A DNA stretch of 64,000 nt from Flavobacterium sp. GSB-24. GTDB taxonomy: Bacteria; Bacteroidota; Bacteroidia; Flavobacteriales; Flavobacteriaceae. Below the pieces are notes generated by a model. The model was not told the DNA's origin. It worked only from the letters and a program-made list of their open reading frames with translations, and did no database searches. Position 1 is the stretch's first letter; each line of letters starts with the position of its first letter. The stretch spans positions 3,782,001 to 3,846,000 of the forward strand of contig NZ_AP027043.1 in assembly GCF_027924665.1 (NCBI RefSeq), given 5' to 3'. The position numbers were made by a program, and so were the translations under genes. Shown in pieces: positions 1 to 64,000 of this stretch.

Positions 1-990
1 AATTCCCATTTCTTCTTTTAACTCAATGGCAAGAGCAGTTTTTATAACTTGAAGAAAACCAGGTGTTCCGCCATCTTCACGATCTTCGATATTATCAATA
101 TATTGATGTTCGCCCCAAGGATTCGTCCAGCTTACCGTTCCTCCTCCAGGACAATCTGGAATCATGTTTTTGTATAATTTTTTGTTGAAAATTAAAACAC
201 CAGAAGTTCCAGGTCCGCCCAAAAATTTGTGAGGTGACATAAATACAGCGTCCAAATAAGCTTCTGGATCAGCTGGATGCATATCAACTTCAACATAAGG
301 GCCTGAACAAGCAAAATCAACAAAGCATACACCATTATATTGGTGCATTAATTTTGCAGCTTCATGAAAAGGAGTTCTTAATCCCGTAACGTTCGAGCAT
401 GCTGTAATAGAAGCAATTTTTATGGTTCTATCATTATATTTTTGCAATAAAGCTTCTAGATTTTCTAAATTGAAAAGTCCTTTTTCGCAAGAAGGAATAA
501 TTTCCACATCAGCAATAGTTTCCAGCCAAGAAGTTTGATTAGAATGATGTTCCATATGCGAAATAAAAACAATAGGTTTCTTTTCTTCTGGAATATTCGT
601 GAAACTTTTCAAATTTTCTGGAATTTTCAAACCTAAAATACGCTGGAATTTATTGATAACTCCTGTCATTCCAGTTCCATCAGTAATTAAAACATCATCA
701 TTACTTGCATTCGCATGACGTTTAATAATATGTCTTGCATGATGATACGCTTTTGTCATGGCAGTACCAGAGACAGTAGTTTCTGTATGTGTATTGGCCA
801 CAAATGGTCCAAACTCATTTAAAAGTTTTTCTTCGATAGGGCGATACAATCTTCCGCTGGCAGTCCAGTCAGTATAAATGATTGATTTTCTGCCATAAGG
901 TGACGTAAATTCTTGATTTATTCCGACAATGTTTTGTCTAAATTCCTGAAAATAAGTTTCTAGAGTGATGGTACTATTTTTGCTATTCAT
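1..990 (-). CDS. Aminotransferase class V-fold PLP enzyme, 3' end outside window
   Basis: The reading frame runs on the minus strand from an ATG at 990 and is still open at base 1, so only the first 330 residues are present. It has the class V aminotransferase / cysteine desulfurase fold signature: an early GRLYRPIE stretch, HMEHHSN near residue 145, FVDFACSGPYVEVD, then MSPHKFLGGPGTSG, in which Lys255 is the expected PLP Schiff-base lysine. Family members are cysteine desulfurases, selenocysteine lyases or amino-acid lyases. The substrate cannot be read from this part. It is transcribed away from msrA, with a TAnnTTTG promoter box at 1014-1021. The family is confident; the exact reaction is unknown. 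Confidence 0.85.
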   Translation of the reverse strand, partial: MNSKNSTITLETYFQEFRQNIVGINQEFTSPYGRKSIIYTDWTASGRLYRPIEEKLLNEFGPFVANTHTETTVSGTAMTKAYHHARHIIKRHANASNDDVLITDGTGMTGVINKFQRILGLKIPENLKSFTNIPEEKKPIVFISHMEHHSNQTSWLETIADVEIIPSCEKGLFNLENLEALLQKYNDRTIKIASITACSNVTGLRTPFHEAAKLMHQYNGVCFVDFACSGPYVEVDMHPADPEAYLDAVFMSPHKFLGGPGTSGVLIFNKKLYKNMIPDCPGGGTVSWTNPWGEHQYIDNIEDREDGGTPGFLQVIKTALAIELKEEMGI

Positions 991-1013
991 TAGTTGTGCC
1001 TTGTGTTTGACTG

Positions 1014-1021
1014 CAAATATA
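1014..1021 (-). promoter_or_regulatory. Bacteroidota -7 promoter box (TATATTTG)
   Basis: On the minus strand this reads TATATTTG followed by CAG, a match to the Bacteroidota TAnnTTTG element. It lies 24 bases upstream of the aminotransferase ATG at 990. No TTG is seen at the usual 17-19 base distance. Confidence 0.5.
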
Positions 1022-1172
1022 TCGCTTTTTTATAATATTGCGAATTTATCAATAGTAAACTTCAAACATTACATTCCTGTCGGGTATCTTTAGTTAAAAG
1101 ATCTTTTTTTTAATAAATTATCATAATATCCTATCGAATTAATAGGCATTAAACTAATAGAAAGTATTATTT

Positions 1173-1706
1173 ATGGGAAATTTATCAGTAGCTACCTTTG
1201 GTGGCGGTTGTTTTTGGTGTGTCGAAGCTGTAATTCAGCGTTTAAAAGGTGTACAATCAATAAAATCAGGTTATTCAGATGGCTTTATAAAAAATCCAGC
1301 ATATCGCGAAGTTTGTACTGGCAGAACTGGACATGCAGAAGTTATTCAAGTTACCTTTAATCCTGACATAATTTCATATCATGACTTAATTTTCATTTTT
1401 ATGACAAGTCATGATCCAACAACTTTGAATCGTCAAGGTGGTGACAGCGGAACGCAATACCGCTCGATCATTTTATATCATAATGATGAGCAGAAAGAAA
1501 TAGCAGAAAAAGTTTTTGAAGAAGTACAGCCTGCTTATGCTGATCCGATTGTTACCCAATTGAAACCTTTTGAAGTTTTTTACGAAGCTGAGGATTATCA
1601 TCAAAATTATTACAATGAAAATCAGGAAGCTGGATATTGCCAAGTGGTTATTGATCCAAAAATTCAAAAACTTAAAAAAATGTATGCTGATAAATTAATT
1701 GGCTAA
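1173..1706 (+). CDS. msrA: Peptide-methionine (S)-S-oxide reductase MsrA
   Basis: The 177-residue product reduces methionine-S-sulfoxide in free or protein-bound form, repairing oxidised proteins. The signature GGGCFWC is at residues 10-16, with Cys13 the catalytic nucleophile. It is followed by the family stretches GYSDG, RTGHAEV, DPTTLNRQGGDSGTQYRS and EDYHQNYY. A later Cys near residue 155 (AGYCQV) may be resolving. There is no signal peptide, so the enzyme is cytosolic. The length is normal for a single-domain MsrA; no MsrB domain is fused. It precedes selO by about 100 bases on the same strand, and ypdA is nearby, making this a small thiol/oxidative-repair neighbourhood. Confidence 0.96.
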   Translation: MGNLSVATFGGGCFWCVEAVIQRLKGVQSIKSGYSDGFIKNPAYREVCTGRTGHAEVIQVTFNPDIISYHDLIFIFMTSHDPTTLNRQGGDSGTQYRSIILYHNDEQKEIAEKVFEEVQPAYADPIVTQLKPFEVFYEAEDYHQNYYNENQEAGYCQVVIDPKIQKLKKMYADKLIG

Positions 1707-1810
1707 TTTTAAGTTAAGCCACAGATTATATTGATTGAACGATTTTTAGTTTAAAAAAAAATCTTTTAAAATCCTTTAATCTGTTGGCAATAAAAGAAAA
1801 GAAATAAAAA

Positions 1811-3379
1811 ATGAAAAATCTCAAAATAAATAATCGATTTACTGCCGAACTGCCAGCAGATCCAGATTTGACAAACGAAATTCGTCAAGTAAAGAATACG
1901 CTCTTTTCATATGTAAATCCAACAAAACCCTCAAATCCAGAATTAATTCATGCATCTGAAGAAGTTGCTGAATTAGTTGGAATTTCTAAGGATGAAATAC
2001 AATCAGAAGAATTTTTAAATACTTTCTCTGGAAAAGATATTCTTCCCGGCACGCAGCCGTATGCCATGTGTTATGCTGGACATCAATTTGGAAATTGGGC
2101 AGGACAATTGGGAGACGGACGTGCGATTAATTTAACTGAAATTGAAAACAATAATCAATTTTACACACTTCAGTTAAAAGGTGCTGGAAAAACGCCTTAC
2201 TCTAGAACCGCAGATGGTTTAGCCGTTTTACGTTCGTCTATAAGAGAATATTTATGCGCCGAAGCGATGCATTATTTAGGAGTTCCCACTACTCGATCAC
2301 TTTCTCTGATTCTTTCAGGCGATCAGGTTTTGAGAGATATTTTATACAATGGAAATCCTGCTTACGAAAAAGGTGCTGTTGTCTGCCGTGTGGCGCCGTC
2401 ATTTATTCGTTTTGGAAGTTTTGAAATGCTGACTGCTAGAAATGAGCTCAAAAATCTAAAAGAATTTGTAGAATTCACAATCAAACATTATTTTCCAGAA
2501 ATTACAGGCGAGCCTAAAGAACAATATTTACAATTCTTTAAAAAAGTGGCAGATACGACTCGAGAAATGATTCTGCACTGGCAGCGTGTCGGATTTGTTC
2601 ACGGTGTAATGAATACCGATAATATGTCGATTCACGGAATTACGATTGATTATGGGCCTTATGGATGGTTGGAAAACTACGATCCAAATTGGACTCCAAA
2701 TACTACAGACAGTCAAAATAGAAGATATCGTTTCGGAAATCAGCCTCAAGTTGCCCAGTGGAATTTGTACCAATTAGCAAATGCTCTTTATCCTTTAATT
2801 AATGAAGCAGAGCCTTTAGAAAAAATCTTAGATTCATTTATTAATGATTACGAAGAGGATTATAAAAATATGTTTTTAAGTAAATTAGGACTTTTTACTT
2901 CAAGTGAAACTGATGATAAAATTATTCAAGGAGTTGAAGAAATTTTACAATTATCAGAAACTGATATGACTATCTTTTTCAGAAACCTAAGCCAGATTAA
3001 AAAGAGTGATTCTGTAGAACAGGCATTTGAAAAAATTGAATATGCATTCTATTTACCAGAAGAAATAAAAGGTGAAATTCTAGATGCATGGCAAAAATGG
3101 CTTTCTGTTTATCTCAGAAGATTAAAGTTAGAGACACTTTCTGACGAAGAACGTACTGCGAAAATGAACCTCATAAATCCAAAATATGTACTGCGAAATT
3201 ATATGGCACAACTGGCTATTGATGAAGCAGACAAAGGCGATTATTCTTTAGTGGATGAATTATTTCAGCTATTAAAAAATCCGTATGATGAACAACCAGA
3301 ATCTGAAAAATGGTTTGCAAAACGTCCAGATTGGGCAAGATCAAAAGTAGGCTGTTCGATGCTTTCTTGCAGCTCTTAA
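1811..3379 (+). CDS. selO: Protein adenylyltransferase SelO (YdiU/UPF0061 family)
   Basis: A 522-residue pseudokinase-fold enzyme. The family transfers AMP from ATP to protein hydroxyls and links to redox homeostasis. Visible motifs are GNWAGQLGDGRAI, KGAGKTPYSRTADG (Lys123 at its start), SSIREYLCAEAMHYLGVPTT, HGVMNTDNMS with Asp270, and DYGPYGW with Asp280; the last two correspond to the base and metal-binding sites. The C-terminus reads GCSMLSCSS: the position that is selenocysteine in eukaryotic SelO is Cys here, as in most bacteria. Length is normal. It lies downstream of msrA, possibly co-transcribed, and ends before a degenerate inverted repeat. Confidence 0.95.
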   Translation: MKNLKINNRFTAELPADPDLTNEIRQVKNTLFSYVNPTKPSNPELIHASEEVAELVGISKDEIQSEEFLNTFSGKDILPGTQPYAMCYAGHQFGNWAGQLGDGRAINLTEIENNNQFYTLQLKGAGKTPYSRTADGLAVLRSSIREYLCAEAMHYLGVPTTRSLSLILSGDQVLRDILYNGNPAYEKGAVVCRVAPSFIRFGSFEMLTARNELKNLKEFVEFTIKHYFPEITGEPKEQYLQFFKKVADTTREMILHWQRVGFVHGVMNTDNMSIHGITIDYGPYGWLENYDPNWTPNTTDSQNRRYRFGNQPQVAQWNLYQLANALYPLINEAEPLEKILDSFINDYEEDYKNMFLSKLGLFTSSETDDKIIQGVEEILQLSETDMTIFFRNLSQIKKSDSVEQAFEKIEYAFYLPEEIKGEILDAWQKWLSVYLRRLKLETLSDEERTAKMNLINPKYVLRNYMAQLAIDEADKGDYSLVDELFQLLKNPYDEQPESEKWFAKRPDWARSKVGCSMLSCSS

Positions 3380-3393
3380 TTTATTTATTCTAA

Positions 3394-3456
3394 TGTCACA
3401 TTGAGCGAAGTCGAAATGCATCATACAAAGTTCTCTACTTCGCTCGAATTGACAGA
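3394..3456. repeat. Degenerate copy of the GAGCGAAGTCGAA inverted repeat
   Basis: After selO the sequence TGTCACATTGAGCGAAGTCGAA is followed about 20 bases later by a partly complementary CTACTTCGCTCGAATTGACAG. It shares its core with a well-formed copy at 17640-17711 and partial copies near 43561 and 54766. It separates the convergent selO and ypdA genes. Confidence 0.6.
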
Positions 3457-3536
3457 TTTAATAGATTGTCACATAGAGTGAAATCCATTCTATAGAAATA
3501 ATTTGTGTTAATTAGTGAAATTCGTGGCAAACCTTT

Positions 3537-4508
3537 TTATCTCGAAGTTATATAATCCACAATCATTGTGGCATGCACTCTTGAGTTTTCTATAAACCAT
3601 TTATGCGTCTGCATTCCACCGCAGACAACGCCTGCAAGAAATAATCCGTCAACATTAGTTTCCATCGTTTCAGGATTATATACAGGAATTTTTAATTCAT
3701 CGTTTGAAAGATGAATTCCCATTCTTTCCAGAAAGCTTAAATCTGGTTTATATCCCGTTAAAGCCAGAACAAAGTCGTTTTCAATTGTAACTCTGCCGTT
3801 TGGTGTTTCAATTTCAACTACGTTTTCTCTGATTTCTGTAATATTAGATTCAAAATAAGCTTTGATACTTCCTTCTGCAATGCGATTTTCGATATCCGGC
3901 TTCACCCAATATTTTACTCGATTATTAATTTCGTTTTTACGAATAACCATTGTCACATCAGCACCTTTTCGCCAGCATTCCAAAGCTGCGTCAACTGACG
4001 AATTATTGGCTCCAACGACCAAAACTTTCCTAAAAGCGTATTCGTGCGCTTCTTTATAATAGTGACGAACTTTCGGCAGATTTTCTCCAGGAATATTCAT
4101 CTCAATCGGAATGTCATAAAAACCTGTAGCTATCACCACATTTTTAGCTTCGTAATTTTGTTTATCGGTATCAATTTTAAAAATCCCGCTGCTTTCTTTT
4201 CGAACTTCATTTACTTTTTCAAATAAATTAATATTGAATTTAAAATAACGATGAATGTTTCTGTAATATTCTAAAGCTTCCTGACGCCCAGGTTTTGGCG
4301 CTAAGCAATTAAAAGGAATATCGCCAATTTCTAATCTTTCTGCAGTAGAAAAAAAAGTCATGTAAAGCGGATAATTGAAAATACTATTTACAATTGCACC
4401 TTTTTCTATAATTAAATATTTTAATTTTTTCTTTTCGGCTTCGATTGCGCAGGCAAGACCAATTGGCCCGCCGCCTACTATAATAAGGTCGTATATGGAT
4501 TCTGTCAT
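3537..4508 (-). CDS. ypdA: YpdA-family flavoprotein, putative bacillithiol disulfide reductase
   Basis: A 323-residue FAD/NAD(P)-dependent oxidoreductase. An FAD-binding Rossmann motif VGGGPIG is at residues 11-17. IFNYPLYMTFFSTAERLEIG is characteristic of YpdA/Bdr proteins, a second dinucleotide motif VVGANNSSVDAAL sits near residue 170, and a C-terminal GLFLAGVVCGG completes the FAD site. In Firmicutes, YpdA reduces oxidised bacillithiol with NADPH, and many Bacteroidota make bacillithiol. The gene starts with ATG one base after the stop of the upstream CYTH gene, so the two are almost certainly co-transcribed. The enzyme class is secure; the bacillithiol substrate is inferred from the family. 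Confidence 0.88.
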   Translation of the reverse strand: MTESIYDLIIVGGGPIGLACAIEAEKKKLKYLIIEKGAIVNSIFNYPLYMTFFSTAERLEIGDIPFNCLAPKPGRQEALEYYRNIHRYFKFNINLFEKVNEVRKESSGIFKIDTDKQNYEAKNVVIATGFYDIPIEMNIPGENLPKVRHYYKEAHEYAFRKVLVVGANNSSVDAALECWRKGADVTMVIRKNEINNRVKYWVKPDIENRIAEGSIKAYFESNITEIRENVVEIETPNGRVTIENDFVLALTGYKPDLSFLERMGIHLSNDELKIPVYNPETMETNVDGLFLAGVVCGGMQTHKWFIENSRVHATMIVDYITSR

Positions 4509-4509
4509 T

Positions 4510-4983
4510 TTATTTTTCCCAGTCTTTATAAGGATTTTTACTCAAATAAGCATTATAATATCTTTCATCATTTGTGACTTCTTCGCCAAGCCAATCTGGT
4601 TTTTCAAAAGCTTCAGTTTCAGAATTTAGTTCAATTTCTGCCATAATCAATCCTTCGTTTTCACCATAAAACTCATCAACCTCATACACATGTATTCCAG
4701 ATTTTATTTCGTACCGGGTCTTTTCGATTTTACCTTTCTCACATAATTTTAAAAGTTCTATCGCTTCATCCAGCGGAATTTCATTCTCCCATTCAAACCG
4801 AGACATACCGCTGCTATGACTTATACCTTTTATGGTTATAAAGCCTTTATTTCCTTTAACTCTTACTCTAACAGTTCTTTCCGGGACAGAACTCAAGTAA
4901 CCTTGTGCAATTTTATTTTGAGTAAAAGCTTGTTTCTTGAAGTCGTCAGATTTTACAAGAAATTTTCTTTCTATTTCGACCAT
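4510..4983 (-). CDS. CYTH domain protein (triphosphate tunnel metalloenzyme)
   Basis: This 157-residue protein opens with MVEIERKFLV, the EXEXK-type signature of CYTH/triphosphate tunnel enzymes. It then has alternating charged strands (VRVRVKGNKGFITIKG, KTRYEI, YEVDEF, LIMAEIEL) expected for an eight-stranded tunnel. The family hydrolyses inorganic triphosphate or nucleoside triphosphates, or makes cAMP; small stand-alone bacterial members are usually tripolyphosphatases. It is the first gene of a two-gene unit with ypdA. The function is family-level only. Confidence 0.88.
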   Translation of the reverse strand: MVEIERKFLVKSDDFKKQAFTQNKIAQGYLSSVPERTVRVRVKGNKGFITIKGISHSSGMSRFEWENEIPLDEAIELLKLCEKGKIEKTRYEIKSGIHVYEVDEFYGENEGLIMAEIELNSETEAFEKPDWLGEEVTNDERYYNAYLSKNPYKDWEK

Positions 4984-5138
4984 TTTAAATGTGCATTATT
5001 TTTTTTATGCAAGTTACTGATTTTAATCAAGCTCTTGAAAGTTTAAAAAGGCAAAAACGTATTAAACTACTTTTTAAAGCACAAATTTAAAACATTAAAA
5101 TAACTGATTATTAACGTGTTATGTGTTATTTTTTTCGT

Positions 5139-5146
5139 TAAATTTG
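5139..5146 (+). promoter_or_regulatory. -7 promoter box (TAAATTTG)
   Basis: The sequence TAAATTTG lies 23 bases before the ATG of the OmpA-like gene and matches TAnnTTTG. The shared upstream region also serves the divergent CYTH-ypdA unit. Confidence 0.5.
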
Positions 5147-5169
5147 ATAGAATCTAAACTTTATCATCT

Positions 5170-6087
5170 ATGTCTAAAAAAGCACTTTATCTATTAGGCA
5201 TTGCAATAACCATCATTTTAGGTACTTTTTTATATCTTAAATTTTGCTGCAATTGCTCTGAGAAAACAATAACGGATGATACTCCTAAAACAGTTTCAAC
5301 ACCTGTCGTGGAGCCTAATTTTGTTCCGTTTGTATTGAATGGTTCTGGAATTGAATATCATACGAATGATAATCTCAAGTTCCTCAAAAACAGCGCAGCA
5401 TTAATAATGCCTGTTGGTGATTCTGTCTTAACTGGTATAGCTAAATTAAAGACATTTTTGGTTTCAAATCCAAAACAGAAAATAACGATAACGGGTTACG
5501 CTACATCTGATGAAACAAATTCTACTTCTTTTGAAAATCTAGGTCTCGCAAGGGCAAATGAGGTCAAAAATTATTTTGTTACTGAGGGGTTGTCTGAAAA
5601 GCAATTTATTACTAAAGGAGAAATTATAGAAAAATGGAAAATGAGTGCAGACACGCTTCTAGGACCTGCTGATTATTCATTTGAAACCATTGATTCTACT
5701 GCAGCTGCAACGCCAAATGATGAATGGAGCGTTTTGAAAGATAAAATAAATGCAGATCCGTTGATTCTTCATTTTAGTACGAATCAATCGCGCCAAACTT
5801 TAAGCAGTCTTGAGAAACAAAAAGTTGCTGATATTATTAAATATACTGAGCACGTTAAAGATGCTGTTATTCTAGCAGTTGGCCATTCTGATAATGTTGG
5901 AAACCGTGATGCTAATATTGCTCTTGGACAAAAAAGAGCAGAATTCTCTAAAAATTATCTTTCTAAAAATGGCATTGACCAAACTAGGATCGAAACTCAG
6001 TCTAAAGGACCTGATGAACCAATTGGCGATAATAATACTTCAGAAGGAAAGGCATCAAATAGAAGAACAGTAATTACAATTAAATAA
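5170..6087 (+). CDS. Membrane-anchored protein with two OmpA-like domains
   Basis: A 305-residue envelope protein. Residues 5-24 form a hydrophobic segment ending in a Cys-rich FCCNC stretch; it may be a membrane anchor. Two OmpA-like modules follow. A weaker one (about residues 60-150) contains ITITGYATSDETNS and LARANEVKNYF. A clear C-terminal one (about 190-305) contains AVGHSDNVGNRDANIALGQK, YLSKNGI and ASNRRTVITIK. OmpA-like domains bind the diaminopimelate of peptidoglycan. Having two in tandem is less common than one. It sits 19 bases before the helix-hairpin-helix protein on the same strand. Confidence 0.8.
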   Translation: MSKKALYLLGIAITIILGTFLYLKFCCNCSEKTITDDTPKTVSTPVVEPNFVPFVLNGSGIEYHTNDNLKFLKNSAALIMPVGDSVLTGIAKLKTFLVSNPKQKITITGYATSDETNSTSFENLGLARANEVKNYFVTEGLSEKQFITKGEIIEKWKMSADTLLGPADYSFETIDSTAAATPNDEWSVLKDKINADPLILHFSTNQSRQTLSSLEKQKVADIIKYTEHVKDAVILAVGHSDNVGNRDANIALGQKRAEFSKNYLSKNGIDQTRIETQSKGPDEPIGDNNTSEGKASNRRTVITIK

Positions 6088-6106
6088 CTAATCAAAACAT
6101 ACGATC

Positions 6107-6652
6107 ATGAATATACCTTGTATCTTAATACCTGTGCTAGTGGGATTAATCTGTGGAATTTTAGGTTACTTACTAGGAAAAACGAACTCGAAAAATGATG
6201 ATTCTCTGGCATTATCACTTCAAGCAGATTTGGATGCCTGTAAAGCGAACACTAAAAATTTAAATGCCCGAATTTCAACCCTAGAAGCAGATCTGGCTGC
6301 TAAATCTAAAATAACTACACAGTCGTTTACAGCGACAGCTCCTTCTTCAATTGCTTTTGACAGTGCTGGAGCAGCAAATTACCTTGGCAAGAAAATAAAA
6401 GAGAACGACTTAAAAATTGTAGAAGGAATTGGTCCTAAAATTGAGGCTTTATTGAACAATGCGGGAATAAATTCTTGGTATGATCTTGCTGAAGCATCAA
6501 CAGAAAAATTACAATCTATTTTAGATGCCGGCGGAGAAAATTACGCCATACACAATCCGAGTACTTGGCCAAAGCAGGCGTTATTGGCTTATCAAGGAAA
6601 ATGGCAGGAATTAAAAGACTGGCAGCAGAATCTTTTAGGCGGGAAAGAGTGA
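6107..6652 (+). CDS. Membrane-anchored helix-hairpin-helix protein
   Basis: A 181-residue protein with one N-terminal transmembrane helix (about residues 4-24, IPVLVGLICGILGYLLG). A predicted coiled-coil stretch follows (about 33-68), then a low-complexity linker. The C-terminal domain reads DLKIVEGIGPKIEALLNNAG, a helix-hairpin-helix / DUF4332-like module normally associated with nucleic-acid or protein binding. The context, directly after an OmpA-like protein, suggests an envelope partner rather than a DNA repair enzyme. I do not know the function. LysM- or OmpA-linked proteins with such tails are common in Bacteroidota. Confidence 0.72.
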   Translation: MNIPCILIPVLVGLICGILGYLLGKTNSKNDDSLALSLQADLDACKANTKNLNARISTLEADLAAKSKITTQSFTATAPSSIAFDSAGAANYLGKKIKENDLKIVEGIGPKIEALLNNAGINSWYDLAEASTEKLQSILDAGGENYAIHNPSTWPKQALLAYQGKWQELKDWQQNLLGGKE

Positions 6653-6654
6653 AA

Positions 6655-6811
6655 TTAGGTTCAGAGGTTCAGAGTTACAAAGGTGCAAAGGTTTATTTCT
6701 TTGTGTCTTTTAACTTTTTTCTATAAAGAAAGAATGAAACTAGGTTCAGAGTTGCAAAGGTACAAAGGTTTTATCCTCTGTGCCTTTGCAACTTTGTTCC
6801 TTTGAACCTTT
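6655..6811. repeat. Intergenic TTCAGAG/CAAAGGT repeats with inverted repeat
   Basis: Two direct copies of AGGTTCAGAG..ACAAAGGT are present (near 6657-6690 and 6740-6770). The second is followed by an inverted counterpart ending TTTGTTCCTTTGAACCTTTC. It lies between the convergent helix-hairpin-helix and menC genes. Such AGGTTCAGAG/TTGCAAAGG strings are low-complexity intergenic repeats and can form a hairpin. Confidence 0.55.
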
Positions 6812-7858
6812 CTAAAAATTTTCTAAAAAAGAAGATTCCCATTCTTTAGCTGTATTGTACCATAAGTGGCCATTTTTAACTTCCAGTGGACAATCTATAT
6901 TATTAGTATATAACGCTCCAGTTCCTAAACCTTGCGGCATTTTAGAATTTTGCAAAAATGTCCATTGTGCAATTGCATTAAGTCCAATATTGCTTTCTAA
7001 AGCCGAAGTAATCCACCAGCCTATATTATATTTATCTGCTAAGGAAATCCATTCTTGTGTGCCTTTAAAACCTCCAATAAAACTTGGTTTTAAAATAATA
7101 TACTGAGGTTTGATTTCTTGTAGTAATTTTTCTTTTTCTTCGAACGAAAACACACCAATAAGTTCTTCATCTAAAGCTATTGGAAACGGCGTTTCTTTGC
7201 ACAGCTCAGCCATCTCTCTAATATTGCCTTTTTTGATTGGCTGTTCAATACTATGAAGTTGAAATTGTTTTAATTGATTTAATTTATCTAAAGCTTCTAT
7301 TGAAGAAAAAGCTCCGTTGGCATCAACGCGGATTTCAATTTCTTCTGGAGAAAAATGACTTCTTATAAATTGCAATAATTCTAATTCTTTTTGAAAATCT
7401 ATCGCTCCTATTTTAAGCTTTATGCAATTAAAACCATCAGCTAATTTCTCTTCGATCTGTTGTTTCATAAAGGAAGATTCCCCCATCCAAACTAGACCGT
7501 TTATTGTAATAGAACTTTTGTTTCGGGTGAAATCTGATGGAAACAAAACAAATGGATTTTCACTTTTTAAGGATTGAAAAGCCATTTCTATTCCGAATTG
7601 GATAGATGGAAATTCTAGTAATTCTTCCCAAAGTTTATTTTCTCCTAAATGAATATTTTCGCATGCCCATCGAAGTTTTTCTTCATAATCATCACGATCA
7701 TCAGCGCTTAAACCTAGAAGAATTCCACACTCACCTATTCCAATTTTTCCATTTTCTTCTAGAACAATAAACCAGGTTTCCTTTTCGGTCATAACACCTC
7801 TTGAGGTTCCAGAAGGTCTTTTAAAATCTAATAAATATTTACGGTAAGAAGCTTTCAA
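6812..7858 (-). CDS. menC: o-Succinylbenzoate synthase (enolase superfamily)
   Basis: The 348-residue product dehydrates SHCHC to o-succinylbenzoate in menaquinone synthesis. Enolase-superfamily residues are in place: KLK with Lys147 and Lys149, Asp179 in RVDANGAF, Glu205 in SIEQP, Asp230 in ALDEEL and Lys257 in ILKPSFIGG. The frame has no ATG at its beginning; the best start is the TTG at 7858, which gives the N-terminus KASYRKYLLDFKRPSGTSRG. menA, menB and menD lie further upstream on the same strand, supporting menC over another superfamily function. The spacing to the preceding TPR gene is 17 bases. Confidence 0.9.
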   Translation of the reverse strand: MKASYRKYLLDFKRPSGTSRGVMTEKETWFIVLEENGKIGIGECGILLGLSADDRDDYEEKLRWACENIHLGENKLWEELLEFPSIQFGIEMAFQSLKSENPFVLFPSDFTRNKSSITINGLVWMGESSFMKQQIEEKLADGFNCIKLKIGAIDFQKELELLQFIRSHFSPEEIEIRVDANGAFSSIEALDKLNQLKQFQLHSIEQPIKKGNIREMAELCKETPFPIALDEELIGVFSFEEKEKLLQEIKPQYIILKPSFIGGFKGTQEWISLADKYNIGWWITSALESNIGLNAIAQWTFLQNSKMPQGLGTGALYTNNIDCPLEVKNGHLWYNTAKEWESSFLENF

Positions 7859-7875
7859 ATGAATTGTTTTAAATC

Positions 7876-9114
7876 TTAATTGTACAATTTAAGCACTTTT
7901 TCAAAATCCTTAGACGGCAGGCCAGCTTTTTCAAAAGCAGCAAAATCCAGCTTAGTTTTGGCAACCCAGCTTAAACTATCTGTAACATTTTGAGTTTGGT
8001 ATTTCTTATAAATAGCTTTTGCCTCACTGTAATCATTAGTGATTAAATAAGTATGTGCTAAATTTAATTTTACCATTAGTTCTGTATCATCCAGCTTTTC
8101 ACCTTCTTGCAGTGCTTTTAAAGCTTTTGCATATTGTTTGGTCAAAATATAGCAGTAACCTAAAGAACTGTAATCTAATGCAGTTGCTTTTCCTTCGCTA
8201 ATTATTGTGTTTAGTTTCGGAATTGCCTCGTTATATTTTTGTAGTTTTATTAATGAAGATGCTTGTGTTCTTAAATCGTTAAAGACATTTTTAGAAATAT
8301 CTGCATCTTTATAACAGGCATTTCCAAAATCTTTGTACACTTTTGTTTTTTCAACCGCTAATAATTTTTGAAACTCATCATAGCGATATTGTTTCATGAT
8401 TTTATTCAAGATACAAACACAAAAATCATCTGAGTTGGCCATTTTTTGTGCCATTGTAGAAGTTTTACACAAACTGATGATTTCGTTTTTATTGTCTTGA
8501 TTCCAGCCTCGGTTTAATTTAGTGTCAACCCAAGGCACAACTTCTAGAACTACTTTTTGACTTAACAGCCAATTTTTACTTTCGAAACCAAACCAAATTG
8601 TGCCAGTATTTTGTTTTAAACAAGAAGATTTGTCTAATGAAAGTCTTTTGGCATCTTTGCTAATTGGTTCAGCTTGAGAGTAACACGCTTTGTCTATCTT
8701 ACCATCGGCAACATATTTTTTTGCGTTTTCATTTGATGTAAAAATAGAATAAGTACATTCATCATCTCCTGAAATTTTCGACATCAAAAAAACTGCTCCT
8801 GCAGAACCTTGGCTTACTCCTGTGGGATCTGGAATAGCTTTTAGCAATGAAACTAAGCTATTGGCCATTTCTTGATTTTTATCTAAAAGTGTAATTCTGT
8901 AAACGATTTCCGTAGTTCCAACTGGTAAATCTTCTGTTGCAATAGAAATTCTATCGCGCGCAGGAACCATAATTTCTTTTGTAGTTGCTCGCTCTTTGTC
9001 CCAATAGCCTTCTTTCTGAGCGAAAGAATTAAAGGAAACTATAATAAAAAGCGATAGAATTATTTTTTTGAAAGTTGTATTTCGTGATGATGCTTTAATT
9101 GCCACAGATTTCAC
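7876..9114 (-). CDS. Secreted TPR-containing protein of unknown function
   Basis: A protein of about 412 residues with an N-terminal hydrophobic signal (KKIILSLFIIVSFNSFAQ) and a mature part of about 380 residues. The C-terminal third holds TPR-like repeats (YNEAIPKLNTII, ALDYSSLGYCYILTKQYAKAL, VKLNLAHTYLITNDYSEAKA). The middle has several Cys residues (FCVC, CYSQ, SCLKQ, CKTS). No ATG is available before the signal; the frame begins with GTG at 9114, inside an AATCTGTGAAATCTGTGGC-like repeat, so the start is uncertain. The protein sits between menC and the hydrolase gene, but nothing ties it to menaquinone. I do not recognise a characterised family. Confidence 0.72.
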   Translation of the reverse strand: MKSVAIKASSRNTTFKKIILSLFIIVSFNSFAQKEGYWDKERATTKEIMVPARDRISIATEDLPVGTTEIVYRITLLDKNQEMANSLVSLLKAIPDPTGVSQGSAGAVFLMSKISGDDECTYSIFTSNENAKKYVADGKIDKACYSQAEPISKDAKRLSLDKSSCLKQNTGTIWFGFESKNWLLSQKVVLEVVPWVDTKLNRGWNQDNKNEIISLCKTSTMAQKMANSDDFCVCILNKIMKQYRYDEFQKLLAVEKTKVYKDFGNACYKDADISKNVFNDLRTQASSLIKLQKYNEAIPKLNTIISEGKATALDYSSLGYCYILTKQYAKALKALQEGEKLDDTELMVKLNLAHTYLITNDYSEAKAIYKKYQTQNVTDSLSWVAKTKLDFAAFEKAGLPSKDFEKVLKLYN

Positions 9115-9223
9115 AGATTAAAATGATTTTTACTTTTAAAAAACTTCACAATATAAATAACATAGATTATGCCAAATAACTTTCTTATGGAAATGAGTGG
9201 CTTAGCCCTGAGAGTAGAACTAT

Positions 9224-9259
9224 TTTTGAGGGTGCCAATAATTACCGGAACCCTCAAAA
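9224..9259. terminator. Hairpin (10-bp stem) between TPR gene and hydrolase
   Basis: TTTTGAGGGT (9224-9233) pairs perfectly with ACCCTCAAAA (9250-9259) around a 16-base loop. It lies just after the stop of the minus-strand hydrolase. There is no long U-run, so a processing or weak terminator role is possible. Confidence 0.45.
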
Positions 9260-9272
9260 CTTTAGTGTATAA

Positions 9273-9950
9273 TTATAATTCTATTGATTCACCAATTTGT
9301 AAAAGCATTAAATCTTTGCCTTTATCAAAAAACTTGCGAATAGATTCTTCGTGATTGATTTCGATATAACCAAAAGTATCAAAATGATAACCTAAAATTT
9401 TATCGCATTCTAAAAAGTCTGAAGCAATAATCGCATCTTCTACATCCATTGTAAAATTGTTCCCGATTGGAAGAATTGCTAAATCTAATTTTGTACGAAG
9501 TGGGATTAATTTCAAATCATACGTCAATGCAGTGTCTCCAGCAATGTAGATGTTTTTATGTTCGCCTTCGATAACGAATCCTCCAGGATTTCCTCCGTAA
9601 GAACCGTCAGGAAAACTGCTGGAGTGAATAGCGTTTACATATTTCACTTTTCCAAAATCGAATTTCCAGCTTCCGCCATGATTCATCGGGTGTGAATTGA
9701 AACCTTTTTTGGCATAATAGCTAGTAATTTCAGCATTTGAAACAATTACTGCGTTTGTGTTTTTTGCAATAGCTTCTACGTCTAAAACATGGTCGCCATG
9801 TGCGTGAGTCAGCAATATATAATCTGCTTTAAGGGTTTTGATATCAATTGCTGCTGCCTGCGGATTTCCTGTTATAAATGGATCCACAATAATATGTTTT
9901 CCTCCCACTTCTATTCCTAAAGAAGCGTGTCCGTAAAATGTAATTTTCAT
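9273..9950 (-). CDS. Metal-dependent hydrolase, metallo-beta-lactamase fold (UPF0173)
   Basis: A 225-residue soluble protein with the UPF0173/YtkL layout. It starts MKITFYGHASLGIEVGGKHI and has DPFITGNP, then the zinc motif H49-A-H51-G-D53-H54. HPMNHGG, IYIAGDTALTYD and a late GYHFDT supply further ligands. The family is broadly annotated as L-ascorbate-6-phosphate lactonase-like or metal-dependent hydrolase, with no fixed substrate. It lies 29 bases downstream of menA on the same strand and is probably co-transcribed. The link with menaquinone is positional only. Confidence 0.9.
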   Translation of the reverse strand: MKITFYGHASLGIEVGGKHIIVDPFITGNPQAAAIDIKTLKADYILLTHAHGDHVLDVEAIAKNTNAVIVSNAEITSYYAKKGFNSHPMNHGGSWKFDFGKVKYVNAIHSSSFPDGSYGGNPGGFVIEGEHKNIYIAGDTALTYDLKLIPLRTKLDLAILPIGNNFTMDVEDAIIASDFLECDKILGYHFDTFGYIEINHEESIRKFFDKGKDLMLLQIGESIEL

Positions 9951-9979
9951 TTTTGTTAAGTTTAAAGTTTAACGTAGTT

Positions 9980-10942
9980 CTATCTTCCTCCTAAAAATAA
10001 GTTTACAATAATGTCTGAAATCAACGAAATCATACAAACTGTAAGCAAAATAGAAAGCAAGAATGTGCTTAATGCCAGTTTTTTCAATTCTGGATCTAAT
10101 AATTTAGGATCTTGATTTTTATAAACTGTAATTAAATGTTTAGTTAATGGAATATATGCCAATAAAAATAAATATTGATCAAAATTATAGCCGCTCAAAA
10201 TAGCAAAAACAACTACTGCAAGCATTGCTGTAATAATCAAAGTATAGTGATAAACCTTTGCTTTCGCAGGACCCATTTGCACTACAATTGTATTTTTACC
10301 AACTTTCTTGTCTGATTCTTGATCACGCATGTTATTAAGGTTTAAAACCCCAACGCTCAATAATCCAATTGCAACAGCAGGAAGAATTAAAAGCGGATCA
10401 ACTTCTTTTGCATATAAAAAGTTTACCCCTAAAGTACTTACCAATCCAAAGAAAATAAACACAAATAGATCTCCAAATCCTCTATAACCGTAAGCAGAAT
10501 TACCTACTGTATAACGAATCGCAGAAACGATTGCTGCTATTCCCAATAACAGAAAAAAGATCGAATACCCGAAATTATCGCTTCCAAAAGCAAAATAAAT
10601 CAAGATTATTGCTGATAATAAAGTCAATAAAGATGTAATTATAATGGCTTTTTTCATTGCCTGAGGCGTAATAACACCACTCTGAATAGCACGCTTGGGC
10701 CCTATTCGATCTTCATTATCAGTGCCTTTTACCCCATCACCATAATCATTTGCAAAATTGGATAAAACCTGTAATCCTAATGTTGTCAAAAGAGCAAAAC
10801 CAAAAATTTTCCAACTAAATACTTCTGTTGGTGTATTAATAGTTTCTGTTGGATTTGATAAAGCATAAATACTTCCAACTATAATTCCAGAAACTGATAA
10901 AGGTAATGTGCGCAGTCTTGCGGCTTCAATCCAATGTTTCAT
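9980..10942 (-). CDS. menA: 1,4-dihydroxy-2-naphthoate polyprenyltransferase
   Basis: A 320-residue integral membrane UbiA-superfamily enzyme that attaches the isoprenoid tail to 1,4-dihydroxy-2-naphthoate, giving demethylmenaquinone. The first Asp-rich motif is NFANDYGDGVKGTDNED (Asn62 onward), which binds prenyl diphosphate through Mg2+. The second is NNMRDQESDKKVGKNT near residue 205. Eight to nine hydrophobic helices are visible. Neighbouring menB, menC and menD support MenA rather than another UbiA enzyme. It starts at ATG 10942, downstream of menB across a repeat-containing gap. Confidence 0.95.
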   Translation of the reverse strand: MKHWIEAARLRTLPLSVSGIIVGSIYALSNPTETINTPTEVFSWKIFGFALLTTLGLQVLSNFANDYGDGVKGTDNEDRIGPKRAIQSGVITPQAMKKAIIITSLLTLLSAIILIYFAFGSDNFGYSIFFLLLGIAAIVSAIRYTVGNSAYGYRGFGDLFVFIFFGLVSTLGVNFLYAKEVDPLLILPAVAIGLLSVGVLNLNNMRDQESDKKVGKNTIVVQMGPAKAKVYHYTLIITAMLAVVVFAILSGYNFDQYLFLLAYIPLTKHLITVYKNQDPKLLDPELKKLALSTFLLSILLTVCMISLISDIIVNLFLGGR

Positions 10943-10976
10943 TTATTCTTTTAGTTTTATTTTGTTTCAAGTTTGA

Positions 10977-11020
10977 AGTTTCAAGTTATCTACAGAACCT
11001 GTAACATGAAACTTGAAACT
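10977..11020. repeat. GTTTCAAGTTT-family inverted repeat
   Basis: AGTTTCAAGTT (10977-10987) pairs perfectly with AACTTGAAACT (11010-11020), between menB and menA. The same GTTTCAAG/CTTGAAAC words recur at 40875-40935, 43540-43560 and 54831-54845. Confidence 0.55.
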
Positions 11021-11031
11021 ATTTATTAATT

Positions 11032-11865
11032 TTATGGTAACCACTTATTTTCACCGAAATTTGGTTTTCTTTTTTCTAAGAAAGCATTTCTTCCTTCTTT
11101 AGCTTCTTCGGTCATGTAAGCTAAACGAGTTGCTTCTCCTGCAAAAACTTGTTGTCCGACCATTCCGTCATCTGTTAAGTTCATTGCAAATTTCAGCATT
11201 TTAATAGAAGTTGGAGATTTTTGAAGGATTTCCTGAGCCCATTCGTATGCAGTAGCTTCAAGTTCGTCATGCGGAATTACGGCATTAACCATTCCCATTT
11301 CAAAAGCTTCCTGAGCAGAATAATTTCTACCTAAAAAGAAAATTTCACGCGCTTTTTTCTGACCGACCATTTTAGCCAAATATGCTGATCCGTAACCACC
11401 GTCAAAGCTTGTTACGTCTGCGTCTGTTTGTTTAAAAATCGCATGCTCTTTACTCGCAAGAGTCATATCGCATACTACGTGCAAACTATGTCCGCCGCCT
11501 ACAGCCCAGCCTGGAACAACAGCAATAACAACTTTTGGCATAAAACGAATTAAACGCTGTACTTCAAGTATATTTAAACGATGCTGACCGTCTTCACCAA
11601 CATATCCTTGGTGTCCGCGTGCATTCTGGTCGCCTCCGCTGCAGAAAGAATAAACTCCGTCTTTTGTCGATGGTCCTTCAGCAGAAAGTAAAACTACTCC
11701 AATCGAAGTGTCTTCTTGTGCATCATAAAAAGCCTGGTATAATTCTGAAGTAGTTTTAGGACGGAATGCATTTCTAACATTTGGTCTGTTAAAAGCAATT
11801 CTCGCTACTCCATTACATTTTTTATAGGTTATATCTTCAAATTCTCTGGCTGTAATCCAATCCAT
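11032..11865 (-). CDS. menB: 1,4-dihydroxy-2-naphthoyl-CoA synthase
   Basis: A 277-residue crotonase-fold enzyme that cyclises o-succinylbenzoyl-CoA to DHNA-CoA in menaquinone synthesis. It begins with a typical DWITAREFEDITYKKCNGVA and has the oxyanion-hole stretches FCSGGDQNARG (about residues 74-84) and VPGWAVGGGHSLHVVCD. TDADVTSFDGGYGSAYLAK and the end GENKWLP are diagnostic of MenB among crotonases. The length is normal. It is upstream of menA on the same strand; the menD gene is 2.2 kb further upstream, separated by two other genes and a long gap. Confidence 0.97.
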   Translation of the reverse strand: MDWITAREFEDITYKKCNGVARIAFNRPNVRNAFRPKTTSELYQAFYDAQEDTSIGVVLLSAEGPSTKDGVYSFCSGGDQNARGHQGYVGEDGQHRLNILEVQRLIRFMPKVVIAVVPGWAVGGGHSLHVVCDMTLASKEHAIFKQTDADVTSFDGGYGSAYLAKMVGQKKAREIFFLGRNYSAQEAFEMGMVNAVIPHDELEATAYEWAQEILQKSPTSIKMLKFAMNLTDDGMVGQQVFAGEATRLAYMTEEAKEGRNAFLEKRKPNFGENKWLP

Positions 11866-12119
11866 TTTGATTTATTTTATTTAAACAATTATAGGGTAAA
11901 AATAAGGCATTTTTACATTTTTACCTACTCAATTCTGTTTAAGTCTGTAATGAAAATTACTCTTAATGTTAACAATTGTCCTAAGGTTCCAAAAAATAAC
12001 ATTTTTTAACATTAGTTTAGAAAAATAATAATTAATTTTACACCCTAGAAATCAATGAGATACATTTTCTTTCATTGATTTCAGATTGATTTTCTTTCAC
12101 TGATTTATTAACCTAAAAA

Positions 12120-12242
12120 ATGATTTTTTTGAGAAAATTTAAAAAATTTGTCGCTCATTTTTTTACGGTTTTTATTAACAGACCTCAAATTAATGAGCAA
12201 ATGATTTATGTGTTTGTCGAAACTTCAAAAAGAAAAAAGTAA
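12120..12242 (+). CDS. Possible 40-residue basic small protein
   Basis: An ATG-to-TAA frame of 40 codons encoding a basic, aromatic-rich peptide (begins MIFLRKFKKFVAHFF, ends ETSKRKK). It is too hydrophilic at the ends to be a simple signal peptide, but the first half could associate with membrane. No homologue is known to me and codon evidence is weak in such AT-rich DNA. It is listed because it lies in an otherwise empty 800-base gap and is closely followed by a second short frame. Confidence 0.3.
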   Translation: MIFLRKFKKFVAHFFTVFINRPQINEQMIYVFVETSKRKK

Positions 12243-12283
12243 CACCTAAGGTTAAATGTTAGAATTGTATCTATAATTAGTAT

Positions 12284-12385
12284 ATGAATGATAACGAAAA
12301 AGAAGAAAAAAGTACTAATTCACACTTTCTAAAAGTTATTTATAAACCAATGGATCAAGCCGTGAAATTCTTTTTTTGCTTTTAA
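12284..12385 (+). CDS. Possible 33-residue small protein
   Basis: An ATG frame of 33 codons (begins MNDNEKEEKSTNSHFLK, ends KFFFCF). It has an acidic/basic N-terminus followed by an aromatic tail. It could be a real small protein or the start of a degraded one. There is nothing recognisable and no clear promoter box directly upstream. Confidence 0.25.
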   Translation: MNDNEKEEKSTNSHFLKVIYKPMDQAVKFFFCF

Positions 12386-12528
12386 GATATGTGCATTGAT
12401 TGTTTAAAAGACATACCATCAATGGGGTAATTTCTAAAATACGTAAAGCTATTATTCTGAGATGGATTCGAATTATTTTATTTCTGTTTTTTTTTAATTA
12501 CAATTTTTTTTAAAACTAGAATAAAAAG

Positions 12529-12559
12529 CGAAAGGCTGCTTGTAATGAGCAGCCTTTCG
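12529..12559 (-). terminator. Perfect 12-bp hairpin
   Basis: CGAAAGGCTGCT (12529-12540) and AGCAGCCTTTCG (12548-12559) form a perfect stem with a 7-base loop. On the minus strand it is followed by CTTTTTATT, so it can act as an intrinsic terminator for leftward transcription from the S1-domain gene. Confidence 0.65.
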
Positions 12560-12597
12560 TGTTATAATAACTTTACTTTCGTAAATTTCAAAAATAA

Positions 12598-12643
12598 AAA
12601 AATCCAAATTCCAACTAATAGATAGATTGGAATTTGGATTTTT
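12598..12643. terminator. Bidirectional terminator hairpin after the S1-domain gene
   Basis: AATCCAAATTCCAA (12601-12614) pairs perfectly with TTGGAATTTGGATT (12627-12640). A/T runs flank both sides, giving a U-tract in either direction. It lies just beyond the stop at 12670. Confidence 0.75.
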
Positions 12644-12669
12644 AGAATATTTTTTTTTTTAAATAAACT

Positions 12670-13521
12670 TTAATTTATTAGATAAATCCCGTCTTCTTTA
12701 ATTTCTATTAATTTCTCTTTGTACAAAGAGCCAATGGCTTTTTTAAATGATTTTTTACTCATTTTCAAAACCGTTTTAATATCTTCTGGATGAGAATTAT
12801 CGTTTAAACGGAGGAAACCTCTGCTGGCTCTTAATTCGCTTAAAACCTTCTCTGCATTTGGTTCAATACTCTCAACTCCTTGCACTTGCAGCGCAACATC
12901 GATTTTATTGTCAGGACGAATATTTTTAATATATCCACGCATTCTGTCGCCTGTTCTTATCGAGTCGTCGTATACTTCATCTTTATACAAAAGACCTTTA
13001 TGTTGTTCGTTAATGATTACATTAATTCCCATATCGGTAATATGAGAAACAATTAAATCCACTTCTTCTCCTTTTTCAACCGTTAATTGGTCATTATTCA
13101 AGAATTGATTGGTTTTACTAGACGCAACCAAACGATTGGTTTGTTTGTCCATGTATAAATAAACCAAATAACGTTTTCCTTTTTCCATTGGACGGGCTTG
13201 TTCTTTAAATGGCACAAGAATATCTTTCTCCATTCCCCAATCCATAAAAGCACCGACATTATTGATATAATTCACTCTTAAAAGTGCAAATTCATTCAAC
13301 AAAATATAAGGAACTAGAGTTGTTGCGACAGGTCGCTGTTCGTGATCTAAATAAACGAAAACGATTAATTCTTCCCCAATTTCAAATTCTTTGGGAACAT
13401 ATTTATTTGGAAGTAAAACGTCGTGAATTCCTTCTGGATCATTTTCAGGATCTCCTAAAAACAACCCAACTTTGGTATCACGTAATATAGTTAGTGTATT
13501 GTATTTTCCTATTTCAAGCAT
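12670..13521 (-). CDS. S1-like RNA-binding protein, CvfB/YitL family
   Basis: A 283-residue protein starting MLEIGKYNTLTILRDTKVG. The start is the ATG at 13521. A possible TTG 48 bases upstream lies inside a promoter box (TACCTTTG, 13567-13574) and is unlikely to be used. The protein has several OB/S1-type modules (about residues 5-60, 70-135 with VNNVGAFMDWG-like sequence, and 145-210) and a C-terminal winged-helix-like segment (DIKTVLKMSKKSFKKAIG). This is the layout of CvfB, an RNA-binding virulence regulator of Gram-positive bacteria. Its role here is inferred as RNA binding only. Confidence 0.88.
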   Translation of the reverse strand: MLEIGKYNTLTILRDTKVGLFLGDPENDPEGIHDVLLPNKYVPKEFEIGEELIVFVYLDHEQRPVATTLVPYILLNEFALLRVNYINNVGAFMDWGMEKDILVPFKEQARPMEKGKRYLVYLYMDKQTNRLVASSKTNQFLNNDQLTVEKGEEVDLIVSHITDMGINVIINEQHKGLLYKDEVYDDSIRTGDRMRGYIKNIRPDNKIDVALQVQGVESIEPNAEKVLSELRASRGFLRLNDNSHPEDIKTVLKMSKKSFKKAIGSLYKEKLIEIKEDGIYLIN

Positions 13522-13566
13522 TTTTTTTAACGTTCTAAGTTGATTTGCAACTAAGTTTATGAGCTG

Positions 13567-13574
13567 CAAAGGTA
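13567..13574 (-). promoter_or_regulatory. -7 promoter box (TACCTTTG)
   Basis: The minus strand reads TACCTTTGCAG, a TAnnTTTG match 45 bases upstream of the ATG at 13521. It argues against a start codon further upstream. Confidence 0.5.
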
Positions 13575-13627
13575 CGAAGTTTGAAAATGGTAAATTGAAA
13601 AATGTTTTGGATTAATATTAAAAAGAA

Positions 13628-13651
13628 AAAGCGCCATAGTTATGACGCTTT
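13628..13651 (-). terminator. Terminator after DUF2853 gene
   Basis: AAAGCGCCAT and ATGACGCTTT pair with one mismatch around a 4-base loop. On the minus strand the hairpin is followed by TTTTTCTTTTT. It lies downstream of the stop at 13669. Confidence 0.65.
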
Positions 13652-13668
13652 ATTTTATTTCCGGAAGA

Positions 13669-14010
13669 CTATTTATAAACACTTTCTTTTTTAAAGTGTA
13701 CCGTTAATAGATAATAAACAACCACTCTGTATTTGTGTTTGTTAGACTTACCATATTTTTCTAATACAGCATGAATTGCTTCCATTAATTCTGGTCCGTC
13801 TTTTAACCCTAATTTTTTAATTAAAAAGTTATTTTTTACGGTATCCAATTCAGATTGCTGGCTTCCTGCTACTGTAGATGCATCATCATTATAAATAGAT
13901 GGTCCGCAGCCAATAGTTACTTTTGTTAGTAAATCCATGTTTGGAGTTACTCCGCATTTGTCTTTTAAATCTGAAGCATACTTCACAATTAGTTCTTCTC
14001 TCTTGCTCAT
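13669..14010 (-). CDS. DUF2853 family protein
   Basis: A 113-residue soluble protein. The start MSKREELIVKYASDLKDK and the central stretch IYNDDASTVAGSQQSELDTV are typical of the DUF2853 family, which is small, mostly helical and of unknown function. There is no signal or membrane segment. It has its own promoter box (TAGTTTTG, 14042-14049 on the minus strand) and a terminator at 13628-13651, so it is probably a single-gene unit. Confidence 0.87.
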   Translation of the reverse strand: MSKREELIVKYASDLKDKCGVTPNMDLLTKVTIGCGPSIYNDDASTVAGSQQSELDTVKNNFLIKKLGLKDGPELMEAIHAVLEKYGKSNKHKYRVVVYYLLTVHFKKESVYK

Positions 14011-14041
14011 AATATTTTATATTGGTTATTATTTCTAAAAC

Positions 14042-14049
14042 CAAAACTA
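14042..14049 (-). promoter_or_regulatory. -7 promoter box (TAGTTTTG)
   Basis: A minus-strand TAnnTTTG match 32 bases upstream of the DUF2853 ATG. Confidence 0.4.
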
Positions 14050-14102
14050 AATATTATAATGAAAGAAAACTAATTTTTAACAAATATTAACTTACAAATT
14101 AA

Positions 14103-15764
14103 TTAAATAAGCTTTTTAAAATATTGTTTTAAAATAATATCATTTTCTGTTGTCGGCGTAAAAATCTCGAGAATTCCAGGCGCATCATTTGAATTGTAGA
14201 GTATTTCTAAACTGCTATTTAATGATTCTAAATCATTCGCTTTAAAATAGTTACACTGATACATTTTAGCTAAATGTTCTGCTGTTAACTGATGAGAAGT
14301 TTCAAAATAGGTATTAAAAACAGGTTTTTCCTCGTGTCCAGGCAGAATTCTGAAAATTCCTCCTCCTCCATTGTTTACCAATATTATCTTGAAATTTTTC
14401 GGAATATAAGAGTTCCATAACGCATTGCTGTCGTATAAGAAACTGATATCACCTGTAATAAATACTGTCTGTTTATCATTTCCAACTGAAGCTCCAACTG
14501 CAGTTGATGTACTTCCGTCAATTCCACTAGTTCCGCGATTGCAGAAGACTTCTATAGATTCATCAATATCAATTAATTGAGCGTAACGAATTGCCGAACT
14601 ATTACTAATTTGAAGGATACTATTTTTAGGAAGCGTTTCAATAACTTTCTCGAAAACTTTAAAATCTGAAAAACCAATTTGATTAAGATATTCTTGTCTT
14701 TTAATTACTCGGGTTTTATAAACATCTTGGATATCTTTAAAGTAATCACTTTCTACAAAAGATGTTTTTGAGAGTAAGTCTTTAAAAAAATCATTTGGCT
14801 GCATTTCAAAATGTTTGGTCAATGCTCCAAATGTATCGTATGCACGTAACGTATCGATGTGCCAGTGATGCTCGGGTTTGTATTTTCTTAAAAAACCTTT
14901 GATTCTTTTGGAAACAACCATTCCGCCAAAAGTTACTAAAACTTCTGGGTTAAATTCTTTAAAATCAGAATCATCAAAAGGTGTAATTAAAGTATCAATA
15001 CTATTAATAAAACTTGCATGATGAAGATTCGAAGTCGTTTCTGTAAGTACAACGATTGAAGGATCTGAAGCTAAGTTTTCAATTATTTCTTGATCAATAA
15101 CATTCGCTTCATTTACTCCGACTAAGATTAATTTTCGTTTCGCATTATTCCAAACAGAAACAAATTCATCACTATTTTCTATAGTTTTTGGAGCAATGTC
15201 AGACTGCAGATTTGTAATTTTTGGCTGCACTAAAAGTTCTTCTGTAGTTTCATATAAAGGCTCTTCAAAAGGCGCATTGATGTGCACTGGCCCTTTTTGC
15301 TGAATTGCCGTTTCTATTGCTAGATTGATTTTTGAATCATTTTCTTCTGACGCATCTTCGGTCAAATTGGCATTATAAACAGAATGATTTAGAAACACAT
15401 TTTCCTGACGAATAGTTTGTCCGTCTCCAATATCAATTTTACTCTGAGGACGATCTGCAGAAATTACGATTAACGGAATCTGGCTGTAAAATGCTTCCGC
15501 AAAAGCCGGATAATAGTTCAATAAAGCCGATCCAGATGTACAAACCACTGCTGTAGGCTGTTTGGTTTGCTGTGCAATTCCTAAAGCAAAAAAAGCAGCA
15601 CAGCGCTCGTCTGCAATACTATAACATTTAAAATTAGGGTTTTGAGCAAATCCAATGGTTAATGGCGCATTTCTAGATCCTGGAGAAATAATAATATTAA
15701 TGATGCCTTTGGCAGATAAAATTTCGATAATGCTTTGTGCAAGCGCTATTTTGGGGTAAATCAT
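14103..15764 (-). CDS. menD: SEPHCHC synthase (2-succinyl-5-enolpyruvyl-6-hydroxy-3-cyclohexene-1-carboxylate synthase)
   Basis: A 553-residue thiamine-diphosphate enzyme that condenses isochorismate with 2-oxoglutarate at the start of menaquinone synthesis. The N-terminal ThDP Pyr domain shows ISPGSRNAPLTIGF, IADERCAAFFALG (catalytic Glu) and CTSGSALLNYYPAFAEA. PLIVISADRP is diagnostic of MenD. The C-terminal domain has GTSGIDGSTSTAVG and the ThDP-binding GDISFLYDSNALWN ... NNGGGGIF. Length is normal. A promoter box is at 15826-15833. An isochorismate synthase gene (menF/entC) and menE are not in this window. Confidence 0.96.
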   Translation of the reverse strand: MIYPKIALAQSIIEILSAKGIINIIISPGSRNAPLTIGFAQNPNFKCYSIADERCAAFFALGIAQQTKQPTAVVCTSGSALLNYYPAFAEAFYSQIPLIVISADRPQSKIDIGDGQTIRQENVFLNHSVYNANLTEDASEENDSKINLAIETAIQQKGPVHINAPFEEPLYETTEELLVQPKITNLQSDIAPKTIENSDEFVSVWNNAKRKLILVGVNEANVIDQEIIENLASDPSIVVLTETTSNLHHASFINSIDTLITPFDDSDFKEFNPEVLVTFGGMVVSKRIKGFLRKYKPEHHWHIDTLRAYDTFGALTKHFEMQPNDFFKDLLSKTSFVESDYFKDIQDVYKTRVIKRQEYLNQIGFSDFKVFEKVIETLPKNSILQISNSSAIRYAQLIDIDESIEVFCNRGTSGIDGSTSTAVGASVGNDKQTVFITGDISFLYDSNALWNSYIPKNFKIILVNNGGGGIFRILPGHEEKPVFNTYFETSHQLTAEHLAKMYQCNYFKANDLESLNSSLEILYNSNDAPGILEIFTPTTENDIILKQYFKKLI

Positions 15765-15825
15765 TCTGATCGCGTATTACTTTTTTTAAAGAAAATCTTT
15801 GATTTGACTTTCTTAATCTTGCTTA

Positions 15826-15833
15826 CAAAGTTA
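15826..15833 (-). promoter_or_regulatory. -7 promoter box for menD (TAACTTTG)
   Basis: The minus strand reads TAACTTTG, matching TAnnTTTG, 61 bases upstream of the menD ATG. The region is shared with the divergent thioredoxin-fold gene. Confidence 0.45.
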
Positions 15834-15898
15834 CAAACTTCGCACTTGATTTAAATTATAATTAGGAATATATTAAGTCTCTTTCTCGAAAAAGGAAA

Positions 15899-15906
15899 TA
15901 TATTTG
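15899..15906 (+). promoter_or_regulatory. -7 promoter box (TATATTTG)
   Basis: TATATTTG lies 34 bases before the ATG of the thioredoxin-fold gene and matches TAnnTTTG. Confidence 0.5.
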
Positions 15907-15940
15907 TAAAATCGAATTATAAATAAAAGCCAGACCTGCT

Positions 15941-17116
15941 ATGCGTTTTCTGTATGTACTTTTTTTAGCTGTAACTTTTCAAACTGTAATTTCTCAAAAT
16001 AAATTTGTTCCTGTTGATACACCTTATCAAACAGCACTGGAAAATGCTAAAAAAGAAGGAAAACCTCTTTTTGTAATGTTGTATGCTGACTGGTGTCCGC
16101 ATTGTAATTTAATGAAAAGTGAAGTTTTAAGCGATCCAGCAGTTATGGATTTTTTGAATAAAAATTTTGTCTGTACCTATAAAAACATCGAAAAAGAGGA
16201 AGGAATTGCACTAAAAAACAAATTCAACACAAAATCACTTCCTACTTTTTTATTTTTGGATGCTAATGAAACATTGATTTATGCTTTAAAAGGCGAAATG
16301 AAAAAAGCTGAATTTTTAAATGAGCTGCATTATGCTTTAAATCCGAAAATGCAATTGCCTTATTTAGAAAAGGAATTTATGGCAGATCCGAGTAATTCAG
16401 ATAAATATTTCACTTATTTAAATACTTTAAAAAAAGGAAAAGACAGAACAGAACTATCTCCAGCAACACATACGTATTTAAATACACAGTCTGATGCGCA
16501 ATTAATTAGTGAATTGAATTGGAGAGTTATTGCAAACGGAGTAACAGATATTAAATCGAGAGAATTTCAGTATGTTTTAAACCATCAAAAAGAATTTGCT
16601 GCTGTAGCTTCTCAAAATAGAATTGACCGTAAAATTGAAAGTATTGTAACCGAATTGCTTCGCCCGCTGGTTGACAATTTAGACACTGTAAACTATTATA
16701 AACAAAGAGAAGTTGCTAAATCTATCCGTCTTCAAAAAACAGATTCTTTAGTTTTTAAATATGATTTATCTTTAGCTGAAAGAACAGAAAAATGGGATTT
16801 CTATAAAAAAGTTACTCTTGAAGACACACAAAAATTGGCCTGGAATGATGCTAGTTTTTTAAAAGATATTGGAAATACTTATTTAAAGCATATTAACGAT
16901 ACTGAAAGTTTGAAAAAAGCCATTTTCTGGGTAAATCATTCTTTAGAATTAAATGATTCTTACGATGGTAATTTATTAGAGGCCAGACTTTATAATAAAA
17001 TAAAAGATAAAAAAAAGGCTTTAGAATATGCTAAAGAAGCCAAAGCCATTGCAAAAGAAATGGGTTGGAATTCTAAAGATGTAGATGTTTTACTAGCAGA
17101 ATTAAACACAAAATAA
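15941..17116 (+). CDS. Exported thioredoxin-fold protein
   Basis: A 391-residue protein with a signal peptide (about residues 1-19, ending VISQN) and a thioredoxin domain at about 25-125. The active site is W51-C52-P-H-C55, followed by the cis-Pro region SLPTFLFLD. The CPHC dipeptide is as in DsbA-like oxidants, but the fold order resembles thioredoxin-like/DUF255 proteins. The remaining about 260 residues are helical with TPR-like character and are typical of Bacteroidota periplasmic thioredoxins. The role is presumably disulfide exchange in the periplasm; the partner is unknown. It is followed 15 bases later by the acetyltransferase gene. Confidence 0.85.
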   Translation: MRFLYVLFLAVTFQTVISQNKFVPVDTPYQTALENAKKEGKPLFVMLYADWCPHCNLMKSEVLSDPAVMDFLNKNFVCTYKNIEKEEGIALKNKFNTKSLPTFLFLDANETLIYALKGEMKKAEFLNELHYALNPKMQLPYLEKEFMADPSNSDKYFTYLNTLKKGKDRTELSPATHTYLNTQSDAQLISELNWRVIANGVTDIKSREFQYVLNHQKEFAAVASQNRIDRKIESIVTELLRPLVDNLDTVNYYKQREVAKSIRLQKTDSLVFKYDLSLAERTEKWDFYKKVTLEDTQKLAWNDASFLKDIGNTYLKHINDTESLKKAIFWVNHSLELNDSYDGNLLEARLYNKIKDKKKALEYAKEAKAIAKEMGWNSKDVDVLLAELNTK

Positions 17117-17131
17117 TCGCAAAAATTAAAT

Positions 17132-17629
17132 ATGAATATTGTTTTAAGACCAGCAACATCAAATGATTTACAAAAGATTTTAGAAATTGTAAATCATTCC
17201 ATTTTACATACAACGGCTAATTACAGCTATGAAATTCAAACTTTAGAAGTTCAAAAAAAGTGGTTTGAAGATAAAACAGCCAAAAATCTACCGGTTGTTG
17301 TAGCCGATTTAGATGGCGAGGTCGTTGGTTTTGGAAGTTACGGACAGTTTCGCGAAAAAATTGGATATCAATTTACGGTTGAACATTCTGTTTATGTAGT
17401 CGATCATGTAATCGGAAAAGGAATTGGATCTAAACTGTTGGCAGAATTAATTCGCTTGGCAAAAGAACAAGGTTATCACGTAATGATTGGCGCAATTGAT
17501 GCTGATAATGCCGGTAGTATAGCTTTTCACGAAAGATTTGGTTTCGTAGCAACGGGTACAATTCGCGAAGTGGGCTACAAGTTTGATCATTGGCTCGATT
17601 TGGTTTTCATGCAGTTGATTTTAAAATAA
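17132..17629 (+). CDS. GNAT acetyltransferase, phosphinothricin acetyltransferase-like
   Basis: A 165-residue GNAT protein. It starts IVLRPATSNDLQKILEIVNH, contains VVADLDGEVVGFGSYGQFR and the VEHSVYV strand, and has the acetyl-CoA binding loop VIGKGIGSKLLAEL. GAIDADNAGSIAFHERFGF follows. The N-terminal HTTANYSYE and the VEHSVYV strand are typical of the Pat/Bar and YncA/MnaT subfamily, which acetylates methionine derivatives and phosphinothricin-like amino acids. The natural substrate is unknown. Probably co-transcribed with the upstream thioredoxin-fold gene. Confidence 0.88.
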   Translation: MNIVLRPATSNDLQKILEIVNHSILHTTANYSYEIQTLEVQKKWFEDKTAKNLPVVVADLDGEVVGFGSYGQFREKIGYQFTVEHSVYVVDHVIGKGIGSKLLAELIRLAKEQGYHVMIGAIDADNAGSIAFHERFGFVATGTIREVGYKFDHWLDLVFMQLILK

Positions 17630-17639
17630 CTATATTTTT

Positions 17640-17711
17640 GTCAGACTGAGCAAAGTCGAAGTTAAGCAAAGTGATTCAGCAAAACAGGACTTCGACTTCG
17701 CTCAGTCTGAC
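17640..17711. repeat. Long inverted repeat, GACTGAGCGAAGTCGAAG family
   Basis: The 22-base arm at 17640-17661 and its partner at 17690-17711 pair with one mismatch around a 28-base loop. The core GACTGAGC(G/A)AAGTCGAAG recurs in degenerate form near 3394, 43561 and 54766, making this a dispersed intergenic palindrome family. It lies between the convergent acetyltransferase and peroxidase genes. Confidence 0.8.
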
Positions 17712-17718
17712 AAACCAA

Positions 17719-17764
17719 AAAAAAATCCGTAAATCTCAAAATTTCAGATTTACGGATTTTTTTT
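17719..17764. terminator. Bidirectional terminator
   Basis: AAAAAATCCGTAAATCT and AGATTTACGGATTTTTT form a long perfect stem with a 9-base loop, with A and T tracts on the two sides. It serves the convergent genes ending at 17629 and 17780. Confidence 0.85.
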
Positions 17765-17779
17765 TCATTACTTTACTTA

Positions 17780-18358
17780 TTAACTTTTTATCCAATTAAT
17801 AACTTCTGGATCTGTTGGTAAAGTTCTTGGTTTAATTACTTTTACCAATTCTCCCTTTTCATTAATTAAGTATTTTTGGAAATTCCACTCTACTTCAGAA
17901 TCCTGTAAACCATTTTTAGATTTCTGAGTCAGGAATTTGTAAATTTCAGCCATATCATTTCCTTTTACTGATATTTTATTCATCATCGGGAAAGTTACGC
18001 CATAATTCTGCTGGCAGAAAGATTCAATTTCCTTCGCTGTTCCAGGTTCCTGCGAAGCAAAGTTATTTGCTGGAAAACCTACAATTACAAAACCTTTGTC
18101 TTTATATTCTTTGTAAATAGCCTCTAAATCTTTGTACTGAGGTGTCAAACCACATTTTGATGCTGTATTGACAATCATGATTTTTTTGCCTTTCAAAGAT
18201 GCAAAGTCAAAAGTATCTCCTGATAAATCTTCAACTTTAAACTGGTAAATGTTTTCTTTTGCCATGACTTCTGTTTTAGGTTTATGGCTCGTTTGAGCCT
18301 GCACTTGCGATGCTATCATAAATAATGCACTGCAAACTAAAATTGCTATATTTTTCAT
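17780..18358 (-). CDS. Glutathione peroxidase family protein, exported
   Basis: A 192-residue thiol peroxidase with an N-terminal signal peptide (about residues 1-22, ending VQAQ). The catalytic tetrad motifs are visible: NTASKCGLTPQY with Cys69, FPANNFASQEPGT with the Gln, and EWNFQKYLI with Trp. Bacterial members usually use thioredoxin rather than glutathione and reduce organic peroxides. The signal peptide suggests a periplasmic or envelope location. Length is slightly above the 160-residue cytosolic form because of the leader. Confidence 0.92.
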   Translation of the reverse strand: MKNIAILVCSALFMIASQVQAQTSHKPKTEVMAKENIYQFKVEDLSGDTFDFASLKGKKIMIVNTASKCGLTPQYKDLEAIYKEYKDKGFVIVGFPANNFASQEPGTAKEIESFCQQNYGVTFPMMNKISVKGNDMAEIYKFLTQKSKNGLQDSEVEWNFQKYLINEKGELVKVIKPRTLPTDPEVINWIKS

Positions 18359-18451
18359 CGTATAATTTTTTATAAAATTAGCTAAAATCCGCTTTACTAA
18401 AACTCTTTTCTTTCTTTAAATTTTATTAATCAAAAGTTAAATAAAAAAATG

Positions 18452-18480
18452 AAGCCTAACGTTAATCAGACGTTAGGCTT
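18452..18480 (-). terminator. Perfect 11-bp hairpin
   Basis: AAGCCTAACGT (18452-18462) pairs with ACGTTAGGCTT (18470-18480) around a 7-base loop. On the minus strand it is followed by CATTTTTTTAT, an intrinsic terminator for leftward transcription, possibly of the 38-residue ORF at 18782-18898. Confidence 0.7.
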
Positions 18481-18781
18481 CCCCCCATACAAACAAATCA
18501 AACCATGAATTAATTATTATGCAATCTTTTTATAAATAAAATAATCTATATGTTATCGAATTATAGTTGATGACTCGGTTATAGTGAAAATCTTCTTAAC
18601 CCCCAATGTCAAAACGAACTTTTCAAAATATTTTCAAATGGCTTGTATTGATGTAACTTTTAAATGGTGTAATTCACTCTAACAATTAAAAAAATCTTCG
18701 GTTTGGAAGTCCGAGTGCATCAACTATACTATATTTAGTTTTCAACTTTTCAAAATTTAAAGAACAAATTCATAACGTTTC

Positions 18782-18898
18782 TCATTTAGAGCTCTTAATC
18801 AACATCTCTTTTCTAAAATCAACTTTATTAAAAACAGTCAATGCTAAAACAGTTGTCAATCCTACGATTAATATTTTAATTGCATTTCTCTTATTCAT
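18782..18898 (-). CDS. Possible 38-residue single-pass membrane protein
   Basis: A minus-strand ATG-to-TGA frame of 38 codons with the layout Lys/Arg-rich start (MNKRNAIK), hydrophobic helix (ILIVGLTTVLALTVF) and charged tail (DFRKEMLIKSSK). A TAAAAA element 11-16 bases before the ATG could act as an A-rich ribosome-binding site, and a good terminator lies downstream on the same strand (18452-18480). The composition is coherent for a small inner-membrane protein, but I know no family. Confidence 0.42.
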   Translation of the reverse strand: MNKRNAIKILIVGLTTVLALTVFNKVDFRKEMLIKSSK

Positions 18899-19096
18899 AA
18901 TATCAGTTTTTAGAATCGCTTTTCATTTTTAATATGTTCTTTTTCCTACTTCTAAATTTATTTACGAAATTGGATTGTTTTTGGTTTTAAAAAAAGTAAA
19001 AAAAATCATATTTTTTTTTAAACCTCTTTATTTTCCTAGGGTTTAGACTACAAAAAAAATAAAAAAAAATCCGAAAAAAATAAATTATCTTTATAA

Positions 19097-19110
19097 CTGG
19101 TTACCACCAG
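19097..19110. promoter_or_regulatory. Short dyad upstream of the ECF sigma gene
   Basis: CTGGT-TACC-ACCAG forms a 14-base interrupted palindrome 39 bases before the sigma factor ATG. It could be a regulator site or part of an autoregulated promoter; this is a guess from position alone. Confidence 0.3.
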
Positions 19111-19149
19111 CTGTCTAACTTTTTATGTTTAAACTTAAAATCCAAATCT

Positions 19150-19680
19150 ATGAGTCAAGAAGAATTGTTAGTTTTAATTTACAAAAAGGACGAAAAGGCT
19201 TTTACACATTTATATGATATGTATTCTAAAAGCTTATTTTCTGTCATTCATGTCTTAATCAAAAATCGAGAAGAAGCAGAAGATGTTTTACAAGACGTCT
19301 TTGTAAAAATCTGGAAAAACATCGATTCTTATAATGAAAGTAAAGGACGATTTTACACTTGGATTCTTAATATCGCTCGAAACACTTCGATTGATAAACT
19401 TCGTTCTAAAAACTTTAATAACAGCCAAAAAAACCTTTCCTCTGATAATTTCGTAAATCTGTTAGATGACAGTAATAAATTAGCTAATAAACTTGATGCA
19501 ATTGGAATTCAGGAATTCGTGAAGAAACTTAAACCAAAATGTATTGAAATCATCAATTTGTTATTCTTTAAAGGATATACCCAGCAAGAAGCTTCGGAAG
19601 AATTAGCCATTCCACTGGGCACAATCAAGACACAAAACAGAAACTGTATTAACGATTTACGTAATTATTTAAAAATATAA
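19150..19680 (+). CDS. ECF RNA polymerase sigma factor (SigK-like)
   Basis: A 176-residue sigma-70 family protein lacking region 1. Region 2 spans about residues 20-85 with EEAEDVLQDVFVKIWKN and FYTWILNIARN; region 4 spans about 125-175 with KGYTQQEASEELAIPLGTIK, the helix-turn-helix that reads the -35 element. Its stop codon overlaps the start of the next gene (TAATG at 19678-19682). That gene encodes a membrane anti-sigma factor, so the pair is translationally coupled and forms a classic signal-responsive switch. The stimulus and regulon are unknown; the adjacent exported peroxidase gene makes oxidative or envelope stress a reasonable guess. Confidence 0.93.
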   Translation: MSQEELLVLIYKKDEKAFTHLYDMYSKSLFSVIHVLIKNREEAEDVLQDVFVKIWKNIDSYNESKGRFYTWILNIARNTSIDKLRSKNFNNSQKNLSSDNFVNLLDDSNKLANKLDAIGIQEFVKKLKPKCIEIINLLFFKGYTQQEASEELAIPLGTIKTQNRNCINDLRNYLKI

Positions 19681-20468
19681 TGGAAGCACAAGAATATATA
19701 GAATCAGGAATTCTAGAGTTATATGTATATGGCTTACTAAGCGAAAAAGAAAACCTAGAAATAGCTGAACTGGCAAAAAACAATCCTGAAGTTGATCAGG
19801 AAATTATTTCGATCGAAAAGGCTATAATTGCTTTATCTTCGAGCTTCTCTCCTTTCCATTCTGTGGAGAATTTTGAGAAAATAAAAACCCGTCTGGAACT
19901 TAAACATGGCAAAGTAGTCGATATGAAACCAGCTTCAAACTGGTCTCAATATGTGGGCTGGGCCGCGGCAGTATTATTATTGCTTGGTTTAGGCTATCAA
20001 ACTTTAGAATTAACAAAAACTAAGGAAGCAATTTCAAATGTTGGAAATGAAAAAAATAAAATCCAAAGAGAGTATGCTTATTTAGATCAGCAGAATAAAC
20101 AAACAGAGAAAAACCTGAGTATTGTTAGAGATATCAAAAATACTGGTGTAACTCTTGGCGGTCAGGCTGTTTCTCCTACATCTTTTGCAAAAGTGTATTG
20201 GAATAAACAAACTAAAACAACTTATATTGATGCCGCTGGTCTGCCAACGCCTCCAAAAGGAATGGTTTATCAAGTTTGGTCTTTAAAATTAAGTCCAGTT
20301 CTTACGCCTACAAGTATTGGTTTACTGGATAATTTCGAAGGAAATAGACAAAAAATCTTTGCTGTAAGCCAGACCGATTCGGCAGAAGCGTTCGGTATCA
20401 CGCTGGAACCTGCAGGAGGAAGTTTAACTCCAACAATGGAACAATTGTATACTTTAGGAAAAGTTTAA
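19680..20468 (+). CDS. Membrane anti-sigma factor, RskA-like
   Basis: A 262-residue protein. The N-terminal cytosolic part (about residues 1-90) is the anti-sigma domain, starting with EYIESGILELYVYGLLSEKE; it lacks the Zn-binding HxxxCxxC motif, as RskA types often do. One transmembrane helix follows (about 95-110, YVGWAAAVLLLLGLGYQ), then a coiled coil. The periplasmic C-terminal RskA domain contains KTTYIDAAGLPTPPKGMVYQ and AFGITLEPAGGSLTPT. It overlaps the sigma gene by one base. It is expected to hold the sigma factor inactive until periplasmic signals trigger release. Confidence 0.9.
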   Translation: MEAQEYIESGILELYVYGLLSEKENLEIAELAKNNPEVDQEIISIEKAIIALSSSFSPFHSVENFEKIKTRLELKHGKVVDMKPASNWSQYVGWAAAVLLLLGLGYQTLELTKTKEAISNVGNEKNKIQREYAYLDQQNKQTEKNLSIVRDIKNTGVTLGGQAVSPTSFAKVYWNKQTKTTYIDAAGLPTPPKGMVYQVWSLKLSPVLTPTSIGLLDNFEGNRQKIFAVSQTDSAEAFGITLEPAGGSLTPTMEQLYTLGKV

Positions 20469-20490
20469 AAACTTAAATATTTATAAATGC

Positions 20491-20524
20491 AAAGCGTATA
20501 TTAATTACTTTTAATATGCGCTTT
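20491..20524 (+). terminator. Terminator after sigma/anti-sigma unit
   Basis: AAAGCGTATATTA and TAATATGCGCTTT pair with one G-U-type mismatch and are followed by TTTATTTTT. It ends the sigma operon before the DoxX-like gene. Confidence 0.7.
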
Positions 20525-20559
20525 TTTATTTTTACAAAATAAACTCTATCAAAAGATCT

Positions 20560-20946
20560 ATGAATGGAACTTTACTTTTAAGAATTGCAACTGCAATCAT
20601 TTTATTAACGCATTCTGTTTTCGGAATGTTTAATAACGGAATAAATGATTTCGGAAATTTATTTTTAAATCAAATTGGCTTTGCTCCTTTTGGTGTTTTT
20701 CTGGCTTGGTCAATTAAATTGTCGCATATTGCAGCGGCTATATTACTGCTTTTAAACAAATATGTAAAACCTGCAGGATTCATAACTATTTTTATTTTGC
20801 TTATGGGAATTATTCTGGTTCATTTTCAGGATGGATGGTTTGTCGTTGGCGGTGGAAGAAATGGTATAGAATATAATTTTTTATTAATTTGTGTTTTATT
20901 AGCGATTATGTACCCAAATGGATTTAAATTAAATTATAAAGATTAG
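20560..20946 (+). CDS. DoxX-family-like small membrane protein
   Basis: A 128-residue protein with four predicted membrane helices (about residues 5-22, 40-60, 66-85 and 105-120). The first helix LLRIATAIILLTHSVFGMF and the GNLFLNQIGFAPFGVFLAW stretch have DoxX-family character. DoxX proteins are often tied to quinone/redox or membrane thiol chemistry, but no catalytic residues can be assigned. It lies 2 bases before the DUF3667 gene, so the two are co-transcribed. Confidence 0.75.
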   Translation: MNGTLLLRIATAIILLTHSVFGMFNNGINDFGNLFLNQIGFAPFGVFLAWSIKLSHIAAAILLLLNKYVKPAGFITIFILLMGIILVHFQDGWFVVGGGRNGIEYNFLLICVLLAIMYPNGFKLNYKD

Positions 20947-20948
20947 TT

Positions 20949-21680
20949 ATGATGAAAATAACTTGTAAAAACTGTCAGCAAGTTTATACTGGTAATTACT
21001 GCAATAATTGCGGCCAAAGCACAGAAACACACAAAATTAACGGTCATTTTTTATGGCACGACATACAGCATGGCTTATTCCATTTTGATCAGGGAATTCT
21101 CTTTTCTTTAAAGGAACTATTTACAAGGCCTGGAGATACTGTTCGCGAATTTATTGAAGGAAAACGCGTCAGACATTTCAAACCTTTATCTTTAGTTGTT
21201 CTGTTAGCAACTTTTTATGGTTTTTTATTCCATTATTTTAATATTCATTATTTAGCAAATGATTCAAATGATGCATTAGATTATGAAAATCTAAATGAAT
21301 GGATTACAACACATTTCTCTTGGGTAACAATAGCTACAATACCGTTATATACAATTGGTACTTATATTGTTTTTAGAAATCAGGGATATAACTTTTTTGA
21401 ATTTTTTGTTCTCAATACTTTTAAAGCTTCACAGCGGCTTTTTGTCCAGATTTTGACATTTCCAATATTATTTTATTTCAACAGTACGCATCATTTACAG
21501 CAGTTTTCGTTTGTAACCTATCTAATAGGTATTGTATTAATATTTTGGACCAACATTCAATTTTTCGATAAAATATCAAAAACACGAGCATTCTTTTTAT
21601 CGATACTTAGTCATATCATATTTTTAATCTGCTTTACAATTGTTTTTGCAGTAATACTTTTAATTACAGGTAACTTTTAA
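20949..21680 (+). CDS. DUF3667 membrane protein with N-terminal zinc ribbon
   Basis: A 243-residue protein (ATG at 20949, with a second ATG immediately after). It begins with a four-Cys ribbon ITCKNCQQVYTGNYCNNCGQ, then HFLWHDIQHGLFHFDQG and FTRPGDTVREFIEGKRVRHF, the hallmark of DUF3667. Four to five membrane helices follow (about residues 80-240). The family is common in Bacteroidota and its function is unknown. It ends before a perfect bidirectional terminator. Confidence 0.88.
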   Translation: MMKITCKNCQQVYTGNYCNNCGQSTETHKINGHFLWHDIQHGLFHFDQGILFSLKELFTRPGDTVREFIEGKRVRHFKPLSLVVLLATFYGFLFHYFNIHYLANDSNDALDYENLNEWITTHFSWVTIATIPLYTIGTYIVFRNQGYNFFEFFVLNTFKASQRLFVQILTFPILFYFNSTHHLQQFSFVTYLIGIVLIFWTNIQFFDKISKTRAFFLSILSHIIFLICFTIVFAVILLITGNF

Positions 21681-21685
21681 AAAAC

Positions 21686-21716
21686 AAAAAGGTTCAACAT
21701 TATGTTGAACCTTTTT
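21686..21716. terminator. Bidirectional terminator
   Basis: AAAAAGGTTCAAC (21686-21698) and GTTGAACCTTTTT (21704-21716) form a perfect 13-bp stem with a 5-base loop, between the convergent DUF3667 and cytochrome c synthetase genes. Confidence 0.85.
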
Positions 21717-21741
21717 TGAATTAATAATTCCTTTGAATTAT

Positions 21742-24700
21742 TTATTTCTTTACTTTTTTACTTTTATAGTACTTTCTATATTTTGGATAGGTAACAGCTC
21801 CAATAACACTAATGGAAATCAAAGTGTAATAAACCCAACTTAATGAATGCGCTTCTCCGCTTGCGTAAGAATGCAAACCAACCAAATGGAAATTTACTCC
21901 ATAATAAGTAAACAGAATTGAAACAAATGCAAACATACTCATTAAGTTGAAGAACCATTTTCCTCTTAAAGCAGGAACAAAACGAGCGTGAATTACAAAT
22001 GCATAAATCATAATTGAGATTAAAGCCCAAGTTTCTTTTGGATCCCATCCCCAGTAACGTCCCCAGCTTTCGTTTGCCCATTGTCCACCTAAGAAGTTTC
22101 CAATAGTAAGCATGATCAAACCAATAGTTAAAGCCATTTCGTTGATATATGTAATCTCTTTTAAATTAAGCTCCATTTTGGCTTTATTTTTCTCAGTTGT
22201 AAAGAAAATCAAGAGCAATGCAACAAAGCCTAAAATAAATCCTAATGCAGTTGGACCATAACTACCTACAATAACTGCCACGTGAATCATTAACCAATAC
22301 GAGTTAAGAACCGGTTGTAAGTTTGCAATTTCAGGATCAATCCAGTTCATGTAAGCTGCCATTAAAATCATAGCAGTAACAAAGGCAGATGATGCTACTG
22401 TTAATTTTGATTTTCTATCAAAAGCCAATCCGAAGAACATTGTGGACCAAGCTACATAAACGATTGATTCGTAAGCATTACTCCAAGGCGCGTGACCAGA
22501 AATATACCAGCGTGCAATTAATCCTAATGTATGAATTGCAAATAACAATCCGACTAAAACATGGAAACCATCTATTGTAATACGAAGCCATTTTTTCTCA
22601 AAGAAAATGTTCACGATAATAAAAATGAACATAAAGCTTGCTACTGTAATATACCAATACGGTAATTTTTGAAAAACGTCGTATTTATTATAAGCTATCT
22701 CAGCATCGATTTTGTCTTCACTTGGTCGTACTTTGCTACCAAATTTCTTTTGAAAACCATTAATGCTTTCAACTAAATTGTCTGCTGTGTCAAAGTTTTT
22801 AGCAATTGAACCGTTGTTTAGGGCACTAAAATATAAAGGCAGAATTTGGTTAACGTAAGTTGAATCCATTCCTTTAAAGCCATTATTATTGCGTTCTAAA
22901 TAAGAAACCCATTTATGATTTGGATCGTTTGGAACTGGAAATATTCTCAAAATGCTTCCGCTTAAAGCAGATTCCATTAAGTTTACTTTTTTATCTGTCT
23001 CAACAAAATCTTTCTCAAAATTATTTGGATTTGCAGCTTTGTAAGCCTCATCCAAATAAGGAGATAATTTATAATTTCCCTGCTCATCAAAGAATTTCAC
23101 AAACGGAGCGTATTGATCTTTCGAATCAATTCCGATAATTTTACGAATACTATCATTTCCAGATTTAATATAAATCAAAGGAATCTGAATCCAAACCTGA
23201 GCATATTGTGTCATCGATAAGAAAACCTGATCAGAATTCATTCCATTGTAAGTATCCTTATGGCTTACTTTTCGAAGTAACTCAGACGAAAACGTATTAA
23301 TAGGTTTCATTCTTCCGCCGGCATCTTGGATAATCAATCGTCCAAATTTTGCTGCGTGCGATTCTGGTGCTTTATAAATAGTCAATAATGAATCTAATTG
23401 TTTTTGACTTGGCGGCGCTGTAACATGATTAGCATGATCATTAGGATCTGCGGTATGCGCGTGATCGTGATCATGAGAATGAACATGTGGAGTCTGCTGT
23501 GCAAAACCACTTAAGCTTATCATTAAAACTAAAATAGTAATTAGCTTTTCTTTTTTCTTTTTAACCGCTTCTAGTTTACGTTTCAAATCACCAAAACGAG
23601 AATGTTTTGTAAACATAATTGCCATAAGTCCTATATAAAGTAAAAAATAACCCAAATAAGTAATATTAGTTCCCCAAAAATCATGGTTTACAGATAAAAC
23701 AGTTCCTTTTTCATCTGGATCAAATGAAGACTGGAAGAAACGATATCCTTTATGATCTAAAACGTGATTCATAAAAATATCATAATCAAAAGTTTCTGTA
23801 GAATCCTGGACAGTAACTTTACTTTTATATGAAGAATAACTTTTTTCGGTACCAGGATATTTTTCTGCTATAAAATCGTTCAATTTTATTTTAAAAGGTA
23901 AAATGTATGCTTTACTTCCATAAAATAAAGAATATTCAATATTGCCAATTTTAACCGTTTTAGCCTCTCCAATCTGGCCTTTAGACCCCATCAGCATTAC
24001 TTCTTTTTCTTGTCCTTCAGCTTTAACTTTTACGACCAAAGCGTCTGTATGAGATTTAGCTTTAAAATCATTATTTGATTCATATTCCACTTTTCCCTTC
24101 ATTGGCGGATCTGGAAATACAATTCTAATATCTCCAATGCTATACAACGAACGCATCATTAAAGGCTGTGCATTATTTTTAGTGACTTTTCCTTTAAACT
24201 GATCTGCCATTCGCATAAACTCCCCTTCAAAAGGAGTCTGAATAGTGTATTCTTTACCAGTTGTATTAATATTAATTGCTCCGTCAGTTGGTTTATTTAA
24301 AGCAAATAAAACATTGTGAATATTTTGAACCTCACCTTCTTTAAGATAATGTTCTTCACGTCCGCCGGCACCAGCTTCTACTAATTTAAGATATAAAGTT
24401 CCGTTTGGATCTGGTTTAACCACTTCCTTCGCTCCCATTATATAATTAGAGTATGTAACTTCAAAAGGTGTTTCATCAAATTTTCCAGAAACACTGAAAT
24501 CATTATTAGTAACAGGAGATAATAACAGATTTTTTTCAAAAACCCTTCTTTTCATCTCCCCTTTATATTCACCATCCACAAAAATGGTTAAGAAAGTTTT
24601 ATCGGAGTAAATTTGATTTTCTGCAGCGCCTTCGCGAATAGGCATCATTCCTTCATAACTAATGTAACGGGTAATAAAAGCTCCTAAAATGATGAAAATA

Positions 24701-24957
24701 AAAGAAATATGCAGTAAGAAGGTTGCCCACTTTTCTTTTTTAAGCAGTTGATAACGTTTAATGTTTCCGAAGAAATTAATTACAAAAACAAGCATTATCG
24801 CCTCAAACCACCAAGTATTGTAAATAAGTATTCTGGCTGTATCGGTATTGTATTTACTTTCGATAAAAGTTCCAACACCCATTGCAATTGCGAATGTTAA
24901 AAAAAGAACGGCCATTAATCGTGTAGAAAACAAAAAAGAGAATATTTTTTTATCCAT
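21742..24957 (-). CDS. ccsBA: Cytochrome c biogenesis fusion protein (CcsB/ResB + CcsA)
   Basis: A 1071-residue fused System II cytochrome c synthetase that exports haem and attaches it to apocytochromes. The start is ATG 24957 (MDKKIFSFLFSTRLMAVLFL); frames further upstream begin only with TTG. The N-terminal half is ResB/CcsB-like with helices near residues 10-30, 45-65 and 75-100 and a large periplasmic part. A helix and signal-like segment (LVLMISLSGFAQQ) and a His-rich linker follow (about residues 490-512). The C-terminal half is CcsA-like, with RWYISGHAPWSNAYES and the WWD haem motif ESWGRYWGWDPKETWAL. A TACTTTTG box lies 32 bases upstream. Confidence 0.93.
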   Translation of the reverse strand: MDKKIFSFLFSTRLMAVLFLTFAIAMGVGTFIESKYNTDTARILIYNTWWFEAIMLVFVINFFGNIKRYQLLKKEKWATFLLHISFIFIILGAFITRYISYEGMMPIREGAAENQIYSDKTFLTIFVDGEYKGEMKRRVFEKNLLLSPVTNNDFSVSGKFDETPFEVTYSNYIMGAKEVVKPDPNGTLYLKLVEAGAGGREEHYLKEGEVQNIHNVLFALNKPTDGAININTTGKEYTIQTPFEGEFMRMADQFKGKVTKNNAQPLMMRSLYSIGDIRIVFPDPPMKGKVEYESNNDFKAKSHTDALVVKVKAEGQEKEVMLMGSKGQIGEAKTVKIGNIEYSLFYGSKAYILPFKIKLNDFIAEKYPGTEKSYSSYKSKVTVQDSTETFDYDIFMNHVLDHKGYRFFQSSFDPDEKGTVLSVNHDFWGTNITYLGYFLLYIGLMAIMFTKHSRFGDLKRKLEAVKKKKEKLITILVLMISLSGFAQQTPHVHSHDHDHAHTADPNDHANHVTAPPSQKQLDSLLTIYKAPESHAAKFGRLIIQDAGGRMKPINTFSSELLRKVSHKDTYNGMNSDQVFLSMTQYAQVWIQIPLIYIKSGNDSIRKIIGIDSKDQYAPFVKFFDEQGNYKLSPYLDEAYKAANPNNFEKDFVETDKKVNLMESALSGSILRIFPVPNDPNHKWVSYLERNNNGFKGMDSTYVNQILPLYFSALNNGSIAKNFDTADNLVESINGFQKKFGSKVRPSEDKIDAEIAYNKYDVFQKLPYWYITVASFMFIFIIVNIFFEKKWLRITIDGFHVLVGLLFAIHTLGLIARWYISGHAPWSNAYESIVYVAWSTMFFGLAFDRKSKLTVASSAFVTAMILMAAYMNWIDPEIANLQPVLNSYWLMIHVAVIVGSYGPTALGFILGFVALLLIFFTTEKNKAKMELNLKEITYINEMALTIGLIMLTIGNFLGGQWANESWGRYWGWDPKETWALISIMIYAFVIHARFVPALRGKWFFNLMSMFAFVSILFTYYGVNFHLVGLHSYASGEAHSLSWVYYTLISISVIGAVTYPKYRKYYKSKKVKK

Positions 24958-24988
24958 TTTTAAGGAATTACATTGTATAAAAGTGGCA

Positions 24989-24996
24989 CAAAAGTA
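24989..24996 (-). promoter_or_regulatory. -7 promoter box for ccsBA (TACTTTTG)
   Basis: The minus strand reads TACTTTTG, a TAnnTTTG match 32 bases upstream of the ATG at 24957, and supports that start over upstream alternatives. Confidence 0.5.
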
Positions 24997-25268
24997 CTTA
25001 AAAATGTTGATTTTAGGTATGTGATATTTGTTAATAAAAACCAAATATATAGCAAGAAATTTGATCAAATTCTCAAAAAAGTAAACTTATTTTTACAAAA
25101 ACAAACATTTACAATATAGCTGTCTTGATTATTTTCTTATAAATTAAAATAGATTATCATACTTTAATCTTGGCAATTAGAATAATGTCTGAAAATAAAA
25201 ATCATATTAGTACCCTGCAATCTGTCGCAAAAGTTTTCATTACAAATTATCTTTATAAAAAATAATAC

Positions 25269-25276
25269 TAATTTTG
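25269..25276 (+). promoter_or_regulatory. -7 promoter box (TAATTTTG) very close to the start codon
   Basis: TAATTTTG ends 5 bases before the ATG at 25282. If used, transcription would begin at or next to the start codon. No TTG is found at the usual upstream distance. Confidence 0.3.
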
Positions 25277-25281
25277 CTCTT

Positions 25282-26043
25282 ATGATTCAGATAACAATAA
25301 TCGGTTCCGGCAACGTCGCACAGCATTTAATAAAAGCTTTTGATACAAGCAAAACTGTAGAAATTAAACAGGTTTTTTCAAGAAACAAGGAAGCTGTGGC
25401 TCATTTGGTTGATTATGAAAAAATTATTTCTGACTACAGTGAATTACAGACTGCTGATCTACATATAATTGCAGTTTCAGACAATGCAATTACCGAAGTT
25501 TCAGAACAACTTCCATTTAATAATCAGTTTGTAGTGCATACTTCTGGAACATCACCAATAGATGTTTTAGATGAAAAAAATCGTAGGGGTGTTTTTTATC
25601 CGCTGCAGACTTTTTCTAAAAATAAAAATATAGATTTTTCTATAATTCCTTTTTGTTTAGAGGCTGAAAATACTGCTGATTTTAAACTTTTAGAATCTGT
25701 AGCTAAAAGTGTTTCTACTGCTGTTTATTCTATCAATTCAGAGCAGCGAAAAGCACTTCATGTCGCTGCAGTTTTTGTGAATAATTTTACCAATCATCTT
25801 TATCAAATTGGACAAGAAATTTGTGAAGAAAATCAAGTTCCTTTTTCAATACTAAGACCTTTAATTCAGGAGACGGCGGATAAAATTAATACGCTTGATC
25901 CAACTGAGGCGCAGACAGGTCCTGCAAAACGTGAAGATTCCAAAACAATCAATGCACATTTGGATTTTTTACAAAATGAAAACAAAAAAAATATCTATAA
26001 AATCCTAACACAATCTATACAACATAATGGCAAAAAGTTATAA
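25282..26043 (+). CDS. Rossmann-like DUF2520 oxidoreductase-type protein
   Basis: A 253-residue protein with an N-terminal dinucleotide-binding motif ITIIGSGNVAQHL (residues 4-16) and a strand/helix pattern to about residue 130. A helical C-terminal DUF2520 domain follows (ALHVAAVFVNNFTNHLYQ, LRPLIQETADKI, QTGPAKREDSKTI). It resembles the F420-dependent NADP reductase / 3-hydroxyisobutyrate dehydrogenase fold, but no reaction is established for DUF2520 proteins. Its 3' end overlaps the next gene by 17 bases, so the two are coupled. Confidence 0.87.
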   Translation: MIQITIIGSGNVAQHLIKAFDTSKTVEIKQVFSRNKEAVAHLVDYEKIISDYSELQTADLHIIAVSDNAITEVSEQLPFNNQFVVHTSGTSPIDVLDEKNRRGVFYPLQTFSKNKNIDFSIIPFCLEAENTADFKLLESVAKSVSTAVYSINSEQRKALHVAAVFVNNFTNHLYQIGQEICEENQVPFSILRPLIQETADKINTLDPTEAQTGPAKREDSKTINAHLDFLQNENKKNIYKILTQSIQHNGKKL

Positions 26044-26554
26044 AGAAATAATGAATGACATCACAACGTTTGTTTTTGATGTAGACGGCGTACTTACAGA
26101 CAGTTCTGTTTTTGTAACCAATGAAGGCGAAATGTTAAGAACAATGAATATTCGTGATGGTTATGCTTTAAAAGCAGCAATCGAAAGCGGTTTCAAAGTA
26201 TGCGTTATTTCTGGCGGAAGCAATGAAGGTGTCCGCATTCGTCTTCGTAATCTGGGTGTTACCGACATTCATTTAGGAACCCCAAATAAAGTACAAACTT
26301 TTAAAGAATACACAGAAACTTATAATATTAAGCCTGAAAATGTGTTGTATATGGGAGATGATATTCCTGATTTTCATGTAATGAAATTAGTTGGACTTCC
26401 AGCCTGTCCACAAGATGCAAGTCCAGAAATTAAAAATATCTGTCGTTACATTTCACACGTAAAAGGCGGAAGAGGCGCTGCAAGAGACGTCATCGAACAA
26501 GTTATGAAGGTGCAAGGGAAATGGATGGAGTATTTTGATGGAAAACACGATTAA
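26027..26554 (+). CDS. kdsC: HAD phosphatase, KDO-8-phosphate phosphatase type
   Basis: A 175-residue C0-type HAD hydrolase. The nucleophile motif is D18-V-D20-GVLTD, followed by RDGYALKAAIESGFKVCVIS. GDDIPDFHVMKLVGLPACPQ provides motif IV, and KGGRGAARDVIEQVM is the typical KdsC C-terminus. KdsC removes phosphate from 3-deoxy-D-manno-octulosonate 8-phosphate for lipopolysaccharide core synthesis. It overlaps the DUF2520 gene and precedes other envelope or housekeeping genes. Confidence 0.9.
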   Translation: MAKSYKEIMNDITTFVFDVDGVLTDSSVFVTNEGEMLRTMNIRDGYALKAAIESGFKVCVISGGSNEGVRIRLRNLGVTDIHLGTPNKVQTFKEYTETYNIKPENVLYMGDDIPDFHVMKLVGLPACPQDASPEIKNICRYISHVKGGRGAARDVIEQVMKVQGKWMEYFDGKHD

Positions 26555-26668
26555 TTAATTGTGAATTATCAATTATAAATTGTTAATGAACGTAACATTT
26601 ATATTTTTACAAGCCATAAACATAAAAATCTTAGAACCTTAGCAACTTAGCCACCCAGAACCTCAAAA

Positions 26669-27595
26669 ATGAAATACCTAAAACTTATTCGTTATAAAAA
26701 CTTATTAATGCTTGCTTTTATGCAGCTTCTTTTTCGTTATGCATTTTTAAAACAGCAGGATATTCCGTTAGCATTGTCAGACTGGCAATACGGATTACTG
26801 GTTTTGAGTACCGTTTTGCTGGCCGCAGCGGGTTATGTCATTAATAATATTTATGATGTTGCAACCGACAGTATTAATAAACCTAACGACGTTGTTGTTG
26901 GTAAAGGAATAACAGAAACGGCGGCTTATAATATTTATATTGGTTTAAATATTTCTGGAGTTGCCATTGGTTTTATTCTATCGAATATTATTCTAAGGCC
27001 TACTTTTGCCTCGCTTTTTATCTTAATTGCTTCTTTACTATATTTTTATGCTACAACTTTAAAGCAAATTATGATTTTGGGCAATTTTGTTGTTGCATTG
27101 CTTCTTGCTGTGAGCGTTTTAATTATTGGAGTTTTTGATCTTTTTCCAGCAACAACTGCTGAAAATCAAGCGCAGATGGCAAGTCTTTTTTCAATCCTAA
27201 TAGATTATGCCTTGTTTGCTTTTATGATTAATTTTATTCGTGAAATAGTTAAAGATATTGAAGATGTAAATGGAGATTACAATCAAGGAATGAATACATT
27301 ACCCATTGCTATTGGAATTAATAGAGCTGCCAAAATTGCTTTAGGCTTTGCCGTTATTGCTTTTATATTATCTGCGCTTTACAGCAATATTTATTTTATG
27401 GAGAACAAGCTTTATATTGCTGTCCTTTATTCGTTTGTTACAGTTTTAGCCCCATTATTATATTTCATAGTCAAAATATTTACTGCAAAATCTCAAAAAG
27501 ATTTTCATCATTTAAGTACTATTTTAAAACTTGTTTTATTCTTCGGAATTTTATCAATCTTGGTTATCGCCTTAAATATCAAATACAATGCTTAA
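26669..27595 (+). CDS. UbiA-family prenyltransferase (geranylgeranylglycerol-phosphate type)
   Basis: A 308-residue membrane protein with about eight helices. The first Asp motif is NNIYDVATDSINKPND (Asn60 to Asp74) and the second is REIVKDIEDVNGD near residue 190. Bacteroidota have a UbiA homologue of this type annotated as geranylgeranylglycerol-phosphate geranylgeranyltransferase and found next to maf. The prenyl acceptor is unproven. It is distinct from menA in this window. Its stop overlaps the start of maf by 8 bases (27588-27595). Confidence 0.85.
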   Translation: MKYLKLIRYKNLLMLAFMQLLFRYAFLKQQDIPLALSDWQYGLLVLSTVLLAAAGYVINNIYDVATDSINKPNDVVVGKGITETAAYNIYIGLNISGVAIGFILSNIILRPTFASLFILIASLLYFYATTLKQIMILGNFVVALLLAVSVLIIGVFDLFPATTAENQAQMASLFSILIDYALFAFMINFIREIVKDIEDVNGDYNQGMNTLPIAIGINRAAKIALGFAVIAFILSALYSNIYFMENKLYIAVLYSFVTVLAPLLYFIVKIFTAKSQKDFHHLSTILKLVLFFGILSILVIALNIKYNA

Positions 27596-28172
27596 AGAAA
27601 AACTAAAAAAATATAAAATCATTTTAGCTTCTGGTTCGCCAAGAAGACAGCAGTTTTTTAAGGATTTAGATCTTGATTTTGAAATTCGCTTAAAAGATAT
27701 TGAAGAGATTTATCCGCCAGAATTAAAAGCAGTAGAAATAACCGATTATCTGGCCGAACTAAAAGCTAAAGCTTTTGAAGGCGAGTTACAAGAAAATGAA
27801 ATTTTAGTAACGAGTGATACAATTGTATGGCATCAAAATAAAGCATTGGGAAAACCAAAAAATGCGGAAGAAGCTTTTGAAATGATCAAATCAATGTCTA
27901 ACGCTACTCATGAAGTAATTACTTCTGTATGCTTTAAAACTGCTGACTCTTCTACCCTATTGCATGATATTACAAAAGTTACTTTCAATGATTTATCTGA
28001 TGAAGCAATTTTGTACTACATAGAAAATTATAAACCTTACGACAAAGCTGGCGCTTATGGCATTCAGGAATGGTTTGGTTTTATGGCAGTTGCAAAAGTT
28101 GAAGGCTCTTATACCAATGTTATGGGGCTTCCGACAGCAAAAGTTTACGAATTTTTAAGTACATTAGTGTAA
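27588..28172 (+). CDS. maf: Maf-like nucleotide pyrophosphatase
   Basis: A 194-residue protein. The Maf signature ASGSPRR is at residues 14-20. VTSDTIVWHQNKALGKPKN (substrate pocket with catalytic Asp), SMSNATHEVITSV, YDKAGAYGIQ and VEGSYTNVMGLP follow. Maf proteins hydrolyse dTTP, UTP or modified pyrimidine nucleotides and can inhibit septum formation when overproduced. It is translationally linked to the prenyltransferase gene and is followed 10 bases later by the MscS-type gene. Confidence 0.94.
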   Translation: MLKEKLKKYKIILASGSPRRQQFFKDLDLDFEIRLKDIEEIYPPELKAVEITDYLAELKAKAFEGELQENEILVTSDTIVWHQNKALGKPKNAEEAFEMIKSMSNATHEVITSVCFKTADSSTLLHDITKVTFNDLSDEAILYYIENYKPYDKAGAYGIQEWFGFMAVAKVEGSYTNVMGLPTAKVYEFLSTLV

Positions 28173-28182
28173 AAATTTATTT

Positions 28183-28713
28183 ATGTTTTCTTTTAAAGAG
28201 TATAGCCGCGAAATCTTAGCTACCATAATTCTCATTCTTATATTGATTGTTCTTAGAATGGTTATTGCAAAATTGATAAGACGTTTTGCCTCTACTAGTC
28301 ATTTATTTGAACATAGAACCAATTTAGTAATCAAGTACATTAATATTCTAATGAATATATTGGTTACAACCAGTTTAATTGTGGTTTGGGGCGTTGAAAC
28401 GCAAGATATTTTCATTACTATTTCTTCGATTGCAACTGTAATTGGAGTGGCTATGTTTGCACAATGGTCGATTTTGAGCAATATTACTTCTGGAATGATT
28501 TTATTCTTTTCTTTTCCCTTTAGAATTGGGGACACTATAAAAATACATGATAAAGATTTTCCTATCGAAGCCGAAATTGAAGACATCAATACCTTCCATG
28601 TGAGCTTAAAAACGAAAGAAGGCGAGAAAATTATTTTCCCAAACAATTTATTACTGCAAAAAGGAATCTCTATTATTCCCGCCAAATATGAAGAAAGAGA
28701 GTTTTTTGATTAA
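28183..28713 (+). CDS. Small MscS-family mechanosensitive channel-like protein
   Basis: A 176-residue protein with two or three N-terminal helices (about residues 8-26, 50-70 and 78-100), then the beta domain. ATVIGVAMFAQWSILSN is the pore-lining helix of MscS and GMILFFSFPFRIGDTIKI is the junction motif; the protein stops after KIIFPNNLL. The cytoplasmic alpha/beta vestibule of full-length MscS (286 residues) is missing, so this is a minimal form. Pressure sensing is inferred from the family. Confidence 0.85.
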   Translation: MFSFKEYSREILATIILILILIVLRMVIAKLIRRFASTSHLFEHRTNLVIKYINILMNILVTTSLIVVWGVETQDIFITISSIATVIGVAMFAQWSILSNITSGMILFFSFPFRIGDTIKIHDKDFPIEAEIEDINTFHVSLKTKEGEKIIFPNNLLLQKGISIIPAKYEEREFFD

Positions 28714-28815
28714 ATGTTAATGGGAATTCTATAACGCCGCGAAGAAAAGCTAGAACAGAAAAGAGCAAATAAAGTGTAATATTTGTTTTATAAAACCAGC
28801 TTAAATCTTCAAATA

Positions 28816-29916
28816 ATGACTCGACCCATAACTTTACCTTTTTATGCAAAGCTTTGCTTTATACTTGTTACTTTAATTTGTTTTGCTTTTATTTTTTGTA
28901 CTGGAAAAGATATTCTGACTCCAGTTTTAATGGCATTTTTATTTGCTGTTCTACTACTTCCCATTTTTACCTTTTTAAATACAAAATTTAAATTCCCAAG
29001 GCATTTAGCCGCAATAGTTTGTCTTTTAATTTTTCTATCCTTCATTGTCGGTATTTTGGTTTTCATTTCCTATCAGGTTACTTATATGGCGAATGATTTT
29101 GATACCATAAAGAAAAATGCAAATACTTTTATCATTGAAATTCATAAATTTATTAGAGAAAATTTTCAAGTAAGCATTGGAGAACAAAAAAAATATCTGG
29201 ATACAGTAACAAAAGATTCAGTTAAAAACGGCCAGGCTACAATAGTATCTTCTATAATATCTATAAGCGATGTTCTTTTGGATAGTACGATTATCGTCAT
29301 TTATACGTTTTTGTTTTTAATATATAAAGAGCATTTTAAATTGTTTTTAGCTAAATTAATAAGCCAAGAAAATCATCCGGTTTTAAAAGACATTCTTTCG
29401 CAGATAAAAGTTTCTGTAAACAATTATATTGTTAGTTTAATTATTGAAATGATTGTTGTTTCTATATTAACCAGTTTAGGATTGTGGATTATTGGCATTA
29501 AATATTTTATATTGTTAGGACTTATAACTGGAATTTTAAACCTAATTCCTTATATCGGAATTTTAATTGCCGGAATCATTACCGTATTAGCATCATTAAC
29601 TGGATCTGCAGATACTTCTGTTATTCTTGGAATCCTGATAGTAAATATAATTGTTCAACTTATTGATAATAATCTGCTTGTGCCATTAATTATTAATTCT
29701 AAAGTTGAAATAAATGCGTTTGTTTCTATTATGGGTATTATTGTTGGCGGCGCTGCAGCAGGAATAGCCGGAATGTTCTTAGCCATTCCGCTTTTAGCCA
29801 TTCTAAAAATTATATTTGATAGAATAGAATCACTTTCACCTTGGGGATATCTCATGGGCAATCACGTACCTAGGAAATTTAAATGGAGAATAAGAAGGAC
29901 TTCTGTTGAGCATTAA
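28816..29916 (+). CDS. AI-2E family transporter (PerM/TqsA family)
   Basis: A 366-residue membrane protein. The start is ATG 28816 (MTRPITLPFYAK); a TTG 33 bases upstream is less likely. It has three N-terminal helices, a soluble helical segment (about residues 95-150) and five C-terminal helices including PYIGILIAGIITVLASL. DNNLLVPLIINSKVEINAFV and GGAAAGIAGMFLAIPLLAIL are the AI-2E transporter signature. Members export autoinducer-2 or Na+/H+, or are unassigned; the substrate here is unknown. Confidence 0.9.
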   Translation: MTRPITLPFYAKLCFILVTLICFAFIFCTGKDILTPVLMAFLFAVLLLPIFTFLNTKFKFPRHLAAIVCLLIFLSFIVGILVFISYQVTYMANDFDTIKKNANTFIIEIHKFIRENFQVSIGEQKKYLDTVTKDSVKNGQATIVSSIISISDVLLDSTIIVIYTFLFLIYKEHFKLFLAKLISQENHPVLKDILSQIKVSVNNYIVSLIIEMIVVSILTSLGLWIIGIKYFILLGLITGILNLIPYIGILIAGIITVLASLTGSADTSVILGILIVNIIVQLIDNNLLVPLIINSKVEINAFVSIMGIIVGGAAAGIAGMFLAIPLLAILKIIFDRIESLSPWGYLMGNHVPRKFKWRIRRTSVEH

Positions 29917-29990
29917 AAAACTTATTTTTTAAACCTATTATTTATTCCTATATTCATAAACAATAAAATTATTAGAAGTAAAATTACCGA

Positions 29991-31823
29991 ATGTCTTTAA
30001 ACAATAAAATAGTATTTTTTATTCTGTTATGCTTTTGCTTACAAGGTGTATATGGACAAGTAGATCAAACTAAAAAAGAGCCAAAACCTCAAAAAGACAG
30101 TACTGAAATCTATAACAAAATCCGAAATTATTCTAAAAGAAATAAGTTTACGCAAACTATGCATAAACTATTTTTTAGATCGAGGAAACCAAAGAAAAAA
30201 GAAGAACTTTTGGTAAAAATAGACTCTACAAATTATGAAGGCAAAATTATTCGAAATATAAATATTATTACATTAGATCCGTTTGGTCATTCTGTTGCAG
30301 ATACCACACAAGTACCCAAAAACTGGGGAGAACGAACAGGAAACAAGCTTCATTTAAAAACAAAAAAAATAGCGATTTATAATTTATTGTTATTCAAACG
30401 AAATACACCTTATAATACCTATAAAGTTTTAGAATCTGAGCGTTTGATTCGTTCCCAGCGTTATGTGACCGCCGTTCGAATCTCCAATCAATCTGTCGGA
30501 AAAGCATCTGATTCTGTAGATGTTACAATTAGAGTTTTAGATTCCTGGAGTACAATTCCGAGATTTTCTATTTCGAGTAATCAAGTTTCGATTGGTTTTA
30601 AAGAAAAAGACTTTTTTGGCTCTGGACAGCAGCTGGAATACCGTTTTACGAATCGATTTGATGATGGACGAAATGCTAATGAAGCAACCTATACCGTTCC
30701 GAATATCAAAAACACTTATATCAGTACCATTCTTCATTACAAAATGGACTTAGATAATAACTATATCAAAAGCATTGATGTAGAACGTGATTTCTACTCT
30801 CCTTTAACCAAATGGGCGGGCGGAGTTTATGTTGATGAATATTACAGACGAGATACGCTTCAAGCTCCAGATCTTTCTTATGCCTATCAGCCGATGAAAT
30901 ATACATCACAGGATGTTTGGGCGGGACGAGCTTTTAAAATGTTTAAAGACGATCATGATGCAATAACCAATCTTATTACAACTGCGAGATTTTTAAATGT
31001 CAATTACAGCGAATCGCCAACAGAAGTTTATGATCCAGATCATTTTTATTCAAGTGAAAAACTGATTCTAAGCGGTATCGGATTAAATACTCGAAAGTTT
31101 ATCAAAGACAGTTATATCTTTAGAAATGGACAAACGGAAGACGTTCCTATAGGCAGAATATATGGAGTAACATTTGGCTATCAATACAAAAACACATTTT
31201 GGAGGCCATATGTCGGCGCACAATTTTCATTTGGAAATTACTATCGATTAGGATTTCTGAGTATGAATTTTGAGGCTGGAACTTTCTTTCATCAATCTAA
31301 AACCTACCGTACTGCTTTTTTATTTGAATCGAATTATTTTACAAAGTTGTACAGTATTGGGAACTGGAAATTAAGACAATTCGTAAATCCAAAATTTGTT
31401 TTTGGTATAAACCGTGACAATGTGATTGGTGATGAACTTAATATAAATGAACAAAATGGTTTAGCAGGATTTAATACTGCATTGTATGGGACTAGTAAAG
31501 CTGTTTTATCACTCCAAACCCAAACCTATTCTCCGCATGCATTATGGGGGTTTCGTTTAAATCCATTTTTTAATTACTCCATTGCCGTTTTAGGAAGTCC
31601 AGAAGTCGCAATGACTAAAAGCAAACCGTATTCTAAACTCACCCTAGGATTGTTGGTTAGTAATGACTATTTGGTTTTTAGTTCATTTCAGCTTTCAATT
31701 TCATATTATCCAAGTATTCCGCTTCAGGGCGATAATGTTTTCAAAACAAATACTTTTGAAACTACAGATTATGGACTCCAAAGCTTCGAACTTGCTAAAC
31801 CAAGAGTTGTTGATTATAAATAA
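29991..31823 (+). CDS. Outer-membrane beta-barrel protein of the Omp85/BamA type
   Basis: A 610-residue protein with a signal peptide (about residues 1-22, ending GVYGQ). A basic linker follows, then a POTRA-like region (about 70-185: IIRNINIITLDPFG, LLFKRNTPYNTYKVLESERL, VDVTIRVLDSW) and a long run of amphipathic beta strands to the C-terminus. The motif RSQRYVTAVRI is typical of POTRA domains. It looks like a Bacteroidota-specific Omp85-superfamily member rather than BamA itself, which has five POTRAs and is over 750 residues. Substrate or partner unknown. Confidence 0.72.
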   Translation: MSLNNKIVFFILLCFCLQGVYGQVDQTKKEPKPQKDSTEIYNKIRNYSKRNKFTQTMHKLFFRSRKPKKKEELLVKIDSTNYEGKIIRNINIITLDPFGHSVADTTQVPKNWGERTGNKLHLKTKKIAIYNLLLFKRNTPYNTYKVLESERLIRSQRYVTAVRISNQSVGKASDSVDVTIRVLDSWSTIPRFSISSNQVSIGFKEKDFFGSGQQLEYRFTNRFDDGRNANEATYTVPNIKNTYISTILHYKMDLDNNYIKSIDVERDFYSPLTKWAGGVYVDEYYRRDTLQAPDLSYAYQPMKYTSQDVWAGRAFKMFKDDHDAITNLITTARFLNVNYSESPTEVYDPDHFYSSEKLILSGIGLNTRKFIKDSYIFRNGQTEDVPIGRIYGVTFGYQYKNTFWRPYVGAQFSFGNYYRLGFLSMNFEAGTFFHQSKTYRTAFLFESNYFTKLYSIGNWKLRQFVNPKFVFGINRDNVIGDELNINEQNGLAGFNTALYGTSKAVLSLQTQTYSPHALWGFRLNPFFNYSIAVLGSPEVAMTKSKPYSKLTLGLLVSNDYLVFSSFQLSISYYPSIPLQGDNVFKTNTFETTDYGLQSFELAKPRVVDYK

Positions 31824-31969
31824 TTTTATTTTTTTTCTAAATTTTCAAAAAAGTGTAAAGCAATTTATAATCAATAATTTAGCATAAAAATTTTCTAAAA
31901 ACGACTCGTCGAAATGCATTTTTATCCGATAAAATACATTTGCTTTATTTTTTTGGCACAGTATATGAA

Positions 31970-31977
31970 TATCTTTG
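31970..31977 (+). promoter_or_regulatory. -7 promoter box (TATCTTTG)
   Basis: TATCTTTG precedes the ATG at 32009 by 31 bases. A TTTGG lies only 14 bases upstream of it, shorter than the usual spacing. Confidence 0.5.
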
Positions 31978-32008
31978 AACAAGATTAACATTTAAAAAAA
32001 TAAACAAA

Positions 32009-32527
32009 ATGAAAACGATAAAATTAGCAATCGCCGGATTATTTCTAATGGTTGCAAATGCCACGCAAGCCCAAGTATCGATAAACGTTAACATAGGAAA
32101 TCCTCCAGCTTGGGGTCCTGCAGGATATAGCGAAATGGAATATTATTATCTTCCAGATATTGAAGCTTACTATGATGTTCGTGCTGCGCAATTTATATAT
32201 TTTGGAGGAGGAAGATGGGTTAGAACAACTTACCTGCCAAGACAATATAGAAACTATGATTTATATGGTGGTTATAAAGTAGTTTTAACCGATTATCATG
32301 GTAGAACTCCTTATACTTATTTTGATCGTCATAGAGTAAAATATTATAAAGGATATCATGGTGCTCCACAAAGACCATACAAACCAAGACCAGTTTATGG
32401 TTACAATGATCGTCGTCATGACCACAGAGATTACAAACATTATGACAAACACGATAAGCATCATGATAAACATGACAGACATGATGATCGTCACGACGAC
32501 CATGATCACGGACGTGGAAGAAGATAA
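32009..32527 (+). CDS. Exported protein with His/Asp-rich C-terminal tail
   Basis: A 172-residue protein with a signal peptide (about residues 1-22, ending ATQAQV). A Tyr-rich middle follows (YSEMEYYYLPDIEAYYDVRA, YFGGGRWVRTTYLPRQYRNY), then a C-terminal tail of about 45 residues dominated by His, Asp, Lys and Arg with HDKHD-type repeats. The middle resembles small secreted proteins of Bacteroidota of unknown function. The tail could bind metal ions such as Ni, Zn or Cu, but that is inference. It is a single-gene unit: own promoter box and a very strong terminator directly after. Confidence 0.75.
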   Translation: MKTIKLAIAGLFLMVANATQAQVSINVNIGNPPAWGPAGYSEMEYYYLPDIEAYYDVRAAQFIYFGGGRWVRTTYLPRQYRNYDLYGGYKVVLTDYHGRTPYTYFDRHRVKYYKGYHGAPQRPYKPRPVYGYNDRRHDHRDYKHYDKHDKHHDKHDRHDDRHDDHDHGRGRR

Positions 32528-32551
32528 TACTAAATCACTAGTTTTCAATAC

Positions 32552-32588
32552 AAGAGAGTATCAAATAATATGATACTCTCTTTTTTTT
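32552..32588 (+). terminator. Strong intrinsic terminator
   Basis: AGAGAGTATCA and TGATACTCTCT form a perfect 11-bp stem with a 7-base loop, followed by eight T residues. Confidence 0.9.
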
Positions 32589-32672
32589 GCAAATTTAACT
32601 TTGAACTTTTGTTAAATCTTTGTAATTTACATATAAATCACTGAAAAACAGTTAGTTTTAAAAAATTAACCA

Positions 32673-32701
32673 TTGTTTAATGAGATTCTGACTTATATTT
32701 G
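32673..32701 (+). promoter_or_regulatory. Full Bacteroidota promoter: TTG-N18-TATATTTG
   Basis: TTG at 32673-32675, 18 bases, then TATATTTG at 32694-32701. This matches the reported flavobacterial consensus TTG-N17-19-TAnnTTTG. The ATG of the lipoprotein gene follows 32 bases later. Confidence 0.8.
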
Positions 32702-32733
32702 CACCGAATTTTAAAAATCCAAAAAAGAAATTT

Positions 32734-34353
32734 ATGAAAAAGAATGTTTATTTGCTTTCATTTTTAACAATGTCACTATTAATAGGCTGTGACAATAATG
32801 ATGATAACAAAAACGATAACCAATCGTTGAATAACATTACTATTACTTCAGATCAAAATGCTTTAAATCAAAGGCTTGATTATACCAATTCTGGAGTAAT
32901 TTCTATTGAAAACGGTTCTTTAACAGGAAAATCTGCTGACAACACTATTACAACTTTCCCTTTAGTTCAAATTGCTGAAGTAAAACCGCCAGTTGATGCT
33001 AACGGAAAAACATTACAAGCAAGCCACGTTACAGTAAACGGAAACTATGCTTATGTTTCTTATATTACAAGAGGCGATGTATATTCTGGAGCGATCGATG
33101 TAATTGATGTTTCAGATCCATATAAACCAAAATTAGTTACATCAGCTTTAATTCCAAATACTGATATTACATCTCTTACCTACTCTAATGGAAACTTAAT
33201 TATTGGAGCAGCAAAAGATGTAGATAAAGACCCTTTGCTTGCAAACAATCCTGCAATAGTTTTTAATATGCCTTTAAGCTCTGGATTACTTACGGATAAA
33301 GTAATGACTAATTATTTAGAAAGCAGAGTTACAACGGATGTAGCAGCTAACTCTTCTAATTATTTTGCTGTAACTGGAGATAACGGAAGCTTGTTTAAAA
33401 TGAGTACTTCTACTAAAGCAATTACTGGTAAAACTGCAATGTCTGATCTACGTTCTATTGCATTAACTTCTGATAAAGTCGTGACTTTGAGCGGAAATAA
33501 AGGAGTTAACATCTATAATCAATCGACACTTGCTTTGCAAAAAAGCTTTACAACTTCTACAGATATAAGCGGTGCAAAAAGAACAATGGATATTGATGGA
33601 ACAAAACTTTTGGTTTCTGAAGGTCCAAATGGTCTTGGCGTTTACGACATCAACAGCGGTTCTAAGTTACAAACAATTGGAATTACTACTGCTGGTGAAG
33701 ATAATGTTACAAATGCTGTTTCTGTAAACGACGGATATGCATTTCTTGCAAATGGTGCTTTAGGCCTTAATGTTTATCAATCAGGAACTCAATTAAGTTT
33801 ATTAGGTTCTGTAGGAATTGCCGGTTCTTCAAACTACGTAAAATCAAGCGGAAACTATATTTACGTTGCCAGCGGAACAGGTGGTTTGAAAATCATTAAG
33901 ATGGAAAAACCAAACACTACATTTGCCAGTTGTTCTTCATACGGAATTTATAATCAAGGCAGAGATTTGATTTTAAACTCCAATGAAATTAAATCTTACC
34001 AAGGTGCAACAGCTATTAATTCGGCAATTGTAAATTCTGGTGCAGTTTTAACACATTGCGGCGCTATAACTGTTTTAAGTAACCTAACTTTAAATACCAA
34101 TGGTACTTTTAATATGAGAGGAAGTTTGTCTCAAGGTAAATATCTACAGTCAACAGAGCTTATCATAAATAATAATGCAGTATTACAAATTGAAGGTTCG
34201 GTTGTAATTTGGGGAGATTTAAGATTAAACAGCGGTGCTAAAATTAATTTCATCGGAAACGATTCTTCTATTACAATCTACGGGAAAGTTACAAAAGGAA
34301 GTAATGTTACAATTACAGGAACTTACAAAGACACAGAAAACAAGTTGAAATAA
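32734..34353 (+). CDS. Surface lipoprotein with beta-propeller repeats and beta-helix-like tail
   Basis: A 539-residue lipoprotein. The signal sequence ends in a lipobox LLIGC with Cys19, followed by an Asp/Asn-rich stretch (DNNDDNKNDN), a pattern linked to surface export in Bacteroidota. Residues about 80-390 contain repeated strands of the LVIVD/beta-propeller type (VTVNGNYAYVSYI, GAIDVIDVSDPYKPKLV, YIYVASGTGGLKIIKM). The last about 100 residues have Asn/Gly-rich parallel strands (LTLNTNGTFNMRGSL, AVLQIEGSVVIWGDL). The gene has the clearest promoter in the window and its own terminator. The ligand is unknown. Confidence 0.82.
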   Translation: MKKNVYLLSFLTMSLLIGCDNNDDNKNDNQSLNNITITSDQNALNQRLDYTNSGVISIENGSLTGKSADNTITTFPLVQIAEVKPPVDANGKTLQASHVTVNGNYAYVSYITRGDVYSGAIDVIDVSDPYKPKLVTSALIPNTDITSLTYSNGNLIIGAAKDVDKDPLLANNPAIVFNMPLSSGLLTDKVMTNYLESRVTTDVAANSSNYFAVTGDNGSLFKMSTSTKAITGKTAMSDLRSIALTSDKVVTLSGNKGVNIYNQSTLALQKSFTTSTDISGAKRTMDIDGTKLLVSEGPNGLGVYDINSGSKLQTIGITTAGEDNVTNAVSVNDGYAFLANGALGLNVYQSGTQLSLLGSVGIAGSSNYVKSSGNYIYVASGTGGLKIIKMEKPNTTFASCSSYGIYNQGRDLILNSNEIKSYQGATAINSAIVNSGAVLTHCGAITVLSNLTLNTNGTFNMRGSLSQGKYLQSTELIINNNAVLQIEGSVVIWGDLRLNSGAKINFIGNDSSITIYGKVTKGSNVTITGTYKDTENKLK

Positions 34354-34386
34354 ACAATAGTTAAATTTCAAAACCTAAATATTTTG

Positions 34387-34422
34387 AAAGCTGCCAGAAT
34401 TAATCTGGCAGCTTTTTTTATT
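34387..34422 (+). terminator. Intrinsic terminator
   Basis: AAAGCTGCCAGA (34387-34398) and TCTGGCAGCTTT (34404-34415) form a 12-bp stem with a 5-base loop followed by T residues. Confidence 0.9.
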
Positions 34423-34495
34423 TTAACTGCTTTAATTAAGGTACAATTATTGTGCGTTAACAATTCATTTAAATAATCTTCCATAAAATAATTAG

Positions 34496-34503
34496 TATTT
34501 TTG
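34496..34503 (+). promoter_or_regulatory. -7 promoter box (TATTTTTG)
   Basis: A TAnnTTTG match 32 bases before the ATG of the PIG-L gene, the first gene of a probable four-gene unit. Confidence 0.5.
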
Positions 34504-34535
34504 GGACAATTTCAGAAAACAACTAACTCATTACC

Positions 34536-37067
34536 ATGCGAAAAATACAGATCCAAATCTTTCTTTTATTTTTTATAGGTTTTCAAACTTCATTTGCACA
34601 ACAACCGCAAAAACCAAATTCGGTTGAAATTTACAATCAAATCAAAAAATTGAACTTTTTAGGCTCTGTATTATATGTTGCTGCACATCCTGATGACGAA
34701 AATACTCGAATGATTTCGTATTTGGCAAATGAGATGAATGCCAGAACTGGTTACTTATCGTTAACCCGCGGTGATGGAGGACAAAATTTAATTGGACCAC
34801 AATTACGTGAATTATTAGGTGTTATAAGAACGCAAGAACTAATTGAAGCCAGAAAAATTGATGGCGGAGAACAGTTTTTCTCCCGTGCAAATGACTTTGG
34901 TTTTTCTAAAAATCCAGATGAGACTCTAGATATTTGGGACAAAGGCAAAGTCTTAGCAGATGTGGTTTGGACAATCAGAAAATTTCAGCCGGATATTATT
35001 ATCAATAGATTCGATCACCGTTCGCCAGGAACAACGCACGGTCATCATACATCCTCAGCAATGTTGAGTGTTGAAAGTTTTAAATTAACCAATGATCCAA
35101 AAGTTTACCCAGAACAATTGCAATATGTAACGCCGTGGCAGGTTAAAAGACAATTTTTTAATCCGTCTTGGTGGTTTTACGGAAGTCAGGAAAAATTTAA
35201 TGCTGCTAATAAATCTAAATTTACCAAATTAGAAACTGGGGTTTATTATACTGGAATTGGAAAATCAAATCAAGAAATTGCAGCTTTAAGCAGAAGCCGC
35301 CACCAATCTCAAGGTTTTGGAAGCACGGGAGTTCGTGGCGAAGAAACCGAATATTTAGAACTTATTAATGGTGAAACCCCAAAAGACAGAGATAATTTAT
35401 TTGACGGAATTGACACAACTTGGAACCGAGTTAAAAACGGAAAACCAGTTGGTGAACTAATTACTTCGATTATTTCAAAATATGATTTTAGTAATCCATC
35501 AGCAAGTATTCCAGATTTAGTAAAAGCCTATTCTATGATCGAGGGTTTGGAAGATACACATTGGAAAACTATTAAATCTGCTGCTATAAAAAATATTATT
35601 GCATCATGCTCAGGATTATATCTTGAAGCGGTTTCAAATGAGCAGGAAGCAACTCCAGGAAGCACAATTAGATTGAGTCTTGAAGCTATTAACAGATGCA
35701 GTGTTGATATGCAATTGGCAAGTGTAACAACATTGCCGGACAATAAAACTACAGTTCAAAATAGTGTTTTGAAGAATAATAACGATCAGAGAATCAATCT
35801 TCAATTACAACTTCCAAACAATATTGAGTATACACAGCCTTATTGGTTAAAAGAAAAAGCAACTGTTGGAATGTACACAGTTTCCAATCAGGAAAATATT
35901 GGAATTCCAGACATCATCAGAAATGTAAAAGTTGTTTTTAATGTAAAAATAAACGGTGTAGAAATTCCGTTCGAACGAACTGTCGTTTACAAATATAACG
36001 ACGGTGTAAAAGGAGAAATGTATAATTTTCTTGATATTGTACCAGAAGTTACAACTTCAATTTTAGAAAAAGTTTTGATTTTTAGAGATACTAAAAGCAA
36101 AATGATTCCTGTAAAAGTACGTGCAGGAAAAGACGATGTAAAAGGAAATTTACAATTAGAATTGCCAAAAAGCTGGAATGTTTCTCCAAAAGAAATTCCG
36201 TTCGTTTTGGACAAAAAAGGAAACGAGCAAATATTTTATTTTGAAGTAACTCCTCCTCTTAACCCAGAAGAAGTTGTGGCAAAAAGCATTGCAGTTGTAG
36301 ACAACAAACGTTTTGACAAAGATCAAACGATTATAGATTTTAGCCATATTACGAAACAAATGGTTTTAAAACCAGCAGAATCTAAATGTATTCGAATCGA
36401 TTTGAAAACTTCTGGAGATGCAATTGCTTACATTATGGGTGCAGGCGACGAAGTTCCTGAAAGTTTAACTCAAATGGGGTACAAAGTTTCTATCTTAAAA
36501 CCAGAAGAAATTACCCCAGAAAAATTAGATTCCTTTAGTACTGTTATTACAGGAATTCGCGCCTACAATACAGTAAGTGCTTTGGCTAATAAACAAAATA
36601 TACTTTTTAATTTTGTTAAAGGCGGCAAAAACATGATTGTTCAGTATAATACTAACGGAAAACTGGTAACCGATAAAATCGCACCTTATCCGTTAAAATT
36701 ATCTAATGACCGTGTGACCGAAGAAAATGCAAAAATTACTTTTCTAGCTCCAAATCATCCAGTCTTGAATACGCCAAATAAAATTTCCTCAAAAGATTTT
36801 GAAGGCTGGACACAAGAGCAAGGTTTGTATTATCCAAATGAATATGATCCTGCCTTTACTCCTATTATTTCGTCGCATGATAAAGGAGAATCTGCTAAAG
36901 ATGGTGCTTTATTAGTAGCTCCGTACGGAAAAGGATATTATATTTACACAGGTTTGAGTTTCTTCAGGGAATTACCAGAAGGTGTTTCTGGAGCGTATCG
37001 ATTATTATCGAATATTATTTCTCTAAAACAGCCTATTGAAGCTCCTAAACAAGACATAAAACAATAA
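34536..37067 (+). CDS. Large secreted PIG-L family deacetylase
   Basis: An 843-residue protein with a signal peptide (about residues 1-22, ending TSFAQ). The N-terminal LmbE/PIG-L domain shows the Zn motif AA-H51-P-D-D-E55 and a later GHHTSSAML. It deacetylates GlcNAc-type substrates in characterised members. The middle (about 360-600) is beta-rich, with VKVRAGKDDVKGNLQLELP resembling NEW3/alpha-galactosidase-associated domains. The C-terminal part (about 620-830, IMGAGDEVPESLTQMGYKVS) looks like a ThuA/glutaminase-fold module. It lies 2 bases before a tiny membrane-protein gene and is co-transcribed with a Na+/solute symporter, suggesting sugar or amino-sugar use. Confidence 0.87.
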   Translation: MRKIQIQIFLLFFIGFQTSFAQQPQKPNSVEIYNQIKKLNFLGSVLYVAAHPDDENTRMISYLANEMNARTGYLSLTRGDGGQNLIGPQLRELLGVIRTQELIEARKIDGGEQFFSRANDFGFSKNPDETLDIWDKGKVLADVVWTIRKFQPDIIINRFDHRSPGTTHGHHTSSAMLSVESFKLTNDPKVYPEQLQYVTPWQVKRQFFNPSWWFYGSQEKFNAANKSKFTKLETGVYYTGIGKSNQEIAALSRSRHQSQGFGSTGVRGEETEYLELINGETPKDRDNLFDGIDTTWNRVKNGKPVGELITSIISKYDFSNPSASIPDLVKAYSMIEGLEDTHWKTIKSAAIKNIIASCSGLYLEAVSNEQEATPGSTIRLSLEAINRCSVDMQLASVTTLPDNKTTVQNSVLKNNNDQRINLQLQLPNNIEYTQPYWLKEKATVGMYTVSNQENIGIPDIIRNVKVVFNVKINGVEIPFERTVVYKYNDGVKGEMYNFLDIVPEVTTSILEKVLIFRDTKSKMIPVKVRAGKDDVKGNLQLELPKSWNVSPKEIPFVLDKKGNEQIFYFEVTPPLNPEEVVAKSIAVVDNKRFDKDQTIIDFSHITKQMVLKPAESKCIRIDLKTSGDAIAYIMGAGDEVPESLTQMGYKVSILKPEEITPEKLDSFSTVITGIRAYNTVSALANKQNILFNFVKGGKNMIVQYNTNGKLVTDKIAPYPLKLSNDRVTEENAKITFLAPNHPVLNTPNKISSKDFEGWTQEQGLYYPNEYDPAFTPIISSHDKGESAKDGALLVAPYGKGYYIYTGLSFFRELPEGVSGAYRLLSNIISLKQPIEAPKQDIKQ

Positions 37068-37069
37068 TT

Positions 37070-37177
37070 ATGGAAGCGAAAAAACAAAAAAAATGGAAAA
37101 AAAGCTACACCTATGTTTTGGTCGCTAATGCAATTTATATTGCTATTTTTTTCTTAATCATGCAATTATACTCATAA
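37070..37177 (+). CDS. 35-residue single-pass membrane protein between PIG-L and symporter genes
   Basis: ATG 37070 to TAA 37177 encodes 35 residues: a strongly basic start (MEAKKQKKWKKSYTYV) and one hydrophobic helix (LVANAIYIAIFFLIMQLY). It begins 2 bases after the PIG-L stop and ends 3 bases before the symporter ATG, filling the gap exactly. That packing, with a coherent positive-inside topology, is good evidence for a real gene. A likely role is as a small accessory subunit of the symporter, by analogy with other tiny transporter-linked peptides, but this is inference. Confidence 0.75.
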   Translation: MEAKKQKKWKKSYTYVLVANAIYIAIFFLIMQLYS

Positions 37178-37180
37178 CCT

Positions 37181-38902
37181 ATGCAGCTATTTGACTGGAT
37201 CGTACTTATTGTAACCTTATTATTTATTGTTGGATATGGTTCGTGGAAAACCAAAGGCAGTAAAAATGTTGAGGATTTCATTTTAGGAAATAATGAAACG
37301 CCTTGGTATACTGTCGGACTTTCTGTTATGGCAACCCAAGCCAGCGCCATTACTTTTTTATCTACGCCTGGACAAGCGTATCATGACGGAATGGGTTTTG
37401 TGCAGTTTTATTTTGGTCTGCCAATTGCCATGATTGTGATTTGTGTAACCTTTATTCCACTATATCATAAAACTAAAGTTTATACCGCTTACGAATTTTT
37501 AGAAAGAAGATTTGACGTAAAAACTCGTTCTCTTGCCGCTATTTTATTCTTGGTTCAAAGAGGTTTAGGAACTGGTTTAACAATTTATGCACCAGCAATT
37601 ATTTTGTCAGCGCTTTTAGGATGGAATTTAACCATAATGAACATTATAATTGGAGTTTTGGTTATTATCTATACTTTTTCTGGTGGAACAAAAGCCGTAA
37701 ACGTGACACAGAAACAACAGATGTTTGTAATCATGTCTGGAATGTTTATCACTTTTTTCCTGATTCTGCATTACCTTCCAAATGACATGACTTTTAACAG
37801 TGCGCTTCATATTGCAGGAGCAAATGACAAAATGAATATTGTTAATTTCTCCTTTGATCCCGAAGAAAAATATACTTTTTGGAGCGGTATTACCGGCGGT
37901 TTCTTTTTAGCACTCGCCTATTTTGGAACAGACCAATCACAGGTTGGACGCTATCTATCAGGAAAATCGGTACGTGAAAGCCAGATGGGATTAATCATGA
38001 ACGGACTTTTAAAAGTTCCGATGCAATTTTTTATTCTTCTAACAGGAGTAATGGTTTTTGTATTTTTTCAATTCAATCCAGTACCATTAAATTTTAATCC
38101 GAATAATAAAATTGCTATTGAAAAATCTGCATATAAAGGAGAATATCAGGCTTTAGAAAAAAAACTAGAAAAACTTTCTGAAGATAAAAAGGTAATCAAC
38201 TTATTGTATATCGATCAGTTGAATCAAGATTATGATAATCCGATTTTGCGCAAAGAATTAGTTGCTTTATCTAATAAAGAAAAAGATCTTCGCGATAAAG
38301 CCAAAGAAATTATTTCAAGAGCCGACAGCAATTCTGAAACCAACGATAAGGATTATGTGTTCTTTCACTTTATCCTTCATTATTTACCAAAAGGACTTAT
38401 CGGATTGTTATTGGCCGTTATTCTTTCAGCGGCAATGTCATCGACGGCTTCTGGACTAACTGCATTGGCTTCTACAACCGCAATTGATATTTATAAGCGA
38501 AACGTCAGTGAGAAATCAGAAAAGCATTATCTGAATGCTACAAAGTTTTTTACACTTTTCTGGGGAGTTGTTGCCATACTTTTTGCCTGCGTTGGAACTT
38601 TGTTTGAAAATTTAATTCAGCTCGTAAATATTATCGGATCAATCTTCTACGGAACAGTTTTAGGTATATTCTTAGTTGGTTTTTATCTGAGAAAAGTTCA
38701 AGCAAAACCAATGTTTATCAGTGCGATTATCAGCCAGCTTACGATCTTTGTAATTTATTATTTTATGATTTACAGTCAGGAAAAACTAGGTTATTTATGG
38801 CTTAACTTTATTGGAGCAATTTTGACAATTGTATTAGCGTTCTTATTGCAGTTTTTATTTTTTAAAGGGAAAAAAGAAAATGATGAATTAATTTTAGAAT
38901 AA
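37181..38902 (+). CDS. Sodium:solute symporter (SSS family)
   Basis: A 573-residue transporter with about 13 hydrophobic helices. The family stretches GKW-like SWKTKGSKNVEDFILGNN, GLSVMATQASAITFLSTPGQ (Na+ and substrate region), FLERRFDVKTRSLAA and ILSAAMSSTASGLTALASTT (Na2 site, Ser/Thr-rich) are present. A charged cytoplasmic loop of about 80 residues (about residues 300-385) separates the two halves. It is close to the SGLT/proline-type symporters; the substrate is unknown, though linkage with a PIG-L deacetylase suggests a sugar derivative or sialic-acid-like compound. Confidence 0.92.
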   Translation: MQLFDWIVLIVTLLFIVGYGSWKTKGSKNVEDFILGNNETPWYTVGLSVMATQASAITFLSTPGQAYHDGMGFVQFYFGLPIAMIVICVTFIPLYHKTKVYTAYEFLERRFDVKTRSLAAILFLVQRGLGTGLTIYAPAIILSALLGWNLTIMNIIIGVLVIIYTFSGGTKAVNVTQKQQMFVIMSGMFITFFLILHYLPNDMTFNSALHIAGANDKMNIVNFSFDPEEKYTFWSGITGGFFLALAYFGTDQSQVGRYLSGKSVRESQMGLIMNGLLKVPMQFFILLTGVMVFVFFQFNPVPLNFNPNNKIAIEKSAYKGEYQALEKKLEKLSEDKKVINLLYIDQLNQDYDNPILRKELVALSNKEKDLRDKAKEIISRADSNSETNDKDYVFFHFILHYLPKGLIGLLLAVILSAAMSSTASGLTALASTTAIDIYKRNVSEKSEKHYLNATKFFTLFWGVVAILFACVGTLFENLIQLVNIIGSIFYGTVLGIFLVGFYLRKVQAKPMFISAIISQLTIFVIYYFMIYSQEKLGYLWLNFIGAILTIVLAFLLQFLFFKGKKENDELILE

Positions 38903-38905
38903 GGA

Positions 38906-39394
38906 ATGACTCAGAAACTATTGTATATATTTTCAGTATTTATTTGCTTTAATGCCAACAGCCAAAATATTGACAATATTCAAATAGTTGAAGAGAATTC
39001 ACTATCAACTCAACTTTACGTAAAATGTTTCGAAAATCTAAATCAAGGATCTGAAATATTCGAAAAATATCCGTCACTTAAAAGCATAAAATTTTGCACA
39101 TTACTAGATTGTATGTTTTTGTATGCTTATAAAGAAGATGACATACAGTTAGCAGCTGAAAAAAGATTAATTGGTATTACCACTCAGTTGTATAACGAAG
39201 GAACGCCAGTTTATCTAACAATGGGGTTAGACAGTTATTTATATGCTCAAGAAAAGAATAAGAATTTAGAAAATGATAACCATATCGTTTATATTAATTA
39301 TGGAGAATGTACAAATCCTGATTTTTTGATAAAAGCTGCAGAAATTGTAAATACGCAAACTAATTTACTAATTAAACAATCTTCCTCTAAATAA
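38906..39394 (+). CDS. Exported hypothetical protein
   Basis: A 162-residue protein with a signal peptide (about residues 1-19, YIFSVFICFNANSQ) and an acidic mature domain with three conserved-looking Cys (VKCFEN, KFCTLLDCMFLY) plus GECTNP near residue 130. It starts 3 bases after the symporter stop, so it belongs to the same transcript. I do not recognise a family. It could be a small periplasmic accessory, possibly with a disulfide. Confidence 0.65.
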   Translation: MTQKLLYIFSVFICFNANSQNIDNIQIVEENSLSTQLYVKCFENLNQGSEIFEKYPSLKSIKFCTLLDCMFLYAYKEDDIQLAAEKRLIGITTQLYNEGTPVYLTMGLDSYLYAQEKNKNLENDNHIVYINYGECTNPDFLIKAAEIVNTQTNLLIKQSSSK

Positions 39395-39403
39395 TCCTAC
39401 TAC

Positions 39404-39483
39404 CCTAGCCCTGATGGAAGCGGTATCCTTTTACTTTTTCATTAAAAAGCAAAAGATAAAGCGAACAGCAAGAAACAGCTTCA
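39404..39483 (+). ncRNA. Structured RNA-like element, resembles a flavobacterial intergenic motif
   Basis: CCTAGCCCTGATGGAAGCGG, then a hairpin (CTTTTTCATTAAAAAG), then AAAGATAAAGCGAACAGCAA and a closing GCTTC. The outer words GAAGC/GCTTC and GCGGTATCCTTTT / AAAAGATAAAGC can pair in nested order. From memory this layout resembles a conserved Flavobacteria-only RNA motif (Flavo-1). I could not run a covariance search, so both the identity and the strand are tentative. Confidence 0.4.
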
Positions 39484-39590
39484 AAAATTATACTTCAATA
39501 TTAAAAAATTGTAAGTAAAAGTGCTATTTTAGTTCTTCCAAATAATCTTAAAAGATTAACCAAAAACAACCATAAACCAAAGAACTATAA

Positions 39591-40193
39591 ATGAAAATTT
39601 CTGACGATTTAGAAAAACTGCTGCCATTCGGTTACCTTTTCCTAATTTTAATGGGAATACTAAAAGACAGTATTTATTATTATCAATTTGGAATCAATAT
39701 TTTAAGATACTCCACAATTATGGATGTGTTAATTAGTCCAATCGCTGAGTTTACTTCAAATCCAATTATTCTAGCTACGATTATTCTAATGTTTATAGCA
39801 CATTTTTATCTGCCTGCATATTTAGCTAAGAATAAAGACAAAGCATTTATAAAAAAAACTTTTGAGTTAAAATCGACAGATGAACTATCTGCAGAAGAAA
39901 CTAAAAGCTATTACAACGGTATTGCTATAAAATCTCTAGCAATAATCTTATTGTCATTCTTTTTAGGTTACGGACTTGCAGGCGGTTATTTTGGCAAAGA
40001 AAAGCTGAAAAACAACAAATTAGAATATAGTTATCAATTGGATTTTAATGAAGGTGAATCTAAAAATGTATCTTTAATTGGTAATAACAGTTTGTACTAT
40101 TTTTATTTTGTCAAAGGAGATAAAACTATAAAAATCACACCTTTGTCATCAATAAAAAACATACAACTGATTCAAAACAAAATGATTAATTAA
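39591..40193 (+). CDS. Integral membrane protein of unknown function
   Basis: A 200-residue protein with hydrophobic helices at about residues 12-30, 50-70 and 110-130 and a periplasmic or cytosolic C-terminal domain of about 60 residues (YSYQLDFNEGESKNVSLIGN). The arrangement could be a small sensor or stress protein of the membrane. No family is recognised. It lies 40 bases before the next gene on the same strand, which also encodes a two-helix membrane protein, so the two may share a transcript. Confidence 0.62.
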   Translation: MKISDDLEKLLPFGYLFLILMGILKDSIYYYQFGINILRYSTIMDVLISPIAEFTSNPIILATIILMFIAHFYLPAYLAKNKDKAFIKKTFELKSTDELSAEETKSYYNGIAIKSLAIILLSFFLGYGLAGGYFGKEKLKNNKLEYSYQLDFNEGESKNVSLIGNNSLYYFYFVKGDKTIKITPLSSIKNIQLIQNKMIN

Positions 40194-40233
40194 AAAAATC
40201 TTCTTTTTTAATTTCTCCAAAAAAACATCATTT

Positions 40234-40860
40234 ATGAAAGATCTAAAAAAATACAGCAATAAAATGAAGGCTGCTTTTATTCTATTAATAGTGATGTTAA
40301 TCATTTTATTGGGAAACTTTAATACGCTTCGAAATTCTAAAAACGTAAATGATAATATCAATGCGATTTATAAAGATCGACTGGTTGTTGCACATTATAT
40401 TTTTCAATATTCTAAAGAACTTCACTTTATAAAAGCTGAAGCTGAAAAACTAAATTTAAGCGACACTATAAAGAAGAGAGAAATCAATCACACTTTAGAC
40501 ATTATTCATAACATAGATGATTTGTATGCTAAAACGGTTTTGACCAATAAAGAAAAACAGCATTTTGATATGTTTTTGCAGTCTTGCAAAGAAATAAACA
40601 AACAAGTAGAAAATAAAAATTGGAACGAAATTGCCAATTCTAGTGCAAAAGCACTAAAAACATTAGAATCATTATCGCAGATTCAAATTGAAGAAGGAAA
40701 AGCTAAACTGGCTGCTGCTAATGCGATGTACAGTAAAAACAATAGTCTTGGCCAGCTTCAAATTGCGCTTCTAATTATTCTGGGCGGAATTACCTTTTAT
40801 CTTTTGATCAAGAAAATAAAGAAAACCATTAAAATTCCTGAACCACCGAGTTTGAATTGA
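40234..40860 (+). CDS. Two-pass membrane protein with four-helix-bundle sensor-like domain
   Basis: A 208-residue protein with a helix at about residues 12-28 (AAFILLIVMLIILLGNF), a helical exterior domain of about 140 residues, and a second helix at about 178-195 (IALLIILGGITFYLLI). The order and the TLRNSKNVNDNINAIYKDRL stretch resemble the four-helix-bundle ligand-binding domain of chemoreceptors (4HB_MCP). There is no HAMP or signalling domain after it, so it is either a stand-alone sensor or a partner for another protein. Function unknown. Confidence 0.65.
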   Translation: MKDLKKYSNKMKAAFILLIVMLIILLGNFNTLRNSKNVNDNINAIYKDRLVVAHYIFQYSKELHFIKAEAEKLNLSDTIKKREINHTLDIIHNIDDLYAKTVLTNKEKQHFDMFLQSCKEINKQVENKNWNEIANSSAKALKTLESLSQIQIEEGKAKLAAANAMYSKNNSLGQLQIALLIILGGITFYLLIKKIKKTIKIPEPPSLN

Positions 40861-41138
40861 AATTTTAGTTTGTTTTGTTTTAAGTTTCAGGTTTAAAGTT
40901 TCAGGTTTAAAGTTTCAGGTTTCAAGTTTCAAGTTTACCGATCAGTTTGTCATTCCGAGGAACGAGGAATCTCACTAGTAAGTCGACAACAGTTTGTACC
41001 CCCCCGAGTAAGATTCCTCGTTCCTCGGAATAACTAGAGAATCAAAATATTTTTCATCAAAGCCAAAAAAAAATTCCAAAACCCGAAAGCTTTGGAATTT
41101 GGAATTTTATATTTGAGATTTATAATTTGCAAAAATTA
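40861..41138. repeat. Repeat-rich intergenic region: TTTCAGG tandem words and a 20-bp inverted repeat
   Basis: At 40878-40935, AAGTTTCAGGTTT is repeated several times. At 40952-40971 and 41012-41031 lies a perfect 20-bp inverted repeat, ATTCCGAGGAACGAGGAATC with its complement, separated by 40 bases. This is a second palindrome family distinct from the GAGCGAAGTCGAA type. A terminator at 41071-41100 follows. Confidence 0.7.
41071..41100 (-). terminator. Terminator after DUF2911 gene
   Basis: AAATTCCAAA and TTTGGAATTT pair perfectly around a 10-base loop; the A-run at 41065-41073 gives a U-tract on the minus strand. Confidence 0.6.
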
Positions 41139-41981
41139 TTATCTGCTCCACTCAGCGATACTGTCTTTATTCAATTTTACGTAATCGGCATTATTTGCTG
41201 CTTCTGCAGATGCCAATGACGCTTTTGCAGTTTCAATTGCTCCTTTTTTATCTCCTTGTTTTGCTTGAATCTGTGATTTTAGTCTAGTTACATAGTATGG
41301 TTTGTCTGTACTCATATCAAGAGCTTTGTCTACATAAGTTCTTGCAGTTTCAATGTTTCCATTTGATTGAAATAAATATTGAGATGCTGCATAATAATCA
41401 TTCCAAGTTGGACCTGCTAAAGTTTTTTCAATACTTGCCACAGCAGTTTTAGCGGTTGGAACTTCAAATTTTAAAGCAACATGAGAGTTTTCCCAAGACA
41501 TTTCTAAATAACCAAAATTTGGATCTAAACCATTAATTCCAATTGTAAATGTCTCAACTGGTGTTGGTAATGCATCTTCTTTTACAGTAGTTTTTAAAGC
41601 AACATAAGCATCACTCCAGTTTTCTGGCAATCCCCAGTTATCTGTAGAAAGGTAAAAAATAACGTCCCAGCTTTCAATTCTTGGAACTGTATAAATTGCA
41701 TATTTCCCTTTCTTTAAAGTTTTTCCATCAATTACCACATCGTCACTGAAGTTGATGATCGTATTTTCATTAGCTCCAGTTCTCCATAGTTTCCCAAACG
41801 GAACTAAATTCCCGAAAACCGCTCTTCCTCTTGCTCCTGGTCTTGAATAAGTAACTTCAACATCAGTTAAACCAACAGTTTGTTTGATATATCCTTTTGG
41901 ACTTGCTTGTGGAGTTTTTACTTGTGCTTCTGATGCTAATGGTGCTAAGATCAGGGCTAATGCAATAAGTAGTTTTTTCAT
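41139..41981 (-). CDS. Exported DUF2911 protein with helical tail
   Basis: A 280-residue protein with a signal peptide (about residues 1-19, ending LASEAQ). The DUF2911 domain (about 25-175) includes VEVTYSRPGARGRAVFGNLV, FGKLWRTGANENT and KKGKYAIYTVP. A helical repeat tail follows (about 195-280: TARTYVDKALDMS, YVTRLKSQIQAKQGDKKGAI). The family is widespread in Bacteroidota and uncharacterised. The gene has a complete promoter (42005-42032 on the minus strand) and its own terminator. Confidence 0.88.
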   Translation of the reverse strand: MKKLLIALALILAPLASEAQVKTPQASPKGYIKQTVGLTDVEVTYSRPGARGRAVFGNLVPFGKLWRTGANENTIINFSDDVVIDGKTLKKGKYAIYTVPRIESWDVIFYLSTDNWGLPENWSDAYVALKTTVKEDALPTPVETFTIGINGLDPNFGYLEMSWENSHVALKFEVPTAKTAVASIEKTLAGPTWNDYYAASQYLFQSNGNIETARTYVDKALDMSTDKPYYVTRLKSQIQAKQGDKKGAIETAKASLASAEAANNADYVKLNKDSIAEWSR

Positions 41982-42004
41982 TCTTATGATTTTTTTGTTT
42001 TGTT

Positions 42005-42032
42005 CAAATTTACAAATTCAATAAGGGAACAA
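42005..42032 (-). promoter_or_regulatory. Full Bacteroidota promoter: TTG-N17-TAAATTTG
   Basis: On the minus strand TTG (42032-42030) is followed after 17 bases by TAAATTTG (42012-42005), 23 bases before the DUF2911 ATG. Confidence 0.75.
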
Positions 42033-42051
42033 ATGTTAAATTTTATATAAT

Positions 42052-42714
42052 TCAAGACTTTAACTGTGATATTTTTTCGGCATTTAATTCGTTAAAATGA
42101 TCTATAACTAAATCTGCTTCTTTTAAATCCTGCAGGTTAGAATGCTCACTTTTGTATCCCACACAAAATATACCAGCTGCTTTCGCCGCTTTTACTCCGT
42201 TTGTGCTGTCTTCAATTATAATACATTCTTCTTTAGGTGCAATAGAAAGTGAAGCAGCGTGAAGAAATATCGCTGGATTTGGCTTTGACTGCGGAAAATC
42301 TTCACCACTCACAATATGTGTAAAATACTGATGCAGATTGAATCTCGTAAAAACACGATCGATTGTTACTTTTGATGCAGAAGAAGCTAAAATTAATTGT
42401 ATTCCGTTATTGTACAAATCTTTAATTAAATCTTCAACACCATCCAAAAGATAGAGATCTTCTTTAGTATCAAATGCGTCATTAAAAATATGACGTTTTC
42501 TCTGAATCAAATCTTCCACTTCCTGCTCTACAGATGGGAAATAACTCTTCAAAGTTTGAAATGTATTTCTAGTAGAGAATCCTGTAAAAGAAGTATACAT
42601 CTCTTCAGGTACTTCTATATTTAATTCCGAAAATTGTAAATAATAGGCATAACGGTGAACAGGCTCTGTATCTACAATTACGCCATCCATGTCGAAAATT
42701 ACTGTTTTAATCAT
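42052..42714 (-). CDS. HAD-family phosphatase, beta-phosphoglucomutase-like
   Basis: A 220-residue HAD hydrolase with the nucleophile motif D8-M-D10-GVIVDTEPVH, a helical cap (about residues 18-85), LILASSASKVTIDRVF (motif II), GEDFPQSKPNPAIF (motif III Lys) and CIIIEDSTNGVKAAKAAGIF (motif IV). It is in the phosphoglycolate / beta-phosphoglucomutase / sugar-phosphatase group. The substrate cannot be fixed. It lies between the DUF2911 and TcdA genes with separating gaps of about 70 bases. Confidence 0.9.
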   Translation of the reverse strand: MIKTVIFDMDGVIVDTEPVHRYAYYLQFSELNIEVPEEMYTSFTGFSTRNTFQTLKSYFPSVEQEVEDLIQRKRHIFNDAFDTKEDLYLLDGVEDLIKDLYNNGIQLILASSASKVTIDRVFTRFNLHQYFTHIVSGEDFPQSKPNPAIFLHAASLSIAPKEECIIIEDSTNGVKAAKAAGIFCVGYKSEHSNLQDLKEADLVIDHFNELNAEKISQLKS

Positions 42715-42788
42715 TTTTTTAGATTCTGAGGTTCTGAGGGACTAAGGTTCTAAGGCTTTTTTTTACTGAAAACTGCGACTGAGACTGA

Positions 42789-43502
42789 TTACTTTTTCAG
42801 AAGATGTCTAATTACCGTTTCAGCAGCGTGCAAACCAAATAATCCTGGCATATAACTGTTTGTTCCGTAAAATGACTTTTTAAAGTTTTTTCCGTCGGTT
42901 AATTTTAAACTTTTTTCGTCTTGAATTTCAGAAGAGAAAACCACTTTTAATTTATTGATTTTTGCTTCTTTCAAACGCTTACGAATTGTTTTAGAAAAGT
43001 AGCAGTTTATTGTTTTAGAAATATCGGTTACTTTTACTTTAGAAGCCAGCATTTTACCGCCAGCACCCATACTGCTTATTATTTTTACTCTTTTTCTTTT
43101 CGCAGCAATAATCAAATTCAATTTTGGAGTAATACTGTCAATACAATCTAAAACATAATCAAATTCTGGAGAAACAATTTCAAAAGCACGTTCTGGAGAA
43201 AGAAATTCCTGTACACGCGTCAAATTTAATTCTGGGTTTATATCCATCAATCGATCCCCTACAATTTTAATTTTTGGCTGACCAACTGTAGAATGTAACG
43301 CTGGTAACTGACGATTTATATTGGTAATATCCACAACATCTCCATCTACAATTGTCATATTTCCTACTCCCGCTCTTGCTAAAAACTCAGCTGCAAAAGA
43401 TCCAACTCCTCCTAATCCGACTATTAATACATTTGAATTCTGTAAATTACTTAATCCTTCTTTTGTAAATAAAAGCTCAGCTCTTTCTGTCCATTCTGCC
43501 AT
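42789..43502 (-). CDS. tcdA: tRNA threonylcarbamoyladenosine dehydratase
   Basis: A 237-residue E1/ThiF-like protein that uses ATP to cyclise t6A37 in tRNA to ct6A. It starts EWTERAELLFTKEGLSNLQ and has the nucleotide motif VGLGGVGSFAAEFLARAG (residues 28-45), VDITNINRQLPAL and DYVLDCIDSITPK. The FYGTNSYMPGLFGLHAAETV stretch near the C-terminus is typical of TcdA/YgdL rather than MoeB or ThiF. The zinc-binding Cys pairs of MoeB are absent, as expected. Confidence 0.93.
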   Translation of the reverse strand: MAEWTERAELLFTKEGLSNLQNSNVLIVGLGGVGSFAAEFLARAGVGNMTIVDGDVVDITNINRQLPALHSTVGQPKIKIVGDRLMDINPELNLTRVQEFLSPERAFEIVSPEFDYVLDCIDSITPKLNLIIAAKRKRVKIISSMGAGGKMLASKVKVTDISKTINCYFSKTIRKRLKEAKINKLKVVFSSEIQDEKSLKLTDGKNFKKSFYGTNSYMPGLFGLHAAETVIRHLLKK

Positions 43503-43539
43503 ATACTCTATTATTGTTTTTGTTTGTTTATTTATTTTG

Positions 43540-43590
43540 TTTCAAGTTTCAGGTTTCAAATCTGTCAGGCTGAGCGAAGTCGAAGCCCGA
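43540..43590. repeat. Adjacent GTTTCAAG and GAGCGAAGTCGAAG repeat fragments
   Basis: GTTTCAAGTTTCAGGTTTC is followed immediately by CTGTCAGGCTGAGCGAAGTC and GAAGCCC. The two dispersed repeat families seen elsewhere in the window are joined here. Confidence 0.55.
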
Positions 43591-43634
43591 TTTCTTATTG
43601 TTATAGACTTAAACTTTACTCAGTGTGAAAAATC

Positions 43635-43718
43635 ACATTCAACTTTTCACATTCAATTTCTCACATTTAACTTCTAACATTTAACTTCTAACATTTAACT
43701 TCTCACATTTAACTTCTC
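43635..43718. repeat. Six tandem copies of a 14-base unit
   Basis: The unit ACATTTAACTTCTC (with C/T and C/A variants) repeats six times without spacers from 43635 to 43718, followed by a partial seventh. It lies just downstream of the tatD-type gene's stop (43734) and shows no coding or hairpin character. Confidence 0.85.
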
Positions 43719-43733
43719 ACATCTCACTATTCC

Positions 43734-44378
43734 CTATCCAAAGACACTTTTACAATTACTTGAAATAATACTTTTTAATTCTTTTAATTCTAGTTTTTTA
43801 TATTCTGATGCTAATTGATAAACTTGCTGAATTGTTTCTTCCATTGTATCGGTTTCTAAAAAGAATCGGTCGTTTGGAACATTTTGAAAAACAGTTTTTA
43901 AATCTGGGTTTTTCAATAAATATTTTCCAAAAGAAAGATAAAATCCTGCCGTAATTAATTGTTCGGCAACCTGTTTGTTTTTCGAAAATCCGTGAATAAT
44001 CATCGGAACTGTAATTTTTAATCTTTTCCTAATTTCAATTACTTCTTGAAAAGCTGCGACACAATGTATTACAACTGGTTTTTTGAATTTTTCTGCTAAT
44101 GCTAATTGTTGTTCAAAAACTAAAATTTGTAACTCTAGCGGAATATCAATTCTTTTATCTAAACCGCACTCTCCTATTGCCAGACAATTTTCGGTTTGCA
44201 ATTTTTCTTCTATAATTTTCAAATCGGCATCAATGCGATTTTCTTCAATATACCACGGATGAATTCCGATCGAATAAAATGCAATCGAAGCATCAAATTC
44301 TTTCGGATATTGGTTAACCAATTCTAAAACATCTGCCTGATTGGTAAATTGATGGGTATGAAAATTAAAATATTCCAT
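43734..44378 (-). CDS. TatD-family metal-dependent hydrolase
   Basis: A 214-residue protein. The metal motif HTH is at residues 7-9 (FNFHTHQF), with GIHPWYI, AIGECGLD (Glu ligand), KPVVIHCVAAF, MIIHGF and FLETDT (Asp ligand): the full TatD set. TatD proteins are Mg2+-dependent DNases or act on other phosphoesters. The protein is somewhat shorter than the 260-residue E. coli enzyme. Its ATG overlaps the stop of the DUF1684 gene (TAATG at 44376-44380), so the two are translationally coupled. Confidence 0.9.
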   Translation of the reverse strand: MEYFNFHTHQFTNQADVLELVNQYPKEFDASIAFYSIGIHPWYIEENRIDADLKIIEEKLQTENCLAIGECGLDKRIDIPLELQILVFEQQLALAEKFKKPVVIHCVAAFQEVIEIRKRLKITVPMIIHGFSKNKQVAEQLITAGFYLSFGKYLLKNPDLKTVFQNVPNDRFFLETDTMEETIQQVYQLASEYKKLELKELKSIISSNCKSVFG

Positions 44379-44977
44379 TAATGAAAGGTTTTAACACCCG
44401 CTTTAATTTCAATTTTCAAATCATTTTCCTGCGGAACCAGTGGACAAGAATACTCGTAGTTATAAGCACAATACGGATTATAAGCTTTATTGAAATCGAC
44501 TGCGATTGTATTCCCTTTCGGAATTTCAAGATCTATGTAACGGCCACCGATATAACTCTGTTTTCCAGAGGTTAAATCTGAAAAAGGTAAAAACAAATGA
44601 TTTTTGTATTTCTCCTGTACTATAAGTTCTAAATTTTGGTAAACGTTCAATTTGAAATCTTTACCTTTTATTTTAAAATATAAAGTACCGTATTTAATAT
44701 ATTTTGAAGTATATTTTCCCGACTCTTTCATTTCAAAAACTTTTCCTCCTTTAGCTTTTACTAGAGTAGCATTTACAAAAAAAGTTTCGTTTACGGGATA
44801 AAATTCTAAGCTTTTAAAAGTTTTTAAATCTTTAGTCATTAACGGACTAGTCTTAGGATCAGCAAATTCTGAATTCAATTTCTTCTGAAATTTTTCTACT
44901 TCACTTTTACTAAATTTTTTTTGGCCATAGCCAAAAGTAAAAACCAACAATAAAACTAGGGCGTTTAATGTTTTCAT
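44378..44977 (-). CDS. Exported DUF1684 protein
   Basis: A 199-residue protein starting at ATG 44977 (MKTLNALVLLLVFTFGYGQ, a signal peptide). A TTG six codons upstream lies inside the promoter's -7 box and is excluded. The mature part has the DUF1684 pattern: LNVYQNLELIVQEKY, LFLPFSDLTSGKQSYIGGRY and DFNKAYNPYCAYNYEYSCPL. This family is common in bacteria and uncharacterised. It overlaps the tatD-type gene by one base. Confidence 0.87.
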   Translation of the reverse strand: MKTLNALVLLLVFTFGYGQKKFSKSEVEKFQKKLNSEFADPKTSPLMTKDLKTFKSLEFYPVNETFFVNATLVKAKGGKVFEMKESGKYTSKYIKYGTLYFKIKGKDFKLNVYQNLELIVQEKYKNHLFLPFSDLTSGKQSYIGGRYIDLEIPKGNTIAVDFNKAYNPYCAYNYEYSCPLVPQENDLKIEIKAGVKTFH

Positions 44978-44992
44978 CTTAGAAATTTTCTG

Positions 44993-45020
44993 CAAAAATA
45001 GTTCAAAAGTAACAAAACAA
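44993..45020 (-). promoter_or_regulatory. Full Bacteroidota promoter: TTG-N17-TATTTTTG
   Basis: On the minus strand TTG (45020-45018), 17 bases, then TATTTTTG (45000-44993), 15 bases before the DUF1684 ATG. Confidence 0.7.
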
Positions 45021-45046
45021 CAACCACTTAACGCGACAAAGTTTCC

Positions 45047-45054
45047 TAACTTTG
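45047..45054 (+). promoter_or_regulatory. -7 promoter box (TAACTTTG) within a short dyad
   Basis: TAACTTTG lies 22 bases before the MFS gene ATG. It is part of ACAAAG-TTTCCTAA-CTTTGT, an inverted repeat that may be a regulator site. Confidence 0.5.
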
Positions 45055-45076
45055 TGACGATAATCTATCAAACAAA

Positions 45077-46297
45077 ATGCTTAAAACCGCTTTTACCCAT
45101 TACATCAACAATTTTAGAGGATTTACAAGAGAAATTTGGATTCTTGCCATCATCACTTTTATCAATCGTGCTGGAACAATGGTACTTCCTTTTTTATCCA
45201 AATATTTAAAAGAAGATCTTCATTTCAGTTATAATCAAGTCGGATGGATTATGGTTGCGTTTGGCTTTGGTTCTATGCTGGGTTCATGGCTTGGAGGTAA
45301 ACTTTCAGATAAAATAGGCTTCTATAAAATCATGATATTCAGTTTGTTTACAAGCGGTGTTTCTTTATTCTTTGTTCAATATATCACTACTTTTTGGGCT
45401 CTTTGCGTTGCCATGTTTTTATTAATGACAATTGCTGACATGTTCAGGCCGGCGATGTTTGTTTCTTTGGGAGCTTATGCCAAACCAGAAAATAGAACAC
45501 GTGCCCTAACGCTTGTGCGTCTTGCTGTAAATTTAGGTTTTGCTGCAGGACCTGCACTTGGAGGTCTAATTATTATGGGAATGGGCTATTCTGGTCTTTT
45601 CTGGGTTGACGGGGCTTCTTGTATTATTTCGATTTCAATTTTTGCTTTATTAGTAAAAGAAAAGAAAAAAGTAGTTCACGATGATAAGACCGAAAGCGCT
45701 GTTGAAACTAAATCTGTTTTTCATGATAAAATTTTCTGGGTTTTCTTATTTGTGAGTTTTATCACTGCAATGATATTCTTTCAGCTTTTTACTACTTTAC
45801 CTTTATATCATAATGAAAAATTTGGCTTAAGCGAATTTCAAACTGGATTATTAATGACACTCAACGGACTTTTGATTTTCTCTTTAGAAATGCCTACGGT
45901 TGGATTTTTAGAACGAAAAGCTTTTCCTAAAATCAGAATTATCATTGTTGGTTCTTTTATAATGGCTCTGAGTTTCTTTATACTTCTTATCAATTTCTGG
46001 GCAGGCATATTAGTAGTCAGTATGGTCTGTATTTCTATTGGAGAAGTTTTAACTTTTCCTTTTTCGAATGCCTTTGCTTTGAGCAGAGCACCACGCGGAC
46101 AAGAAGGTCGCTACATGGCTCTATATACTATGAGTTTTAGTCTTGCTCATATTATTAGTTCAAAAGTCGGGTTTGAGATTATCACAAGATTAGGATACCA
46201 AATCAACTGGCTATTTATGGCTTGTATTGGCGTAATCGGAACTGGATGTTGTATCTGGATTAAAAATGCTCTTGTTACAGAAAAAGTGACACAATAA
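45077..46297 (+). CDS. MFS transporter
   Basis: A 406-residue protein with twelve hydrophobic helices. The MFS loop-2 motif GSWLGGKLSDKIGFYKIM is at about residues 74-91. The N-half also has TLVRLAVNLGFAAGPALGG, the motif C of drug/H+ antiporters, and the C-half has LERKAFPKIR. It is a multidrug-resistance-like exporter by motif, with unknown substrate. It is divergent from the DUF1684 gene and precedes the BlaI/M56 locus by about 160 bases; no regulation by that locus is implied. Confidence 0.9.
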   Translation: MLKTAFTHYINNFRGFTREIWILAIITFINRAGTMVLPFLSKYLKEDLHFSYNQVGWIMVAFGFGSMLGSWLGGKLSDKIGFYKIMIFSLFTSGVSLFFVQYITTFWALCVAMFLLMTIADMFRPAMFVSLGAYAKPENRTRALTLVRLAVNLGFAAGPALGGLIIMGMGYSGLFWVDGASCIISISIFALLVKEKKKVVHDDKTESAVETKSVFHDKIFWVFLFVSFITAMIFFQLFTTLPLYHNEKFGLSEFQTGLLMTLNGLLIFSLEMPTVGFLERKAFPKIRIIIVGSFIMALSFFILLINFWAGILVVSMVCISIGEVLTFPFSNAFALSRAPRGQEGRYMALYTMSFSLAHIISSKVGFEIITRLGYQINWLFMACIGVIGTGCCIWIKNALVTEKVTQ

Positions 46298-46397
46298 ATT
46301 TTTAACTTATTAATCCATTTAAATTCAATTAATTACCATTAAATTTGAATCATATTTCTGTGCTCAAAATCGAATTCAACTTAATTTTTAGTTAAAT

Positions 46398-46413
46398 AAC
46401 TATTTTTATAGTT
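46398..46413. promoter_or_regulatory. BlaI-type operator 1 (perfect dyad)
   Basis: AACTAT-TTTT-ATAGTT is a perfect 16-base palindrome. Its end touches the TTG (46412-46414) that serves as upstream promoter element for the first blaI gene. Operator 2 begins 20 bases further on, two helical turns. Confidence 0.75.
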
Positions 46414-46442
46414 GTGTAACTAAAAAAATAGTTGTAGGTTTG
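46412..46442 (+). promoter_or_regulatory. Promoter of the BlaI/M56 operon: TTG-N20-TAGGTTTG
   Basis: TTG at 46412-46414 and TAGGTTTG at 46435-46442 match the flavobacterial promoter with a slightly long spacer. The second operator lies wholly between the two elements, so repressor binding should block RNA polymerase. Confidence 0.65.
46418..46433. promoter_or_regulatory. BlaI-type operator 2
   Basis: AACTA-AAAAAA-TAGTT, a 16-base dyad with the same half-site as operator 1 (46398-46413), placed between the promoter elements. Confidence 0.72.
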
Positions 46443-46456
46443 AATTAAAATTAGAG

Positions 46457-46828
46457 ATGATGCAGAAGTTAACAAACAAAGAAGAAGAAATTATGATGAT
46501 TTTATGGAAGCTGAAAAAAGCTTTTGTAAAAGAAATCCAAGCAGAAATTACTGAAGACCAGCCGCACTACAATACGTTATCTACTATTGTACGCAATTTG
46601 GAAGACAAAGGATATGTTGGGCACAATGCCTTTGGAAATACGCATCAATACTTTCCTATTGTTGCAATTGAAGATTACAGAAAAGGATTTATGAAAACGG
46701 CAATTGATAATTACTTTAATAGTTCTTATAAAAGCATGGTTTCCTTTTTTGCTAAAGAAGAAAAAATTTCAGCCGATGAATTGCGAGAAATTTTATCAAT
46801 GATTGAAAATAAAAACGAAGAAAAATAA
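46457..46828 (+). CDS. blaI: BlaI/MecI/CopY-family transcriptional repressor, copy 1
   Basis: A winged-helix repressor of 122-123 residues; either ATG at 46457 or 46460 can start, and the paralogue at 48520 supports 46460. LTNKEEEIMMILWKLKKAFV and LSTIVRNLEDKGYVGHNAFG (recognition helix and wing) are diagnostic of BlaI/MecI. The C-terminal part (KSMVSFFAKEEKISADELRE) is the dimerisation helix that is cut by the partner protease in staphylococci. Two dyad operators overlap its promoter, implying autoregulation. It is followed 8 bases later by an M56 peptidase gene. Confidence 0.94.
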   Translation: MMQKLTNKEEEIMMILWKLKKAFVKEIQAEITEDQPHYNTLSTIVRNLEDKGYVGHNAFGNTHQYFPIVAIEDYRKGFMKTAIDNYFNSSYKSMVSFFAKEEKISADELREILSMIENKNEEK

Positions 46829-46836
46829 TCTTGCTT

Positions 46837-48498
46837 ATGGAAGCACTTCTTATTTATATCGCCAAATCAAGCAGTTTAATACTTTTTTTCTATTGCGTTT
46901 ATTATTTTTTGCTGCGCAAAGAAACATTCTTTAACAGCAACAGATGGTTTTTATTATCTGGTTTAATAATTGGAGCAATTTTGCCATTATTAAGTTATAC
47001 AAAAGTGATATGGATTGAGACTGCTCCAGCTTTAGGTACTACCATTCAATCATCATTAATTGAAATTCCCGAAAGAGAAGCTTCTAATTTTAATTGGAGT
47101 TATATTATCATGTCTTCATATGGAATTGGCTTTTTAGTTTTTATAATAAAATTTGCAATTGATTTTTATAGTCTCAATTCTATTATCAAAGGAAAAAAAA
47201 TACAACAGCAAGCTGATTTTAAATTCATTGATGTTAATGAAAATATAGCGCCTTTCTCCTATTTTGAATATATTGTATACAACTCATCACTGTACACCAC
47301 TTCTGAATTGGAGAATATCATCGAGCATGAAAAAGTACACAGCGACCAAAATCATACTGTAGATGTATTAATCTCTAGATTATTCAGTATTATTTTTTGG
47401 TTTAATCCAATTGTCTGGCTTTATAAGAAAGCGATCACGCAAAACCTTGAATTTATTGCTGACAACGAGGCTGCTAAAAAATTACAAGACAAAAAATCTT
47501 ACCAATACACGCTTTTAAAAATAACAACACACGAAAATTGTGTTGCAATCACCAATCATTTTTATCAATCATTAATCAAAAAACGAATTGTCATGTTAAA
47601 CAAAAATCAATCAAAAAAGAAGAATTCCTGGAAGTATTACACAGTAATTCCAGCTCTTGCGGCATTTGTTTTATTATTTCAAATTGAAGTAATTGCAAAA
47701 GAAAAACCTCAGGCAAAAAAAGAAATTTCGGAAACAACCAAGTCTGTAGACGTGTATAAAATTAAAAGAAACTCTACAGATGCGGAATTAAAAGAAATTA
47801 AGGAAAAATTAAAATCAATTCATAATATTGATTTTGAAGTTTCAGAAATAAAAAGAGATGCTAAAAACAATCTAACTTCAATAAAAGTAAATGTTACAAG
47901 AGGCGAACAGCAAGCTCAATCAATTCAAATAGGAGATCAAATTATAAAAGATTTTGGAGTACTTGTTACAACAGACAAAGATGGAAACAAAACAATTGGT
48001 ATCCAAACCTTTGATGATCCAAAAGATTCCAAAACTGCTAAAGAACCTAAAGTTGGAGTTAGCAAAGGCATAAGCACCATAACTTCTGATAACTCAGATG
48101 ATTCTAAAACAAATTCAGTAATTACAATTAACAAAAACCAAAATACTAAATCAGATAACAATGTTAACACTTATTCTTTTACTAGTACAAAAACTAATAC
48201 TGATACTAACACAAATATTAACGGTGTTGTAACTATAAATAATGACAAAAATGTTGTCACTAAAGTAATTACTAACGGGGGCTCAACAATTGCTATTTCA
48301 AATTCTGCTAAAAGTGCTACTAAACTAGATGGCCAACTCGTGATTGTTGATGGAGAAGAAATGCCAAGTAATTTTGATATTGATTCTATAAAAGCTAAAG
48401 ATATAGAATCTGTAAGTATTTATAAAGGATCACAAGCTGTAGCTAAATACGGTAATCGCGCTGCAAATGGGGTTATTGAAATTGAAACTAAAAAATAA
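46837..48498 (+). CDS. BlaR1-like M56 membrane metallopeptidase with TonB-plug-like tail, copy 1
   Basis: A 553-residue protein from ATG 46837 (MEALLIYIAKSSSLILFFYC). Three N-terminal helices lead to the zinc motif H164-E-K-V-H168, then SDQNHTVDVLISRLFSI, FIADNEA (third ligand) and a fourth helix (VIPALAAFVLLFQIE, about residues 268-284). The extracytoplasmic tail is Thr/Asn-rich and ends in a TonB-receptor plug-like segment (IKAKDIESVSIYKGSQAVAK, then YGNRAANGVIEIETKK). The penicillin-binding sensor domain of BlaR1 is absent. It is expected to cleave the BlaI partner on an unknown signal. Confidence 0.88.
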   Translation: MEALLIYIAKSSSLILFFYCVYYFLLRKETFFNSNRWFLLSGLIIGAILPLLSYTKVIWIETAPALGTTIQSSLIEIPEREASNFNWSYIIMSSYGIGFLVFIIKFAIDFYSLNSIIKGKKIQQQADFKFIDVNENIAPFSYFEYIVYNSSLYTTSELENIIEHEKVHSDQNHTVDVLISRLFSIIFWFNPIVWLYKKAITQNLEFIADNEAAKKLQDKKSYQYTLLKITTHENCVAITNHFYQSLIKKRIVMLNKNQSKKKNSWKYYTVIPALAAFVLLFQIEVIAKEKPQAKKEISETTKSVDVYKIKRNSTDAELKEIKEKLKSIHNIDFEVSEIKRDAKNNLTSIKVNVTRGEQQAQSIQIGDQIIKDFGVLVTTDKDGNKTIGIQTFDDPKDSKTAKEPKVGVSKGISTITSDNSDDSKTNSVITINKNQNTKSDNNVNTYSFTSTKTNTDTNTNINGVVTINNDKNVVTKVITNGGSTIAISNSAKSATKLDGQLVIVDGEEMPSNFDIDSIKAKDIESVSIYKGSQAVAKYGNRAANGVIEIETKK

Positions 48499-48519
48499 AA
48501 AACTTTTATAAAAAAGAAA

Positions 48520-48888
48520 ATGCAAAAACTAACCAATAAAGAAGAAGAAATCATGCATATTTTATGGAAGCTGAAAAAGGCTTTTGTAAAAGAAATTCAA
48601 GCAGAGATTTTAGAAGATCAGCCGCATTACAATACTTTGTCTACTATTGTTCGTAATCTGGAAGAGAAAGGTTATGTTGCGCACAATGCTTTTGGAAACA
48701 CGCATCAGTACTATCCTATCGTAAGTATCGAAGATTACCGAAAAGGTTTTATGAGTACTGCTATTGACAATTATTTTAATAGTTCGTACAAAAGCATGGT
48801 TTCATTTTTTGCTAAGGAAGAAAAAATTTCTGCAGATGAATTACGAGAAATATTAGATATGATCGAAAATCCAAAAGAAGGTAAATAA
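48520..48888 (+). CDS. BlaI/MecI/CopY-family transcriptional repressor, copy 2
   Basis: A 122-residue paralogue of the blaI product encoded at 46457, nearly identical through LTNKEEEIM, ILWKLKKAFVKEIQAEI, DQPHYNTLSTIVRNLE, HNAFGNTHQY and the C-terminal KSMVSFFAKEEKISADELRE. Differences are concentrated at a few positions (MHIL for MMIL, SIEDYRKGFMST for AIEDYRKGFMKT). There is no operator or promoter of its own in the 21 bases after the first M56 gene, so it is read from the same transcript. It probably binds the same operators. Confidence 0.93.
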   Translation: MQKLTNKEEEIMHILWKLKKAFVKEIQAEILEDQPHYNTLSTIVRNLEEKGYVAHNAFGNTHQYYPIVSIEDYRKGFMSTAIDNYFNSSYKSMVSFFAKEEKISADELREILDMIENPKEGK

Positions 48889-48898
48889 TCAAAATAGT

Positions 48899-50731
48899 AT
48901 GGAAGCACTTTTCATTTTTATCCTGAAATCGAGCGGATTGTTGGCAATGTTTTACTTTGCTTACATCTTTTTACTTCGCAAAGAAACTTTTTTCAATAGC
49001 AGTCGCTGGTTTTTAATAGCGGGATTAATTACTTCTGTAATTCTGCCTTTTGTAGTTTATACCAAAGTTATCTGGATCGAAAAACCAGCTATGCAAATTA
49101 TCAACAAAAGAGTGGTTGAGAATTTTTCTACTGCTGATACTTATAGCGCTAGTACTGCTTCTTACGAACCCCAATACAGCCCTGCAGCGTTAGTTGAAGA
49201 AGAGCCGATTGAAATTAATTGGGATTTAGTCTTTATAGCAATTTATAGTTTAGGATTAACTGCTTTCTTGTTCAAATTTGGGTTTGACATTTATAGTTTG
49301 AACTCAGTTTTAAAAGGAAAAAAAATACAACAGCAGGAAGATTTTAAATTTATTGACGTAAATGAAAACATAGCTCCTTTCTCCTATTTCGATTATATTG
49401 TGTATAACTCATCACTGTACACTCCGACAGAATTAGAAAGTATTTTGGAACACGAAAAAGTGCACAGCGACCAAAATCATACTATTGATGTTTTGATATC
49501 TAGAATCTTCTGCATCTTATTTTGGTTTAATCCAATTGTGTGGCTTTATAAAAAAGCTATTTTACAAAATCTTGAATTCATAGCCGACAGAGAGGCCTCT
49601 AAAAAAATCAACGACAAAAAAGCGTATCAATACACGCTTTTAAAAATCACAACGCATGAAACCTGCGTTGCAATCACCAATCATTTTTATCAATCATTAA
49701 TCAAAAAACGAATTGTCATGTTAAACAAAAATCAATCAAGCAAAAAGAATTACTGGAAATATTACGCCGTAATTCCTGCTCTTGGAGCTTTTGTACTTTT
49801 ATTTCAAATAGAAACAATCGCGCAGGAAAAGAAACAAAACGGATTGCCGTCTATTTCAAAAGACACTATTAAATCAAGCGATGAAACTTTTAAAATCACA
49901 AAAAACACAACTGATCAGGAATTAAAGGATTTGCCAGGGAAATTAAAAGCAAATCATAATATTGATATTGAAATTTCAGACGTTAAAAGAAATACCAAAA
50001 AGGAATTAACTGCTATTCAAATTAAAGTAAAATCAGAATCGGGCAAGAAACAAACTATTGTAATCGACGGTGATGAAGCTATAAAAGACTGTGAATTTGC
50101 AATTGGAACTGACGAAGATGGCACAAAATCTATAGTTATTAATACAGACGAAAACTTCTCTGTTCCTGTTATGATGAGAAATGAAAAAGTTATCGTTCGT
50201 CACTACGGAGATTCAGACATTACACCACCAACACCGCCAGTTTTTCCTTCAGGACCAATGCCAGCTGCCCCTGCATTAGATATGTCTAAAATGCCAAAAC
50301 CTCCAGTTGCTCCAAAAAACATGAACGATAAAGTTGCTGTAAGTAAGTTTGAAAAACAAATGGAAGCTTTTGAAAAACAAATGGAAGTTATTGAGCCTCA
50401 ATTGGAAGCGTATGAAAAACAAGTTGAAGCATTAATGTCTCAAAGAGAAGCGATTTACGAAAAAGAAATGGCTAAGTATGAGATAGCAATGGAAAAGTTC
50501 CACGCAAACATGGAAAAATTTAATTACGATTTTAAGTTTAAATTTGAAAATGATGCAGAATATGGCAACACAAAACAATATGAGCAAGACATGAAACAGT
50601 TGGAGCTTGATATGAAACAGCATGAAAAAGACATGAAACAACATGCGAAAGATATGAAGCAGCATGAAAAAAACATGAAACAGCACGAAAAAGATATGAA
50701 AGCTATGGAAAAAGAAAATAAAAAAGCTTAA
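48899..50731 (+). CDS. BlaR1-like M56 membrane metallopeptidase with charged coiled-coil tail, copy 2
   Basis: A 610-residue paralogue of the M56 protein encoded at 46837. The N-terminal membrane/protease part is strongly conserved: HExxH at H185-E-K-V-H189, PFSYFDYIVYNSSLYT and the KKRIVMLNKNQSSKKN segment. After the fourth helix the sequences diverge. This copy has a Pro-rich stretch (TPPTPPVFPSGPMPAAPAL) and about 150 residues of Lys/Glu/Met-rich helix ending in seven-residue MKQHEKD repeats, a long coiled coil. It has no plug-like tail and no penicillin-binding domain. The different tails suggest different sensing partners. A terminator follows. Confidence 0.88.
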   Translation: MEALFIFILKSSGLLAMFYFAYIFLLRKETFFNSSRWFLIAGLITSVILPFVVYTKVIWIEKPAMQIINKRVVENFSTADTYSASTASYEPQYSPAALVEEEPIEINWDLVFIAIYSLGLTAFLFKFGFDIYSLNSVLKGKKIQQQEDFKFIDVNENIAPFSYFDYIVYNSSLYTPTELESILEHEKVHSDQNHTIDVLISRIFCILFWFNPIVWLYKKAILQNLEFIADREASKKINDKKAYQYTLLKITTHETCVAITNHFYQSLIKKRIVMLNKNQSSKKNYWKYYAVIPALGAFVLLFQIETIAQEKKQNGLPSISKDTIKSSDETFKITKNTTDQELKDLPGKLKANHNIDIEISDVKRNTKKELTAIQIKVKSESGKKQTIVIDGDEAIKDCEFAIGTDEDGTKSIVINTDENFSVPVMMRNEKVIVRHYGDSDITPPTPPVFPSGPMPAAPALDMSKMPKPPVAPKNMNDKVAVSKFEKQMEAFEKQMEVIEPQLEAYEKQVEALMSQREAIYEKEMAKYEIAMEKFHANMEKFNYDFKFKFENDAEYGNTKQYEQDMKQLELDMKQHEKDMKQHAKDMKQHEKNMKQHEKDMKAMEKENKKA

Positions 50732-50749
50732 TATACTTTGTTCATCTAA

Positions 50750-50777
50750 AAAAACCAGTGCTAAAACACTGGTTTTT
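50750..50777 (+). terminator. Terminator after second M56 gene
   Basis: AAAAACCAGTG and CACTGGTTTTT pair perfectly with a 6-base loop, with T residues on the 3' side. Read-through into the serine hydrolase gene is possible; no separate strong promoter box is seen before it. Confidence 0.8.
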
Positions 50778-50803
50778 CTATTTCTAATATTAAATATTGA
50801 AAA

Positions 50804-52237
50804 ATGAAAAAAAATCTTCTAACTCTTTTGTTGCTTTTTAGTCTTTCTATTATTGCTCAGCAAAATTTAGCCGATAAAGCCATTTTTAAAGCTATGGATA
50901 AGACAGCATCAATATTATTAGAAAAATCAAAAACTAATTCAATCTCAATTGGTGTTGTCAATAATGGGAAAACTTTTACCAGACATTATGGAGAAATTGA
51001 TAAAAACAAAGAAAATAAAGCTGATAATAACACTGTTTTTGAAATTGCATCGATCACTAAATTATTTACCGGTTTACTTACAGCTCAAGCTGTATTAGAG
51101 GGAAAACTAAATCTCAACGACGACATTAGAAAATATCTCACTGGGATTTATCCAAATTTAGAATATAACGGTACTCCAATTACGATTAAAGATTTAGTTT
51201 CTTTTAGAACTGGTTTTAACAGAGATCTTCCAGATACGGATGAATTAAGAAAAAATCGAAACGACAGCAGTTACTTGGCTTTTAAAAAGCTGGACGAATC
51301 TTACAGTCGTGAAAAGTTCTTTGAAGATCTTAAAACCATTAAATTAGACACCTTGCCAGGAACTAAATTTAAATACAGTAACGGAAGTCTAAATTTGACA
51401 GCTCATATTTTAGAAAACGTCTATCACAAAGATTATGAAACACTTCTTAAAGAGAATATATTTTCAAAATTGGACATGAAATCAACTGGAATTAATTTAG
51501 ATTCAGACATAGTTATTGCAAATGGTTACAATCTAAAAGGAGTATTAATGCCGAGAATTTCAGATAATCTTTGGGGCGCTGCTGGAAGGTTAAAAACTAC
51601 TTTAGGTGACTTAACTAAATTTATTGCTTACGAACTAAATACAAAAAATAAAATTGTTCAGGAATCGCAGCGAAATCTCTTAAACAGTATCACAACTTGG
51701 AACGGCTATTTTTGGGATTATATTCAGGTAGAGGAAAATGGTCAAAACTGCTGGAAACACGGTGGTGCATTTGGTACTCAAAACATGTTGATTGTTTATC
51801 CAGAAAGGAAACTTGGATTATCGATCATTGTAAATATAAGCGATGAAAACACAGCAAATGCATTAGGAGAAGCCATGATACGATTGTCAAATGATTTACT
51901 TAGTGCATACAAAAAACAAACTGGTATTTATGGATATAAAATAATTAATAACAATGTTGTTTTTAGTTATGAACATGATAAAAATTTAAACTCAAATCTT
52001 ATTAAAAGTATATCGATTGCAGGTTCATTCAATAATTGGAACCCCAATGATAAAAACTATCAATTGATTCAAAAAAGCAAAAACACCTTTGAGTTATCGA
52101 TTCCAAAAGCTAATTTTGAGAAAGACAAGACACATTTTTTTAAATTTGTAATTAATAAATCTGGCTGGATTGAAGCTCCTCAAAATGTAATAAACAGAGA
52201 AGCAGATGGCGATAAAAACTTAATTCTTAAAATTTAA
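50804..52237 (+). CDS. Exported serine hydrolase (class C beta-lactamase/PBP4 family) with C-terminal carbohydrate-binding-like domain
   Basis: A 477-residue protein with a signal peptide (about residues 1-19, ending SIIAQ). The serine beta-lactamase fold has S83-I-T-K86, Y191-S-N193 and H319-G-G in the order expected for the family; HGG replaces the usual KTG, as in many esterase/D-peptidase members. After about residue 395 a separate domain begins (ISIAGSFNNWNPND at about 404-417, FFKFVINKSGWIEAP), which resembles AMPK/CBM48-type or E-set modules. It lies 72 bases after the M56 gene and may be its target or effector. The substrate is unknown. Confidence 0.85.
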   Translation: MKKNLLTLLLLFSLSIIAQQNLADKAIFKAMDKTASILLEKSKTNSISIGVVNNGKTFTRHYGEIDKNKENKADNNTVFEIASITKLFTGLLTAQAVLEGKLNLNDDIRKYLTGIYPNLEYNGTPITIKDLVSFRTGFNRDLPDTDELRKNRNDSSYLAFKKLDESYSREKFFEDLKTIKLDTLPGTKFKYSNGSLNLTAHILENVYHKDYETLLKENIFSKLDMKSTGINLDSDIVIANGYNLKGVLMPRISDNLWGAAGRLKTTLGDLTKFIAYELNTKNKIVQESQRNLLNSITTWNGYFWDYIQVEENGQNCWKHGGAFGTQNMLIVYPERKLGLSIIVNISDENTANALGEAMIRLSNDLLSAYKKQTGIYGYKIINNNVVFSYEHDKNLNSNLIKSISIAGSFNNWNPNDKNYQLIQKSKNTFELSIPKANFEKDKTHFFKFVINKSGWIEAPQNVINREADGDKNLILKI

Positions 52238-52256
52238 ATTACATAATTTACACCTT

Positions 52257-52290
52257 AAAGACTTTGGTTTAAACCCAAAGTCTTTTTTTT
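52257..52290 (+). terminator. Strong terminator after the serine hydrolase gene
   Basis: AAAGACTTTGG (52257-52267) and CCAAAGTCTTT (52275-52285) form a perfect stem with a 7-base loop and a T-run. Confidence 0.9.
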
Positions 52291-52291
52291 A

Positions 52292-52299
52292 TATCTTTG
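52292..52299 (+). promoter_or_regulatory. -7 promoter box (TATCTTTG)
   Basis: TATCTTTG begins right after the terminator T-run and precedes the ATG at 52315 by 15 bases. Confidence 0.55.
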
Positions 52300-52314
52300 A
52301 AGAAACAATATACT

Positions 52315-52458
52315 ATGTATAAATTCTTAGCCAAACTCAATAAAATCTTAATGCCAAGTTTTACCAAACAAGGTTTAGATATTTCAAAAGCAAAAAAATG
52401 GCAAATGGCTATTATTGGTTATCGTGCATACGTAACAAAGCGTGCACTAGATAAGTAG
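52315..52458 (+). CDS. 47-residue conserved-looking small basic protein
   Basis: ATG 52315 to TAG 52458 encodes 47 residues: MYKFLAKLNKILMPSFTKQG, then DISKAKKWQMAIIGYRAYVT and a short end KRALDK. It sits between a strong terminator and its own TATCTTTG box, so it is a one-gene unit, possibly extending into the exporter gene. From memory, small proteins of this pattern are widespread in Flavobacteriaceae and often carry an unsupported SsrA-binding-protein label. It is far too short to be SmpB. The basic, amphipathic composition suggests membrane-surface or nucleic-acid contact. Confidence 0.7.
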   Translation: MYKFLAKLNKILMPSFTKQGLDISKAKKWQMAIIGYRAYVTKRALDK

Positions 52459-52514
52459 CCATTAGATCGTTTTGTTTATCACACAGAAAAGAATCTTTTT
52501 CTGTATCATCATAT

Positions 52515-53360
52515 ATGAAAAATAAAGAAATAAACCTCCCTCCTGTTCCAGCAGTATTATTAGCAATTATTAGTGTACAGTGTGGTGCTGCAATTGCAAA
52601 AACACTTTTTCCTGCAATTGGAGCTGCGGGAACAGCATCGATACGTATTGGTGTTTCAGCATTAATTTTATTATTAGCTTACCGTCCCAACTTAAAAGCA
52701 ATTACGGCAGATCAATGGAAAATTGTGATTCCTTATGGTTTATCATTAGGTGCCATGAATTTAATTTTTTATTTTGCTATTGAAAGAATTCCAATCGGAT
52801 TAGCTGTTACCTTAGAATTTGTTGGACCGCTCCTCCTTGCTATAGCTGGATCAAAACGCTTAGTAGATTATTGCTGGGTTTTGCTTGCTGCAATAGGCAT
52901 TTTACTAATTGCGCCTTGGACAAATGATCGTCTAGATCCTTTAGGTATTTTATGCGCGCTTTTGGCTGGAGCATTTTGGACTGCTTATATTGTATTAGGA
53001 GGAAAAATTTCAAAAATAATGAACGGCGGGCAAGCCGTTTCTACAGGAATGCTATTTGCAGCAATTTTAATTTTACCATTTGGTTTTATAGAAAACGGAT
53101 TAGCAAATCTAACTCCAAAACTCTTCGGAATGGGAGTTGCGCTTGCACTTTTATCTAGTGCTATTCCTTTTACTTTAGAGATGAAAGCCTTAGGTCAGCT
53201 TCCGCCGCGTACATTTAGTATTTTAATGAGTTTAGAACCTGCAGCAGCTTCTATTTGCGCTTTTATTTTTCTTCAGGAAAGTTTAAGTTTTTATGAAATT
53301 TTAGCAGTTGTTTGTGTTGTAATTGCATCTGCAGGAAGCACCTTGACTGCTAAAAAGTAA
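52515..53360 (+). CDS. EamA/DMT-family transporter, RhtA-like
   Basis: A 281-residue protein with ten hydrophobic helices in two EamA repeats. The pattern VPAVLLAIISVQCGAAIAKT, FPAIGAAGTASIRIGVSALI, GLAVTLEFVGPLLLAI and LPPRTFSILMSLEPAAAS is close to RhtA/YbiF (threonine/homoserine exporter), including the LEFVGPL and MSLEPA stretches. The substrate is inferred to be amino acids. It lies 56 bases after the small-protein gene on the same strand. Confidence 0.92.
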   Translation: MKNKEINLPPVPAVLLAIISVQCGAAIAKTLFPAIGAAGTASIRIGVSALILLLAYRPNLKAITADQWKIVIPYGLSLGAMNLIFYFAIERIPIGLAVTLEFVGPLLLAIAGSKRLVDYCWVLLAAIGILLIAPWTNDRLDPLGILCALLAGAFWTAYIVLGGKISKIMNGGQAVSTGMLFAAILILPFGFIENGLANLTPKLFGMGVALALLSSAIPFTLEMKALGQLPPRTFSILMSLEPAAASICAFIFLQESLSFYEILAVVCVVIASAGSTLTAKK

Positions 53361-53381
53361 TTTAAAAAATCTCAAAAATTA

Positions 53382-53421
53382 AAATTCCAAATCCCAATTT
53401 AAAACTTGGAATTTGGAATTT
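53382..53421. terminator. Bidirectional terminator hairpin
   Basis: AAATTCCAAATCCCAA and TTGGAATTTGGAATTT pair with two mismatches between the convergent exporter and fasciclin genes, with A/T runs outside. Confidence 0.65.
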
Positions 53422-53446
53422 AGGATTTTGAAATTTAATTTATGTA

Positions 53447-54001
53447 TTAATTTTTTGGAAGTAATACAGCATCTACAACATGAATTACACCATTTGATTG
53501 ATTCACATCTGCAATTGTTACTTTAGCTTTATTTCCGTTTTCATCTGTAATATATAGATCTTTACCTTTCATCCAAGCAGTAAGAGTTCCACCGCTAACA
53601 GTTTTAATAGTTGCTTTTCCTTTTCCATCTTTAATTGCTTTTGCAATATCTGCCGAATTCCATTTCCCAGAAGCAACATGATAGGTCAAGATAGTTTGTA
53701 GTTTCTTTTTGTTTTCTGGTTTCAATAAAGTTTCGACAGTTCCTTTTGGTAATTTATTAAAAGCTTCGTTTGTTGGAGCAAAAACAGTAAATGGACCTTT
53801 GCCTTGTAAAGTCTCAACTAAATCAGCAGCTTTTACTGCTGCAACCAATGTCGTATGATCTTTTGAATTAACGGCATTTTCAATAATATTTTTATTTGGG
53901 TACATTGCTGCTCCACCTACCATTACTGTTTTTTGAGCAAAAGATGTAAATCCGAATGCTAAAGCAAAAACTGCTGAAGCTAAAAATTTTCTAGTTTTCA
54001 T
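53447..54001 (-). CDS. Exported fasciclin (FAS1) domain protein
   Basis: A 184-residue protein with a signal peptide (about residues 1-22, ending TSFAQK) and one FAS1 domain. It has DHTTLVAAVKAADLVETLQG, GPFTVFAPTNEAFNKLPKGT (the H1 motif), TILTYHVASGKW (YH motif) and the C-terminal NGVIHVVDAVLLP (H2 motif). FAS1 proteins mediate adhesion or cell-surface interaction; the partner is unknown. Single-domain and compact, typical for Bacteroidota. Confidence 0.95.
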   Translation of the reverse strand: MKTRKFLASAVFALAFGFTSFAQKTVMVGGAAMYPNKNIIENAVNSKDHTTLVAAVKAADLVETLQGKGPFTVFAPTNEAFNKLPKGTVETLLKPENKKKLQTILTYHVASGKWNSADIAKAIKDGKGKATIKTVSGGTLTAWMKGKDLYITDENGNKAKVTIADVNQSNGVIHVVDAVLLPKN

Positions 54002-54211
54002 AATTATTTTTTTAAGTTATAATGACATTTACGGGGATATATTTCTTTTGGTTTTATAAAAAATGAAAATAATTTAAAATAATATTAAAATATTCTCAAA
54101 ACACATTGTAAAACAGCTTATTAATGATAAAAAAAATATTTTACTTTTTTTATTATTTACAGAATAACGAATCCTTTTTATTATTAAATTTAGATTCAAA
54201 ACCTCTTTATT

Positions 54212-54733
54212 ATGAAAAATCTACCTCAAAAAGTAAGAAGTAAAAAACTAAGTTCTAGAGTTGATTTAACTGCAATGGTCAGCGTTTCTTTTTTGCTGAT
54301 TATATTTTTTATGTTGGTTGGTGAATTATCAAAGCCAAAAGGATTGGATTTAGCAAAAGGAAATGACTGCTGCGACTGCCCAGTTCCGGATCTTGTAGAA
54401 AATAGAACATTTACAATTATACTAGGCCCAGATAACAAATTGATTTTTTATGCAGGACTTTTAGAAACTCCAATAATAGAACCACAATTAACAAACTATG
54501 GCAAAGATGGTATTCGTAAAAAAATAACAACTTATAATAATTCAGCATTAAAATACTCTGAACAAATAGGAAAACCAGGAAGAGGAATTTCTGTTATTAT
54601 AAAACCAACAAAGAAATCTAATTACGGAAATCTTATAGATATTCTTGAAGAATTAGAAATAGCAAACATAAATTCGTATGCTATTGTTCCTGAATTTACG
54701 CCAAAAGAAACCAAATTATTAGCGTCAAAATAA
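54212..54733 (+). CDS. exbD: Orphan ExbD/TolR-like protein lacking the key Asp
   Basis: A 173-residue protein with a short cytosolic start, one helix at about residues 21-37 (AMVSVSFLLIIFFMLVG) and a periplasmic domain. The pattern VDLTAMVSVSFLLIIFFML aligns with ExbD/TolR, but where ExbD has the functional Asp of the helix there is Ser24. A Cys cluster (CCDC, residues 53-56) follows. No exbB, tonB or tolQ gene lies nearby. This is probably a Bacteroidota-specific accessory form; energy coupling cannot be assumed. Confidence 0.85.
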   Translation: MKNLPQKVRSKKLSSRVDLTAMVSVSFLLIIFFMLVGELSKPKGLDLAKGNDCCDCPVPDLVENRTFTIILGPDNKLIFYAGLLETPIIEPQLTNYGKDGIRKKITTYNNSALKYSEQIGKPGRGISVIIKPTKKSNYGNLIDILEELEIANINSYAIVPEFTPKETKLLASK

Positions 54734-54765
54734 ATAATCAACTTCATTCATATTTAATTTCTCAA

Positions 54766-54850
54766 TGTCACATTGAGCAAAGTAGACGTGCATCAAGATG
54801 TTCGCTTAAAACAGCAAAAGAAACATGACATGAAACTTGAAACCTAAAAC
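54766..54850. repeat. Degenerate GAGCAAAGTAGAC and CTTGAAAC repeat fragments
   Basis: GTCACATTGAGCAAAGTAGA resembles the 3394 copy of the inverted repeat, and GACATGAAACTTGAAACC matches the GTTTCAAG family in reverse. Located between the convergent exbD-like and rpsA genes. Confidence 0.5.
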
Positions 54851-54863
54851 AAAATAACAAAAA

Positions 54864-54889
54864 AAAGTCCCACATTGCTGTGGGACTTT
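54864..54889 (-). terminator. Terminator after rpsA
   Basis: AAAGTCCCACA and TGTGGGACTTT pair perfectly with a 4-base loop; the A-run at 54861-54866 gives a U-tract on the minus strand. Confidence 0.85.
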
Positions 54890-54910
54890 CTATTTAGAGG
54901 AAACTAAGAA

Positions 54911-56689
54911 TTATTTTTTCTCAGTTTTTTCCATTTTAGCTTTTAAAGCAGCTAATACATCATTGTTATCTCCTAAAGTTGCAGCTGGTGCATTAGTAGT
55001 AGAGTTAGATGAAGTATTTTCAGTTGCAGCTTTCACATTTTTCTCTTCTTCTTCACGGAAGATAGCAGTGTGAGAAGCAACTACTCTTTTGAATTCTTTG
55101 TTGAATTCAATTACTTTGAAATCAGCAGTATCACCTTTTTTCAATTTCTTTCCGTCTTCTTTTTCAAGGTGACGAGTAGGAATGAAAGCAACGATATCAT
55201 CTCCGAATTCTACAGTAGCTCCTTTGTCAACGATTTCAGAAATTTCACCATTGTGGATAGTTCCTACAGCGAAAGAATCTTCGTATTGATCCCAAGGATT
55301 AGCAGTAGTTTGTTTGTGACCTAAAGATAATTTACGTCCTTCAACATCTAATTCTAATACAACTACATCAAGTTTTTCACCAACATTTACAAATTCAGAT
55401 GGGTGTTTGATTTTCTTAGTCCAAGAAAGGTCAGAAATGTAGATTAATCCATCAATTCCTTCTTCTAATTCTACGAAAATACCAAAGTTTGTAAAGTTTC
55501 TAACGATACCTGTATGTTTAGAACCTACTGGGTATTTAGAAGTGATATCAGTCCATGGATCTTGAGTTAATTGTTTGATACCTAATGACATTTTACGATC
55601 ATCTCTATCTAAAGTTAAGATAACAGCTTCAACAACATCTCCAACTTTTACGAAATCTTGAGCAGAACGTAAATGAGTTGACCATGACATTTCAGAAACG
55701 TGGATTAAACCTTCAACACCTTCAGCAACTTCGATGAAAGCACCGTAATCAGCGATTACAACTACTTTACCTTTAACTTTATCACCAACAGTTAAGTTAG
55801 CATCTAAAGCGTCCCATGGGTGAGCGTTTAATTGTTTCAATCCTAATTGAATTCTTGTTTTCTCATCATCGAAATCAAGGATTACAACGTTTAATTTTTG
55901 GTCTAATTCAAGAACTTCACTTGGGTGGTTGATTCTACTCCAAGAAAGGTCAGTAATGTGAATTAATCCGTCAACACCACCTAAGTCAATGAACACACCA
56001 TAAGAAGTAATGTTTTTAACAACACCTTCTAATACTTGTCCTTTTTGTAATTGACCGATGATTTCTTTTTTCTGTACTTCAATATCAGCCTCGATAAGAG
56101 CTTTATGAGATACAACTACGTTTTTGAATTCGTGGTTGATTTTTACCACTTTGAATTCCATCATTTTGTTTACATATACATCGTAGTCTCTAATTGGCTT
56201 AACGTCAATTTGAGATCCTGGTAAGAACGCCTCGATACCGAATACGTCAACAATCATACCTCCTTTAGTTCTACATTTAACAAAACCGTTAACGATTTCT
56301 CCAGTTTCATTAGCTGCAATAACTCTATCCCAAGATTTGATAGTACGTGCTTTTCTGTGAGATAATACTAATTGACCTGTTTTATCCTCACGGATGTCAA
56401 TTAATACTTCTACTTTGTCACCTACTTTTAAATTTGGGTTGTAACGAAATTCGTTTAAAGAAATAACACCTTCAGATTTAGCATTGATATCAACGATAAC
56501 GTCTCTATCTGTAATTCTAACAACAACTCCTTCAACTACTTCTTCTTGATCTGTAGCGATGAAAGTTTTTGATACTAGTTCTTCAAACTCTTGTAAGTTT
56601 TTCTCATCTACTGCATCAATTCCTTCTTGGAAGTTATGCCAGTTAAAATTTGCTAAAAACTCTTCTTGTGATTTTGTTTGTTCAGACAT
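54911..56689 (-). CDS. rpsA: 30S ribosomal protein S1
   Basis: A 592-residue protein with six S1 OB-fold repeats. The clearest are SYGVFIDLGGVDGLIHITDL, DYGAFIEVAEGVEGLIHVSE and NFGIFVELEEGIDGLIYISD; three flanking, more diverged ones complete the six. S1 binds mRNA on the small subunit and helps unfold structured starts; that matters in Bacteroidota, where Shine-Dalgarno sequences are weak. The C-terminal tail is acidic and Asn/Ala/Thr-rich (TTNAPAATLGDNNDVLAALK). Its promoter at 56809-56838 on the minus strand matches consensus with a 19-base spacer. Confidence 0.97.
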   Translation of the reverse strand: MSEQTKSQEEFLANFNWHNFQEGIDAVDEKNLQEFEELVSKTFIATDQEEVVEGVVVRITDRDVIVDINAKSEGVISLNEFRYNPNLKVGDKVEVLIDIREDKTGQLVLSHRKARTIKSWDRVIAANETGEIVNGFVKCRTKGGMIVDVFGIEAFLPGSQIDVKPIRDYDVYVNKMMEFKVVKINHEFKNVVVSHKALIEADIEVQKKEIIGQLQKGQVLEGVVKNITSYGVFIDLGGVDGLIHITDLSWSRINHPSEVLELDQKLNVVILDFDDEKTRIQLGLKQLNAHPWDALDANLTVGDKVKGKVVVIADYGAFIEVAEGVEGLIHVSEMSWSTHLRSAQDFVKVGDVVEAVILTLDRDDRKMSLGIKQLTQDPWTDITSKYPVGSKHTGIVRNFTNFGIFVELEEGIDGLIYISDLSWTKKIKHPSEFVNVGEKLDVVVLELDVEGRKLSLGHKQTTANPWDQYEDSFAVGTIHNGEISEIVDKGATVEFGDDIVAFIPTRHLEKEDGKKLKKGDTADFKVIEFNKEFKRVVASHTAIFREEEEKNVKAATENTSSNSTTNAPAATLGDNNDVLAALKAKMEKTEKK

Positions 56690-56808
56690 GCTGATAAAAA
56701 AATTTGTATTCTGTTTTTCTCGAGTTTCTCTATGCGATAGAAAATACAGAAGTTGTTTTACATAAATGGTTGATTCCTAATGGAAACTCTTCTCTGCCAA
56801 AAGGACTG

Positions 56809-56838
56809 CAAAATTAATACATTTTTCTGAATTAACAA
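56809..56838 (-). promoter_or_regulatory. Full Bacteroidota promoter: TTG-N19-TAATTTTG (rpsA)
   Basis: On the minus strand TTG (56838-56836), 19 bases, then TAATTTTG (56816-56809). The rpsA ATG is about 120 bases downstream, leaving a long leader that could carry translational control. Confidence 0.72.
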
Positions 56839-56918
56839 AATAAATCCGATTGATTGTTAGGCAATTATTCGAGAGCAGAAAATTTTGTTTTTTTTCAAGA
56901 CTTCACATGTTTTTAACC

Positions 56919-57596
56919 TTAAGAAAATAAATACCAATTATATAAAAGTTCCTTAAGCGTATCAAATACTTCTTTCATGGTGTAAAGAAAATAGATACTT
57001 CCTAAAATTAAAAATGGAAGGCGTTTGTTTTTATCCTTTAGTGCAAAAGAAAGAGTGATTGGTACAATTGACCAAAATAACAAACTAGGATAATTAATTG
57101 ACTTGTAAAACTTATAAAAAACTTCTGAATTAATAAACTCTGCGGCAACTTTATAGATTAATACATTAATCAATGTAGAAATTAATACGAGCTGAATTAT
57201 AGAATCTGCATTTGAACAATCCTCATCTTTAGATTCAAATTTTGGATTTTCACCGTATTCATTTTTTTGCGAATCACCATTTAAAATCAATAAAATAAAT
57301 AACCAAATTCCACCAAAAAAAGGAATTAAACACAATAAAATCATCCAGCCGCTTTTGCCAACATCGTGAAGACGTCTAACAGTTACAGCAATACTTGGGA
57401 CAAATGAAGTGACAGCATATAATATGCAAAACCACCCGAAAGGAAAGAAATTTAAACTTAAACGAAAAATCGCATCTGTTATAAATAGTATTGTTGCAAA
57501 ACTAAAATTATAAAGCGAAAACATCCAATATTCACTTCTTCGTGCTCTGCCTTCAAAATTGAAGTAGTCCCTAAAAACTTTTAAATACCAGCTCAT
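56919..57596 (-). CDS. DUF805 membrane protein
   Basis: A 225-residue protein starting MSWYLKVFRDYFNFEGRARR, which is typical of DUF805 (YhaH-like). The family core SEYWMFSLYNFSF, VTSFVPSIAVTVRRLHDVGK and GWMILLCLIPFFGGIWLFIL is present. Two additional helices near the C-terminus (about residues 140-200) extend it beyond the usual 120-150 residues. Function unknown. It is separated from rpsA and the next gene by AT-rich gaps. Confidence 0.9.
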   Translation of the reverse strand: MSWYLKVFRDYFNFEGRARRSEYWMFSLYNFSFATILFITDAIFRLSLNFFPFGWFCILYAVTSFVPSIAVTVRRLHDVGKSGWMILLCLIPFFGGIWLFILLILNGDSQKNEYGENPKFESKDEDCSNADSIIQLVLISTLINVLIYKVAAEFINSEVFYKFYKSINYPSLLFWSIVPITLSFALKDKNKRLPFLILGSIYFLYTMKEVFDTLKELLYNWYLFS

Positions 57597-57744
57597 ATAA
57601 TCTATCTATAAAAATACAAATATATAGTATTTTTCTTATATTTTTAAATGATTAATATTTAGTTTTAGTAAAAAAAGAACTTAACAAATGGAGAATGATG
57701 AATTAAAATAAAATAGCCTATAGTTTTACAATTTATCTAGTTAC

Positions 57745-58467
57745 TTACGCGAAAAAATTATTCCAAAAAACTATTAAAAAACAAATTAAAGAAAACAAAA
57801 CCACCAACAAAGTAGAATAAAAGAAAAGAAGCCTTCTTTTACCATACTGAATCACAAAAGTTTCAGGATCGATAAAATGCTTTATGAAAACAATAGGAGA
57901 AATTTTTAACTCAGGTTTGAAATGTTTAACACCTAGCAAAAAAGTCCGAATTAATTGTATTCTATTATAATAGAATGCATAAAAAATATGATTTCCCTGA
58001 AAAATTTCTTTAATCATTACTTCCTCTTTATTAACTAAAATATAGAAACAGAAATATGCACGAATCCCTCTAAGTGGATACTCTATCGTAATGTCATATA
58101 AATCATTTCCAAAGCCTGGTGTGTGTATTTTCTTTTTTACAAAGTTTTTCCAAGCTATAGTTTTAACAACTTTCTTATTAAATTTATTATAATAGTGAAT
58201 ACCTTTTTCATCAATACTTATTGCTGTGTATATCCTCTTCCAAACATCAACTGCATGAACTATAATAAAAATAGTGGTTACTAAAAGCAGTATCGTAATA
58301 CATACTGCCGCTAAAACATTATTCTCATTTAAAAAAACAAATACAGATGCGACAAGCAATACAAGAGGCAATATAAATAACCCTCCAATACTATAATTTA
58401 TTACTGTTAGCGGAATCGATGTTATGGGTTCAAAAGGAGGTAAACTATTCTTTTTACTTTTTTTCAT
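57745..58467 (-). CDS. LPPF-motif membrane protein, paralogue A
   Basis: A 240-residue protein starting at ATG 58467 (MKKSKKNSLPPFEPITSIPL). Two N-terminal helices (about residues 24-45 and 58-80) are followed by a soluble domain with IDEKGIHYYNKFNKKVVKTI and IQLIRTFLLGVKHFKPELKI, then a C-terminal helix (FFYSTLLVVLFSLICFLIVF). Paralogues at 58467-59210 and 61023-61749 share the LPPF start, the DEKGI-YxNKFN stretch, the RTFLLG-KH motif and the ETF region. The fold suggests a membrane-tethered PH-like domain. I know no function. It overlaps paralogue B by one base (TGATG). Confidence 0.7.
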   Translation of the reverse strand: MKKSKKNSLPPFEPITSIPLTVINYSIGGLFILPLVLLVASVFVFLNENNVLAAVCITILLLVTTIFIIVHAVDVWKRIYTAISIDEKGIHYYNKFNKKVVKTIAWKNFVKKKIHTPGFGNDLYDITIEYPLRGIRAYFCFYILVNKEEVMIKEIFQGNHIFYAFYYNRIQLIRTFLLGVKHFKPELKISPIVFIKHFIDPETFVIQYGKRRLLFFYSTLLVVLFSLICFLIVFWNNFFA

Positions 58468-59210
58468 CAACAACAATGATTTAAGTTTGACATTATGATA
58501 AAAAACAAAACCAATCCAACAATCAACAATATTAAAAAGGCTAATACCATAGCGTTATCCCTTTTAGCGTAATCAATCTTAAAAGTTTCTGGATTAATAA
58601 AGTACAACCCGTAAGCATGAGGATGAATTCTTATATCTGGTCTAAAATGTCTTAACCCTAATAATAAACTTCGAACAAGTTCTAATCTATTTGAATAAAA
58701 CATATTAAAAATATGTTTTCCTTGAAATGTTTCTTTATGAAGCAATACTGTTCCGTTTTTTTGCGTAAACCAGTAAAATCTTAGAGCTCCTTTATTATTT
58801 ACAACCTGTGAAGCAACGTCATAGTTAAAATAATTTGAATCGGTTCTCCTATTCAAAAAATACACCGAACCTTCGAATTTGTCTATCGATTCAAAATCTT
58901 CCCAATTTATCTCTTCGATTATTTGCCCTTTAAATTTGTTGAAATACTTAATCCCTTTTTGATCAATCGTTATTGTAGTATAACTTAATGTTCTTTTAAT
59001 ATAAACTACACTTATTAAAATAAGAGGAATATTTAAAAATATTAGTATAAAAAGTGACTCTTCTCCTATATCTACTAAAAACAAAATAAAGAACAACAAC
59101 CCAAAAGAAATTATCAAAACAAATAACGTCATGATGCTATAACTATAACTAGCCAGTTTCGATGTTATTGAAGTTATAGGCTTAAAGGGTGGTAAATTTT
59201 GCTGGTTCAT
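58467..59210 (-). CDS. LPPF-motif membrane protein, paralogue B
   Basis: A 247-residue protein with the same layout as paralogue A: start NQQNLPPFKPITSITSKLAS, two helices, a soluble domain (IDQKGIKYFNKFKGQIIEEI, LELVRSLLLGLRHFRPDIRI) and a final helix (VLAFLILLIVGLVLFFIIM). Its stop TGA overlaps the ATG of paralogue A, so the two are read from one mRNA and probably interact or act together. Function unknown. Confidence 0.7.
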   Translation of the reverse strand: MNQQNLPPFKPITSITSKLASYSYSIMTLFVLIISFGLLFFILFLVDIGEESLFILIFLNIPLILISVVYIKRTLSYTTITIDQKGIKYFNKFKGQIIEEINWEDFESIDKFEGSVYFLNRRTDSNYFNYDVASQVVNNKGALRFYWFTQKNGTVLLHKETFQGKHIFNMFYSNRLELVRSLLLGLRHFRPDIRIHPHAYGLYFINPETFKIDYAKRDNAMVLAFLILLIVGLVLFFIIMSNLNHCC

Positions 59211-59301
59211 GTTATTTATAAAAAAGTACGAAAATACTTATTTTTATAAAATTCGACAAAAAATCCTTCCAATTTTATACGTTAAAATATCTATATAATT
59301 A

Positions 59302-59332
59302 CACCTCACAGGTTTCGAATACCTGTAAGGTG
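59302..59332. repeat. Hairpin CACCTCACAGGT / ACCTGTAAGGTG
   Basis: Two 12-base arms pair with one mismatch around TTCGAAT. It lies between the oxidoreductase gene and paralogue B, with no U-run; it may be an intergenic repeat rather than a terminator. Confidence 0.5.
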
Positions 59333-59411
59333 CAGCCAGCATAAATTATCTAGAAATCTTACATAAAAGTTTCTATTAAAACCTAAAAGAAAACTCATAT
59401 TATTATTAATA

Positions 59412-59957
59412 TCATTTCAATTTTAAAACATAATTTAGCAAACGATGCGCATACATCTTTGCTCTTTCTTTGACTTCATCTTTTGTGAAACCATCAACTG
59501 AGGATGTTCCGTGAAAAAAAATCGGATCTAAAAAAGTCATTTGAGCAAAATAGGCTGTCTGCTCGATATTTTTAAAAAATTCAGCAATTCTAAAATTATG
59601 TTTTCCAAAAGTTCTGTACTCCTGCTCCAACGAACCAACTGTCACACTCACTAAAACTTTTTTGCCTTTGAGCTTATCTCCTTTTGAACCATAAGCAAAT
59701 TGATGTTCGAAAACAACATCAAACCAATGTTTTAAAATCGCCGGCATATTATACCAATATAAAGGATATTGAAGAATTATAACTTCATGACGAAGTAAAG
59801 CTTCTTGTTCTTCTTTTATATCAATCTTAAAATCAGGATATAATTCAGCCAGATTTCTAATTTCTATTTCTGGATTCGTTATCTGAATTTCTTCGATAAT
59901 TGCCTTATTTGCGACTGATTCTTTTATTTGTGGATGCCCTAAAATTATTAATGCCAT
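59412..59957 (-). CDS. NAD(P)H-dependent flavodoxin-fold oxidoreductase (KefF/MdaB family)
   Basis: A 181-residue flavodoxin-fold protein: start ALIILGHPQIKESVANKAII, then EVIILQYPLYWYNMPAILKH (FMN phosphate and quinone pocket), FDVVFEHQFAYGSKGDKLKG and KKVLVSVTVGS. The family reduces quinones or nitro compounds with NAD(P)H. It is divergently transcribed from an HxlR-family regulator, a common arrangement in which the regulator controls the reductase in response to quinone or aldehyde stress. Confidence 0.9.
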   Translation of the reverse strand: MALIILGHPQIKESVANKAIIEEIQITNPEIEIRNLAELYPDFKIDIKEEQEALLRHEVIILQYPLYWYNMPAILKHWFDVVFEHQFAYGSKGDKLKGKKVLVSVTVGSLEQEYRTFGKHNFRIAEFFKNIEQTAYFAQMTFLDPIFFHGTSSVDGFTKDEVKERAKMYAHRLLNYVLKLK

Positions 59958-59971
59958 TTTTAATTATTTAT

Positions 59972-59988
59972 ACTATCCTTTTTATAGT
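59972..59988. promoter_or_regulatory. Dyad ACTAT-N7-ATAGT
   Basis: A 17-base interrupted dyad near the oxidoreductase start. It shares ACTATCC with the 60025-60040 palindrome, so the two may be a pair of HxlR sites. Confidence 0.4.
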
Positions 59989-60024
59989 TACAAAATTATT
60001 TATAGTTTTACAATCCCACAATAA

Positions 60025-60040
60025 CTATCCAATTGGATAG
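60025..60040. promoter_or_regulatory. Perfect 16-bp palindrome, putative HxlR operator
   Basis: CTATCCAATTGGATAG is fully symmetric, 15 bases before the ATG of the HxlR gene. This is a good candidate operator for autoregulation and control of the divergent reductase gene. Confidence 0.6.
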
Positions 60041-60054
60041 GTCAAACAAGCAGT

Positions 60055-60429
60055 ATGAAAAAGATAGAATGCGAACCTGATTTAATTAAACTCGACGGAA
60101 AAACTTATCCGTGCACTGTCAGTCTAGTAATGGATTTAATGGGCGGAAAATGGAAAGCGGTAATTCTGTATCATTTAAAAGACAATCCAAAAAGATACAA
60201 TGAACTCCGAAAAGAAATGCCTGCAGTGACAGAAAGGACATTAAGCTTACAACTCAAACAGTTGGAAGAAGATGGGTTAATTTTTAGAAATGTAGATGGA
60301 AAAAAGCCTCCAATAAAGGTAACCTACGGTTTAACGGACTTTGGAAAATCTTTTAAAACTGTTTTAGAATCAATTACCCAATTGGGAAATACAATTGCTT
60401 CTGAAAGAGGAGAATTTATTGTAGCTTAA
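60055..60429 (+). CDS. HxlR-family transcriptional regulator
   Basis: A 124-residue winged-helix protein. It has the HxlR/YodB motifs YPCTVSLVMDLMGGKWKAVI (with Cys20, the position of the redox Cys in YodB/HypR types), RYNELRKEMPAVTERTLSLQ and LKQLEEDGLIFR. Cys6 is a second Cys near the start. It probably senses quinones or aldehydes through Cys20 and represses the divergent reductase gene. The operator candidate at 60025-60040 lies directly upstream. Confidence 0.93.
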   Translation: MKKIECEPDLIKLDGKTYPCTVSLVMDLMGGKWKAVILYHLKDNPKRYNELRKEMPAVTERTLSLQLKQLEEDGLIFRNVDGKKPPIKVTYGLTDFGKSFKTVLESITQLGNTIASERGEFIVA

Positions 60430-60488
60430 ATTATTCCCTATTAAACCTTACTAAATATTTATAGGGTACTTTACTTCCATATAAAATC

Positions 60489-60998
60489 ATGACATTAGAA
60501 GAAATAAAACTTAAAATAGAAACTTTTCACAAAAATGGGCAAGTAATCAATGCCGTTTATTGGCTTTTAAAAAAGTATAATCTTAAAAATTCAAATCTTA
60601 AAGGATTTGAATTTAGAGAAAAAGCCAAGCCAGATTTTATTCTAATGACTACCGAAGGCGATTTTGGAGAACGTCAAATTATCAGGATTCCAAAAAACAC
60701 ATTCGAATTTCCATTAGAACTAATGCTGATTCTCATCGTACACGAAATGGTTCATGTAAAACAAAAAACAGTAGAACCGTATATTTTAGATAAAAACGAA
60801 CGAGAATGGCAGGCATATTACGAAATGAACTTTCATAATATATTTCCGCAAATTCCAGAAATTTCCAATTTTCATAAAAAATTTTTCGCTCAAAGGGGTT
60901 TAGAATATTACAACCGAATGGGTGTAGGCTCTGAACTTCAAAAGAAATACGGCGAACAAAAAAAGCAAGTCGACGATCTGATTATCTCACTACAGTAA
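60489..60998 (+). CDS. Zincin-like protein with HEMVH motif
   Basis: A 169-residue soluble protein. The sequence LMLILIVHEMVHVKQKTV contains H85-E-M-V-H89, the HExxH zinc/active-site motif. A Glu in NEREWQAYYEMN (about residue 106) is well placed as third ligand. This gives the bare minimum of a gluzincin-type metalloprotease, but with no signal peptide and no known family. It follows the HxlR gene by about 60 bases; a link to stress response is only positional. Function unknown. Confidence 0.68.
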   Translation: MTLEEIKLKIETFHKNGQVINAVYWLLKKYNLKNSNLKGFEFREKAKPDFILMTTEGDFGERQIIRIPKNTFEFPLELMLILIVHEMVHVKQKTVEPYILDKNEREWQAYYEMNFHNIFPQIPEISNFHKKFFAQRGLEYYNRMGVGSELQKKYGEQKKQVDDLIISLQ

Positions 60999-61022
60999 GA
61001 TTTTATGACTAGAGCTATTTTC

Positions 61023-61749
61023 TCATTCTACAATAAAATAGCACAAAAGCGCAAAGATTAGAATACACAATAATCCTCCTATAATTTCGACCTTCAAGCG
61101 CTGCTTCTTATCAATTGTAAAAAGTTTCTGGATTTATATAATGATTGGTGTAAATGATAGGATCAATGGTAATATGTGGTCGGTAGTGCTTTATTCCTAA
61201 TAAAAAAGTCCGAATCAATTCTGCTCGATTAGCATACAGCATCACAAAAAAATGCCTTCCTAGAAAAGCATCATTATGAGCTATTACTTTTCCATCTATC
61301 ATTACAGGCCAATAAAACTGATCATAAAAAGATTTCGAAGGTCTAACTGATGTAACATCATATTTTGGAGGTTCAAAATAATGCTTGAGTTTTTCTCTTT
61401 TTACAAAGCTGTTCCAAGGTATTTCTTTTACAATTCTTCCATTAAATTTATTTAAATAACGAATTCCTTTTTCATCAATTATTGTAGTTGTGAACATTTT
61501 ATTTTTTGAGTAAATAAGCAATATTGCAATTCCTAACAATATAATTGAAAATACCAAAGACAAAACTATAGTTCCTGCTTCATCTAGTCTAGTTTCATTA
61601 AGAGAACTTGTCAGTAAAAAAATCAATCCTGTTAGAAAAAACAGTGTCAAAAACACCCAAAAAGACCCCAAGATAAGATTTAGAAACCGCATGGGTTTTG
61701 AGCTAATAGATCTAAAAGGAGGTAATGATTCTTGTGGTGAATTTTGCAT
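61023..61749 (-). pseudogene. LPPF-motif membrane protein, paralogue C, frameshifted
   Basis: A third copy of the LPPF family. As read, it stops after 212 residues at 61111, right after INPETFYN, without the final helix. Removing one base from the A-run at 61119-61123 (plus strand) restores the frame. The product then continues TIDKKQRLKVEIIGGLLCIL IFALLC-type and stops at 61023, giving 241 residues, against 240 and 247 for paralogues A and B. The continuation realigns with the PETFKIDYAKR and hydrophobic tail of the others. So the copy is broken by a single-base change, or there is a sequencing error in the homopolymer. Confidence 0.72.
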
Positions 61750-61794
61750 AGAAACAAGAGATGAATATCAAATATAAGCATAAATTAAAAAAGA

Positions 61795-61826
61795 AAAGCC
61801 CATTTTCTGTTTGAAAAATGGGCTTT
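61795..61826 (-). terminator. Terminator after nucleoside permease gene
   Basis: AAAGCCCATTTT (61795-61806) and AAAATGGGCTTT (61815-61826) pair perfectly with an 8-base loop, and A-rich sequence upstream on the plus strand gives the U-tract on the minus strand. Confidence 0.75.
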
Positions 61827-61846
61827 AAAATATGTTGTAAAGTCAA

Positions 61847-63223
61847 TTAATGACTCAAGTTCTCAATTTCTTTTGGATCATGTTTATGTTTAAATAAAAC
61901 AGCAAAAGCAATTGCAATTACCAAAGCGTAAATAGCAAATGACAACCAGATTGTATGCCAGTCTTTCATTAAAACCGCATTTGTAAAAGCTCCGTCTGCA
62001 GAAATAGAATTTCCTTGGCTTTTTACAAATTCTACCATTTTTTCATTAGCTGGATCTGTTTGTAAAAATCCCGCTAATTCTGTTGTGGTAGTAAACGATT
62101 TTGTAAAGAAACGATCGATAGCCCAGCCAGAAGTTAAACTTCCTAAAACTGCTCCTACCCCATTGGTCATCATCATAAATAATCCTTGAGCAGACGAACG
62201 AATTTTAGAATCTGTATTACTTTCTACGAATAAAGAACCTGAAATATTAAAGAAATCAAACGCCATTCCGTAAACGATACAAGAAAGAATAATCATCCAT
62301 AAACCATTTACTGGATCTCCAAAAGCAAACAATCCAAAACGTAAAACCCATGCCAGCATACTAATAAGCATAACTTGTTTGATTCCGAAACGTCTTAAGA
62401 AAAATGGAATTGCCAAAATAAATAGTGTCTCAGAAACTTGAGAAATCGACATAATAATTGTAGAATACTGAATTACAAATGAATCTGCATATTTCGGGAA
62501 ATGTTTAAATTCATCTAAAAATACATCTCCATAAGCATTTGTCAATTGAAGCGCCCCTCCTAAAAACATAGAAAAAACAAAAAACAAAGCCATTTTGTAG
62601 TTTCCAAATAATTTAAAAGATTCTAAACCAAAAGTTTCAATCCAAGTTGCATTTTCTTTAATTAAACGCTGTGGTTCACATTTTGGAAGTGTAAAAGCGT
62701 AGATCCCTAAAATTAAAGCTCCAATTCCAGCAATATAAAATTGATATTCTGTTGCTTTACTTCCACTCAAATTGGTAATCCACATCGCTACAATAAAACC
62801 AATTGTTCCCCAAACTCGAATAGGCGGAAAATCTTTTACTATATTTTTGTTATTTAATTTTAACGAAGTGTATGAAATAGAATTACTTAAAGCAATTGTA
62901 GGCATATAACAACACATTGCTAAAAGCATAACTGCAATAAAAGTATCTGGAGTACTTACCTGTGCAATTGCAAATAAAACAACAGCGTAAAGAATATGCA
63001 GAACACCGTATAATTTTTCTGCATTTACCCACCTGTCAGCAATAATACCCGTAAGTGTAGGCATAAAAAGAGATGCAATTCCCATGGTTCCAAAAACGAG
63101 TCCGAATTGAGTTCCTTCCCAGTTTTTTGTGCCAAACCAATAATTTCCAATTGTTATAAGCCAGGCTCCCCAAACAAAAAATTGAAGAAAGCTCATTAAA
63201 ATCAATCTGTTTTTAATCCCCAT
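61847..63223 (-). CDS. Nucleoside permease-like MFS transporter (NupG/XapB family)
   Basis: A 458-residue protein with twelve hydrophobic helices. It starts MGIKNRLILMSFLQFFVWGA, the NupG-type opening, and has GNYWFGTKNWEGTQFGLVFG and ASLFMPTLTGIIADRWVNAE (loop 2 with DRW). The FPPIRVWGTIGFIVAMWITN stretch and the C-half motif LFMMMTNGVGAVLGSLTSGW also match nucleoside:H+ symporters. It is longer than E. coli NupG because of an extra segment near residues 375-425. Nucleoside uptake is inferred from the family; it precedes a terminator and follows cmk. Confidence 0.88.
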   Translation of the reverse strand: MGIKNRLILMSFLQFFVWGAWLITIGNYWFGTKNWEGTQFGLVFGTMGIASLFMPTLTGIIADRWVNAEKLYGVLHILYAVVLFAIAQVSTPDTFIAVMLLAMCCYMPTIALSNSISYTSLKLNNKNIVKDFPPIRVWGTIGFIVAMWITNLSGSKATEYQFYIAGIGALILGIYAFTLPKCEPQRLIKENATWIETFGLESFKLFGNYKMALFFVFSMFLGGALQLTNAYGDVFLDEFKHFPKYADSFVIQYSTIIMSISQVSETLFILAIPFFLRRFGIKQVMLISMLAWVLRFGLFAFGDPVNGLWMIILSCIVYGMAFDFFNISGSLFVESNTDSKIRSSAQGLFMMMTNGVGAVLGSLTSGWAIDRFFTKSFTTTTELAGFLQTDPANEKMVEFVKSQGNSISADGAFTNAVLMKDWHTIWLSFAIYALVIAIAFAVLFKHKHDPKEIENLSH

Positions 63224-63291
63224 ATATTTAAAATTGTCTTTAGTAAAAATGAAGCGGTAAAACTACCATTAAAAATAATATCTGCAAAAAA

Positions 63292-63984
63292 TTATGGTGT
63301 TTTAACAACATCATTTACTAATTCTAAAACGGCTGCAAATTGTTCTTCTTTATTTAAGTAAGAATTATCTATTTCTATTGCATCTTCAGCAATAACTAAA
63401 GGCGAATCTTCTCGGTGTGTATCCATATGATCTCTTTCGACAACATTTTTAAGAACTTCTTCATAAGAAACATTATCTCCTTTTTGCTGTAATTCGTCAA
63501 AACGTCTTTGAGCGCGGGTTTCAGCACTTGCAGTCATAAATATTTTAAGTTCGGCATCTGGAAAAACAACTGTCCCAATGTCTCTACCATCCATTACTAT
63601 GGCTTTATTTTTTCCCATTTCCTGTTGTTGTTCTACCAATTTAGCACGAACTTCAGAAACGGTGGCAACTTTACTAACGAAATTAGAAACTTCAATAGTT
63701 CTAATTTGCTTTTCAACATTTTCACCATTCAAAAACATTTCAGCAAAACCTAAATCTGCATTAAATTTAAATTCCAATTGAATATTAGGCAAAGCGTTAA
63801 TCAAGGCGTCTTTATCAAAAAAGTCAGCTCCAATAATATTCTGCTGCATAGCAAAAAAAGCAACTGCACGATACATAGCGCCTGTATCTACATATACATA
63901 TTCAAGTTCTTTTGCCAATTGTTTTGCTAAGGTACTTTTACCTGTTGATGAAAATCCATCGATAGCGATAGTAATTTTTTTCAA
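63292..63984 (-). CDS. cmk: Cytidylate kinase
   Basis: A 230-residue NMP kinase that phosphorylates CMP/dCMP. The P-loop is GFSSTGKST (residues 10-18). VYVDTGAMYRAVAFFAMQQN (CMP binding), MDGRDIGTVVFPDAELKIFM and ASAETRAQRRFDELQQKG follow, and RDHMDTHREDSPLVIAEDAI closes the LID region. The likely start is TTG at 63984; a short frame continues upstream to the window edge without an ATG, so an earlier start outside the window cannot be excluded. Nucleotide salvage connects it loosely with the adjacent nucleoside permease. Confidence 0.95.
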   Translation of the reverse strand: MKKITIAIDGFSSTGKSTLAKQLAKELEYVYVDTGAMYRAVAFFAMQQNIIGADFFDKDALINALPNIQLEFKFNADLGFAEMFLNGENVEKQIRTIEVSNFVSKVATVSEVRAKLVEQQQEMGKNKAIVMDGRDIGTVVFPDAELKIFMTASAETRAQRRFDELQQKGDNVSYEEVLKNVVERDHMDTHREDSPLVIAEDAIEIDNSYLNKEEQFAAVLELVNDVVKTP

Positions 63985-64000
63985 TTTTCTATTTTTAAAT

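Follow-up and report, generated by a model that had tools for sequence, protein, structure and literature searches.

In Bacteroidota, genes for BlaI repressors and M56 peptidases tend to carry the names of the staphylococcal beta-lactam regulators, i.e. of the BlaR1/BlaI and MecR1/MecI systems. Passages of PMC9834060 describe BlaR1 of S. aureus as a domain-swapped dimer which holds its autocleavage loop in the active site, and which cleaves BlaI directly between Asn101 and Phe102. Passages of other reports place BlaI among the regulator families induced in Zobellia on algal polysaccharides (PMC5613140), and, for P. gingivalis, report hemin-linked changes of one BlaI gene and one M56 gene (PMC10470040). 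The passages matched in PMC12611786 and PMC12045153 make no mention of M56, and term searches limited to an open-access library yielded no publication dealing with the tandem, its operator or the plug tail described below.

The locus studied here lies in a stretch of 64,000 nt from Flavobacterium sp. GSB-24, hereafter the window. It differs from the staphylococcal systems in that two repressor-protease pairs are found in one unit, that the proteases have no penicillin-binding sensor and carry other periplasmic tails, that the operator dyad (AACTA-N6-TAGTT) is a different one, and that an adjacent beta-lactamase is not required. It can be described as a BlaR1-like switch which lacks the beta-lactam sensor and was duplicated long ago; the operator is of one kind, the periplasmic tails are of two.

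Organization of the cassette

Two BlaI/M56 pairs lie head to tail at 46457-50731, all on the + strand; on this point the sequence-only reading agrees with the ORF coordinates and with Pfam matches in both pairs. The first repressor, BlaI-1 (46457-46828, +), matches PF03965 (Penicillinase_R) with 103.5 bits and MecI/BlaI structures by sequence, and the Met it has in common with other BlaI copies is at 46460. It is followed by the membrane metalloprotease M56-1 with a BlaR1-like head (46837-48498 from its ATG, +; Peptidase_M56, 56 bits), whose listed ORF opens upstream at TTG 46831. The second pair consists of BlaI-2 (48520-48888, +; 107.2 bits, so that both repressors are well above the PF03965 cut-off of 22.6) and M56-2, again a membrane metalloprotease with a BlaR1-like head (48899-50731, +; PF05569, 53 bits). 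An intrinsic terminator (50750-50777, +; -12.8 kcal/mol) is located 3' of the cassette and precedes a serine hydrolase gene (50804-52237, +), after which a second intrinsic terminator is found (52257-52285, +). The gaps between the four cassette genes are 8, 21 and 10 nt, and this spacing together with the single predicted operator and promoter would fit one transcript. The earlier suggestion of a single operon therefore probably holds for the four BlaI/M56 genes, but does not extend to the hydrolase, which is set apart by the terminator at 50750-50777.

An inverted-repeat operator at the own promoter is a trait of the BlaI/MecI family, and by sequence a predicted operator of this kind is present. 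Ahead of BlaI-1 three dyads AACTA-N6-TAGTT form an array with an exact period of 20 bp (46378-46433, no strand); the first (46378-46393) has one mismatch, the second and third (46398-46413 and 46418-46433) are exact. By the Bacteroidota promoter consensus, a promoter is predicted at 46412-46442 (+), with the -33 element TTG at 46412-46414 and the -7 element TAGGTTTG at 46435-46442, and these two elements enclose the third dyad, which is to say that it lies inside the promoter spacer. All 69 tandem loci of our collection (see below) have at least two exact dyads ahead of BlaI-1, spaced by 20 bp in 65 and by 40 bp in 4 of them, and the -7 element starts 1 nt past the last exact dyad in every one, while within 130 nt ahead of BlaI-2 no dyad was found in any of the 69. 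The promoter pattern turned up in 36 out of 3450 shuffled upstream stretches. Exact double dyads are present in 281 of 398 genomes of the genus, and in a family sample in 116 of 299 genomes representing 96 of 236 genera; the reversed pattern was found in no genome of either set.

Conservation and age of the tandem

With the BlaI-2 protein as query a relative was found in 247 of 299 genus genomes. Among the named loci fetched for the best 76 of 553 matches, 48 carry two BlaI genes in tandem. Sixty regions were fetched as well, 41 of them chosen for showing the tandem, 18 picked by hand (L140 proved to be a tandem) and one being the third locus of the own genome. The fetched, non-redundant loci (106) and the window make up 107 distinct loci, and 69 of these are full tandems, defined by a pair of BlaI genes together with two M56 of at least 400 aa (46 named loci, 22 other loci and the window). 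Because the sampling partly selected tandems, 69 out of 107 is not a frequency for the genus. With this many distinct loci, an arrangement unique to one assembly, which would have spoken against the sequence-only reading, is ruled out.

Thirty-one of the remaining loci have one BlaI and one M56 gene. Three loci combine one BlaI with two M56 (L124, L229, L236), two have a pair of BlaI genes but a split first M56 (L200, L217), and in two a single BlaI is accompanied by a short or split M56 (L137, L234); the tail counts given below exclude all of these. The first protease is broken into two frames in L101/L200, L217 and L229. In L124 the BlaI gene sits between the two M56 genes; in this locus, in L229 with its split first M56 and in L236, a single repressor may serve both proteases.

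The two repressors are indeed nearly identical as proteins (111 of 122 residues, 91%), as proposed earlier for the repressor and the membrane/protease half alike, but the proteases are not: their heads share 72% of the aligned residues and their tails 28%. At the DNA level the repressor genes are 84% identical across a 300-nt stretch, with pS 0.61 (dS about 1.3) and pN 0.058 between the two copies of the window. Orthologous BlaI copies from different genomes have median pS values of 0.64 and 0.62. Judged from these substitutions, the BlaI repressor is under purifying selection.

In a tree of the M56 heads the same 15 genomes, the window included, form one clade of first copies (100/100) and one of second copies (99/96), and support is moderate (84/87) for the branch which parts all first copies but one from the other rows; the tree omits L107_M1, L118_M1 and L139_M1, and its outgroup L081_M1 sits on a very long branch. 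Because synonymous sites are nearly saturated and the copies sort by position and not by genome, the doubling predates these genomes, and a fairly recent duplication, as assumed at first, is rejected. The coil-tailed single-copy loci L123, L125-L127, L132 and L136 group with the second copies, which suggests that copy 1 was lost in them; L124, also placed there, retains its first M56 and has no first BlaI. The two M56 copies of L121 are sisters (100/98), and this looks like a separate doubling.

The proteases share a head and differ in their tails

Both proteases have a head of the BlaR1/MecR1-type M56 gluzincins with an HExxH motif, by Pfam and by motif, so that the earlier statement of intact active residues is correct. 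This also applies to the relatives: the protease motifs are retained in each of the 175 distinct M56 proteins from the fetched loci that have at least 400 aa, although some first proteases are split, as mentioned above. The head of M56-1 matches the BlaR1 fold, and that of M56-2 is poorly modelled. Neither protein has a Pfam match to a penicillin-binding (transpeptidase-like) sensor, as had been noticed from the letters, and against the NCBIfam model blaR1_generic, with a cut-off of 400 bits, M56-1 and M56-2 score 37.8 and 35.4 bits. A stretch TNHFYQS ahead of LIKKR, present in 65 of 69 first and 68 of 69 second copies, resembles the S283-F284 autocleavage stretch of BlaR1 and is aligned about two residues off. 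The presumed cleavage stretch of the repressors, most often MVSF-FAKEEK, has Phe at P1' in 138 of 138 BlaI proteins.

Outside the membrane part, M56-1 has a predicted alpha/beta periplasmic domain (47749-48024, +; HMM and AF2 model), of which M56-2 has a copy (49883-50158, +; HMM and predicted structure). Beyond it the two proteins differ. M56-1 ends with a SusC/RagA-plug-like module (48316-48495, +), and M56-2 with a Pro-rich linker and a long charged Met/Lys/Glu coil (50258-50728, +; helices 478-549 and 558-609). The type of tail follows the position in the tandem: in 69 of 69 loci copy 1 carries the plug-like module and in 69 of 69 copy 2 carries the coil.

The plug resemblance is confined to the last 60 residues of M56-1, which match the TonB-receptor Plug (PF07715) with 28.6 bits against a cut-off of 23.9, a weak yet consistent match to the C-terminal part of the plug only. 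In contrast to SusC/RagA proteins, M56-1 has no barrel and its module is tethered to an inner-membrane protease. M56 and Plug are combined in one protein also in other Bacteroidota, namely in P0072 of Aestuariibaculum and P0073 of Tannerella; compared with these two, as proteins only, the plug-like tail of the tandem is fixed to copy 1, with a coil on copy 2. A plug-tailed M56 protein is also found under the name of F. johnsoniae. The tails of 31 single-copy loci comprise 15 with the coil only, 7 with the plug only, 7 with both modules and 2 with neither. An ancestral M56 with plug and coil could be imagined from this, but as a suggestion only, because the plug module is matched weakly in the seven two-module tails, with E values from about 1e-4 to 1e-3.

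The downstream serine hydrolase

The protein encoded behind the cassette has a signal-peptide-like start, matches PF00144 with 161.5 bits and has the motifs SITK, YSN and KHGG, in agreement with the beta-lactamase fold assigned to it earlier. Among its solved relatives by sequence protein Flp comes best, with beta-lactamases behind. It belongs to the PF00144 superfamily, but scores below the cut-offs of more specific NCBIfam models, with 110.9 bits for AmpH as its best match (cut-off 266) and 103.9 bits for class C beta-lactamases (cut-off 415). Its last 112 residues (51899-52234) resemble the glycogen-binding module AMPK1_CBM (17.6 bits, cut-off 26.8).

Within 400 nt past M56-2, a hydrolase of the window's type is encoded in 23 of the 69 tandem loci and a distant PF00144 relative in 16, and no PF00144 hydrolase was found in this range in 30 (one of which, L195, has its sequence end 661 nt past M56-2). 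Testing the first 120 nt past M56-2, a terminator intervenes in 21 of the 23 loci of the window's type and in 2 of the 16 with the distant relative. None of these 39 loci has a consensus promoter or an exact dyad in the 150 nt ahead of the hydrolase. Hairpins similar to that at 52257-52285 follow the hydrolase slot in several relatives. The window's hydrolase is therefore a frequent neighbour which may receive read-through, and the distant type appears more likely to be truly co-transcribed with the cassette. Because a terminator intervenes and its presence is patchy, the hydrolase is not a core member, and the cassette does not end in it as first described.

Operator sites elsewhere in the genome and in relatives

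In the own genome (5.35 Mb) BlaI gives three good matches and a weak fourth one, and M56 gives three. A third BlaI-M56 pair (L081, L003; G000:C1:3329092-3331000, with the pair at C1:3329185) has an operator array of two exact dyads and a third dyad with 2 mismatches, and the tail of its M56 is built of different repeats; this pair is possibly a third input to one operator type. The weak fourth Penicillinase_R match (G000:C1:882757-882975, 26.7 bits) has no M56 match nearby. When up to three mismatches were allowed in the 20 fixed bases of the double dyad, four matches were obtained, all at the two BlaI-M56 loci, and no operator target in trans was found at this laxity. The reversed pattern gives three matches under the same conditions; therefore the exact matches, two against none, carry the weight. 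Single dyads occur at 13 places as compared with 34 for the reversed pattern, i.e. at chance level. The only GLPGLI gene found in this genome (L268) has no AACT-N8-AGTT in its 3.8-kb locus.

We inspected 77 loci with an exact double operator (30 and 47, with a bias to genomes that have at least two sites), and 13 of them are not beside BlaI or M56. The genes found there are four PF00144 and six GLPGLI genes, one receptor-like gene, one DUF2383 gene and one unknown. The receptor-like protein matches CarboxypepD_reg above the cut-off and Plug just under it. At three of the six GLPGLI loci the operator is equally close to a divergent, probably MATE-like gene, and four of the six (L289, L290, L291, L293) continue into a large receptor-like gene; the one tested matches CarboxypepD_reg and has OMP_b-brl_3 under the cut-off. 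Finding GLPGLI and receptor-like genes under predicted BlaI operators may offer a way to approach what GLPGLI proteins do.

In four relatives' genomes a PF00144 gene is preceded by a double operator of its own, which raises the question whether these hydrolases are the cassette neighbours; this was rejected, as they are 25-30% identical to the distant type. In other Flavobacteriaceae genera (family-level loci L269-L288) 16 of 20 operators are beside BlaI. A Na/Ca-exchanger-like gene, judged by its sequence start, is next to the operator in 15 of the 20 and mostly divergent to BlaI-M56; for three of these 15 the Pfam assignment was tested, and it was found in all three. In L280, where no BlaI is present, the operator is flanked by a PF00144 hydrolase and the exchanger. 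In relatives, though at no such site in the window's genome, the predicted operator targets thus point to the envelope and transport over resistance.

A proposed switch with two inputs and its alternatives

With moderate confidence we favour a BlaR1-like self-regulating switch, blind to beta-lactams, in which two inputs converge on one type of repressor and operator. BlaI-1 and BlaI-2 would bind as dimers to the three tandem operators over the single promoter, and both would act on the same targets. The periplasmic tail of M56-1 would present its SusC/RagA-plug-like module on a flexible linker, that of M56-2 a rod-like charged coil, and either tail may sense a change of the envelope. The signal could be relayed via the alpha/beta domain and the fourth transmembrane helix and free the protease, which, as in S. 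aureus, would cut BlaI at the conserved F-FAKEE site and lift the repression; the two M56 proteins may also mix as dimers. The output here would chiefly be the switch itself, and some weak read-through might reach the hydrolase. Since the operator is common to the two repressors and to the third BlaI-M56 pair, signals should converge. The two-input derepression switch put forward earlier is hence still the best reading of two pairs with no sensor, one control region and two tails in many species.

Concerning the regulon, envelope maintenance and transport are more likely than beta-lactam resistance, because in relatives the operator precedes serine hydrolases, GLPGLI/receptor operons and Na/Ca antiporters. 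By analogy, an observation in Riemerella anatipestifer could be a hint at an envelope input: according to passages of PMC5294843, disruption of M949_RS01915 altered LPS and raised a BlaI-family regulator gene. Going further, the two tails might serve as two antennae for surveillance of the outer envelope, the plug mimic reporting the assembly or occupancy of TonB receptors and the helical rod of ~120 residues the spacing between periplasm and outer membrane, and both erasing one repressor; we consider this specific version doubtful. If true, such a two-antenna switch, whose operator would drive receptor/GLPGLI, serine hydrolase and Na/Ca antiporter genes across Flavobacteriaceae, would represent an envelope-stress regulon of the Bacteroidota. 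To our knowledge, classical Gram-negative envelope-stress regulons are poorly known in this phylum.

The homology to BlaI/BlaR1, the SITK, YSN and KHGG motifs of the PF00144 protein downstream and the double operator of a PF00144 gene in four relatives' genomes would also be expected of a canonical penicillinase system, with proteases sensing beta-lactams and the hydrolase as the induced beta-lactamase. This is very unlikely in view of the missing penicillin-binding sensor on both proteases, the low scores for blaR1, class C and AmpH (37.8, 103.9 and 110.9 bits for cut-offs of 400, 415 and 266), Flp outranking beta-lactamases as solved relative, and a hydrolase which is behind a terminator here and which 30 of 69 loci lack in the 400 nt past M56-2. 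For this locus the sequence argues against a name taken from the beta-lactam regulators. The doubling might instead have given a redundant or dosage copy, the tails drifting freely and with no separate input. In 40 sampled tandem loci the identity between orthologous tails (medians of 48 and 52%, relative to the longer sequence) is lower than that between the heads (74 and 78%, relative to aligned residues), copy 1 seems to have been lost in several genomes, and one BlaI with two M56 occurs in 3 of 107 loci, all of which would agree with this; yet position determines the type of tail in 69 of 69 loci, active sites are retained, and a pN of 0.058 at pS 0.61 means constraint on BlaI, so that we regard a mere dosage role as unlikely.

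A metal sensor in copy 2 is suggested by the last 157 residues of M56-2, which include 17 Met and 5 His, with Met 495, 524, 531 and 538 invariant across 49 aligned sequences, and by the relationship of BlaI to the CopY/TcrY repressors (CopY_TcrY is among its NCBIfam neighbours with 39.5 bits, far under the equivalog cut-off of 121.95): the coil would bind copper or zinc and give a CopY-type response with a protease. However, comparison of the tail ends shows that the His residues of the coil are not conserved, no metal transporter was recognised beside the cassette, and the heptad-like regularity is equally explained by coil packing, which leaves little credit for this idea. It is also quite improbable that the M56 proteins chiefly cut envelope proteins, with BlaI merely setting their level. 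That no operator targets other than the BlaI-M56 loci themselves are predicted in the own genome would be in line with it, but the cleavage region is kept in 138 of 138 BlaI proteins, and the homology with BlaR1 places the active site on the cytoplasmic side. For the switch with two converging inputs, the defined operator and the candidate targets in relatives are testable handles, and the tandem is a natural experiment: duplication of a sensor-protease was followed by divergence of its tail, with the engine and the DNA site unchanged.

Genes flanking the tandem

Among the 69 tandem loci, an MFS gene is located upstream in 67 and an EamA gene downstream in 61. In the window a further gene at 54212-54733, which presumably encodes a protein resembling ExbD/TolR, is present in one to four tandem copies at related loci.
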